A stretch of DNA of 38,803 nucleotides from an uncultured Bacteroidia bacterium (GTDB lineage Bacteria; Bacteroidota; Bacteroidia; Bacteroidales; Prolixibacteraceae): the NCBI GenBank assembly GCA_903904515.1, contig CAIVCR010000081.1, forward strand, positions 1 to 38,803, given 5' to 3'. Each line of letters starts with the position of its first letter. The stretch's first letter is position 1. The position numbers and the translations under genes are program-made. Positions 1-38,803 of the stretch are shown piece after piece. Below the pieces are notes generated by a model that worked only from the letters and a program-made list of their open reading frames with translations, was not told the origin of the DNA and ran no database searches.

Positions 1-565
1 ATCCGCAATTACTTTTTCGGGGGGAGCCAACACTTTGAGCAACATTTTCAAGGTTTACGGTTCGGTCGGGGTAGCCGGCCATGGAAGCTCCCTTCAGGTA
101 CTCATCACTGTTATCGTGACACACCATACAATCGACATTACGGGCATTGTTAAAATCGAAATGGCTGCTCGACATGCCATAACCGATATGGCATTTTGCA
201 CATGATTGCTGGTTCGAATTCGTTCCGAGACAAAAATTATTCATCACATTTTTCTTCCCTGCTGAAGAGATTCCGCGCCCCTCTACATATGCTACCCGTT
301 CCCAGTTCCAATGTGACGAAGCCATTACCTCCTTATGCGTTTCGGTATGACACGAAAGACAAGCTTCAGTCACCTCCTGAGGGGTCTTAAAATTTTGTTG
401 TAAGGCAGTAAGTTTGCTGTGATTAACAGATGGAATATCTTTTAAGGCATACTTGTGCCGGAGCGTCTCCAGTTTAAGGTTGTAGTTATCTTCCTGATGA
501 AGAAGGTTAACCAGAATCAAAGCAACTACAGTACTAAAGATTACAATTAGCAAGGTTTTATACAT
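1..565 (-). CDS. Octaheme tetrathionate reductase-family cytochrome c, 5' part (cut by window edge)
   Basis: The minus-strand frame opens at the ATG at 563-565 and runs off the window after 188 codons. It begins with an uncleaved or signal-type hydrophobic segment (residues 3-21), so the protein is anchored in or exported across the inner membrane. Three c-type haem motifs are visible: CLSCH, CAKCH and CMVCH. The stretch VNLENVAQSVGSP followed by NCG is the segment that precedes the next haem motif in the octaheme tetrathionate reductase (OTR) family; that fourth CxxCH is lost at the edge. OTR proteins reduce tetrathionate, nitrite or hydroxylamine in vitro; the physiological substrate here is unknown. 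The frame is missing from simple long-ORF views because it is partial. A dyad operator-like site and a large hairpin lie just upstream. Confidence 0.85.
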   Translation of the reverse strand, partial: MYKTLLIVIFSTVVALILVNLLHQEDNYNLKLETLRHKYALKDIPSVNHSKLTALQQNFKTPQEVTEACLSCHTETHKEVMASSHWNWERVAYVEGRGISSAGKKNVMNNFCLGTNSNQQSCAKCHIGYGMSSSHFDFNNARNVDCMVCHDNSDEYLKGASMAGYPDRTVNLENVAQSVGSPRKSNCG

Positions 566-594
566 AGCAAATCATCTAATATTTCTCTCTCATT

Positions 595-610
595 ATGAAC
601 ATTTGTTCGT
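595..610. promoter_or_regulatory. Operator-like dyad, copy A (upstream of cytochrome)
   Basis: The sequence ATGAACATTTGTTCGT has 5-base inverted arms GAACA/TGTTC around a 2-base centre. It lies 30 bases upstream of the cytochrome ATG. On the minus strand a TATATTTG box (Bacteroidota -7 type) lies upstream of it at about 625-632, so the dyad would be in the early transcript or just downstream of the start site. Two close relatives lie at 659-674 and 1945-1960. ArsR/SmtB-family repressors bind dyads of this form; the assignment is inference. Confidence 0.5.
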
Positions 611-640
611 TATGAAATAAGATGCAAATATAACCATATA

Positions 641-692
641 TCAATTCGCCGTGAAGTAATAAGCATTTGCTCATTACTTCACGGCGAATTGA
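641..692. repeat. 20-base perfect inverted repeat with dyad copy B in its loop
   Basis: Arms 641-660 and 673-692 are perfectly complementary (core CAATTCGCCGTGAAGTAAT) around a 12-base loop. The loop plus stem edge forms ATAAGCATTTGCTCAT (659-674), a second copy of the operator-like dyad. There is no T-run on either side, so it does not look like an ordinary intrinsic terminator. It lies between the zinc-ribbon gene and the cytochrome gene, upstream of the latter's start. It could be a cruciform-forming operator or a transcript structure. Confidence 0.6.
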
Positions 693-741
693 AAATTATA
701 CTTTCGGGATAATCCTCTAGTTATATGCAATTTAAAGTCAA

Positions 742-784
742 ATAGTCATAATAATTTAAAATTAATTTAAATTATTATGACTAT
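742..784 (-). terminator. AT-rich hairpin after the NifX/DUF1847/zinc-ribbon operon
   Basis: Perfect 19-base arms (742-760 and 766-784) enclose a 5-base loop. It starts 28 bases past the zinc-ribbon stop codon. The stem is almost all A-T and only a short TTT follows on the minus strand, so termination is plausible but not certain. Confidence 0.5.
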
Positions 785-811
785 AAAAATCAGGAAAAGC
801 CTTCCGGAATT

Positions 812-967
812 TTAGCCTTCAGGAATTGAATTCACCTCCATGCTTCCGCACATCGGGCAAATTTCAATTTTATCAGCTCCCATGCAGGTCTCCACCGTTT
901 CCCAATCTACTTCAGTTGGGCTACCCGTCCAATTGCATTGTTTACATCTTAATTTAAGAGAATCCAT
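812..967 (-). CDS. Small zinc-ribbon (rubredoxin-like) protein, 51 aa
   Basis: The ORF starts at the ATG at 965-967, 8 bases after the DUF1847 stop, and ends at TAA 812-814. Two knuckles are visible, CKQC near residue 9 and CPMC near residue 37, separated by about 25 residues, as in zinc ribbons and rubredoxin-like domains that bind one Zn or Fe ion. There is no signal peptide, so it should be cytoplasmic. It is the last gene of the operon with the NifX-like and DUF1847 proteins, both of which are Cys/metal-linked. Function is not known; a metal-binding accessory role is inferred from context. Confidence 0.7.
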   Translation of the reverse strand: MDSLKLRCKQCNWTGSPTEVDWETVETCMGADKIEICPMCGSMEVNSIPEG

Positions 968-975
968 ACTTCCCG

Positions 976-1455
976 CTAAATCACAATTAATTGATTAATA
1001 CTTGCAACAGGGTTATGGTTACTGGGGCGGTCTTTAACCACTAAGGTTGTTACCGGGCAATCCGATTTTTGGTTAAAAATCATATCATGCCCAACGCACA
1101 AACCCATTGAAATATTAAGCTCAGTTTTGTTATCCTCCAAATATTTGGCCTGACCGGCAGGATTACACATTATGCTCTTACCTTCACATCCAAGCATTTC
1201 GTGTTTCGTAACCTTGCCGCATTTACAGTCAATACTAAAGACTTCAAACTTGTCTGAGAGAAATTGTGTTACCGCTTTAACCTCATTGGGAAAAGTTACA
1301 CAATGTGCAATGCCAATTCTTTTTACTCCTGCCTTGAGTGCAAAATTTTTAATCTCCTCGATGCGGTTAGAACCCCGCTGAAAGGCATCTTCAGCTGTCT
1401 GCATAATAACAAGTGAATCATCATTATAGATTGCCTTTATATCTTTTGATTCCAT
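976..1455 (-). CDS. DUF1847 Cys-rich metal-binding protein
   Basis: About 159 residues starting at MESKDIK; this ATG lies 4 bases after the stop of the NifX-like gene, which is a better start than the upstream in-frame codon that would overlap that gene by 95 bases. The segments VKRIGIAHCVTFPNE, DCKCGKV and IMCNPAGQAKYL followed by GLCVGHDMIF match the DUF1847 family, annotated as metal-binding proteins of anaerobic bacteria and archaea. Conserved cysteines in IAHC, DCKC, IMCNP, LCVGHD and DCPVTT suggest a metal or Fe-S site. Members are often 20-30 residues longer at the N-terminus with extra cysteines, so this is a short version. It acts in the cytoplasm; the reaction is unknown. It is the middle gene of a three-gene operon. 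Confidence 0.75.
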   Translation of the reverse strand: MESKDIKAIYNDDSLVIMQTAEDAFQRGSNRIEEIKNFALKAGVKRIGIAHCVTFPNEVKAVTQFLSDKFEVFSIDCKCGKVTKHEMLGCEGKSIMCNPAGQAKYLEDNKTELNISMGLCVGHDMIFNQKSDCPVTTLVVKDRPSNHNPVASINQLIVI

Positions 1456-1459
1456 AAAA

Positions 1460-1834
1460 TCAGTGGTTACATTTATGCTCCTCACCGTGCAGTTCGTGGC
1501 TCTTGCATCCAAGACCTGAGTCACCAATTTCCCCTTTAAAATAACGCTCCGCAAGATGTCTCACATCACCCGAACAACCGCGATAAACATCTATCCCATG
1601 GTGGGTAAGGACATTCAAGGCCCCGTTGCCCATGTTTCCGCAGAGCATAACAGTCACCCCCATTTGTTGAAGTATACTTGCAATATCACTTTTACAGCCA
1701 CACCCTTGCGGAGAAGGGAATATCTCAGAAGCTTTGATGCCCTTGTTTGCATCAATTGTAAAAATTGTATACGCTTCACAATGACCAAAATGGTCGTCTA
1801 CCAGATTTCCCCGTGTGGGAACAGCTAATTTCAT
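1460..1834 (-). CDS. NifX/NifB-type iron-molybdenum cofactor-binding domain protein
   Basis: 124 residues from the ATG at 1832-1834; an earlier TTG at 1864 is less likely because the family starts as MKLAVPTRG. The protein has the NifX/dinitrogenase Fe-Mo cofactor fold (PF02579) with DDHFGHCEAYTIF near the N-terminus, a region that binds metal clusters in relatives. Extra cysteines occur in PQGCGCKSD, and the tail ends in a Cys/His cluster (CKSHELHGEEHKCNH). No nif structural genes are nearby, so a role in nitrogen fixation is unlikely. In many anaerobes such stand-alone proteins accompany redox or metal-handling genes. It heads an operon with DUF1847 and a zinc ribbon, driven by the promoter at 1937-1967 with an operator-like dyad inside it. 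Confidence 0.85.
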   Translation of the reverse strand: MKLAVPTRGNLVDDHFGHCEAYTIFTIDANKGIKASEIFPSPQGCGCKSDIASILQQMGVTVMLCGNMGNGALNVLTHHGIDVYRGCSGDVRHLAERYFKGEIGDSGLGCKSHELHGEEHKCNH

Positions 1835-1936
1835 GATACTCTGTTTAAATAAATACTCAGTCAATGGAATGTCGTTTTCTCAGGATTTGAGCCATAGGAA
1901 AAAACCAATTTTGCCTTCTTCTTCCTTAAGAATTCA

Positions 1937-1967
1937 CAAATATAATGAACATATGCTCTTTATCAAA
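1937..1967 (-). promoter_or_regulatory. Bacteroidota-type promoter with operator-like dyad copy C between the boxes
   Basis: On the minus strand a TTTG (1964-1967) is followed after exactly 19 bases by TATATTTG (1937-1944), an ideal match to the Bacteroidota -33/-7 consensus. The 19-base spacer contains ATGAACATATGCTCTT (1945-1960), related to the dyads at 595 and 659. A repressor bound there would block the sigma factor. About 100 bases separate the -7 box from the NifX-like start codon. Confidence 0.7.
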
Positions 1968-2042
1968 AATTAAAATAAAGAACCTAATGGATTTTAAGAA
2001 TTTTTGTAACCCGACAGATCACAACGCAACAAATTAGGGGCT

Positions 2043-2084
2043 AAAAAAACAGGGGAGTGATAGATTAGAAACCTATCACTCCCC
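2043..2084 (-). terminator. Intrinsic terminator of the ArsM operon
   Basis: Perfect 12-base arms (GGGGAGTGATAG at 2052-2063, its complement at 2073-2084) with a 9-base loop, followed on the minus strand by a run of seven T (2044-2050). It begins 16 bases past the stop of the 32-residue peptide gene and separates this operon from the NifX operon. Confidence 0.9.
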
Positions 2085-2099
2085 ATCAATTGTGACGAA

Positions 2100-2198
2100 T
2101 TAATCGTGACAACCAACAACTGTACTTGAGGTTTTTGCACAACACTGGGCAATTTTTGCCACTTTGGGCTCCTCTTTCTTCTTAATCAGACTCTTCAT
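2100..2198 (-). CDS. 32-residue Cys peptide downstream of ArsM
   Basis: An ATG at 2196-2198 opens a 32-codon frame ending just before a strong terminator. The N-terminal half is lysine-rich (MKSLIKKKEEPKV) and the C-terminal half carries vicinal cysteines (AQCC, residues 19-20) and ends in GCHD (Cys30, His31, Asp32). There is no signal peptide. Its position as the last gene of a terminator-bounded operon with an arsenite methyltransferase and another protein ending in a Cys cluster suggests metalloid or metal binding. It is too short for ordinary gene callers. I do not recognise a named family; reality as a gene is supported by position and Cys pattern only. Confidence 0.55.
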   Translation of the reverse strand: MKSLIKKKEEPKVAKIAQCCAKTSSTVVGCHD

Positions 2199-2260
2199 AA
2201 AAATTATTTTAACGCGTTGTTGTTACAGCCTCCCTGCAATCTATTGAGGAAGGTTTATCG

Positions 2261-2905
2261 TTAGCAGCAGCAGCCTCCTGAAGGTTTCTTCCCTGCAATA
2301 GTAAGGCTTGCTACCTCTGCTTTTCCTTTTTGATATGGTTTCGATTCTTCGATGATCTCAATGGCGGTAAATCCTAGTTTGGTTAAAGTAGCCAGGTACT
2401 CATTGCGGGTAACTGCCCCTGCCCAACACTCCGCCACTGCAACAGGATCATTGCGATATTCGTCTGCAATAGGTGTGGTTGCGTAAATATCGCTGACAAC
2501 AAACCTACCCCCTTTTTTAAGAATCCGGTATACTTCGCTCCAGACAGCCTCTTTATTTGTTGCGTGGTTAATTGTGCAGTTTGAAATCACGAGATCTGCT
2601 ATATTCTCATCCAGTTCAATATTCCCGAGCTCGCTTTGGATAAACCGGACATTCTGAACCTCTAACCTCGATGCATTTTGTCTTGATTTCTCAAGCATCC
2701 CTTCCGAAATATCAATTCCGTAAACGAATCCAGTCTCTCCAACTTCGTCTGCCATCCTTAGCACATCGGTCCCACGACCACTACCTAAATCGACACATAC
2801 TTCACCAATTTTTGCTTTCGCATAATTGATGGCTCCACCACATGAAAGACAACAGTCGGAGCTTGCCAATTTACCATATCTGATATTTATCGCTGAGTAA
2901 TCCAT
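2261..2905 (-). CDS. arsM: ArsM-like arsenite S-adenosylmethionine methyltransferase
   Basis: 214 residues with a class I SAM-dependent methyltransferase fold: SAM motif VDLGSGRGTD at 38-47 and acidic loop GIDIS at 63-67. Two cysteines that bind As(III) in ArsM proteins are recognisable, Cys110 in ISNCTIN and Cys160 in AECWAGA. Additional cysteines lie in SDCCLSCGG (18, 19, 22) and at 37. The C-terminus ends in GGCCC, an unusual tail. Typical ArsM proteins are longer (260-380 residues); this one has a short N-terminus and lacks the C-terminal extension. The family methylates arsenite to mono-, di- and trimethyl species in the cytoplasm. It lies 18 bases after the small membrane protein gene, in the same operon. 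A related thiol or selenium methyltransferase cannot be excluded. Confidence 0.75.
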   Translation of the reverse strand: MDYSAINIRYGKLASSDCCLSCGGAINYAKAKIGEVCVDLGSGRGTDVLRMADEVGETGFVYGIDISEGMLEKSRQNASRLEVQNVRFIQSELGNIELDENIADLVISNCTINHATNKEAVWSEVYRILKKGGRFVVSDIYATTPIADEYRNDPVAVAECWAGAVTRNEYLATLTKLGFTAIEIIEESKPYQKGKAEVASLTIAGKKPSGGCCC

Positions 2906-2923
2906 ACAATTTAAAAATAATCA

Positions 2924-3166
2924 TTAACAACATGCCCGACAAGGCCTTCTAACAAAAAAATACCCGATCATCCCTCCGAATAATCCATTGGAGATGATGT
3001 CATGAGTGACTGGTGAACTTCCTGATGCAGATCCGATATAGATAAAGTAAAGCGCACCTGCCACTGCTCCTGCAAAAAATCCGGCTATCGGTTTCCAGAA
3101 ATACCACGATTTAAGGAGTGCCCTCCAACCTTTGGGTCTGTTAATTACTTCACACGATCCATCCAT
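2924..3166 (-). CDS. Small membrane protein with C-terminal Cys cluster (DUF6132-like)
   Basis: 80 residues. Two hydrophobic segments, about 28-46 (PIAGFFAGAVAGALYFIYIG) and 57-72 (IISNGLFGGMIGYFFV), suggest a two-span inner-membrane protein. It ends in RRPCRACC, three cysteines placed just after the last span, probably on the cytoplasmic face given the adjacent arginines. The segment resembles small Bacteroidota proteins grouped as DUF6132, found near arsenic or metal genes; the assignment is from memory and moderate. It is the first gene of the operon with ArsM and the 32-residue peptide. A possible -7 box (TAGTTTTG, minus strand, 3189-3196) lies 23 bases upstream of its start. Confidence 0.65.
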   Translation of the reverse strand: MDGSCEVINRPKGWRALLKSWYFWKPIAGFFAGAVAGALYFIYIGSASGSSPVTHDIISNGLFGGMIGYFFVRRPCRACC

Positions 3167-3188
3167 CTTATCGGGTTTTAGAATAATG

Positions 3189-3196
3189 CAAAACTA
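3189..3196 (-). promoter_or_regulatory. Possible -7 box of the ArsM operon
   Basis: Minus-strand TAGTTTTG fits TAnnTTTG, but no TTTG lies 19-21 bases upstream. The dyad seen in region 1 is absent here, so this operon may be under separate control. Confidence 0.35.
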
Positions 3197-3255
3197 AATA
3201 ATAAATTTAATAAATCGCATTAGTATCACTTAATTTTTTAATTTCGCTATTTTTA

Positions 3256-3263
3256 TACTTTTG
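3256..3263 (+). promoter_or_regulatory. -7 box upstream of the zinc-ribbon transposase-like gene
   Basis: TACTTTTG fits the Bacteroidota -7 consensus and lies 18 bases before the ATG at 3282. The -33 element is only AT-rich. It would give a very short leader. Confidence 0.45.
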
Positions 3264-3281
3264 TATTGAAATTAAAGATTT

Positions 3282-3716
3282 ATGGGATTGATTTTCAGTA
3301 AGGACATATCGGAATCAGAGATACAGGAGCTTTTCTTAAGTGATGAAAGATGTCTGGAATTTCTGGCTGACATTAAATGGGCGGATGGTTTTGCCTGTCG
3401 TAAGTGTGGGAATGACAACTCATGCAACGGTAAATCGCCCTATTCGCGTCGTTGTACTAAATGTAAGGCGGAGGAGTCTGCCACATCAGGGACTATTTTT
3501 CACCATTGCAGGTTTCCCATACACAAGGCATTCTTCATTGCGTACAATGTTTGCAAAGGGAAAGAGGAGATTTCGAGTTATGAATTTGCACGCCGCCTGG
3601 CACTGCGGCAGATGACCTGCTGGAATTTCAAGACTAAAATTCAGACTGCCCTTAATACGATGGACTCCCTCACGACTTATGAGAAGGGGGCGATAGAGAA
3701 GCTGCTGGGGAAATAG
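3282..3716 (+). CDS. Stand-alone IS1595-type transposase zinc-ribbon protein
   Basis: 144 residues matching the N-terminal zinc-ribbon and helical region of IS1595/ISXO2 transposases (PF12760). The segment LADIKWADGFACRKCGND carries the first CxxC and RRCTKC the second; SGTIFHH is the usual following motif. The catalytic DDE/DDN domain, which normally begins about residue 130, is absent; the frame ends cleanly at 3716 and no transposase remnant or terminal inverted repeat was seen downstream. The ORF is undamaged and has its own -7 box, so it is either a 5' fragment of an insertion sequence or a short DNA-binding protein derived from one. Such free-standing forms occur in other Bacteroidota, to my knowledge. 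Confidence 0.75.
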   Translation: MGLIFSKDISESEIQELFLSDERCLEFLADIKWADGFACRKCGNDNSCNGKSPYSRRCTKCKAEESATSGTIFHHCRFPIHKAFFIAYNVCKGKEEISSYEFARRLALRQMTCWNFKTKIQTALNTMDSLTTYEKGAIEKLLGK

Positions 3717-3741
3717 GCATTTAGGTGATTAGGCCTCACGG

Positions 3742-3785
3742 CGACAGGGTCGTTGAGCGGAGTCGACAGGGTCGTTGAGCGGAGT
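3742..3785. repeat. Tandem 22-base repeat, two copies
   Basis: Two identical units of CGACAGGGTCGTTGAGCGGAGT (written as 10+12: CGACAGGGTC, GTTGAGCGGAGT), at 3742-3763 and 3764-3785. The TTGAGCGGAGTCGAAACG core is a dispersed intergenic element I recognise from Bacteroidota genomes. It lies between the convergent ends of the zinc-ribbon gene and the SprE gene. Confidence 0.8.
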
Positions 3786-3807
3786 CGAAACGACGATTCC
3801 ACATGGA

Positions 3808-6800
3808 TTACCTGATCCGATTATAAAACTCGTTGTATTGGAGTACATTTTTCTCAGTTCTGAAGATTTTCAGATTTTCAGAACTGATTATAAAGTTCCG
3901 ATAATTAATCCCTTTTAGCGCTTCAAGGAGTGATTTATCAGACACTGATCTTTGCAGATAAGCAAGTGCGGAGTTTTTCTCCCCTAATCCACTGACGATC
4001 AAAATTCCCCTTTTTGCATCCAGCGATTCCACTGTTACCTTTATCGACGGTGCTCCGAAATTCACTTTATTGAATTTTTCAAATGCGCTGACAATGGCTG
4101 GTTCATTGACCTGTGTTTTCAGATAAATCAAGGTATAACAATAAGCTGAACCTTGTTTTAGTGAGTAAGGGCCGCTATAAACTACCTCAGCCGGTAATTT
4201 CACTTTTGCCGCAGTATCGAGTGCCTGGACTGGAGGAACCACAACAAATTTCCCCTTGGCAGATGTCTCCTCCTCTTTTCTCACCTTTGCCAGTAACTCC
4301 ATAGGATTAGGTAGCTGATCAGCAGGAATATTCGAACTTATATAGGTGCTGTAATTTTTAAGGAAGAACGGGATATAGGAGATATAATCCTTCTCGGCAA
4401 TAATAGTCCGGTAATTGGTTGATGAGGCAATAAAATTGACATATTCCAACCCTTTTAGCGACTGAAATACAGGACGTTTACGGATGATAGACCTGAAATA
4501 AATCAACCCCTCCTCTTTATCAGGAAAACTCCGTACGGTAATTAATTGTGTCTTCGAGTCAAGATTAATGGGCTCAATATCAAAATCGGTTGTTGTATAA
4601 TAGTCAAGGTTATAATTTGCTATGTCATAGATTAACCGGTTAATATCCACATTGGCCTCTTTAGAGAAGGCGATTACATAATAATGGAAAAGATTCTCAT
4701 CATACGAAAATTTGCCGCCGAACTCATCATTGGAATGGTCCTTTCTGTTTTTCATCTCTTCATTGGCGATCTCCTCCTTAATGTAACCCTTGGCCAAAAG
4801 CTGCTGGTAGTCGGCCAACGTATTAGCAGCAATTAATTCTTTAATATGTATTGCGATCGGTGTGGTAGACTTCTTCGGGAAATCTTTAATATATTGATCC
4901 AACGTGGCGGAAAAGGCTGTTCGATCCTGCGCTGATCCCTTAGCTGTCACTTCGATAAATTTCACTTTCGAAAGTAACGTACTGTCGGGGTTCATGGCCA
5001 GGGTCGCCGTTGCATTTTCGCCAGCCTGGGCATAATTATAAGACCTGAATAGCCGTAGTGCTACACCGTATTTCTTTTCAATCGCCCCTTTCCTTTCCTC
5101 CAATTCGGCAAAATAGTTTGGATTCAGCAGGTATTTGGCATATTTTGAATCGGGATATTCTGAGATAATCTTCTGTTTATAGGCATCAGTATTCATGGCA
5201 TCTCCGTTCTCCTTGTACAACTGATACAATTCAAAATAGGCAGGTAATTCATAAATACTTCCTTTAAATCTCCGGTTCAATTCAAGAAGGATAGCGATCG
5301 AACGGGGGAAGTCACTGAATTCTGAACGGTAGATCCGGCCGGCACTGAAAAAGGCACTTTTAATCATTTCATTGGAGACCTTCATCAGAGAATCGGTTAA
5401 TGGAATATCCTGAAGGTAGAATTCGGGTGTTTTGGGATCGCTCACTTTCTTCTTGCCTTCAACAATGGCGGCTTTAGCTATTGAATCTTCTACCTGCTCG
5501 GCATCGACCTCCATAGTTGAGAGTTTATTTTTACGGCGCCAATTATCCTCCAGAACCCGTTTACCCCATATTCGCTGAAAATCCGATTTCCCGATCCCCA
5601 CAGTCAAAGGATTATAGAAATACCAAAGATTTTGATTCCCTGAAGTACTGGATCCCTGTTGCTGTCTGAATTGCTGAGATCTGAAATAACTTTGACTCGA
5701 CTTTTCGGCATTTTCCTCAGCAAGTTTCCGCGCTTCTTCCTTTTGCAGATCTGTTATTATTTTTGTGATTAGTGCGTTACGATCTTTTTCGGGCAGCAGG
5801 GCCAGTTTCTGCAAACTATCCTCCCGCTGGATGGTATTCAAGTCCTTTGTAAGTCTCCTTAAGGCTGACGACCTTATCATAATTTCGGGGTACCCGGGAT
5901 AGCTGGCATCGATCACTGCAACTGCGCTGTCATAATAACAGGCCGACTGAAGATACTCATTCTCTTCAAAGAGTATCCGGGCAACATCAAGGCTTGAAAT
6001 GGCACGTTGTTTAGGGTTTGCGGCGCTGTAACGGACCGAATTTTTAAGATCTGAAATCGCATCTTCCTTTTTCCCCTGTTTGAGAGCAATATTCGCTTTC
6101 GCATAGTAGATCCGGTCTCTGTACTCCTGATTGATCTGATCTTTCAGCATCTTATCCAATTGATTCTCGACCTCTTTATCCTCCCGGCCAATAATTTCCA
6201 TCCGCGAAATCCTGGCGTTGAAGGCCATTTGATAGGGTGGATGCATTTTAAGAATATGCAGATATTGCTTCGCTGCTTCGTCAGGCTGGCTGGTTAGCAT
6301 GAGTAATTGGGCCAGAACGTAGTTCAGCCTGAGCTTATCCCGACGGGGAAGCGAAGAAGACAACGCCGTTTTTAAGAGAGGAACCGCCAAATCAGGTTCA
6401 TTGATTTTTAAATGAAAGTGAGCCTGAACAAGGTTGAACTCCTGTATCAGCCTTGGCGGAAAGCCGGCATCGCGCGAAAGGGTATTGATTATTTCGACAA
6501 CTTGCGGATAATCGCCAGTTTCAATGTACGATTTGGCCATCCCAAGGTAGGCATCGTAACGGGTCGGCTGATCGGAGAATTTGCGGATCACATAATTGAA
6601 ATTCTCGATCGCGCGGTGGTAATCGTGTTTGTAATAACTGGCTATTCCCATAAGGATATAGCTGTCGTCAACCCAGGCATTATATTCCCCTTTTGAGGCA
6701 AATTTCTTGTAGTGCTCTGAATTATTTGGTTTTCGTTGGGGACTGCGGGTGATGGAATGAAGAGAAATGAGTTTATTGCACTTGGTAATTACCAGGTCCA

Positions 6801-7059
6801 TTTCTGAAGTTGCAACTTTTCCTGCTTCCGGAAGTGAGCTTTTAAAAATAGGCAACATATGGGTGTAATCATCTGGAATAGATTGATTTATCCTCATTAA
6901 TCCTGCCTTTAAGCTCTCCTTGGCATTAAAATAGACATTGTAATGAGATGTCAAATTATGGTATGCACGCGATGGTGCGGTGTTCTTCTTCGTAGAACAT
7001 CCCATAAATATTCCGGTAGACCAAAAAAGTAGCAGAATTATTCTTGCTGTCTGTTTCAT
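3808..7059 (-). CDS. porW: Type IX secretion/gliding TPR lipoprotein SprE (PorW)
   Basis: 1083 residues, a length typical of SprE/PorW. A lipoprotein signal ends at Cys21 (IFMGC). The N-terminal third (about 110-430) consists of tetratricopeptide-type helical repeats (DDSYILMGIASYYKHDYHRA, AYLGMAKSYIETGDY). A Gln/Ser-rich linker around 455-470 is followed by a second helical region. Two related C-terminal domains occupy about 790-904 and 971-1083. SprE/PorW is an outer-membrane-associated lipoprotein that links the PorKN ring of the type IX secretion system to the translocon, needed for secretion of CTD-tagged proteins and for gliding. It is a single gene here; no other por genes are in the window, but GldH is 3 kb away. 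Confidence 0.9.
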   Translation of the reverse strand: MKQTARIILLLFWSTGIFMGCSTKKNTAPSRAYHNLTSHYNVYFNAKESLKAGLMRINQSIPDDYTHMLPIFKSSLPEAGKVATSEMDLVITKCNKLISLHSITRSPQRKPNNSEHYKKFASKGEYNAWVDDSYILMGIASYYKHDYHRAIENFNYVIRKFSDQPTRYDAYLGMAKSYIETGDYPQVVEIINTLSRDAGFPPRLIQEFNLVQAHFHLKINEPDLAVPLLKTALSSSLPRRDKLRLNYVLAQLLMLTSQPDEAAKQYLHILKMHPPYQMAFNARISRMEIIGREDKEVENQLDKMLKDQINQEYRDRIYYAKANIALKQGKKEDAISDLKNSVRYSAANPKQRAISSLDVARILFEENEYLQSACYYDSAVAVIDASYPGYPEIMIRSSALRRLTKDLNTIQREDSLQKLALLPEKDRNALITKIITDLQKEEARKLAEENAEKSSQSYFRSQQFRQQQGSSTSGNQNLWYFYNPLTVGIGKSDFQRIWGKRVLEDNWRRKNKLSTMEVDAEQVEDSIAKAAIVEGKKKVSDPKTPEFYLQDIPLTDSLMKVSNEMIKSAFFSAGRIYRSEFSDFPRSIAILLELNRRFKGSIYELPAYFELYQLYKENGDAMNTDAYKQKIISEYPDSKYAKYLLNPNYFAELEERKGAIEKKYGVALRLFRSYNYAQAGENATATLAMNPDSTLLSKVKFIEVTAKGSAQDRTAFSATLDQYIKDFPKKSTTPIAIHIKELIAANTLADYQQLLAKGYIKEEIANEEMKNRKDHSNDEFGGKFSYDENLFHYYVIAFSKEANVDINRLIYDIANYNLDYYTTTDFDIEPINLDSKTQLITVRSFPDKEEGLIYFRSIIRKRPVFQSLKGLEYVNFIASSTNYRTIIAEKDYISYIPFFLKNYSTYISSNIPADQLPNPMELLAKVRKEEETSAKGKFVVVPPVQALDTAAKVKLPAEVVYSGPYSLKQGSAYCYTLIYLKTQVNEPAIVSAFEKFNKVNFGAPSIKVTVESLDAKRGILIVSGLGEKNSALAYLQRSVSDKSLLEALKGINYRNFIISSENLKIFRTEKNVLQYNEFYNRIR

Positions 7060-7249
7060 TCCTGTTTAAGTTACTTTTTTTATGGCTCCCGCATAGCCTT
7101 AAGAAATCCGCCCTCCCTCTCCGGTCCAACAGGAATAAGAGGGACTCATTTCTAGAGTCCGATCTCAGTAAAATTGAGTTAAATAAGATGAGTAACGGTT
7201 ATTGAACAATTAAATATCAACGGTAAAGATACAAAGAGAAATAATGCCA

Positions 7250-8341
7250 TTAAGATTTTTTAATCCGTACCCGTTCGGTGGGTTTTAAATTTGCGTTGCG
7301 ATACTCCAATTGTTCAATAACATTCGCTGCCAACTCCTTAAAAGCAATCCCGGTGGCCGTTTCATCGCTCCATGCCACTGGCATTCCACAATCGCCACCC
7401 TCCCTGATACTCATCACAATAGGGATCTGACCAAGAAAAGGGATATCCAGATCTCTCGCCAGATCTTTCCCCCCATCCTTTCCAAAGATATAGTATTTAT
7501 TATCCGGTAGCTCCTCGGGCGTAAACCACGACATGTTTTCGACAATCCCCAAAACAGGCACCTCAATTGATTTACTTCTGAACATTGAAACGCCCTTTAT
7601 AACATCGGCCAGAGCAACATCCTGAGGGGTGGTAACAATCACACTTCCTGTTACCGAAAGCGTTTGGACGATGGTGAGGTGAATATCACTGGTACCGGGA
7701 GGAAGGTCGATTAATAAATAATCAAGCTCACCCCATTGCCCTTGCAAGATCAGTTGTTTAAGGGCATTTGAGGCTACAGGTCCCCGCCAGATCAGCGCAT
7801 TGTCCTTATTCCCGAAAAATCCGATTGAAAGCATTTTTACCCCATATTTTTCTATCGGGATAATCATGTCGCGACCATCGATCGATTCCATAAGGGGTTG
7901 CGCCTCCTCCTCACCAAACATCTTGGGTATTGAGGGACCAAAAATATCCGCGTCAACGAGTCCCACTTTGGCCCCGGTTTTTGCCATTGCAACGGCAAGA
8001 TTTGTTGCAACCGTTGATTTTCCGACTCCACCCTTCCCTGAAGCGATAGCAATAATATTTTTAACCCCCGGCAAAACCGGAGCCTTCATTCTGTTGGATG
8101 CCTTTGGTGTGATTAGCAAATCATAATCTGTTCCAAGGGTATTCTCGATTGCTGTGGCACAAGCCTCTGATACAGCCTGAACATTGGGATCGTCCTCCCG
8201 CTGAAAAATCAGGGTAAAGCTGATCCTGTTACCAGCGGTTCTGATCTCCTGAACCATCTCAAGATCAATCAGATTATCAGTTGTTCCCGGAAAATTGACT
8301 TTTCGCAGGATATCGGTAATTGTTTTTGGTATAACTGCCAT
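7250..8341 (-). CDS. mrp: Mrp/ApbC-type P-loop ATPase, Fe-S cluster carrier
   Basis: 363 residues. An N-terminal MIP18/DUF59 domain (about 1-80) precedes a ParA/MinD-type ATPase domain with deviant Walker A GKGGVGKST at 102-110, switch motif VDADIFGPSIP and LIDLPPGTSDIH. The family binds and transfers [4Fe-4S] clusters to apoproteins in the cytoplasm. The CxxC that bridges the cluster in E. coli Mrp falls where this protein reads NMSWFTPEELPDNKYY, so it is missing; this appears usual in Bacteroidota Mrp proteins. The gene stands alone, with repeat-bearing DNA on its 5' side. Confidence 0.93.
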   Translation of the reverse strand: MAVIPKTITDILRKVNFPGTTDNLIDLEMVQEIRTAGNRISFTLIFQREDDPNVQAVSEACATAIENTLGTDYDLLITPKASNRMKAPVLPGVKNIIAIASGKGGVGKSTVATNLAVAMAKTGAKVGLVDADIFGPSIPKMFGEEEAQPLMESIDGRDMIIPIEKYGVKMLSIGFFGNKDNALIWRGPVASNALKQLILQGQWGELDYLLIDLPPGTSDIHLTIVQTLSVTGSVIVTTPQDVALADVIKGVSMFRSKSIEVPVLGIVENMSWFTPEELPDNKYYIFGKDGGKDLARDLDIPFLGQIPIVMSIREGGDCGMPVAWSDETATGIAFKELAANVIEQLEYRNANLKPTERVRIKKS

Positions 8342-8410
8342 TATCTTATGATTTTAAATTATTCTGTCTTTTTTACAAAATTATCTTTCTTTATAAAGAA
8401 TTCATTATTT

Positions 8411-8547
8411 GCAGCTAGCAATTGGCTTCTGGCAGCTGGCTGCAAAATGATTCCTTTTTTGCCTTTCATCTTTAATCTAATTCTGAATGGACAAACTTAA
8501 TATTGGCAGGTTCAGCCAGCTGCCAGTTGCCAGCAGCCAATTCTGCA
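8411..8547. repeat. Long imperfect inverted repeat between Mrp and ATL genes
   Basis: The left arm (about 8411-8444, containing TTGGCTTCTGGCAGCTGGCT) and right arm (about 8513-8547, containing AGCCAGCTGCCAG) are complementary over most of their length, with about 70 bases between. The AGCTGGCTGCCAG theme is a common dispersed intergenic element in Bacteroidota. It lies upstream of the Mrp gene and downstream of the ATL gene and may act as a transcript-end structure. Confidence 0.6.
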
Positions 8548-8583
8548 ATATTCATATTACTCATATAAAGTGTCATCAAGCCA

Positions 8584-8916
8584 TCATTCTACCTCCAACT
8601 CGGTCATAGGGTCCCAAAAAAGTTTTGTAAAATCGGATACGCAATCGTCCTCAACCTTTACCCCTTCATTCTCAAGCAACTCCTGCATCTGTTCCGGTGA
8701 TCCAAAATGAATTTTACCGGTAAGCAGACCATTGCGGTTTACCACCCGGTGTGCCGGAACAAACAGTGGCTGGTGGTGTGACAAATTCATGGCCCAACCA
8801 ACCATGCGTGATGATCCTGCGCTCCCCAGATAGCGGGCAATTGCGCCGTAACTGGTGACTCTTCCCGGAGGAATCTGCCTGACAACTTCAAAAACATTTT
8901 GGTAAAAGTCCGACAC
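8584..8916 (-). CDS. Alkyltransferase-like (ATL) DNA-damage recognition protein
   Basis: 110 residues matching the DNA-binding domain of O6-methylguanine-DNA methyltransferase (PF01035): YGAIARYLGSAGSSRMVGWAM gives the helix-turn-helix with its Arg finger, followed by VPAHRVV. The catalytic Cys of the PCHRV motif is Ala55, so it cannot accept alkyl groups and belongs to the ATL group (E. coli YbaZ, yeast Atl1). ATLs bind O6-alkylguanine and direct nucleotide excision repair to it. The start is a GTG 2 bases after the TrmB stop; no in-frame ATG exists upstream before a stop. It is the second gene of a TrmB-ATL pair. Confidence 0.9.
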   Translation of the reverse strand: MSDFYQNVFEVVRQIPPGRVTSYGAIARYLGSAGSSRMVGWAMNLSHHQPLFVPAHRVVNRNGLLTGKIHFGSPEQMQELLENEGVKVEDDCVSDFTKLFWDPMTELEVE

Positions 8917-8918
8917 GT

Positions 8919-9680
8919 TTATTTCTTTGTTTCATTATTGTCCCTGTTGATTGAATTACGTCCAAAGCTTCTGTAATCGTCGAATGCAATCTCCACCTCG
9001 GGTTCCACAAGATCTTTTCCATGGGGAATATAACGCAGGTATTTGATCGTTTTACCCCGATCGAGCCATTGTTGTTCGTAATATGTTCTGATACTGAGAA
9101 TTTCATCAGCCAACCCGGAGCTATATAAATCTTCTGTATTTACCTGGACCGTGAATTGATTTGCCTCGATTGTTGCCAGCGTGTACTGATAAAGAAAATC
9201 ACTATCGGTTTTCAAATGGATAACGCCATCGGGCTGAAGCATTTCAGAATACTGGTTTAAAAACCGGACTGCGGTAAGCCGTTTATTGGTCCGCTTCATC
9301 TGGGGATCGGGAAATGTAATCCATATCTCAGAAATCTCCCCGGGTGCAAAAAAATGGGATAACAACTCAATATTGGTGCGCACGAAACCGCAATTCCTGA
9401 GTTCATCCATTTGAACCTCCTTTGCTCCTGACCACATTCGTGAACCCTTAATATCAATTCCAATGAAATTTTTTTCAGGGAAAAGCCTGGCAAGCCCAAC
9501 GGTATACTCCCCTTTGCCGCATCCAAGCTCCAATACAACAGGATGATTATTTTTAAAGAAATCCCGGTTCCAATTTCCCTTGAATGAGAATCCTTCACTT
9601 ATTAATTTACTGTATGACAACTGAATAACATGACCAAAAGTATTTAAGTCTGCAAACTTGGCCAGTTTGTTTTTACTCAT
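8919..9680 (-). CDS. trmB: tRNA (guanine-46-N7)-methyltransferase TrmB
   Basis: 253 residues. SAM-binding motif LELGCGKGEYTVGLA near 50-64 and GIDIKGSRMWSGAKEV, then ISEIWITFPDPQMKRTNKRL, the signature TrmB catalytic loop (Asp-Pro with the following Lys/Arg cluster). The enzyme methylates N7 of G46 in the tRNA variable loop. The length is slightly above the bacterial average because of a C-terminal tail. It overlaps nothing and is followed by ATL within 2 bases; GldH ends 23 bases upstream, so a RicT-GldH-TrmB-ATL transcript is likely. Confidence 0.95.
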   Translation of the reverse strand: MSKNKLAKFADLNTFGHVIQLSYSKLISEGFSFKGNWNRDFFKNNHPVVLELGCGKGEYTVGLARLFPEKNFIGIDIKGSRMWSGAKEVQMDELRNCGFVRTNIELLSHFFAPGEISEIWITFPDPQMKRTNKRLTAVRFLNQYSEMLQPDGVIHLKTDSDFLYQYTLATIEANQFTVQVNTEDLYSSGLADEILSIRTYYEQQWLDRGKTIKYLRYIPHGKDLVEPEVEIAFDDYRSFGRNSINRDNNETKK

Positions 9681-9703
9681 CCGAAATAGATCTATTTTAT
9701 AAT

Positions 9704-10216
9704 TTAAAGTGCCTTATCCAATGCAACGCCAAAATCATGGATTCCGCTTAGAATTCCGTTTGGAGTGCGCATTCCTTGCCGGACAGAGATAGTATATTTC
9801 CCGTTCTCAGGGAAAAATACGGCTTTTTTAAAGGGATATTTCCAGTCGTAGAGATCACCCAGTCCGCTCCCCAGCCACTCCCCGGATGGCTTTGCAAGTG
9901 TCAGTTCGACAGTGTCGGTCTTCACGTTACCTGAAGGGGGTGTTAACTCCACAAAAAGCCAAAGATTGCTGTAAGCATATCTCCCCTCATTGCGAACAGT
10001 AAACGAAAGGTTATAAACTTTTTTAGGGTCCGGGACATTCATTTCAAAAACCAGAAGTGTATCCTGATGCCATTCTGAGTGATTTAGCCGGCGATAATCC
10101 TCAAAGATCGCTTTTTTAACACAGGAAGAAGCGAGCGAAACGATAATCAGGGCCAGCACACTTAGAACGAACAGGGTATTTTTCTTGCCATTTAAGCTGA
10201 TTTCCTTAACCTTCAT
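9704..10216 (-). CDS. gldH: Gliding motility lipoprotein GldH
   Basis: 170 residues with a lipoprotein signal: basic start, hydrophobic LFVLSVLALIIVSLA, lipobox ASSC at Cys32. The mature part shows the GldH pattern: DTLLVFEMNVPDP, YNLSFTVRNEGRYAYSNLWL, DTVELTLAKPSGEWLGSGLG and the C-terminal ISVRQGMRTPNGILSGIHDFGVAL. GldH is required for gliding in Flavobacterium; its exact mechanism is unknown, and non-gliding Bacteroidota keep it. Its start overlaps the RicT stop by 11 bases, and the holB-ricT-gldH order is conserved in the phylum. Confidence 0.93.
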   Translation of the reverse strand: MKVKEISLNGKKNTLFVLSVLALIIVSLASSCVKKAIFEDYRRLNHSEWHQDTLLVFEMNVPDPKKVYNLSFTVRNEGRYAYSNLWLFVELTPPSGNVKTDTVELTLAKPSGEWLGSGLGDLYDWKYPFKKAVFFPENGKYTISVRQGMRTPNGILSGIHDFGVALDKAL

Positions 10217-11342
10217 TTTCTGTATTCGGTTTTCTTGTTAAAACGGGCTTGTGCCTTTTTTTCCTCCGATTCTTAAATTCCTGATCAAACCGCTCAATAC
10301 TCTCAACTCCAACGGAATTGTGATAAGTATGCCCTTCAGGCTCAGCAACAACAAGATTTTCACTGGTTAACTGAGCAATTTTTTTACCACTTCTATTAAG
10401 TAGTTGTATCTCTTTAACTTTCTCAACAGAGACGGCAACCATGCCTCCGGGCTGATTATTCTCTTTTACATACCAAAAGATTCCCTTAAAAATATCTGCC
10501 TTCAGATAGTTAAAATTCCCCTTTTCTGTTTCAAGCTGAATATTTGTTGAAGGGAAATTTTTCTGTGCATCGATGTAACCGTCGAGTTCATAGTTCAGAC
10601 AACATTTTAGCTTTCCACATTGTCCTGCCAGTTTTTGGGGATTGAGTGAGATCTCCTGATATCGTGCCGCATTGGTGGTTACTGAGACAAAGTTGGTGAT
10701 CCACGAACTGCAGCACAGTTCCCTTCCGCACGGACCAATTCCGCCAATCCTGGCAGCTTCCTGCCGCGCACCGATCTGACGCATCTCAATTCGGATCCTA
10801 AACGTATCAGCATAGAGCCTGATTAATTGACGAAAGTCAACACGCTCATCTGCAATATAATAAAAAATAGCTTTTGTTTTGTCTCCCTGAAATTCCACAT
10901 CTCCGATCTTCATATTTAATTTCAGATCTTCAGCCATTTTCCGGGCTTTGAGCATTGTGGAGTGCTCACTGGCAATTGCCTCTTCCCATTTCTGCAGATC
11001 GACAGGCTTGGCAATCCGGTATATCTTCCGCATTTCCCCATCTACCATAGTCACCTTATGACGTTTAATCTGCTTAAGAACCAGGTCGCCAACCAGGGAA
11101 ACCATTCCAATATCGTGACCGGGACTTGCCTCTACAGCGACCATGTCGCCTGACTTAAGAGCTAATCCATTGACATTGCGGAAATAATCCTTACGGGTAT
11201 TTTTGAAGCGGATTTCTACTATTTCATCGGAATTGGCTGTACTTTTAATATCATATAACCAATCGTAAACATTTAATTTAGCGCAACTTCCTACCCTGTC
11301 GCTGGCTGGGCAACCACGTGCAATCTTATCTGGAGTATTCAT
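10206..11342 (-). CDS. ricT: PSP1-domain protein RicT (YaaT homologue)
   Basis: 378 residues with the PSP1 core. Cysteine motifs GIGPCGRELCCSSWITNF and GQCGKLKCCLNYEL are diagnostic; in Bacillus the Ric proteins YaaT, YlbF and YmcA use these cysteines to hold [4Fe-4S] clusters and act on RNA turnover through RNase Y. Here the partners are not in the window. N-terminal extra sequence carries another Cys pair (GCPASDRVGSC). The C-terminal tail is basic (KNRRKKRHKP). It is cytoplasmic. It lies directly upstream of GldH, with which it overlaps, and about 200 bases after holB. Confidence 0.9.
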   Translation of the reverse strand: MNTPDKIARGCPASDRVGSCAKLNVYDWLYDIKSTANSDEIVEIRFKNTRKDYFRNVNGLALKSGDMVAVEASPGHDIGMVSLVGDLVLKQIKRHKVTMVDGEMRKIYRIAKPVDLQKWEEAIASEHSTMLKARKMAEDLKLNMKIGDVEFQGDKTKAIFYYIADERVDFRQLIRLYADTFRIRIEMRQIGARQEAARIGGIGPCGRELCCSSWITNFVSVTTNAARYQEISLNPQKLAGQCGKLKCCLNYELDGYIDAQKNFPSTNIQLETEKGNFNYLKADIFKGIFWYVKENNQPGGMVAVSVEKVKEIQLLNRSGKKIAQLTSENLVVAEPEGHTYHNSVGVESIERFDQEFKNRRKKRHKPVLTRKPNTENEG

Positions 11343-11457
11343 AGACCTGACCTGTTATTAATACTATTGGGCTTATTAAACCTAATAGGTGAAAAAATGA
11401 ACCATACAAAAATAGTGAATCTATTTCTATATTAAGGTAAAAAGATGGATTTCAAAA

Positions 11458-11535
11458 TGCAAAGGGCAAAATGCAAAATATTAATCCTGAAGAATAAATT
11501 GCATTTTGCAATTTGAATTTTACATTTTCACTTTT
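11458..11535. repeat. AT-rich imperfect inverted repeat between holB and ricT
   Basis: GGCAAAATGCAAAATA (around 11466-11481) is roughly complementary to TTGCATTTTGCAATTT (around 11499-11514). This type of short ATGCAAAATGCA repeat is frequent in Bacteroidota intergenic DNA. No terminator T-run is clear. Confidence 0.4.
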
Positions 11536-11547
11536 TATTAGTTTTCC

Positions 11548-12672
11548 TTACATTCGGATCAACTTTGACACCTTTAGCCCCAGATCCGTGAAAATAAGTT
11601 TGGCATTGCCATTCATGGAGATGTCGGAAAAGGCACTTTCAAACTCCCGAAATAGTAAAATCACGTTTTTCTCATTGATGAACGGGGCAAATTTTTTCGA
11701 AAATTCAACCTCCGATTCATCCATATAAATCAAATCGGCCTCCTTTAGATTGTGAAGAAAATTCTCGCGCAACGACTCCCCGCAATATTTTAGCAGACTC
11801 ATTTGTCGAACCCTTCCGATTCCGGCCATCTCTTCCGACCAGTTCAGAATCTCCTGAAGTTTTCGACCATATCCATTTCGCATCATCTGTGTGAATTGCT
11901 GGAAATTAAATCTCCGTATTTCATCACTTTGCATCAGTTCAAGAGCCAGGAAGTAGTTGCCCTGCGAGAGCCTGGCGATTATTGCAGGATTGCTGTTTGT
12001 TTCTGCGGCCATTGGTGCCAGGGCCACCCGCAAATCAGCGTCTGCTATTTTGGGAACCCTGATAAACTGACACCTTGATCGGATCGTGCTCAGCAATTTT
12101 TCTTCCGCCTCTGAAATCAGGATAAACAAAGTCTTCTCAGGCGGTTCTTCCAATATTTTGAGGATCTTATTGGCACAGGTGATGTTCATCGTTTCAGGAA
12201 GCCAGATAACAGAGACTTTATATTCAGCTTCGTAGGACTTTTGATTTAATTTGCGGATCAGATCCCGCGCTTCGTCAACATAAATGGCCCCTTGCTTATT
12301 CTCATCGGCAACAAGTTGCATCCATTTTTGATATTGCGGATAGGGGTTCTCCAGAAAATAAGCCCGCCATTTGGTCATATAATCGCTGCTGGTCGGTTTA
12401 TCGATGGCCGCAGTTTTTATGACCGGAATAGTAAAATGAAGATCGGGATGGATTAATTTAGTGTATTTGCGGCATGAGCTGCATTCACCGCAGGAATCGC
12501 TATCCTTTCTGCTGGTACAGTTGATATACTGAGCAAATGCCACTGCAAGGGCCAGCTTACCATTCCCCTGGGGTCCGACCAGCAGTTGGGCATGCGGAAT
12601 CCGATCCTCCTTAACTGCCTGGATCAGCCTCTCCTTTGTGGTTTGCTGGCCAATTACGTCTTTAAATTGCAT
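11548..12672 (-). CDS. holB: DNA polymerase III delta' subunit
   Basis: 374 residues. An AAA+ clamp-loader fold is visible: FKDVIGQQTTKERLIQAV, Walker A-like GPQGNGKLALA near 33-43, zinc-binding CTSRKDSDSCGECSSCRKY (four Cys) near 51-70, ILEEPPEKTLFILISE and the arginine-finger segment STIRSRCQFIRVP. Delta' is the fixed wrench of the clamp loader that loads the beta clamp onto DNA; the sensor SRC motif is present. It is the first gene of the conserved holB-ricT-gldH run and is divergent from pgk. Confidence 0.92.
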   Translation of the reverse strand: MQFKDVIGQQTTKERLIQAVKEDRIPHAQLLVGPQGNGKLALAVAFAQYINCTSRKDSDSCGECSSCRKYTKLIHPDLHFTIPVIKTAAIDKPTSSDYMTKWRAYFLENPYPQYQKWMQLVADENKQGAIYVDEARDLIRKLNQKSYEAEYKVSVIWLPETMNITCANKILKILEEPPEKTLFILISEAEEKLLSTIRSRCQFIRVPKIADADLRVALAPMAAETNSNPAIIARLSQGNYFLALELMQSDEIRRFNFQQFTQMMRNGYGRKLQEILNWSEEMAGIGRVRQMSLLKYCGESLRENFLHNLKEADLIYMDESEVEFSKKFAPFINEKNVILLFREFESAFSDISMNGNAKLIFTDLGLKVSKLIRM

Positions 12673-12816
12673 CAGCTATGAATAAGATTTGTTGAAAAAG
12701 AGAATCATTACTTTGACTAATTCATTAAGGGTCCAAAATTAGGAAGATTTGTTAAGAAAGGATTAAATCGATTCAAAAATCTGGCACATGCTCATACTGC
12801 AAAACACTTTTTTATC

Positions 12817-12824
12817 TATCTTTG
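12817..12824 (+). promoter_or_regulatory. -7 box of pgk
   Basis: TATCTTTG matches TAnnTTTG and lies 28 bases upstream of the pgk ATG. A -33 TTTG at the right distance is not evident. Confidence 0.5.
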
Positions 12825-12852
12825 AAGAACAATTTACTAAATTTAGTATAAA

Positions 12853-14046
12853 ATGCAGACGATTGAAAATTATGACTTTTCGGGCAAAAAAGCCCTGATC
12901 CGTGTTGACTTCAATGTGCCACTGGATGAAAATTTCGTGATTACCGATGATACACGGATGACTGCAGCGCTTCCTACCATCAAACAGGTTATAGAAAATG
13001 GGGGAGCCGCAATTATTATGTCACATCTTGGCCGTCCGAAGAAGGGGCCCGAAGATAAGTTTTCGATGAGCCATCTTGTTCCTCATCTCTCTGAAATACT
13101 TGGCGGGATTGAGGTAAAGATTGCCCCGGATTGTATCGGTGAAGCGACAAAGAAAATGGCAGATGCCCTTAAGCCTGGAGAAGTACTAGTCCTTGAAAAC
13201 CTTCGTTTCCATAAGGAAGAAGAGGGGGGCGATGTCGAATTTGCAAAACAACTTGCTGCAAATGGTGATTGCTGGATCAATGATGCATTTGGAACTGCAC
13301 ACCGTGCCCATGCCTCAACCGCTGTGATTGCTCAGTTTTTCCCAAATGATAAATTATTCGGATACCTGGTCGATAGTGAGGTTAAAAGTCTTGACAAAGT
13401 GCTTAAAGCCCCCAAACGTCCTTTCACCGCAATTATGGGTGGATCGAAAGTATCTTCCAAGATTACAATTATTGAGAACTTGTTAAACAGCGTTGATAAT
13501 CTGATTATTGGCGGAGGGATGACTTATACTTTTGTAAAGGCACAAGGGGGTAAAATCGGAGGCTCATTATGTGAAGACGATTACCTGGGTCTCGCACTCG
13601 AAATTCTGAAAAAAGCCGAACAAAAAGGGGTTAAGATTATCCTTGCAGTGGATATCCTTGAGGCAGACGCATTTGCAGAAACAGCCAATACACGGATTGT
13701 CCCTTCAAATAACATAAGTGACGGTTGGTCTGGCCTCGATGTCGGTCCTCAAACTATTGAGATGTTTAAGAAGGTGATCAGTGAATCAAATACGATCCTG
13801 TGGAATGGCCCTGTGGGAGTTTTTGAAATGGAAAAATTTGCCAATGGAACCAAAGCAATTGGGGGTGCCATTGTTGAAGCTACAAGCAAGGGTGCTTTCT
13901 CGCTAGTTGGCGGCGGAGACTCTGTTGCAGCTGTCAATAAGTTCGGAATTGCAGATAAAGTATCTTATATTTCAACTGCCGGTGGTGCTATGCTCGAATA
14001 TCTCGAAGGTCGCGTACTGCCCGGAATTGCCGCAGTATTGGAATAG
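12853..14046 (+). CDS. pgk: Phosphoglycerate kinase
   Basis: 397 residues, the usual bacterial length. Motifs in order: [13 protein letters not shown] (substrate loop), [81 protein letters not shown] and the nucleotide-binding [13 protein letters not shown]. The enzyme transfers phosphate from 1,3-bisphosphoglycerate to ADP in glycolysis. It is monocistronic, with a -7 box upstream and an intrinsic terminator 40 bases downstream. Confidence 0.98.
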
Positions 14047-14085
14047 TATTTAAGATTCCTTTAATAAATATTCAAGCTTTAACTG

Positions 14086-14118
14086 AAAACCCGGGTAATT
14101 GAGTCCGGGTTTTTTTTA
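14086..14118 (+). terminator. Intrinsic terminator of pgk
   Basis: Arms AAAACCCGG (14086-14094) and CCGGGTTTT (14105-14113) enclose a 10-base loop and run into a stretch of eight or more T. It ends about 12 bases before the next gene's ATG. Confidence 0.92.
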
Positions 14119-14129
14119 TACTCTTCAGG

Positions 14130-14669
14130 ATGCAAAGTATCGTTGTTTCAAATGAGATATTGCTTGAGCGGATTGAGATGCAGGATGCCGCGACAATTTT
14201 TACGGCTATTGATCAAAACCGGGCCCACCTTGGGAAATGGTTACCTTTTGTGGATTACACCAAAGAGGTCAAAGACAGCGAAGAGTTTATAAGCAGCGTA
14301 ATTGCTCATCGGGAAGAAACACGTAATGAAATTTATACGATCTGGTTTAAAGGTGATTTTGCAGGTATCATTGGCTTTCATAATACCGACAGGGTGAATG
14401 AAAAGTGTGAATTGGGTTACTGGCTAATTGAGGCAATGACCGGCCGTGGCATTATTACGAGGTCATGCCAGACCCTTATAGAGCTCTCTTTTGAGATGAT
14501 GAGGATGAACAGAATCTCAATACGGTGTGCTGTTCAAAACACCGCCAGCGCGAATATAGCTTCACGGTTAGGCTTCACACTTGAAGGGATAGAACGGAGC
14601 GGTGAACGGCATAAAGATCTGTTTCTCGACCTCAAGGTGTTTAGCCTTTTGAAACGCGAGTTCAATTAA
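14130..14669 (+). CDS. GNAT acetyltransferase, RimJ/RimL type
   Basis: 179 residues. It shows the RimL/RimJ pattern: LLERIEMQDAATIFTAIDQN, LGKWLPFVDYTKEVKDSEEF, FAGIIGFHNTD, ELGYWLIEAMTGRGIITRSC (acetyl-CoA pyrophosphate loop, here TGRGI) and VQNTASANIASRLGFTLEG. Relatives acetylate the N-terminal residue of ribosomal proteins L7/L12 or S5, but many have other targets, so the substrate is open. It follows the pgk terminator closely and probably needs a promoter overlapping it or read-through. Confidence 0.85.
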   Translation: MQSIVVSNEILLERIEMQDAATIFTAIDQNRAHLGKWLPFVDYTKEVKDSEEFISSVIAHREETRNEIYTIWFKGDFAGIIGFHNTDRVNEKCELGYWLIEAMTGRGIITRSCQTLIELSFEMMRMNRISIRCAVQNTASANIASRLGFTLEGIERSGERHKDLFLDLKVFSLLKREFN

Positions 14670-14784
14670 CTGTTTTCACAGTGCCTAATATCCGGTTTCC
14701 GGTAAAAAGGAAAATTAAAACATCACCCCTCAACGGGTTTATATGCATTTCTTTTTTCTCAAGCCGTAACCAGAAATATAATTC

Positions 14785-15117
14785 TTAGGGCAATACAATT
14801 TTTTTTGTTTCCTGTACCTTGACTACCACTTGCTTCTTGAAAATTATAGAGCCATTATGGCTTACAGTAACAAAATGCTTTCCGCTGGGAACAGGGTAAA
14901 CTTTAGCCGTTGAACTGTTACTAAGATCCGCTCCCACTTCGGCACTAAACGTAGCTTCTTCATCAATCTTAACGGTAATCCCGGTGGTGTAATTTTGGGG
15001 TTCTCCGATAAATACGAGGTAGGCTCCCTCCGGTGATCCTGTTGTAGCTGTCTTTGCCCCACCACAACCAATCAGCAGGATCAAACCAAACAACATCAGA
15101 AAATGTGTAGTTTTCAT
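14785..15117 (-). CDS. Small lipoprotein with PEGA-like domain
   Basis: 110 residues from the ATG at 15115-15117 (a TTG two codons earlier is possible). A lipoprotein signal ends in LLIGCGG. The mature part, GAYLVFIGEPQNYTTGITVKI then KVYPVPSGKHFVTVSHNG and KKQVVVKVQETKKIVLP, reads as a small beta domain similar to PEGA or carboxypeptidase-regulatory-like folds that often bind surface structures. No partner gene is adjacent. Function is unknown. Confidence 0.65.
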   Translation of the reverse strand: MKTTHFLMLFGLILLIGCGGAKTATTGSPEGAYLVFIGEPQNYTTGITVKIDEEATFSAEVGADLSNSSTAKVYPVPSGKHFVTVSHNGSIIFKKQVVVKVQETKKIVLP

Positions 15118-16087
15118 CTGCAAAAAAATTGTTTTTAATCCCTTTTTGACGATTTTCAGATCCCAAAAGTATTAGGATGGTCTGTTTTCTATTCAAATTT
15201 CCAAAATTATCGGGAACAAAAACGGATATTTAAGTAAAATTTGCAGACAATTTGGTAAACGTATATTTTTCTTTCACAGATGTAGGCAATTTGGTCATAA
15301 GTGTCATTAGCCTTAAATAGCCAGGTTCAAAAGTTCTCAATTTATATGAAGTGGCCCTGACAAAAATATTCCAGATTATAATGGCACCTTCAATGTCATA
15401 AAATTGTTGGAGGCACCGAAAAAAACCAGGGTCAAAAAGTATGGGATAACAAACTCAAAGTAGAGAATTGGGTCGTTATAAATCTTCCGTTTTCGCACAC
15501 GGATATATTCAGGAACACCCACCCTGTAAACTCATGAAAGCCTAAACCGTTCACAATTAACCAAAACACTTTATACTTAATCAAAAAACTTCATATAATA
15601 TTATGCATTTTATTGATTTATTGGTATTTAAAACTTTGATAAATATTATTTTACTACGGCAGGTCAGGGCTTATAATTTTAAGAGAAAAGCTGAAGTTCA
15701 GTGCATACTTATGCTCAAATAAAAATTCCGTTAACGCACACGTTATTGAGTTGCTGAAACTTAAAAAACGAAGGGTAGGATAATCTTTAAATCCGGGAAT
15801 AAATTCAGAATTGCTTAGCCTTTTAACCTATTTAAAGAGCTTCATTTTTAATCCCTAAGGATAGAGAAAAAATTAGGCCCGACCAAAATACAGAGTGGTT
15901 TTACTCCCTGATTACATCTGGTTGCATAAATAAAGTATGAATCCTAAAAGTTCAGCTTTCTATTTTCAGGTATGATGACAGCACAATACTATCACTTTCA
16001 CTCAGTATGCGAATAGCCATATTATTTATATATTGTTGCCTATTCGCATCATGGATCACACCTGCTGAAATAGATAGATTTACTCAA
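15118..16087. other. 970-base gap without a convincing gene
   Basis: AT-rich DNA with stops in all frames. A minus-strand stretch of about 47 codons near 15394-15534 reads plausibly (GVPEYIRVRKRKIYNDPI) but has no start and no match I recognise; it could be a decayed gene. A plus-strand ORF entering the carbonic anhydrase gene from 16007 is antisense to it and is not credited. No terminator or RNA gene was identified. Confidence 0.5.
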
Positions 16088-16714
16088 TTAAATAATACGA
16101 TAGATCTCCATAATTTCCTTAAGGATATTGTCAAAATCTATTTTAAGATCAATCAGTTTACCCGTGTGGATATCAAAAACCCAGCCATGAACGGTAAAAT
16201 CCCGCTCCTTGTAGGCCTTTTGGACGTCTGAGGTTTTTATTATATTGACGCATTGCTCCTGTACATTTAATTCGACGAGCCGTTTGTATTTGGCCTCTTC
16301 GTCAGTAATACCACTGAGTTCATCCTTGTGCAGCCGATAAACATCACGGATGTTCCGCAACCATGGATTGAGGATTCCCATGTCTTCAGCCTGCATTGCG
16401 GCCTTTACGCCACTGCAATAGTAGTGCCCGCAAACCACGATGTGATTAACTTTAAGATGGCTTACCGCATAGTTGATAACCGACATTGCACTTAAATCGG
16501 TATTTGGAACCATATTGGCAATATTGCGATGGACAAACACCTCTCCCGGTTTTGTCCCCATAAGCTCCTCTGCGGTCACCCGGCTATCTGAACAGCCGAT
16601 ATAGAGAACTTTAGGACTTTGGCCAAGAGATAAATTCTTAAAAAAATCCTTATCTGTTTTAAGTTTTTCTTCTATCCAAAGTTGGTTATTGGCAAATATT
16701 TGCGCTAAATCCAT
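16088..16714 (-). CDS. Beta-class carbonic anhydrase
   Basis: 208 residues. Zinc ligands are visible as Cys41 and Asp43 in GCSDSR, then His97 and Cys100 in GHYYCSG; Arg45 completes the Asp-Arg dyad. VHRNIANMV and the C-terminal WVFDIHTGKLIDL also fit. It interconverts CO2 and bicarbonate. It lies 35 bases downstream of PEP carboxylase on the same strand; bicarbonate is the substrate of that enzyme, so the pair is a functional unit supplying oxaloacetate. There is no signal peptide, so it is cytoplasmic. Confidence 0.95.
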   Translation of the reverse strand: MDLAQIFANNQLWIEEKLKTDKDFFKNLSLGQSPKVLYIGCSDSRVTAEELMGTKPGEVFVHRNIANMVPNTDLSAMSVINYAVSHLKVNHIVVCGHYYCSGVKAAMQAEDMGILNPWLRNIRDVYRLHKDELSGITDEEAKYKRLVELNVQEQCVNIIKTSDVQKAYKERDFTVHGWVFDIHTGKLIDLKIDFDNILKEIMEIYRII

Positions 16715-16749
16715 TGATCAAAAATTTAGTGTATGCATTAATAGATTAA

Positions 16750-19518
16750 TTATCCGGTAAATCCAATTGCTCCTGCAATAGCATTGATGCAGCGAAGAAG
16801 TTCAAAAAGAAGTGCATTCCCGTTATCAGAGCTTCCCGGCTTATTGCTTTGGCGCCATTGTCTTAATAAATTAACCTGATGCTTGTGAAGCGGTTCCATG
16901 GCTTCAGCGCGTAAAAGTGTGGAATAAAAATGGTTGACCCTTCGTTGCTCAAGAGGGATATTCAAAATAAAATCAATCATATGACGTGTACGTGCCAACT
17001 CATCTAGCATAAGGGTTAAGATCTGGTCACTTTCAGGAACATCTGTTGCAAGCAATGCATATTGCCGGAAAATGGCTTCATCGGATGAGGCGAGGCTCGA
17101 GTCAACATTTGTGAGTATGTATCTGATAAAAGGATCAGTTTTCACAGAATTTTTAAACCGTTCGAACTTATCGGGATTATGTTTCTGCATCGCTTCCAGG
17201 GTGGTACCAACGCCGTACCACGAGGTAATATTGAACCTGCACTGACTCCAGCTGAATACCCACGGAATAGCCCTAAGATCGTTCAGCGACCGGGTACCTG
17301 TGCGGCGTGAAGGGCGGCTTCCTATTTTGCTTTGCTCAATCGCATCAATCGGGGTAGCTTTTTCATAAAACTGGATAAAACCCGGTTTTTCAATGAGCTC
17401 TTTATAAACTTCCATACTTTTGGAGACCAGGTATCCAAACTCGGATGCCAGCTCGTGCTCTTTAATCCGGTTATTATTTTGAATCATGGTAGCCGACAAG
17501 GTTCCGGCTGTAAGAAGTTCAAGATTATAAACAGCATTGTTCTTATTGGCATATTTGCGTTCAATGGTCTCCCCCTGCTCCGTCAACCGGATATCGCCGT
17601 TAATTGTCCCTGGTGGTAATGCCCGTAAAAACCAGTGTGTCGGTCCCGCACCCCGGCTAATAGACCCCCCTTTACCATGAAAGAAACGGATTTTGACCTT
17701 ATGCTTTAACCCAATTTCTGCGAGTTTGGACTGTGCTTCATACAAATACCACTGACTCGCCAGGATACCGCCATCTTTATTGCTGTCGCTGTAACCAATC
17801 ATCACCTGTTGCACCGGGACAGCAAGGCCATTCGTTTGTTGTTGTAATCTCAGGCTGTTTTTGGTCACCGGATGCGATAAAAACTGATCCAGAATATGAG
17901 GACTGCGTATTAAATCTTCAATCGTTTCAAAAAGTGGGACTACAGGTAGCCTTGAAGCGATGCCATCAGGGGTATTAATCATTAAACCCGCCTCTCTTTC
18001 GAGCAAATAAACAACCAGCAGATCGGATAAATTACGAGTCATACTAACGATAAGAGAACCCAGTGCCTCCTCCCCATATTTGTTAACATGCTCACTGATT
18101 ACGCGATAGGTGTCAACCAATAAACTGGCTTCATTTCCGAGGGCGATATTGGGATGGGTAAAAGGTCGCGAGGAGCTTAACTCTCTATTGACAAAAGAGA
18201 TTCGCTGTGTCTCATCACTTTTTAGAAAAGATTCGCCATTCAATTGAGCCGCATCCATAAGTTCTGAAAGAACCTGCTCGTGATAACGGCTGTTTTGCCT
18301 GATATCAAGCTTAGCCAAATGAAACCCAAAAGTATTTATAATCCGAATAATCTCGTTTACATCGGTATAAGCAATTTCAGAAGCCCCAAAAGCTTTTAAT
18401 CCATTTTGTAATATTTCAAGATCTTTGATCAGGTTAGACGGATATTTGTAACTTATTGTCTCCTCGCGGATCTCCTTGGCCACCCCTTCATAAACCACAA
18501 CTGGAAGTTTTGCAATCAGGAATGACAGATATTGTTTAAAGGCCTCATTTGGATAATCAATCTTGAGATGCCCTGAAAATTTCCTGATCTCATTATACAA
18601 GCGATTATAATTTCCCTGAAAATTACCATCCAGTTGTTTTTCAATGCAGTGAAAACTGAGATTTTTCTGAAGAGTCATCAGTTCCTTTTTGATAACCTGA
18701 AATGCTTTTAATCTAAGCTTTAACAACGTATTTTTTGTGACATCCGAAGTTACCAGGGGATGTCCGTCACGGTCGCCCCCTACCCAGTTACCAAAAGTAA
18801 TTTTAGGGTAATTTGTGGTCCCTCGTATTAATGAAGGGTCGAATCCTGCCTCCACCCAGGCTTGAACCAGGCGCCTGTCATGAAGGGTTATAACTTCCGG
18901 AAAAACCTGCGTCAGGTAGTGAATGATATTATCAAGCTCAGAGTCGATATCGGGTTTTTCGGTGTATACATCAGATATTCGCCAAATACGGTGAAGTGCA
19001 ATTTTAATATTTTTACGGTTTTCATCCTGTTCGAATTTACTGTACATCTGGTTCTCGCGTCGCACAACCAACAGGTACAAATTGCGCAGGTGTTCAAGCA
19101 TTATAGTGGGTTTTGCCTCGGTGGGATGGGCTGTTAATACCGGCTCCACTTTTATCTCTGAAAGGTTTGCGGCAATTTCCTCAGCACTATAACCCTTTTG
19201 TTTTAAAAGCTTAAGGTTATAGGACCACAATCCGTCAATCTCAGAGAGCGAATTTTGATTCTCCTTTTTCCGTCGGTTTTGAACAGCTCCATTTACCTCT
19301 ACAATATTAAGCAGCTGAAAGCAGGTTGAGTATAACTGGAGATGTTTCCCGGTAAACACTTTATCATGAAAGCTCAGTGAATCAGTAATCCATGGGATAT
19401 CCTGTGCCAGTTCAGCCTCTCCGGATTCAAGCATCACCTCCTTCAGACAATTCAGAAGATATTCCAAATCGTCATATGATTTGCCTAGTTTACTCTTAAC
19501 CTGTTCAAGTGTTTTCAT
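16750..19518 (-). CDS. ppc: Phosphoenolpyruvate carboxylase
   Basis: 922 residues. Signature segments: VLTAHPTEAKP (catalytic His), NWVGGDRDGHPLVT, GYSDSNKDGG, and RFFHGKGGSISRGAGPTH, followed by the C-terminal ending in FTG, close to the usual NTG. The enzyme carboxylates PEP with bicarbonate to oxaloacetate, an anaplerotic step and part of mixed-acid/succinate fermentation. It is the first gene of a two-gene unit with the beta carbonic anhydrase. Confidence 0.97.
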   Translation of the reverse strand: MKTLEQVKSKLGKSYDDLEYLLNCLKEVMLESGEAELAQDIPWITDSLSFHDKVFTGKHLQLYSTCFQLLNIVEVNGAVQNRRKKENQNSLSEIDGLWSYNLKLLKQKGYSAEEIAANLSEIKVEPVLTAHPTEAKPTIMLEHLRNLYLLVVRRENQMYSKFEQDENRKNIKIALHRIWRISDVYTEKPDIDSELDNIIHYLTQVFPEVITLHDRRLVQAWVEAGFDPSLIRGTTNYPKITFGNWVGGDRDGHPLVTSDVTKNTLLKLRLKAFQVIKKELMTLQKNLSFHCIEKQLDGNFQGNYNRLYNEIRKFSGHLKIDYPNEAFKQYLSFLIAKLPVVVYEGVAKEIREETISYKYPSNLIKDLEILQNGLKAFGASEIAYTDVNEIIRIINTFGFHLAKLDIRQNSRYHEQVLSELMDAAQLNGESFLKSDETQRISFVNRELSSSRPFTHPNIALGNEASLLVDTYRVISEHVNKYGEEALGSLIVSMTRNLSDLLVVYLLEREAGLMINTPDGIASRLPVVPLFETIEDLIRSPHILDQFLSHPVTKNSLRLQQQTNGLAVPVQQVMIGYSDSNKDGGILASQWYLYEAQSKLAEIGLKHKVKIRFFHGKGGSISRGAGPTHWFLRALPPGTINGDIRLTEQGETIERKYANKNNAVYNLELLTAGTLSATMIQNNNRIKEHELASEFGYLVSKSMEVYKELIEKPGFIQFYEKATPIDAIEQSKIGSRPSRRTGTRSLNDLRAIPWVFSWSQCRFNITSWYGVGTTLEAMQKHNPDKFERFKNSVKTDPFIRYILTNVDSSLASSDEAIFRQYALLATDVPESDQILTLMLDELARTRHMIDFILNIPLEQRRVNHFYSTLLRAEAMEPLHKHQVNLLRQWRQSNKPGSSDNGNALLFELLRCINAIAGAIGFTG

Positions 19519-19675
19519 TCTATTATGTTTCTAACCATAGTAATTTAACATAGCGGCACTAAATTTGTTTAAAGACCTAGTACTACCAGAAAGGCGAAAG
19601 GCGCATTTTAACCTTGAAAGGCCATTTAAAGCGGCCAAATAAAGTTATGAATTATTCATATTTAAGCTGAGGATT

Positions 19676-19885
19676 ATGCAACAGCCTTACTTCAACAGCA
19701 ATAAAGGGTTTATACACAGTAGTATTTGCCTGCAACAAAATGTAAGATATAAAGCTTTAAAGATACTGGATAAAATCCTCCGGGAAGAATTTGGACGGAT
19801 TAAAAAAAATGTTGAAATTGCCGCTTCATTCCGGGATGAATCACCGATATCACAAATCTGCCAGGAAAAGGCAAATACAGTATAA
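19676..19885 (+). CDS. Possible small ORF coupled to the thioesterase gene
   Basis: 69 codons from an ATG, ending in TAATG so that its stop overlaps the thioesterase start by one base, an arrangement that suggests translational coupling. The sequence has a basic amphipathic middle (YKALKILDKILREEFGRIKK) and no signal peptide. I recognise no family. It could be chance; support rests on the stop-start overlap and the absence of any competing frame. Confidence 0.35.
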   Translation: MQQPYFNSNKGFIHSSICLQQNVRYKALKILDKILREEFGRIKKNVEIAASFRDESPISQICQEKANTV

Positions 19886-20298
19886 TGAATAAAGAAACAA
19901 TCAGTTACAAGTACGAGTTAGATTTCACTGTTCGTGATTATGAATGTGATCTCCAGGGAATCGTAAACAACGGGGTATATTTAAATTACTTCGAACATGC
20001 GCGTCATACTTTTCTAAAAGAACAAAACATCGACTTTGCGACCCTCCATACCCAGGGAATTGATCTTGTCGTATCGAGGATTGAGATCGATTACAAATTA
20101 TCGCTCACAAGCGGAGATCATTTTGTGGTAAGGCTAAATATCCAGCGGGACGGACTTCTCAGGCTGGTTTTTGAGCAGGACATTTTCAAACAGCCTGAAA
20201 ATAAGCTGGTAGCTCATGCCAAAGTGATAGGAGTGGGCTTAAAAAACGGGAGACCGGTCAGGCTGGATGATATTTCGGGATTTAATGAACTTGTTTGA
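19885..20298 (+). CDS. Acyl-CoA thioesterase, 4HBT/YbgC type
   Basis: 137 residues with a hotdog fold. The catalytic motif is RDYECDLQGIVNNGVYLNYFEHAR; Asp22 fits the active-site Asp of 4-hydroxybenzoyl-CoA thioesterases. VSRIEIDYKLSLTSGD continues the family pattern. Relatives hydrolyse short- or medium-chain acyl-CoA in the cytoplasm. The next gene, a LysE-type exporter, begins 3 bases after its stop, so the two are co-transcribed. Confidence 0.9.
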   Translation: MNKETISYKYELDFTVRDYECDLQGIVNNGVYLNYFEHARHTFLKEQNIDFATLHTQGIDLVVSRIEIDYKLSLTSGDHFVVRLNIQRDGLLRLVFEQDIFKQPENKLVAHAKVIGVGLKNGRPVRLDDISGFNELV

Positions 20299-20301
20299 CA
20301 A

Positions 20302-20925
20302 ATGGAATACTTACCGCTTATTGGTACAGTAGCGCTTTTAAATTTACTTGCTGCAGTTAGCCCCGGTCCTGACTTTGTGATGACCGTCCGAAATTCACTG
20401 ATCTATTCCCGTCGTTCGGGGATTTTTACAGGCTTAGGCATTGCCATGGCGCTTGGGGTTCATCTTTTTTACTGTGCGGCTGGAATTGGATTCCTCATTT
20501 CCAAATCGGTGATTCTGTTTTCAATGATTAAGCTACTTGGCGCGGGTTACCTGATCTATATGGGGATTGGTTCTCTGTTGGCCAAGGGATCCAGACTGGA
20601 TATAACTGAAACCGCTACAGGAATCGACATCTCTCGTTTTCAGGCTTTTAGAATGGGCTTTCTAACCAATATATTAAATCCCAAGGCCACACTATTTTTT
20701 CTAAGTTTGTTTACCCTTGTGATCGGGAACTCCACACCGCTTTATGTCATTCTGACGATTTCGGTAATCATTATCTTAACTGCCCTATCCTGGTTTACCA
20801 TCGTTTCCATATTTCTGGCACAGCCCAGGGTTCAAAAAGTATTTCTTAAGTATGAAAAGGGGATCAACCGCACATTGGGCGGCTTTCTGATCCTTTTAGG
20901 GGTCAAAATTGCATTTACATTTTAA
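20302..20925 (+). CDS. LysE/RhtB-family amino-acid exporter
   Basis: 207 residues with about six membrane spans. The family signature AAVSPGPDFVMTVRNSL lies near 17-33, then GIFTGLGIAMALGVHLFY and FRMGFLTNILNPKATLFFLS. LysE/RhtB proteins export amino acids or homoserine lactone-like compounds across the inner membrane by proton exchange. It is co-transcribed with the thioesterase and ends just before a hairpin. Confidence 0.93.
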   Translation: MEYLPLIGTVALLNLLAAVSPGPDFVMTVRNSLIYSRRSGIFTGLGIAMALGVHLFYCAAGIGFLISKSVILFSMIKLLGAGYLIYMGIGSLLAKGSRLDITETATGIDISRFQAFRMGFLTNILNPKATLFFLSLFTLVIGNSTPLYVILTISVIIILTALSWFTIVSIFLAQPRVQKVFLKYEKGINRTLGGFLILLGVKIAFTF

Positions 20926-20935
20926 TCTTCATAAA

Positions 20936-20969
20936 AAACACCTATCCCTTTTTAAAAGGATAAGTGTTT
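20936..20969. terminator. Terminator-like hairpin between convergent genes
   Basis: Arms AAACACCTATCC (20936-20947) and GGATAAGTGTTT (20958-20969) pair with one G-T, flanked by A-rich and T-rich ends. It lies between the LysE gene and the convergent lipoprotein gene and could serve both. Confidence 0.7.
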
Positions 20970-21031
20970 ATTCATAATAGTTTTTAACCTCTTTTCACCG
21001 TCGTATCAAATCAGCTGTCGGATCAAAACGG

Positions 21032-21949
21032 TTATCTTCTTTCTCTGCCAAGCGAAATAACTGTTGTTGAGTCCTGAGTTGTCCTGGTGGCTTTGTTGTC
21101 GCACGTACCATTTCCATAATCAACCGTCGCAAATTTGCCGGAACTGTCTTTATATTCGATTATCCCGCTGGAAATAAACTTACACTCCCCGGTTTTAATA
21201 AGGGGCACTGTAATGATTTTCGAATAGGAGTTTCCCTTTGAGTCGGTTACAATAACCTGTCCTGTAGTGGTTACCGTCATATCATCTGAAGGATCAAATT
21301 CGGTTTCAGTACCCGCCATCCAGGTCTTTTCATTAACCTCAACCCTGTGAATAGTCGTCCCATCTGCCAGTGTGATGGTAAGATCTCCGTTTTCAGTAAA
21401 TTTAATCTCCGGATCTTTGGTTCGGGTTTTGACCGATGTGCCTGAAATGCATACAGAATCATTGCAGAAGTTAACAAAAGTGACTGATTGTGTACTGGAC
21501 GATTTAAACGGTGCAGCAGAAATGACAATAATGATCTTTCCGCTAAGGATATGCCCGTTTTCAAGTTGAAGGCTGTCACCATAATCAAGAGTCATCGTTT
21601 TTGGATATCCTCCGTTCGTTGTCACAACATTAAGATCGGGACAAAATCCATAGCGATAATGGAGTTTGAATTTTGGAAAATGATCAAACATATTCCTGTA
21701 CATTCCACCGCCCATGTCGGCACTCTTCAATCCAGCACTATAGATTGCAATCGAACCGCTTCCTAAAGAGAAAATATCAGATTCATAACCTGCAGTTACA
21801 ACCGCATTATCCATTTTGGTATCAGCAGTAATAAGAGCCACGGCGTTTGATTTTAATACGATCGTATCAATAGAGCCGGATCTTTGGCTACATGCATAAA
21901 ACGCAAATGCACCTCCTATAATTAAAACACCCAATAAAAGCTTTTTCAT
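21032..21949 (-). CDS. Lipoprotein of unknown function, Thr/Ser-rich beta protein
   Basis: 305 residues from the ATG at 21947-21949 (MKKLLLG); an upstream in-frame start gives a poorer signal. The lipobox is AFYAC. The mature chain is rich in Thr, Ser, Asp and Gly in short beta-like stretches (GDLTITLADGTTIHRVEV, DMTVTTTGQVIVTDSKGNSY), suggesting a beta-sandwich or repeated beta-hairpin surface protein. Cysteines in YGFCPDL, FVNFCNDSVC, GECKF and GTCDN may form disulfides. I recognise no named domain. It faces the LysE gene and is alone. Confidence 0.7.
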   Translation of the reverse strand: MKKLLLGVLIIGGAFAFYACSQRSGSIDTIVLKSNAVALITADTKMDNAVVTAGYESDIFSLGSGSIAIYSAGLKSADMGGGMYRNMFDHFPKFKLHYRYGFCPDLNVVTTNGGYPKTMTLDYGDSLQLENGHILSGKIIIVISAAPFKSSSTQSVTFVNFCNDSVCISGTSVKTRTKDPEIKFTENGDLTITLADGTTIHRVEVNEKTWMAGTETEFDPSDDMTVTTTGQVIVTDSKGNSYSKIITVPLIKTGECKFISSGIIEYKDSSGKFATVDYGNGTCDNKATRTTQDSTTVISLGRERR

Positions 21950-22463
21950 TTGTAATTGTTTTAAATTATTACTCACTCAAATAGTGACAAGATTATCACA
22001 GTCCAAAGTTGAGCCATATACATCAATATAAATTGCAATATTCTTGAATAAACTTACATGATTCACATGCCCATTTTAGTCATCTGGAAAATATCAAAAA
22101 AGCTATTATATAATTGTATATAAGCCTTTTGAGATCGCATGCTGGCTGAATAACCAAATTATGGGAATGCCATACCGCAAGCGGGTAAGGATAAACCAGG
22201 TGCCTAAAAAGAGAGTTGAGAGCCTAACCCTAAATAATTGAGTATAGGACTTGGATTAAGGAATTGCGCCTGTTATTCGGGTTTTGAATTCAATCAGGCA
22301 TTCGCAGACAATACGCATTTTAGTTAAAATTGCTTTGAAATTCCAATAACACTCCGTCAACTAATTGAGGAAAACCATCCCGATCAATCGCTGCCAGAAC
22401 ATAAATAATAACGACATTTTTTGGACCCATTGCAGCCGGGCGTTATGCTGAATATCTTAAAAA
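21950..22463. other. 514-base gap without a convincing gene
   Basis: On the plus strand about 55 codons stay open before TGA at about 22240 (YYIIVYKPFE, then MPYRKRVRINQVPKKRV), and on the minus strand a 36-codon frame starts MGPKNVVIIYVLAAIDRDG near 22435. Neither has a recognisable family or a proper start region. They may be gene remnants or chance. Confidence 0.45.
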
Positions 22464-23492
22464 TCAGCTGTGAATTTCGCCAACAGTTTTATCCGAAAAG
22501 TGAATATAGGTAAACAATTCGGGAATATGGGAGTCATACACGCCATGAGTGTTCCATGCCCACCCCGGATTTATCTTTGAATCCTGATCCTTTAATAACT
22601 CAAAACGGGAAAAATCCATTCTCCAAACATCGCCCGGCTTGGGTGGGAGCGACCTGTCACCTGCCAACAATTTCATCCCGGACCAGGGAATTGCAATCTC
22701 TACAGTCCACCCTTCATCAACATCTTCACTTTTGTTGGCTGTTCCATTTACCTTTACAGCTGTTTTCAACCCCTTGAGATCCCATTCACGGAAACCCCAC
22801 CGCCCTCCGCGCGGATGCTTTCGTCCATCAAAATCGCCTCCCAGAACCTCAACTTTCTGCGTCAGCAAATCCAATTCCGAAATCTCAAATCTGCTGCCAT
22901 GCTTATAGGCATCCTGCCAAACCCACAAAACTTCGTAAACTGTCCCAAAGGCATTGATCTCAAATTCATAATAACAATCCTCACCCGCAATAAATAGCTC
23001 AACATCATTATCATGCCATATTAGTGAGTCCCGTTTAGTCAATGTGGCTGCAACATTTGGTTCCTGGATCCAGTATGCCACATAGAGATTTTCATCATCC
23101 CACTGAACTGCAGCGCGCGTATCAAGAAGGGCAGATTTTCCTGTTACCAAATCGACAAACCGGGGGGATTTCGGAACGGCCTTCCAGGCCTCCTTTTCCA
23201 CCTCTCCATCAATAGATAGGTGTCCTGCTGCCCGGTAACAGGTATAATGTTTACACAACTCCTGATTGTAACCGTAGTTACCAGGCAATACTTCCACACT
23301 TGAAGAACCCTGGTTTGAACTGAGTGTGTGAGAAGATACACTATTCCCATAAATGGAGCGTTCTCCCCCATTGGGCAATTCGGAGATGGTTTTCCCCTCT
23401 GTGGTGGTCCAGACAGCAGGAACAGCAGCCGCTGCAGATAACAATAAGGAATTTCTCAGGAACAATCTGCGGGAATTATCTGTTTTATTCAT
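22464..23492 (-). CDS. Tat-exported carbohydrate-binding family 9-like protein
   Basis: 342 residues. A twin-arginine signal is visible, SRRLFLRN followed by a hydrophobic SLLLSAAAAVPAVW. The mature part fits the CBM9-like/DOMON-type fold (PF06452): GHLSIDGEVEKEAWKAVP, RAAVQWDDENLYVAYWIQEP, LIWHDNDVELFIAG, YYEFEINAFGTVYEVLW, EGWTVEIAIPWSGM and GDVWRMDFSRFE. Family members bind glycans or act as exported accessory proteins beside glycoside hydrolases. It lies downstream of the acyl-CoA ligase and the fucosidase on the same strand. The substrate is not predictable. Confidence 0.85.
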   Translation of the reverse strand: MNKTDNSRRLFLRNSLLLSAAAAVPAVWTTTEGKTISELPNGGERSIYGNSVSSHTLSSNQGSSSVEVLPGNYGYNQELCKHYTCYRAAGHLSIDGEVEKEAWKAVPKSPRFVDLVTGKSALLDTRAAVQWDDENLYVAYWIQEPNVAATLTKRDSLIWHDNDVELFIAGEDCYYEFEINAFGTVYEVLWVWQDAYKHGSRFEISELDLLTQKVEVLGGDFDGRKHPRGGRWGFREWDLKGLKTAVKVNGTANKSEDVDEGWTVEIAIPWSGMKLLAGDRSLPPKPGDVWRMDFSRFELLKDQDSKINPGWAWNTHGVYDSHIPELFTYIHFSDKTVGEIHS

Positions 23493-23576
23493 AGGAATTA
23501 TTAGTTTATAAAGTTCTATATTAATCTGTTACGAGAATATTCAGATCGATAACTCAATATTTAATACTATAGAATA

Positions 23577-25217
23577 TCAGGTGTACAAATATCTCTTAAT
23601 ATTCCGTTTTGGCGTTTTTTCAAATTCTTTAGTCACTAAAATAATCGAACTTAGCTGGGCAAATTTTGGGAACTCTTTGTTAACCTGCCTTCGGTTTTCT
23701 TCCATAATATCCTTAAGCTGTACTACATCAGCCATTTCTTTCTCAACTATTTCAGGATCAGGATAAACAAAAGCAACCAATTTGCCATCCCGCTCAGTAA
23801 TCACACATTCCATGACAAAAGGATAATTATTCAACTTATCTTCCATCTCTTCGGGATAGATATTCTGTCCTGATGATCCAAGGAGCATATTCTTGGAACG
23901 TCCCCGGATATAAACTGAATTTTTGGTGTCGATAATTCCCAGGTCTCCGGTATGGAGCCACCCTTCGCTGTCGATGGTTTCAGCGGTAATTTTTTCATTT
24001 TTATAGTAACCCAACATCACGTTGGCTCCCCTCACCTGGATTTCGCCTACTTCATTATATGGATCCCTGGAATCGATACGAACTTCCATCCTGTCGACTA
24101 ATCTCCCTGCCGACGATGGACTAAAGCTTGTCCAGGGTTCATAGGAAATAAGCGGACCACACTCAGTCATCCCATATCCGATCGTAAATGGAAATTTAAT
24201 TTTTCTGAAAAAAGCTTCCACTTCGTGATTTAAGGGAGCTCCCCCGATCACTATTTCGTGGAAATTTCCCCCAAAGGTGTCGATGAGACTTGTCCTGACT
24301 TTTTTAAATAGAAGGAGCTGAATGCCGGGAACCTTAAGCAAAAATTTAATCAGCGGCTTTTCAAGTTCAGGAAGAATCCGTTTTTTGTATATTTTTTCGA
24401 TCACAAGGGGGACTGACAGGATCAGTCGTGGTTTAACTTCCTGAAATGCCTTAATAATCAGTTGCGGAGTGGGTGCTTTCGAGAGAAAGGTTACGTGGCA
24501 ACCCACTGAGACCGGGAACAAAAATTCAAACAATAAACCAAAAACATGAGCCATCGGGAGAAATGAGACAATGCGGTCGCCAGCTTCCAAAGGCATATGA
24601 TCCTGCGCATAAATAATGTTCGAAAGTAAGCTGCGGGCAGGGATCATCACCCCTTTGGTAAAACCTGAAGTGCCACTGGTGTAGGAGATAATGCTCAGAT
24701 CTTCTCCGGTATATTCATCCATTTCAAAGTTATCGGATGTCGATTGTCCGGCCATCAAGGGTGTAAAGCATGTTTCCCAAAGCTCCTGTTCTTTAACTGT
24801 TTTAAATGAAAGGGGTGAGAATTTCGACAGACTGACTACCCCCTTAATCCCCGGAAGTTTGTCAACAGGAAGTTTGTCAAAAAGGGTATCCGCGGCAAAA
24901 AGGAAAATTGATTCGGAATGGTTGAGGATATGAACGATATCGTCAGGGTTAAAGTCGGGTAAAATGGGAACTATCACCCCACCATAACCGGAAATAGCCA
25001 GAAATGAGATGGCCCAGGTTGATGAGTTTCGTCCAAGAATAGCAATCTTATCCCCCTTTTGAATGCCACTTTCCCTAAAATACCTATGAATCTGGCGAAT
25101 CATCTGTGCCGCTTCGCCATAGGTCGTCGTTGTTCCCTCAAAATCGGTAAAAACCGGCATAGACCAGTTTCTTTTAAAACTTTGTGTAAAGATGGTGTTT
25201 AGTTTATCGCGGTTCAT
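23577..25217 (-). CDS. AMP-forming long-chain acyl-CoA ligase
   Basis: 546 residues from the ATG at 25215-25217 (a TTG three codons earlier is possible). Adenylation motifs: SYTSGTSGFTKGVM (P-loop), FTIGYGMTECGPL, GWLHTGDLG, and the C-terminal KTPKRNIKRYLY lysine. The family activates fatty acids with ATP and CoA at the inner face of the membrane. Substrate length is not determined from sequence. It sits within a run of exported degradative genes and would suit use of released fatty acids, which is inference. Confidence 0.85.
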   Translation of the reverse strand: MNRDKLNTIFTQSFKRNWSMPVFTDFEGTTTTYGEAAQMIRQIHRYFRESGIQKGDKIAILGRNSSTWAISFLAISGYGGVIVPILPDFNPDDIVHILNHSESIFLFAADTLFDKLPVDKLPGIKGVVSLSKFSPLSFKTVKEQELWETCFTPLMAGQSTSDNFEMDEYTGEDLSIISYTSGTSGFTKGVMIPARSLLSNIIYAQDHMPLEAGDRIVSFLPMAHVFGLLFEFLFPVSVGCHVTFLSKAPTPQLIIKAFQEVKPRLILSVPLVIEKIYKKRILPELEKPLIKFLLKVPGIQLLLFKKVRTSLIDTFGGNFHEIVIGGAPLNHEVEAFFRKIKFPFTIGYGMTECGPLISYEPWTSFSPSSAGRLVDRMEVRIDSRDPYNEVGEIQVRGANVMLGYYKNEKITAETIDSEGWLHTGDLGIIDTKNSVYIRGRSKNMLLGSSGQNIYPEEMEDKLNNYPFVMECVITERDGKLVAFVYPDPEIVEKEMADVVQLKDIMEENRRQVNKEFPKFAQLSSIILVTKEFEKTPKRNIKRYLYT

Positions 25218-25284
25218 ACGTTCCAACTATTTCGGATTTTATCCAGTTAATGAGATTGAACGAAAGTATTGAATTTTATCCGTA

Positions 25285-25566
25285 TTAAAATTCTTTAGTC
25301 AGACTATTATAAATTGTTGTCATCCTGGTACCGTAATTTGTCGGACCTGAAATTCTAAAACGATATACCCGGTTGCCTGTATCCGAATAGTGCAAAACCG
25401 CATTACTATCCACCCTTACACGGACATTCTCAAAATTAAACGGATGATAGAGATCAGTAATATAGATTACGGGTGTTTTTCCCTTTTTACCTTCACAGGA
25501 ACATAACATGAGGACTAAAACAAAACTCAGATAACAGGTTGCAAATACTTGACTATTAAATTTCAT
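25285..25566 (-). CDS. Short lipoprotein, possibly an internally deleted nucleoside-hydrolase-like protein
   Basis: 93 residues with a lipoprotein signal ending in LCSC. The mature start, KTPVIYITDLYHP, matches the beginning of Bacteroidota secreted nucleoside-hydrolase-like proteins, where an Asp cluster (DPDDHFD) should follow. Here it jumps to NFENVRVRVDSNAVLHYSD and ends VYRFRISGPTNYGTRM, which resembles the tail of such proteins. The calcium-binding Asp cluster and core are absent. So it may be a deletion derivative still in frame, or an unrelated small lipoprotein. It lies 27 bases after the fucosidase gene. Confidence 0.5.
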   Translation of the reverse strand: MKFNSQVFATCYLSFVLVLMLCSCEGKKGKTPVIYITDLYHPFNFENVRVRVDSNAVLHYSDTGNRVYRFRISGPTNYGTRMTTIYNSLTKEF

Positions 25567-25593
25567 TAAGTTATAAAATTATAAATCAGAAAA

Positions 25594-27591
25594 TTATAGG
25601 TGCAGCAAATTTGAATTTTCAATTACTGAACGATCTTTCCCGTTCGTTTTCCACTCCAGTTTTATGCCGTCGCCTCCACCAGCCTGGAAATACTGAATTT
25701 CCATTGGATGCATCCCCTTGGATAAGGAAATATCCATCGACTTTTCATCCATTCCATGGAGTCCGTCATTGGAAAGGGTTTTCCCCGATAGGATCATTTT
25801 AGATCCATCGTTTGAGCTCAGAAAAAATTGATAAACACCGGTCTGAGGAACTAACAGAAAACCGGCAAATACCACCCCATAGTCTGCTTTTCTCTTTTTC
25901 ATAGTCAGATCAATCTGCCGGGTCACCCCTGTATCCAAAGGTTTTAAAGCGGAGAAATCGGGTAATTGGCCCCAAACACCTTCGAAATAACTGTATTGTA
26001 ATCCCGGTTTGCTTTGCGGCACCTCAACGGCCGAAATGGGTTCTTCTTTGGAAAAAGCTCTTTCTGTGTAGCCGCTGATTGCTTTCCCATCTTTAAAACA
26101 GAGCGCTTTAACCACAAATGAAGCGGATGCAGAAACCGTGTTCATTCCATTGGCAACAGGTGATTCATTGGTCGGGACTGATCCGTCGGTTGTAAAACGG
26201 ATCACAGAACCGGGATTGTCAGAAGTGATTTTAAATGAAGCCTTATCGATAAAAACAGAGTATTCTGCCTGAATTTCTGGAGCATTGTATACCAGCACCT
26301 CCTGGCTGGTTTCCAAAACGATCACCGTTGCAAATTTCTCCCTGTTAACTTTTGAAACATCAATTTTCATAAAGTTTTCTGCAGTCTCCAGGTGAAGTTT
26401 CTGGTTTTTATTTTCCAGGGCAAAGGCTGCATCCACTTTACTGGCCAGGCCAGGAATTCGAAGAACGCCATCTTCCGGAAAATCGAAAACATGCAGGTAG
26501 ATAAGATTTTCCCCTCCCACTTTTTTAATCGTGCAACGCCCCCAATCCAATTTTTTAAACGGGCTGGCAGAAGTGCCATAAATAGCCTCTCCATTGGTTT
26601 TCATCCACGCTCCAACTGCTTTTAACCGTTCGATTGAAGGATCAGGAATAAGTCCAAGTGAAGTGGGGCCAACATTTAGCAGGTAATTTCCCCCTTTGGA
26701 TGCGATGTCGATAAGATTCCTCACAAGAGTTTCAGCGCTTTTCCAGTTGTGATCGTTGGCCCCATAACCCCAGGTGCCGTTCATGGTCATACACGATTCC
26801 CAGTTCTTACCGGGAAAGCCAGTCGAAGGGATAAACTGTTCCGGAGTTTCCAGATCCCCTGCAACACCTTCACAGAGCCGGTTGTTAACGATCAGATTCG
26901 GGTATTTGGCTAATATTGGTTCAAATTTGGCTGCCCGCTCTTTGGTCATTTCACAGGCGGTATCCCACCACAGGATTTCAGGCTTATAGTTTGAAAGAAT
27001 TTCACTAATCTGAGGAACTGCAACCTGGTCAAGGTATTTGTCAAAGCTCCCCTCCTGAGCAATATCCCAATGTCCTGAACATGCTGCACCGCCCGGGTGA
27101 TTCCAGTCCTGCGCCTGAGAATAATACAATCCAAAGTGCATTCCGTGTTTCTTACAGGCATCAGCCAACGCTTTTACAATGTCTTTTTTATAGGGAGTTG
27201 CATCTACAACATTAAAAGGATCGGAAGATTTAAACATTGCAAAACCCTCATGATGCTTGGATGTCAGCACAATATATCTCATTCCGGCCTCTTTCGCCAA
27301 AAGGACAAAACGATCAGCGTCAAAATGAATCGGATTAAATTGTGTAGCCAACTTCTTATAGTCGGCTACAGGAATCTTCATATAGCACTGAATCCATTCG
27401 GTCGTTTCACCGATCTTGGTTTGCCGGTTATTCCATTCCCCGGCAGGTATACTGTATAAACCCCAATGGATAAACATGCCGAATCTGGCCTCTTTCCACC
27501 AGGCCATTTTATCGGTCGGTGCCGCCGCGCTACAAACCAACAACTGAAAATAAAACAGGAATAGAAGTAAGTATTTATGCAGATTCTTCAT
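25594..27591 (-). CDS. Alpha-L-fucosidase, GH29, with C-terminal PA14 domain
   Basis: 665 residues. Signal peptide about 1-24 (ending SAAA). The GH29 barrel occupies about 25-345: WWKEARFGMFIHWGLYSIPA, LTSKHHEGFAMF, and PEILWWDT with the likely nucleophile Asp210. A beta-sandwich domain follows (about 355-430), then a chitobiase/FN3-like segment with DNPGSVIRFTTDGSVPT, then a PA14-type domain (about 535-665: LTMKKRKADYGVVFAGFLLV, FFLSSNDGSKMILSG). It cleaves terminal alpha-fucose from glycans in the periplasm or outside the cell. The short lipoprotein follows it closely; the EutBC gene lies 174 bases upstream. Confidence 0.93.
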   Translation of the reverse strand: MKNLHKYLLLFLFYFQLLVCSAAAPTDKMAWWKEARFGMFIHWGLYSIPAGEWNNRQTKIGETTEWIQCYMKIPVADYKKLATQFNPIHFDADRFVLLAKEAGMRYIVLTSKHHEGFAMFKSSDPFNVVDATPYKKDIVKALADACKKHGMHFGLYYSQAQDWNHPGGAACSGHWDIAQEGSFDKYLDQVAVPQISEILSNYKPEILWWDTACEMTKERAAKFEPILAKYPNLIVNNRLCEGVAGDLETPEQFIPSTGFPGKNWESCMTMNGTWGYGANDHNWKSAETLVRNLIDIASKGGNYLLNVGPTSLGLIPDPSIERLKAVGAWMKTNGEAIYGTSASPFKKLDWGRCTIKKVGGENLIYLHVFDFPEDGVLRIPGLASKVDAAFALENKNQKLHLETAENFMKIDVSKVNREKFATVIVLETSQEVLVYNAPEIQAEYSVFIDKASFKITSDNPGSVIRFTTDGSVPTNESPVANGMNTVSASASFVVKALCFKDGKAISGYTERAFSKEEPISAVEVPQSKPGLQYSYFEGVWGQLPDFSALKPLDTGVTRQIDLTMKKRKADYGVVFAGFLLVPQTGVYQFFLSSNDGSKMILSGKTLSNDGLHGMDEKSMDISLSKGMHPMEIQYFQAGGGDGIKLEWKTNGKDRSVIENSNLLHL

Positions 27592-27765
27592 GAATTTAAT
27601 ATTTTGGTAACAGAAAAATATTCATAAAAATTGAGTCGTTCCTCATTATGGGAATTATAAAGTTCCTAAACGAATAGCTTTAAAAATTTCTCGCTAAGAA
27701 CGCTGAGATCGCAAAGATAAAATTTTCAATATCCTTTGCTTCCCAACTTTGCGCAAAATAACAGG

Positions 27766-30117
27766 TTAAGTAAGAGCATTAGGGAGTTGACTGCGTGATG
27801 ATGTAAACATTTCGGCTAAGATCTTTACAGTCTCTTTTGCGGCTAATTCGGGTTTAAGGGCTGTGTCTGAAATACCGGATACCACTTTGGAGTTATTGTG
27901 ATCCAGTTTCCCCCTCTCCTTCCACATGCTAATCAATGGAGCTGAAAGGTAGGCCGAAAAATTGTGATGCCCGGAGCCCGGCCTCTCTCCGATTATATGA
28001 ATAATCCCTTTGGGTCTGTCAATATCGGAATCCTGACCAAAGAGATATTCTCCGCATCGATATCCGGCTCTAACACGGCCATGCCGGATCACAACATTTT
28101 CAGACGAAACCGATAACCCCTTATTAATAAGCTCTTTATTCAGATATTCTAAAAACACTTTCAGATGACCTTCATCGGTAAGTGCGGAGACATTCAATCC
28201 ATCGGAAATCAATATCTGAACGTCAGGACTATTGCCATTCCATCGTCTTCTTAAGCTGTTCAATTTTTCAATGGCCTCCTGGGTTAGTATTTCACCTGTC
28301 GGGGGGTGATAAACATAATCCTTTCGGTCTGCTGAAGTGGTTCTTATAGATACCGGATTAGGAATCGAAGCGATAAACATTTCAGGCATCTCTCTCCAGA
28401 GGCAAACCTTGGAATCGGTATACAATTCATGGATTTTTTTGTCAAGTTTCGGTTCCAGGTCCCAGATATTCTTGCCATAGCCCTGAGCAATCGGGACACC
28501 TCTCCCCTCTATCTCGTCAATAAGCCTCTTCCCCTCGGCATAAATTACACCATTGGTTCTTATGTCCCCTTTTGCAATTCGGTATTTTAGGTAAACCCAT
28601 GCCGGATCGCCAAAATGTGCCGTAATTTTTCCGTCCGGCCCGAATATCTCAATCTTTTTGAAAAACTCCCACATCGCATCATTTACCTTGTACCCGAACT
28701 TTTCCCGGATTCGTACATGGTCGTTGAATCCGGTGGTAAGATAGCTTAGCATTGGATCGTTCTTTGTTGGAAGAGCCATCAGGTAAGCAGGATTTGCAGG
28801 CATTATCTGATCGATGCACCACTCCAGATCATCCAGGGTTATGTCCATATGCAACGTGGAACAGACATCCAGGCCTATAGTCAATCCATGAAGTTTCCCC
28901 ATAACCGTATCTTCCAGGCAACACCTCACCAATTGCTCCTTGCTCCTGAAAACTTCAGGACCAATAAATCCGGCTACATCATTTACATGGACCCACGGAC
29001 CGGGCATATTCTTTTGCTGGACCTGGGCAATTCTCTTTTTTAGTGCCCGCACAAATCCATACTTGCGGGATTCATGAACAACCATGTCAAATCCCTCGCC
29101 GTTTCCGTTAGTAAAGTCGGCACCCTGCCCGGTCTCAGCATATAATCCATATTGTCCGGTTCGGTTAGAGGCGTGATTAAACATTTTTTCTATCGTAAGA
29201 TCAAACGTTTTATTCGCCTTCACAGTTCCCCCCAAACTTTGAAACCAGATTCCCGTTGTACCCGGATTCCTGTTCTCAACTTCTGCCTGTATGTCGATGT
29301 GCGACAAGACACAATCAGGCATCACCTTTTCAAGTTCGAACGTTTTTAGGATATCATGAAGGGCACTGGCGATTCTGCCAACAGATTCGGGATCACTCGA
29401 TACAGGATTGGTTCCAAGGACGACATCGCCAACTGCGTATGACCATCCGTTAAAGACCTGCATCATTATATCGTCTATATTATCTGTAGGTGAATTGGGT
29501 TGAATACGGGCACTCAGGTACCCTTTTGCACCAATTTTGCTACCTGGCAGCGGATTAAACACCTTCTGCCCAACCTTTATCAACTCTTCATTGGTTAAGA
29601 GTTTGACCAGGCAACCAATAATATCGCTGGTTAATCCTGGCATAATCGCTTTGATCTGCTCTTCAGAATTCTCCAGGATAAAAGTTTTAAGTTCCCCCAA
29701 AGTGAGGTTGGAGATCGAATTGAAGATGTTGTGGTCGGTCGTTCTGGAAATCAGTGTAAGAAGTTCATCGTCAAAAAGCGGCCTTTCGCAGAGCTCCTTA
29801 ATTTTTGTGTTGGATAAGAGTACCCGGGCATTAACCCGCGAGTTTTCATTGATGGCAGCTATACCCTGAGCCAGGTCCCCCTCTTTGAACGGATTTGCAG
29901 AACCGACAATCCGTCTGTAAAACGATTGATCAAACGTGCCGTTCACCCTGTCAATGTAAGAAAACAGATCTTCCTTGCTCTTGGGGGTGATAATCTCACC
30001 CACATTTTCAACGAGGTCAGATGAAGAAGCGAAGGAGGACCTAAAGGGGATAAATAATACGGTGCCTGCGGTCAACCCCGAACTGAGAAGAAAATCTCTT
30101 CGACTATATTTTTTCAT
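27766..30117 (-). CDS. Ethanolamine ammonia-lyase, single-chain EutB-EutC fusion with Tat signal
   Basis: 783 residues from the ATG at 30115-30117; the longer frame needs a TTG and would hide the signal. A twin-arginine signal, YSRRDFLLSSGLTAG with hydrophobic run and SFA cleavage site near 30, precedes an EutB domain (about 40-510) and an EutC domain (about 625-775), together the summed length of the normal large and small subunits. Active-site residues known from E. coli EutB are kept: Arg204 and Gln206 (SARIQPN), Asn237 (GTNPV), Glu328 (YAETGQG), Asp417 (GLDVC). EutC shows DVQILISDGLN, VVIRHGRVRAGYRCGE and IIGERPGSGHHNFSAYL. The enzyme converts ethanolamine to acetaldehyde and ammonia with adenosylcobalamin. 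There is no eutA reactivase, shell protein or aldehyde dehydrogenase nearby. It lies 86 bases after a phosphoesterase lipoprotein gene. Confidence 0.9.
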   Translation of the reverse strand: MKKYSRRDFLLSSGLTAGTVLFIPFRSSFASSSDLVENVGEIITPKSKEDLFSYIDRVNGTFDQSFYRRIVGSANPFKEGDLAQGIAAINENSRVNARVLLSNTKIKELCERPLFDDELLTLISRTTDHNIFNSISNLTLGELKTFILENSEEQIKAIMPGLTSDIIGCLVKLLTNEELIKVGQKVFNPLPGSKIGAKGYLSARIQPNSPTDNIDDIMMQVFNGWSYAVGDVVLGTNPVSSDPESVGRIASALHDILKTFELEKVMPDCVLSHIDIQAEVENRNPGTTGIWFQSLGGTVKANKTFDLTIEKMFNHASNRTGQYGLYAETGQGADFTNGNGEGFDMVVHESRKYGFVRALKKRIAQVQQKNMPGPWVHVNDVAGFIGPEVFRSKEQLVRCCLEDTVMGKLHGLTIGLDVCSTLHMDITLDDLEWCIDQIMPANPAYLMALPTKNDPMLSYLTTGFNDHVRIREKFGYKVNDAMWEFFKKIEIFGPDGKITAHFGDPAWVYLKYRIAKGDIRTNGVIYAEGKRLIDEIEGRGVPIAQGYGKNIWDLEPKLDKKIHELYTDSKVCLWREMPEMFIASIPNPVSIRTTSADRKDYVYHPPTGEILTQEAIEKLNSLRRRWNGNSPDVQILISDGLNVSALTDEGHLKVFLEYLNKELINKGLSVSSENVVIRHGRVRAGYRCGEYLFGQDSDIDRPKGIIHIIGERPGSGHHNFSAYLSAPLISMWKERGKLDHNNSKVVSGISDTALKPELAAKETVKILAEMFTSSRSQLPNALT

Positions 30118-30203
30118 CACATTCTGATTTAATCTATCAAAATTAACAATCAACAAGTAATTTTAAGTGTTGCAGGAACACGACAAACTTGAATGTATAG
30201 TAC

Positions 30204-31934
30204 TTATTTTGATCCAGATGGTTTATACTTCGAAATCTTACCCTGCATTCGGAGAGTTAGTTTTTTGACCAGCTCTACATTGGTCGGCAATGGTGATTCC
30301 AGTCTGTCGTATGCCTGGTATGATGCAATTGCATAAGAGCGCGAAAGTGCGGCAAATGAATTGTGACTGACATCCGGATCTACATCGGCTGCCAGAATGG
30401 AAATCGTGTTATCGCTATTCCGCATGATATCGATGGTCCTGAATTGTTGGGGAAATTCCCGTAATGATCGTGTTTCAACCTCCCAGAATCCATTTTCGGG
30501 ATGCCCTTTATCGCCTGAAGCGAAAGGAGTGACCGCATCGAAATGACGGTGACCGGATAACCAAAGCATAAAGTTTGGATATTTTTTTAATTCCGCGATA
30601 ATTTCATCCTGAGCTGCCCCATCTATCCAGCCAAGTATCGATTGCGGAGCTTCTACTCCAATAGGGATATGTGCAGCGATAATCATCAGCTTATCCTCCC
30701 GCTGTCCAGCCTGGAGCTGCTTAATGAGCCATTCAAAACGGCCGTTCCCCAATGAGCCGCATCCATAACCAACGCCTGATGGCGGATTCTCACTTTCATC
30801 CATGGTGTCATCCAGGACTATAACCCTGAGCGGCAGATCTGATTTTGGTTCAAACGTATAACACCCGTCAAAAATATTGGGTTGATTAAATCCATGCCCT
30901 CTGGGAATTGTGGTCGTGTTTGAGAATTCTTTCATTATTTGCACTTTTGTAAGAGCCCGTCGATTGAGATCGGCCGGAATAGTCGGTATATTCTTCATTT
31001 CGGCCACTACTCCTGCCCCAATAATATCGCCATATAAAGTTCGGCCGTCCAAAGTGCCCATGGAATAGGTATTTAAATCCAGGGCATTATCCTGGGTAAA
31101 CGCATTTCCCATTTGGAGGATTTCCCTACCAATTAAGTTTTTTCGTACCTTTTCGTTAAATTTTTTTGCCCCTATAAAAAAATGGTCGTGATTCCCGATC
31201 GTCGCATACCAGGGAATCGATTTACAAAGCCCTTCAGCCTGATATTTATCCTGGTAATCGTTAGCCGGACCGGGTATAGGATCGTCCTTTTTCCCTGAAT
31301 CCGGATTGATGTTCTTCCCGTCAAAGAGATCTATAAACCATCTGAATTCATTGTAAATACTGGTGTTTGCCATATCGCCCAGGGCGATCCCGAAATCAAG
31401 CGGATTTTGTCGGTTAATGTCGTTAATGGTTTGAATAGCTGCATTTAAAACATGCGTCGAAAAGAGCATTGATGGTGAATAACATGAAATTGAGGAAGAA
31501 AATATCGCAGGAATGAAACTATACTCGATGGTTTGGGCAGGAGATTCTTTATCGGTGATATGAATGTCGGTCATCGTAAAGAAATGGAGTAATGATACCG
31601 CTTTTGTATCTGATTTTGAACTATATCCGTAGGGCATTAGCTCCAACATCCTTTTATAGGGGTAGCCGTGTCCAAATTGCCATTTGCCATAATTATACGT
31701 TGAAAACAGAGAAACATCCCATGGCTTAATTACTTTCCCTGAAATAACAGCATCAGGAAGGACAACCCTGTCAACTGTCGTATAAACACTCTTGCTATGC
31801 AAATCATTCGCATTAATCTTTGCATCCTTAAGTTCAATTACTTTGGCGGTGCCAACATCATATTTTTTGCAGCTGCTAACCATAAAAAATACAAAACAAA
31901 TCAATACAATCGAGGGCATTAACTTTGCATTCAT
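30204..31934 (-). CDS. Calcineurin-like metallophosphoesterase lipoprotein (TIGR03768-like)
   Basis: 576 residues. Lipoprotein signal ending at Cys22 (MVSSC). Metallophosphoesterase motifs in order: TDIHITD (Asp123, His125), LGDMAN (Asp187), GNHDH (Asn248, His249), AAHIPIG (His423) and SGHRHFD (His463, His465), giving a complete two-metal site. The segment TDIHITDKESPAQTIE resembles the TIGR03768 group. Substrate unknown; phosphomonoesters, nucleotides or phospholipid headgroups are all possible. It should be anchored in the periplasm or at the outer membrane. It is upstream of and probably co-transcribed with the exported EutBC protein and divergent from the S46 peptidase. Confidence 0.88.
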   Translation of the reverse strand: MNAKLMPSIVLICFVFFMVSSCKKYDVGTAKVIELKDAKINANDLHSKSVYTTVDRVVLPDAVISGKVIKPWDVSLFSTYNYGKWQFGHGYPYKRMLELMPYGYSSKSDTKAVSLLHFFTMTDIHITDKESPAQTIEYSFIPAIFSSSISCYSPSMLFSTHVLNAAIQTINDINRQNPLDFGIALGDMANTSIYNEFRWFIDLFDGKNINPDSGKKDDPIPGPANDYQDKYQAEGLCKSIPWYATIGNHDHFFIGAKKFNEKVRKNLIGREILQMGNAFTQDNALDLNTYSMGTLDGRTLYGDIIGAGVVAEMKNIPTIPADLNRRALTKVQIMKEFSNTTTIPRGHGFNQPNIFDGCYTFEPKSDLPLRVIVLDDTMDESENPPSGVGYGCGSLGNGRFEWLIKQLQAGQREDKLMIIAAHIPIGVEAPQSILGWIDGAAQDEIIAELKKYPNFMLWLSGHRHFDAVTPFASGDKGHPENGFWEVETRSLREFPQQFRTIDIMRNSDNTISILAADVDPDVSHNSFAALSRSYAIASYQAYDRLESPLPTNVELVKKLTLRMQGKISKYKPSGSK

Positions 31935-32123
31935 AGGATTAAATTTTGGGTTATTATAATACTTAAACTTCTGGTTTCATTGTCCATTCCTTCTATTGTT
32001 TTCAACCAACTCATAAAGTTAAATATTTTTATTGTAATAATCATATCTCATTTTTTTCTCAGCACTTTATTGTTAATATTGTCGGGTAAATCAGCTATTA
32101 AAGTTCCAAATTCAAACTTAAAC

Positions 32124-34265
32124 ATGAATATCAAAAAAGCCGCACTACTGGTTCTGTCAGTAATCGTTTTCTCTATTGGCACCTTGCGTGCAGATGAAGG
32201 GATGTGGATGCTTCCACTAATTCAGAAGCTCAACATTAATAAAATGTCAGAAATTGGGTTTAAACTCTCTGCCAAAGATATTTACGACATTAATAACTCC
32301 AGTTTAAAGGATGCCGTACTCCATTTTGGAGGTGGTTGTACTGCTGAAATAATTTCCGGTGACGGTCTTGTTTTGACCAATCACCACTGTGGTTACGGCT
32401 CAATCCAGAAACTGAGTACCGTGGAACATGACTACCTTCAAAACGGTTATTGGGCCATGAAGCACGATGAGGAACTACCGTCAAAAGGATTGACAGTAAC
32501 CTTTCTCGACCGGTTTGAGGATGTTACCAAAGAAGTAACTGAAGCTATATCAGCAACGACTGAACCCAAAGTTAGGGAAGAAGCTTTAAAAACAGTTTCC
32601 GATCAGCTGACTACCAAAGCTATTGGAGCGAATAAATACCTGAAAGGGAGGGTGGTCTCATTTTTTGGCGATAATCAATATTATATGGTGATCACCAAAA
32701 CATACAGTGATATCCGCTTTGTTGGCGCTCCCCCCTCATCGATCGGAAAATTTGGAGCAGATACCGATAACTGGATGTGGCCCCGTCACACGGGAGATTT
32801 CAGCATGTTTCGCATTTATGCTGATAAAGACAATAATCCCGCCGAGTTTTCAACAGAGAATGTACCCTTCAAACCAAAAAAATTCCTGACGATCTCCCTT
32901 AAAGGGGTGAATCAGAACGATCCTGCAATGGTTATCGGATACCCCGGCAGGACCAATCGGTTTATGACCTCGTATGAAGTGAAGGAGACCAGCGAAATTA
33001 CCAATGCAATTACAATTTTAGTGCGCGGAGTTCGTCAGAATGTATTGATGGCCGATATGGTGTCTGACCCTAAAATCAGGCTACAATATGCCAGTAAATA
33101 TGCCGGATCCTCCAATTTCTGGAAAAAAGCGATCGGCATGAACGAAACCTTTGAAAAGCTTAAAGTTTACGACAGAAGGGCTGCGGAAGAGAAAACCTTC
33201 ACCGAATGGGTTAATGCTGATCCGGCAAGGGTTCAAAAATATGGAAATGCGCTGGCTGACGTAAAATCGGCCATTGATGGAAGGGCTAAGCTCCAGGTTA
33301 TTCTCAAATATTATATGGAAGCCCTTAGTTCGATCGAACTGACCTCGGCAGCAACCCGTTTTGGTCCAAAACTGGAAGTAAACCCAGGAGATCAAAAAAA
33401 TGCCAGACCGATGATTCCAATGACTCCTGCCGATTTCTACAAAGATTACAATGTAGCTACCGATAAGAAGGTTGCAAAAGCCTTGCTTTCACTTTTCAAA
33501 GAAAAAATTGCTACTACCGACCAGCCCGATTTCTATAAAACTATTGATTCTGAATTTCAAGGCAGTATTGACGCCTTTGTAGAGGCATTGTTCACCAAAT
33601 CTGTTTTTGTTTCCGAAGAAAAGCTCAAAGCAGCTCTTACGGGCGATAAAAAAGAGCTGGAAAATGATCCTGCTTTAAAGGCATCAAGAAATATCTCTGC
33701 TGCATTGGCAAGATACAACAAAGAACTTGAGCAGTATCGTTCACGGTACGCACAGGGTCAAAAACTTTATATTGCAGGGATTCTGGAGATGAAGGCAGGA
33801 CAAGCTATTTACCCTGACGCCAACTCTACAATGCGAATGACCTACGGAAAGGTTCTGAGTTATTCACCCAAAGATGGGGTGACCTTCGATTATGTGACCA
33901 CCCTGGATGGAGTGATGCAGAAAGAGGATCCAAAAAACTGGGAATTTGTAGTTCCCGCTAAGCTTAAAGAGCTTTATACCACCAAAGATTTTGGACAATA
34001 TGCCATGAAGGATGGTCGGATGCCAGTCGCATTTCTGACCAACAACGATATTACCGGTGGCAATTCAGGCAGTCCTGTAATGAATCGCAAGGGGGAACTG
34101 ATCGGGACGGCCTTCGACGGCAACTGGGAATCGATGAGCAGCGATATTATCTTTGAGCCATCACTTCAGCGTTGTATCAATGTTGACATCCGCTACACCC
34201 TTTTTATCATGGATAAATTTGGCGGTGCCGGATATCTGCTCAATGAGATGAAGATTTCAAAATAG
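32124..34265 (+). CDS. S46 dipeptidyl-peptidase, DPP7-like
   Basis: 713 residues from MNIKKAALL, which gives a clean signal peptide (cut near LRADEG, the usual mature start); an in-frame start 144 bases upstream adds an unlikely extra hydrophobic leader. Catalytic elements: LTNHHCGYG (His88), HTGDFSMF (Asp) and GGNSGSPV (Ser648). Eighteen residues after the Ser, at 666, the chain reads FDGNW: a Gly at this position marks DPP7 specificity (hydrophobic P1), while DPP11 has Arg. The enzyme removes dipeptides from peptide N-termini in the periplasm. It is divergent from the phosphoesterase gene. Confidence 0.95.
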   Translation: MNIKKAALLVLSVIVFSIGTLRADEGMWMLPLIQKLNINKMSEIGFKLSAKDIYDINNSSLKDAVLHFGGGCTAEIISGDGLVLTNHHCGYGSIQKLSTVEHDYLQNGYWAMKHDEELPSKGLTVTFLDRFEDVTKEVTEAISATTEPKVREEALKTVSDQLTTKAIGANKYLKGRVVSFFGDNQYYMVITKTYSDIRFVGAPPSSIGKFGADTDNWMWPRHTGDFSMFRIYADKDNNPAEFSTENVPFKPKKFLTISLKGVNQNDPAMVIGYPGRTNRFMTSYEVKETSEITNAITILVRGVRQNVLMADMVSDPKIRLQYASKYAGSSNFWKKAIGMNETFEKLKVYDRRAAEEKTFTEWVNADPARVQKYGNALADVKSAIDGRAKLQVILKYYMEALSSIELTSAATRFGPKLEVNPGDQKNARPMIPMTPADFYKDYNVATDKKVAKALLSLFKEKIATTDQPDFYKTIDSEFQGSIDAFVEALFTKSVFVSEEKLKAALTGDKKELENDPALKASRNISAALARYNKELEQYRSRYAQGQKLYIAGILEMKAGQAIYPDANSTMRMTYGKVLSYSPKDGVTFDYVTTLDGVMQKEDPKNWEFVVPAKLKELYTTKDFGQYAMKDGRMPVAFLTNNDITGGNSGSPVMNRKGELIGTAFDGNWESMSSDIIFEPSLQRCINVDIRYTLFIMDKFGGAGYLLNEMKISK

Positions 34266-34299
34266 GAAAACCATTCGCCGATTTTGGGACAGGGATTTT

Positions 34300-34316
34300 C
34301 AAACCCAGCGGGTTTG
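34300..34316 (+). terminator. Short hairpin after the S46 peptidase
   Basis: CAAACCC and GGGTTTG pair around a 3-base AGC loop, 34 bases past the stop. Only a weak T-rich tail follows, so termination is uncertain. Confidence 0.45.
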
Positions 34317-34347
34317 TATGTTTATAGAAATTTGATCAGGGAAAGAA

Positions 34348-34375
34348 ATGTATGACTCCGGCCGGAGTCATACAT
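34348..34375. repeat. Perfect 28-base palindrome between convergent genes
   Basis: ATGTATGACTCCGG is followed directly by its exact complement CCGGAGTCATACAT with no loop. It lies 8 bases beyond the stop of the alpha/beta hydrolase and 82 bases beyond that of the S46 peptidase, and probably acts as a two-way transcript-end structure. Confidence 0.75.
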
Positions 34376-34383
34376 AATATTAT

Positions 34384-35385
34384 TTATTTCCCCGAATGGA
34401 GAAATTCATCAACTGTCGAGATGAAAAGGGTTGGCTGATCAACAAAGGTCATATGTCCGCTTTTGGGAAAGATAACAAGTTTTGATCCGGGGATCTTGTC
34501 ATTCATATCCCTGGCCAGTGAAGGTTCGCATTGGTCATTATCCCCAACTGTGACAAGGGTTGGGACCTTCAGACCAGAAAGGCGGTCTGTGTATTCCACA
34601 GACCTTAAGTTGCCATCAATTACAAACTCGCCATGTGATCCCCACATCTCACGATATAGATCCCACGACATAATGCCATTGCCCATGGGGTCATAATTGG
34701 CATCAGGATGGTTCTGATACAGGTAAGGGAAATAACCCTCACCCCAGGCAGCAACCATATATTCAGGGGTATAGCGGCCTTTTTCATAATCCTTTCCCTG
34801 ACCATACAATCCGGCTTTTTCAAGCTTATCAATTCTGGTGCGAAGCTCCTCCGGCATTTTCCCCTTCATCCGGGTAAACGTTTCATTCACTTTTTGAGTG
34901 CTGTGGAAGGTACTGCACAAAATCAGGTGCGAAAGGTTCTGCTGGTATTTCAACGCGTATGCCTGAGCTAGAACGCCCCCGTAGGAGTGACCCAAAAGAT
35001 TGATCTTGCCAAGATCCAATACCTGCCGCACTGCCTCCACATCCTCAACCATATTTTCTACCGTGTAATCCGAAACATTCTCTACCTTTTGTGAGCGGCC
35101 TGAACCTCTCTCATCAATGAAGATAAGTTGATTTTTCCGGGCTAAAGGAATAAGGTAGGGAAGAAAATAGTCATGCGAGGCACCCGGACCTCCATGAACA
35201 ATCACAAGCGGTTCCCCTTTGCCAAAAATTTTGTAATAAATCATGACCCCATTTGCATCAACAAAGCCCTCTTTTATCTCATATAAAGATGATGAGGCTT
35301 TTGAGGAACTCTTTCCCCCGGTTTTTCCGTTACAACTCACTAAAATCAGCAGGACACTTAGCGCTGCAAAAACAATCGGCTTCAT
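34384..35385 (-). CDS. Alpha/beta-hydrolase lipoprotein, proline iminopeptidase-like
   Basis: 333 residues. Lipoprotein signal ending at Cys18 (ILVSC), then a Ser/Lys linker. S33-type motifs: IVHGGPGASHDYF, FIDERGSGRS, GHSYGG with nucleophile Ser134, GDNDQCEP (acid) and KSGHMTFVDQP (His). The HGGPG/DERGSGRS pair is typical of proline iminopeptidases, which release N-terminal proline, although many lipoprotein relatives are untested. Location on the periplasmic side complements the S46 dipeptidyl-peptidase, whose gene converges on it. Confidence 0.87.
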   Translation of the reverse strand: MKPIVFAALSVLLILVSCNGKTGGKSSSKASSSLYEIKEGFVDANGVMIYYKIFGKGEPLVIVHGGPGASHDYFLPYLIPLARKNQLIFIDERGSGRSQKVENVSDYTVENMVEDVEAVRQVLDLGKINLLGHSYGGVLAQAYALKYQQNLSHLILCSTFHSTQKVNETFTRMKGKMPEELRTRIDKLEKAGLYGQGKDYEKGRYTPEYMVAAWGEGYFPYLYQNHPDANYDPMGNGIMSWDLYREMWGSHGEFVIDGNLRSVEYTDRLSGLKVPTLVTVGDNDQCEPSLARDMNDKIPGSKLVIFPKSGHMTFVDQPTLFISTVDEFLHSGK

Positions 35386-35552
35386 AGTTTAAATTTTTAT
35401 AGTGATTTTTGAGGAACTTCCCGCTATTTCAGAAACTCCAGAAGATTTTCATACTCCTTCCGGTACAACACACGAATTATTCATAGAAATCCCCTTTCGG
35501 TCAAAGATAGTTATCCCACGACTGACTTCAAAAATCCATTCGACATAAAAAC

Positions 35553-35586
35553 AAAAAAGGGAATCTCTTCTGAGACACCCTTTTTT
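35553..35586. terminator. Two-way intrinsic terminator
   Basis: AAAAAAGGG (35553-35561) pairs with CCCTTTTTT (35578-35586), with an A-run and T-run on each side. It lies 20 bases after the stop of the lysine-rich protein gene on the minus strand. Confidence 0.85.
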
Positions 35587-35605
35587 ATAATCTAAACCGG
35601 TTTAC

Positions 35606-35800
35606 CTATTTTGATGGAGTAGCCGCTACTTTCTTTGACGTTTTTTTAACCGGTTTAACAACCTTTTTTGTCGTTTTCTTCCTCACTACTTTCTCAGTCT
35701 TAGCAGGAGTCTTTCCAGCTTCTTTCTTTGAAACCTGAGCATTGACAGAAAACAAACCCAATGCGAATACAAAACTTAATAAGAGTACTAACTTTTTCAT
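35606..35800 (-). CDS. Small secreted Lys-rich protein
   Basis: 64 residues. A cleavable signal peptide (LVLLLSFVFALGLFSVNAQ) is followed by a mature chain made almost only of Lys, Thr, Val, Ala and Pro (RKKTTKKVVKPVKKTSKKVA), resembling a low-complexity alanine/lysine tail. Such chains are unstructured and may bind the cell envelope or nucleic acid. A strong terminator follows. No named family; real on account of the signal peptide and terminator. Confidence 0.7.
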   Translation of the reverse strand: MKKLVLLLSFVFALGLFSVNAQVSKKEAGKTPAKTEKVVRKKTTKKVVKPVKKTSKKVAATPSK

Positions 35801-35936
35801 ATGGTAGAATTTTAAAATTGTTTATAGGTCAAATGTATTCTTGCAATCATGAAGGTATCGTGAAGATTTATGGTACAAAATTTTAATTAACAATTAATAA
35901 CGTATCGTATTACCTTTACTGATAAAATTCAACGAT

Positions 35937-36125
35937 ATGAACCCATTTACAAAAATTGCATCGGTTATATTTGGAATAATAGCCCTGCTCCATCTTTTGC
36001 GCTTAATAATTAGTGCTGAAATAGTTGTCGCAGGTTTTCTATTGCCAATGTGGATAAGCATTGGAGGATTGATTGTTACAGCTATTCTGAGTTTTGGGTT
36101 ATGGAAAGAGGCAAACAGGAAGTAG
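35937..36125 (+). CDS. Small two-span membrane protein
   Basis: 62 residues with two hydrophobic segments (about 8-24 and 31-54: VAGFLLPMWISIGGLIVTA). The LLHLLRLI ... PMWIS ... LWKEA pattern recurs in small uncharacterised proteins of several phyla, as I recall. It converges on the following fucosidase-like gene. Function is unknown. Confidence 0.65.
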   Translation: MNPFTKIASVIFGIIALLHLLRLIISAEIVVAGFLLPMWISIGGLIVTAILSFGLWKEANRK

Positions 36126-36160
36126 CAGAAAAACAGATTCTCCAAAGTATTAAATTTTCC

Positions 36161-37453
36161 TTATTCCAGAACAACAATAGTATCAAGGTCGTCCCACCGA
36201 TCCAAAGAACTGATTGTCAGAGATACCGAAGAATCTGTTTGCTTCAGCTCAATTTTATGATTATTGGAGAATAGCCGGGCAGATTTAAAATGTCGCTGAT
36301 CGGCCGGTACCGGAAGTTCTAATTTTGTCCCTTTGGGCGGTAAAAAAACATGCAGGAAAGTCTTTTTGCCATCTGGGGATTCTGTTGCAACATATTGAGT
36401 CCCTAACAAAGGTTGACCCTCTTTGGCAGGATAGGCTTTCCCCGGATGTGTTTCAAAAAGTGACTCACCGGCTTTATCAATGAATCCACCCAGATCTTTA
36501 CAAAAAGTGCGGACTCCAGGCTCCCATCTCCCACCCGGATGTGGCCCAAATGACCAGCAACTTCCGCCCCCAATCCGATTAGTTACCGTTGCCTGAAGAA
36601 CCGTATAACGGTAAGCCATTTCAGGATTAAACATCACATTATTTACTTTCGCCCACCACTCACCGCTGATCCTTTGGCATCTTACCCAACTTATTGCCGG
36701 AAACGGAGGGACCATATTATCCTCATTTGCGGAAAAATCAGCACATAAAGGGTTGTACCCGCTGTTCTGAATGATCCATGATTCCGGATAACGGTCAATG
36801 ATGGTTTTTCGTAACCTTGCCGCATCAACCTGTTCAGGAAGCCCGCCATCGATAAAATAACCGGAAATATCCTTCCCATAATTATTTACTATTTCGCCCA
36901 GAAATTCATTCACAAAATCGTTCCATTGCCTAAATGGTGCGCCATTATTCCATCCGGTACGTTCCTGGTCTTCTTTGGTCAGATCGTGCCCGTCACTTGG
37001 ATGGAAGTAGAGCAACACACGAATATCCTTTGTTTTTAATGCCTGAATTAGATCCCGGATAACATCCCGTTTTGAGTTGTGGCCAGGTAACCGTTGGCTC
37101 ATTACTGCACTCGGATAGAGCACATTCATATTGGCATGAAAGGGGGTAAAGACAACATACTGTGCCCGCATGGATACCGCTGTTTGAGCGATATCATTGA
37201 CATCCAGGTTATCAGCCAGTTCATCCAGATTTCGCACCTTTGTGGTGTCTGCCCACAATGTGGAACCCCACTGATACGGTTTTCCAACATAGGTATAATG
37301 GATAAACATCCCAAGATGCATTTGCTGAAAAGCATGACTCTTTGAAATTGAATCGCCATTTTGTGTCCCACTTTTTGCCTGAAGCTGAAAACAAGTTAAT
37401 GAAGCAACCAGCAGAACGGCAGCAATATGTTTTAATTTACCTGAATTTCTCAT
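36161..37453 (-). CDS. Divergent GH29 (alpha-L-fucosidase-like) protein
   Basis: 430 residues with a signal peptide (cut near LQAKS). The barrel start, QQMHLGMFIHYTYVGKPYQW, and GYFIDGGLPEQVD (possible nucleophile Asp202) fit GH29, and a beta-sandwich domain with the KTFLHVFLPPKGTKLELPVP segment follows. The HHEGF motif of typical fucosidases is replaced by VFTPFHANMNVLYPS, so the active-site pocket differs and the substrate may not be fucose. It is shorter than the enzyme at 25594 and lacks the PA14 domain. The gene is monocistronic, converging on the small membrane protein gene. Confidence 0.75.
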   Translation of the reverse strand: MRNSGKLKHIAAVLLVASLTCFQLQAKSGTQNGDSISKSHAFQQMHLGMFIHYTYVGKPYQWGSTLWADTTKVRNLDELADNLDVNDIAQTAVSMRAQYVVFTPFHANMNVLYPSAVMSQRLPGHNSKRDVIRDLIQALKTKDIRVLLYFHPSDGHDLTKEDQERTGWNNGAPFRQWNDFVNEFLGEIVNNYGKDISGYFIDGGLPEQVDAARLRKTIIDRYPESWIIQNSGYNPLCADFSANEDNMVPPFPAISWVRCQRISGEWWAKVNNVMFNPEMAYRYTVLQATVTNRIGGGSCWSFGPHPGGRWEPGVRTFCKDLGGFIDKAGESLFETHPGKAYPAKEGQPLLGTQYVATESPDGKKTFLHVFLPPKGTKLELPVPADQRHFKSARLFSNNHKIELKQTDSSVSLTISSLDRWDDLDTIVVLE

Positions 37454-37608
37454 TTCATTATATTAGTCAATCAAATGTACATTATTTAAAACAATACCTA
37501 TTCAGCTAAGAATTAAATCTAAAAAATGCCTCCTCTATTTGAAGGATGTGTAGCTGTTTAAGTGAAGCGTCACAGGACTGCGCATCATTTCTTTTCAAAC
37601 ACACAAGG

Positions 37609-37641
37609 TTTGGTTTCGGAGGGGTTATTTACGTACATTTG
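37609..37641 (+). promoter_or_regulatory. Bacteroidota-type promoter of the antitoxin gene
   Basis: TTTG at 37609-37612 and TACATTTG at 37634-37641 are separated by 21 bases, matching the -33/-7 consensus. The -7 box ends 14 bases before the antitoxin ATG. Confidence 0.7.
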
Positions 37642-37655
37642 TAAAAAGAAGAACT

Positions 37656-37946
37656 ATGGAAACGATTATTGAGCACGAAGCGAAAACCCGGTTTGATGCG
37701 AGACTATCAAAAGATAAGAAGTTAATTATCGAAAAAGCTGCAATTTTGGGTGGTTATAAAAGCCTTTCCGATTTTGTGGTATCAACAGTTTATGAAAGAG
37801 CTCAACTGATAATTCAACAATCTGAAACCATTCTTGCATCGCAAAGGGATAGTGAGATCTTTTTTAATGCATTGACAAATTCACCGGAACCCAATGATGC
37901 TTTAATTTCGGCCGCCATTCAATATAGAAAAATTGAACCTAAATAA
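37656..37946 (+). CDS. DUF1778/TacA-type antitoxin
   Basis: 96 residues. The N-terminal half reads as a ribbon-helix-helix domain (KTRFDARLSKDKKLIIEKAA, SLSDFVVSTVYERA), followed by an extended C-terminal region that in TacA wraps the toxin. Antitoxins of this family repress their own promoter and neutralise a GNAT toxin that acetylates aminoacyl-tRNA. The toxin start overlaps its stop as TAATG, but that toxin gene is deleted internally, so the antitoxin is an orphan in this window. It is about the usual length. Confidence 0.88.
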   Translation: METIIEHEAKTRFDARLSKDKKLIIEKAAILGGYKSLSDFVVSTVYERAQLIIQQSETILASQRDSEIFFNALTNSPEPNDALISAAIQYRKIEPK

Positions 37947-38091
37947 TGATTGCAATTGAGATTCTTTCACCGGGTCATCGAAAAGCAAAAAAAGATTTTA
38001 AAAATATGGTTTTGTTTTGCTTCCCGATAGTCAAAAAATGTTTTTACTCATGAAAACATTAGAAATTCTTTTTGAACAAATAAAATATTGA
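37946..38091 (+). pseudogene. TacT-type GNAT toxin reduced by an internal deletion
   Basis: The start (ATG 37946) overlaps the antitoxin stop as TAATG and encodes MIAIEILSPGHRKAKKDF, the usual N-terminus of TacT-type toxins. Near 37998-38004 the reading changes to another frame that gives KYGFVLLPDSQKMFLLMKTL and then EILFEQIKY before TGA at 38089-38091, the usual C-terminus. About 115-120 central residues, the whole acetyl-CoA-binding core, are missing, and the two parts are out of frame. The 35-codon product that can actually be translated cannot be an acetyltransferase. Confidence 0.85.
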
Positions 38092-38092
38092 A

Positions 38093-38470
38093 ATGAAATT
38101 ATTCTTAACAGCAGCAGCCATCAGCGGAGCCCTGGCCGTTCTCTTTGGGGCATTTGGAGCCCATTTGCTTAAACAAATGCTATCACCCGAAATGCTTGAG
38201 GTGTATAAAACAGGCATCCAATACCAGTTTTATCATACTTTTGCGCTGTTGGCTGTTGGTCTGCTAATGAACTTCAAACCAACAAAATCGCTGAAATGGT
38301 CAGGTTACCTTTTCATGGGCGGAATCCTTATTTTCTCAGGGTTTCTTTATCTGCTGGCATTAACGGGAATTAAGACATTAGGAATGATCGTCCCGATCGG
38401 TGGGGTTATGTTTGTGGCCGGGTGGATTTGCATGCTTATCCATCTTTTGAAAATCAAGGCTTTATCCTGA
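38093..38470 (+). CDS. DUF423 membrane protein
   Basis: 125 residues with four hydrophobic spans. The DUF423 signature AISGALAVLFGAFGAHLLK near the N-terminus is followed by YKTGIQYQFYHTFALLAVGL and GGILIFSGFLYLLAL, then PIGGVMFVAGW. The family is widespread and uncharacterised at the inner membrane. The start lies 1 base after the toxin remnant's stop. A 127-base tandem repeat begins 10 bases after its stop. Confidence 0.92.
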   Translation: MKLFLTAAAISGALAVLFGAFGAHLLKQMLSPEMLEVYKTGIQYQFYHTFALLAVGLLMNFKPTKSLKWSGYLFMGGILIFSGFLYLLALTGIKTLGMIVPIGGVMFVAGWICMLIHLLKIKALS

Positions 38471-38480
38471 TTACTACTGT

Positions 38481-38803
38481 TGACTCATTTTTATTGCCAC
38501 GAAGACGCAAAGACTCAAAGGTGCACTAAGATATTTTAAAACTTTGTGATTCTTTGTGCCATAGTGTCTTAGTGGCATTTTTAGCACAGAAAATATATTG
38601 CTATTGCTGACTCATTTTTATTGCCACGAAGACGCAAAGACTCAAAGGTGCACTAAGATATTTTAAAACTTTGTGACTCTTTGTGCCATAGTGTCTTAGT
38701 GGCATTTTTAGCACAAAAAATATATTGCTATTGCTGACTCATTTTTATTGCCACGAAGACGCGAAGACTCAAAGGTGCACTAAGATATTTTAAAACTTTG
38801 TGA
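38481..38803. repeat. 127-base tandem repeat, at least 2.5 copies, cut by window end
   Basis: Units begin at 38481, 38608 and 38735 with TGACTCATTTTTATTGCCAC; each full unit is 127 bases, and the third is cut at 38803. Copies differ at only a few positions (GTGATTC versus GTGACTC, CACAGAAA versus CACAAAAA, ACGCAAAG versus ACGCGAAG). Each unit is itself an imperfect inverted repeat: TGCCACGAAGAC near its start is complementary to GTCTTAGTGGCA near its end. No ORF is seen. Confidence 0.95.

Follow-up and report, generated by a model that had tools for sequence, protein, structure and literature searches.

The window, a stretch of 38,803 nucleotides from an uncultured Bacteroidia bacterium, carries a gene for a single chain that consists, from N- to C-terminus, of a twin-arginine leader, EutB, a linker and EutC (Table 1). 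The mechanical open reading frame of this gene covers 27766..30156 and opens with a TTG at 30156; the ATG at 30117 is the likelier start and gives the N-terminus MKKYSRRDFLLSSGLTAGTVLFIPFRSSFA. The protein was matched by the Pfam EutB profile PF06751 with 465 bits (cut-off 25) and, behind it in the same open frame, by the EutC profile PF05985 (cut-off 25.8). It also met the NCBIfam EutB model PRK15067 (605 bits, cut-off 554) and did not reach the NCBIfam EutC equivalog model (72 bits against a cut-off of 230). The profile scores, together with the retention of the fusion and the leader in homologues, exclude a chance origin of the fused gene. A sequence-only reading of this DNA had described a fused EutB-EutC behind a Tat-type leader, and the SRRDF motif and the two Pfam domains in one frame bear this out. 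The EutC part, which had been called complete, does show the profile match and the motifs; however, its match covers Pfam positions 60-230 of 235, the first 59 being unmatched, and with 39 bits to 3any_B it is remote from characterised EutC. In five other exported members the Pfam EutC match begins at position 15-36. An AlphaFold model computed from ten rows was weak (pLDDT 59.7, pTM 0.51) and added little beyond the sequence evidence; its best structural matches were the EutB chains 3abo_A and 2qez, followed by the EutC chains 5ysr_D and 3abo_B.

Table 1. Features of the lyase gene and its upstream neighbour in the window.
Feature	Position	Strand	Evidence and remarks
One-chain EutB-EutC, predicted to be exported	27766..30117	(-)	783 aa; ATG start at 30117
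Twin-arginine leader	30022..30117	(-)	MKKYSRRDFLLSSGLTAGTVLFIPFRSSFA, then SS; SRRDF motif, weakly hydrophobic h-region; leader end set by eye
EutB domain	28618..29916	(-)	PF06751; matches to PDB 2qez_A and 3abo_A
Linker between EutB and EutC	28363..28617	(-)	~85 residues; ends are the Pfam match borders; conserved in the family alignment
EutC domain	27790..28362	(-)	PF05985, 100 bits; 3any_B, 39 bits; ISDGL, GRV and GERPG motifs
TIGR03768 metallophosphoesterase with lipobox-like leader	30204..31934	(-)	561 bits (cut-off 387); upstream of the lyase

Homologues with the same architecture were collected from Bacteroidota, one Ignavibacteriota genome, Desulfobacterota-type genomes and Sinorhizobium-group plasmids, giving 31 family members in four phyla as judged by record titles; for Pseudomonadota the sampling comprised plasmid records and a single genome scan at species level that used six short peptide patterns. 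The phylogenetic tree groups all 31 exported members in a single clade (support 99/99), and the ordinary EutB proteins, joined by the leaderless protein L069, are set apart from it (100/100), with a warning from the tree tool that long branches meet between the exported family and ordinary EutB. L069, a second copy in one carrier genome, is likewise a single chain with both Pfam domains and shows 36.5% identity to the window protein. In contrast to the family, it has no leader in its ORF call, and it sits on a very long branch, so that its position on the tree is unsure. Among 295 genomes of the order of the window genome, no second family member and one ordinary EutB were found; among 149 genomes of the class of the member L005, the family was found in the centre genome only. 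Searches of viral contigs gave 72 pattern matches with no relative among them. Two ordinary EutB matches, whose listed open frames are 759 and 760 aa long, were considered as fusions and rejected, as EutB and EutC lie there in separate frames with stops between them. We found no description of exported single-chain ethanolamine ammonia-lyases in the literature searched.

The family resembles the known EutB-EutC enzymes (E. coli, PDB 3abo; Listeria EutB, PDB 2qez) in homology, in the order of EutB and EutC, in the pocket residues and in the EutC motifs. It differs from them in being one chain instead of two, in its export leader and its linker, and in forming a deep separate clade whose carrier genomes mostly lack a full-length EutA. 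Ordinary Bacteroidota loci, such as L013 and L014, encode EutB and EutC as separate genes. R204, Q206, N237, E328 and D417 (numbered from the ATG), which the sequence-only reading had listed as preserved substrate and cobalamin-proximal residues, do not vary among the 31 members or among the 12 ordinary EutB proteins compared. In E. coli EutB the substrate-site residues are R160, Q162, N193, E287 and D362, which we take to hold ethanolamine. Of eight pocket positions, seven are identical in all 31 members and one is methionine in 24 and isoleucine in seven. The GR of the EutC motif GRV occurs in every member and GERPG in 29, the remaining two (L067 and L068) losing the region at contig ends; hence the EutC motifs, presumably cobalamin-proximal, are retained in every member whose contig reaches that region.

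All 31 members carry a leader, in contrast to none of the 12 ordinary EutB proteins. By our own classification 15 leaders are of the twin-arginine type, two have a degenerate pair and 14 are Sec-like. Thus the twin-arginine type, from which the sequence-only reading had started, occurs in about half of the family, and leaderless members were not found. The maximum hydropathy over 12 residues ranges from 1.43 to 2.11 in the twin-arginine group (1.66 in the h-region of the window leader) and from 2.54 to 3.32 in the Sec-like group. The ranges are disjoint, and their order agrees with an excerpt of PMC5539426, by which Tat leaders have the lower hydrophobicity. Among the 29 clearly typed rows the tree requires at least two changes of leader type. 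Since every member has a leader although its type has switched at least twice, export itself appears to be conserved, and on these sequences the export of family members from the cytoplasm is well supported. TatC was found in all 26 carrier genomes searched, a set without the rhizobial genomes, and is therefore useless for telling Tat from Sec carriers. According to an excerpt of PMC3306737, Sec transports unfolded chains; on this basis the existence of Sec-type members rules out a general export of pre-folded, cofactor-loaded enzyme. The folded and pre-loaded export proposed earlier may still apply to the Tat members, but it does not extend to the 14 Sec-like ones.

Classical ethanolamine ammonia-lyase is thought to need EutA. 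In the window genome, which is about 83% complete, neither EutA nor a PduO-type adenosyltransferase was matched. Some match to the EutA profile was obtained in 22 of the 26 carriers, above the cut-off in 16, and the profile also matches five of 14 control genomes; full-length EutA (455 bits) is present in one carrier, while all other matches are partial and score 18-38 bits. The lack of a EutA companion, already pointed out from the sequence alone, is thereby extended, as regards the full-length protein, to 25 of 26 carriers, and none of the 20 window proteins scanned with Pfam and NCBIfam profiles is a further eut gene. Of the adenosyltransferases, the PduO type was searched and is present in 10 of 26 carriers in a mixed pattern.

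Frequent neighbours of the lyase in Desulfobacterota-type loci are an aldehyde:ferredoxin oxidoreductase (AOR), a 265-aa membrane protein and a beta-barrel-like protein, with a BtuCDF-like transporter as a rarer one. In eight of 18 such loci an AOR gene is found on the lyase strand no more than 5 kb away, where AOR copy numbers would predict 0.63. This linkage alone is unspecific, since these carriers hold 3-25 AOR copies each; no AOR was matched in the window genome. The 265-aa protein encoded beside the lyase is present in 13 of 345 genomes, nine of these among the 16 carriers, and once the five carriers that supplied sequences for the search model are left out it is found in four of eight against 0.26 expected (P ~4e-5; kinship between genomes is ignored in the neighbour P values). 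The Desulfobacterota-type neighbours fit a release of acetaldehyde and a supply of corrinoid from outside. No linked neighbour is common to three or more of the Bacteroidota loci. At locus L062 the neighbour is a carbohydrate phosphorylase by Pfam, adjoining acetate kinase and phosphotransacetylase.

On balance we favour, with a modest degree of confidence, a one-chain ethanolamine ammonia-lyase of the coenzyme-B12 type that is exported, through Tat in the window organism, and acts in the periplasm or on the cell surface. The fusion, the leader, the conserved export by Tat or Sec, the intact substrate site, the EutC motifs and the usual lack of full-length EutA are read from the sequences, and we infer the activity, the cofactor and the substrate. 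The mature protein would take up a cobamide and convert extracytoplasmic ethanolamine to acetaldehyde and ammonia by the usual adenosylcobalamin radical mechanism. The uncharged products might then pass the inner membrane, and in Desulfobacterota-type genomes the neighbouring, presumably cytoplasmic AOR would oxidise the acetaldehyde, while the BtuCDF-like importer, the beta-barrel-like protein and the conserved membrane protein could handle corrinoid or substrate. As an advantage, the cell could use ethanolamine without having to import it. Without EutA, the spent cofactor would have to be exchanged in the ATP-free compartment, or else the protein would be consumed.

Alternatively, a lyase of this type, likewise exported, could act on another small amino alcohol or diol and deliver the aldehyde to the neighbouring AOR. 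A structure of ethanolamine ammonia-lyase with 2-amino-1-propanol exists (title of PDB 5ysr), one pocket position varies between methionine and isoleucine, and the substrates of the many carrier AORs are not known; yet the charged and polar residues that presumably hold ethanolamine in E. coli EutB never vary in the family, and we regard another substrate as unlikely. It is distinctly improbable that the protein is no lyase at all and, as an exported corrinoid binder, supplies a BtuCDF-type importer with cobamides that it captures or stores. BtuC- and BtuF-like genes do occur near the lyase at three loci on separate tree branches, the beta-barrel-like protein adjoins the lyase in several loci, full-length EutA is confined to a single carrier, and Sec-type members, folding outside, could acquire free corrinoid. 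However, a mere binder does not need a whole substrate site kept over such distances, the AOR linkage fits an aldehyde-forming enzyme, and importer genes are present in few loci, with none noticed in the Bacteroidota loci read.

In favour of a leader that merely anchors or mislocalises a protein working on the cytoplasmic side, cleavage of the leader is a prediction from sequence and two members have degenerate arginine pairs. Two types of export signal in one family, whose hydrophobicity fits the respective route in each case, are hard to square with a protein that stays inside, which makes this explanation very improbable. The least credit, a very slight one, is given to the route proposed in the sequence-only reading, in which the TIGR03768 lipoprotein would release ethanolamine from the head groups of lipids for deamination by a folded, cobalamin-loaded lyase. 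The metallophosphoesterase lipoprotein reported upstream was recovered, with a VSSC lipobox-like site and metallophosphoesterase motifs recognised by eye; its gene is on one strand with the lyase gene, 86 bases away, with no terminator-like site listed on that strand, and both products look exported. In addition, three other loci (L004, L027 and L030) have a PF00149-superfamily phosphoesterase within about 1.2 kb of the lyase. These three, however, match different families with scores below the cut-off, have no TIGR03768 match and are leaderless by eye. TIGR03768 itself is unmatched in 21 of the 26 carriers (rhizobial records lay outside this search); four of the five carriers with a match have a copy on a contig other than that of the lyase, and the window genome has two more copies on another contig (C13). 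Since TIGR03768 and the lyase share a contig in the window genome only, the adjacency not being seen in the other 25 carriers searched, the proposed partnership and its ethanolamine route find little comparative support, and the phosphoesterase probably does not belong to the conserved lyase system. Moreover, pre-folded export is impossible for the Sec-type members.

To our knowledge, adenosylcobalamin radical enzymes are regarded as cytoplasmic and as dependent on adenosyltransferases and ATP-driven reactivases. Reductive dehalogenases are Tat-exported corrinoid enzymes and thus a precedent for a cobamide enzyme with a Tat signal, although their fold and chemistry are different and involve no adenosyl radical. 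The recurrence of export-tagged versions in distantly related bacteria suggests that some bacteria run ethanolamine ammonia-lyase chemistry outside the cytoplasm. A broader proposal, to which we give somewhat less than an even chance, is that coenzyme-B12 radical catalysis takes place there through a widespread exported family without an ATP-dependent reactivase, whose Sec-type members would load cobamide in the periplasm. If so, cobamides would be catalysts outside the cytoplasm, and their delivery and renewal there would become questions. The model symbiont Sinorhizobium meliloti carries a family member on pSymA, with the locus tag U8C44_07295 in record CP140920, which makes the gene directly testable in a laboratory organism; annotated plasmid records name the Sinorhizobium homologue simply EutB.

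The window's lyase has a mechanical start at TTG 30156; from the ATG at 30117 it has 783 residues and the N-terminus MKKYSRRDFLLSSGLTAGTVLFIPFRSSFA. Its EutB part matches PF06751 (465 bits) and, about 85 residues further on, its EutC part matches PF05985 (100 bits); with both domains in one frame, the sequence-only reading of a single EutB-EutC chain behind a Tat-type leader holds. The EutB part passes the NCBIfam EutB model (605 bits against a cut-off of 554), and the EutC part is far under the NCBIfam EutC equivalog cut-off (72 vs 230 bits). Among solved structures, the EutB part matches Listeria EutB (2qez_A, 236 bits) and the E. coli protein (3abo_A, 218 bits), and the EutC part matches E. 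coli EutC (3any_B, 39 bits). Structure prediction gave a weak model (pLDDT 59.7), whose top matches are EutB and EutC chains, followed by diol and glycerol dehydratases. No second EutB match was found in the window genome, which is about 83% complete. The phosphoesterase gene and the lyase ATG are 86 bases apart, and the scan listed no terminator-like site on the minus strand of the window. In addition, a CBM9-domain protein with a twin-arginine-like leader lies in the window, not far from two alpha-L-fucosidase-family genes.

Coordinates of the lyase, the phosphoesterases and other features in the window and the compared loci
Feature	Location	Strand	Remark
Fused EutB-EutC ORF	window 27766..30156	-	one open frame
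TIGR03768 metallophosphoesterase, lipobox-like leader	window 30204..31934	-	family model match; upstream of lyase
CBM9-domain protein	window 22464-23492	-	leader NSRRLFLRNS
Alpha-L-fucosidase-family gene	window 25594-27591		
Alpha-L-fucosidase-family gene	window 36161-37453		
TIGR03768 phosphoesterase genes	G000 (window genome), contig C13:1945-5069		two, in tandem
Calcineurin-like phosphoesterase	L004:11578-12489		near lyase; family other than TIGR03768
Calcineurin-like phosphoesterase	L027:6435-7094		near lyase; family other than TIGR03768
Calcineurin-like phosphoesterase	L030:7827-8744		near lyase; family other than TIGR03768
GH94 enzyme, with glucoamylase-family protein in S. meliloti	L028:4603-9839 and L031:5895-9749		S. 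meliloti and S. terangae; directly upstream of exported lyase
Membrane protein, about 265 residues	L055:11621-12418		directly downstream of lyase
Fused EutB-EutC	L069:6104-8275		without leader; 723 aa

The exported EutB-EutC is a family and not a lone case. Six short peptide patterns, scanned against one genome per species, returned nine relatives of 58-79% identity. Within a sample of 395 genomes from the window's phylum, the window genome and one other (G191, 64% identity) hold fused copies, the remaining 11 matches spanning EutB only; 295 genomes of the window's order gave no additional member and one ordinary EutB. Of 345 genomes from the phylum to which the Desulfobacterales locus L008 belongs, 16 (centre genome included) have a match at E ≤ 1e-100; of 149 genomes from the class that includes the Melioribacteraceae locus L005, only L005's own has one. 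Pseudomonadota were covered by plasmid records and the six peptide patterns of the species-level scan. The plasmid collection contains 25 matching records (E ≤ 1e-100, at least 80% of the query covered; 53-55% identity), from Sinorhizobium (23), Ensifer (1) and Pararhizobium (1), and three S. meliloti plasmid records annotate the protein as plain EutB.

N-termini were compared for 31 members (the window, L002-L007, L009, L010, L027-L031, L054-L068, L070 and L071, where L071 contains L008 and L070 contains L012), including five of the 25 plasmid records; L026 was dropped for a leader identical to that of L028, and 19 others stayed outside the count. By our own assignment from the sequences, the twin-arginine leader claimed for the window protein recurs in some homologues and is replaced in others: the RR motif is present in 15 members (the window, L002-L006, five rhizobial plasmids and, within the Desulfobacterota-type sample, L062, L063, L064 and L066), L007 and L070 show RE or RK at that site, and the remaining 14 have Sec-like leaders. 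Sec leaders are more hydrophobic than Tat leaders, according to a passage of PMC5539426. The peak 12-residue mean hydropathy runs from 1.43 to 2.11 among RR leaders, reaches 1.51 and 1.62 in the degenerate pair, and spans 2.54-3.32 among Sec-like leaders, which overlap with neither of the others; it does not exceed 1.18 in 12 ordinary EutB proteins, which have no leader. L067, with an RR near its start, was counted as Sec-like for its Sec-type h-region, and the RR match of the ordinary EutB L020 is a chance one, located before its start. TatC was found in every one of the 26 carrier genomes searched, so having the Tat machinery does not account for the choice of route.

A tree was built from the EutB part of 44 proteins, namely the 31 exported members, L069 and the 12 ordinary EutB. 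The exported members form one clade (support 99/99) and, together with L069, are split from the ordinary EutB (100/100), with a warning from the tree tool that long branches join between family and ordinary EutB. The RR leaders are found in two separate groups, requiring at least two changes between RR and Sec leaders, so that members probably switched export route while staying exported, as would be expected if location outside the cytoplasm matters. L069, a fused protein with 36.5% identity to the window protein, sits on a very long branch, and its position is uncertain; its genome also encodes an exported form, and L069 may be a separate type of single-chain lyase located in the cytoplasm.

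Judged from the alignment, the substrate site of the exported family is intact. R204, Q206, N237, E328 and D417, which the sequence-only reading had found kept in the window protein, are invariant in all 31 members, as are F384 and L457; M447 is kept in 24 and replaced by I in the other seven (window ATG numbering). The first five correspond to positions 160, 162, 193, 287 and 362 of an ordinary EutB, and F384, L457 and M447 to positions 329, 402 and 392; in E. coli these eight positions have roles in binding ethanolamine. The EutC motifs GR and GERPG, which have their roles near cobalamin, are present in 31 and 29 members, respectively, the two GERPG exceptions (L067, L068) ending at contig ends.

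The proposal that the neighbouring phosphoesterase frees ethanolamine from lipid headgroups is possible in the window organism and finds little comparative support, TIGR03768 not being a conserved partner. TIGR03768 occurs in five of the 26 carrier genomes (rhizobial records lay outside this search), and on the lyase's contig in the window only. PF00149 phosphoesterases lie within about 1.2 kb of the lyase in L004, L027 and L030; none matches TIGR03768, and their nearest models, none of which reaches its cut-off, are those for nucleotide phosphatases, protein phosphatases or cyclic nucleotides. The window genome encodes two further TIGR03768 phosphoesterases on another contig. Meanwhile, the reported lack of the EutA reactivase extends from the window to its genome (about 83% complete), which has no EutA match. 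Some EutA match was found in 22 of the 26 carriers and passed the family cut-off in 16, full-length only in G946 (455 bits). The others score 18-38 bits with partial model coverage, and the model also matches five of 14 control genomes; judging by these scores and controls, the weak matches would represent other actin-fold ATPases.

EutBC is thought to act within microcompartments, as put in a passage of PMC11334477, and among the literature matches listed we found no open-access description of an exported ethanolamine ammonia-lyase. The exported lyase would probably convert ethanolamine to acetaldehyde and ammonia outside the inner membrane, with adenosylcobalamin as its putative cofactor. 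Because Sec transports unfolded chains (a passage of PMC3306737), Sec-type members would have to take up the cofactor outside, and Tat-type members might be loaded before or after export.

Gene context is informative in the Desulfobacterota-type loci; in Bacteroidota and Ignavibacteriota, no linked neighbour recurs in three or more of the members' loci. Aldehyde:ferredoxin oxidoreductase (AOR) genes lie within 5 kb of the lyase on the same strand in eight of 18 Desulfobacterota-type loci (at 28-2,933 bases, or overlapping the frame-extended start), and a ninth locus has one at a distance of 5.8 kb; several loci truncated by contig ends were scored as misses. From the per-genome AOR copy number (3-25), 0.63 loci are expected (P = 4e-7 assuming independent loci, which related loci are not; P about 5e-4 over five lineages of our grouping). 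This linkage suggests that in these organisms the aldehyde would be oxidised inside the cell.

In seven loci the gene directly downstream of the lyase encodes a membrane protein of about 265 residues, none of the seven copies having a Pfam match. Its distribution follows that of the exported lyase among Desulfobacterota-type genomes: it occurs in 13 of 345 and in nine of the 16 carriers (seven times on the contig of the lyase, one of these being a fragment, and twice on another contig). Five of those carriers contributed rows to the search model; without them the co-occurrence is 4/8 (expected 0.26, P 4e-5), or 3/5 with full-length matches alone (P 2e-4). In six loci the gene immediately upstream encodes a beta-barrel-like protein, which in L054 is set one gene further away; of five such proteins scanned, two match PF09694. 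L010, L055 and L060 have genes for a FecCD permease and a binding protein close to the lyase gene, and L010, L055 and L061 have one for a transporter ATPase. The L055 and L060 permeases, like the L055 ATPase, have B12/corrinoid transporter models as their best matches, all scoring below cut-offs; model comparison of the L055 binding protein gives no pointer to B12. In S. meliloti, adhP and phosphoketolase genes lie more distant upstream than the GH94 and glucoamylase-family genes, and in S. terangae a GH94 enzyme is also encoded directly upstream of the exported lyase.
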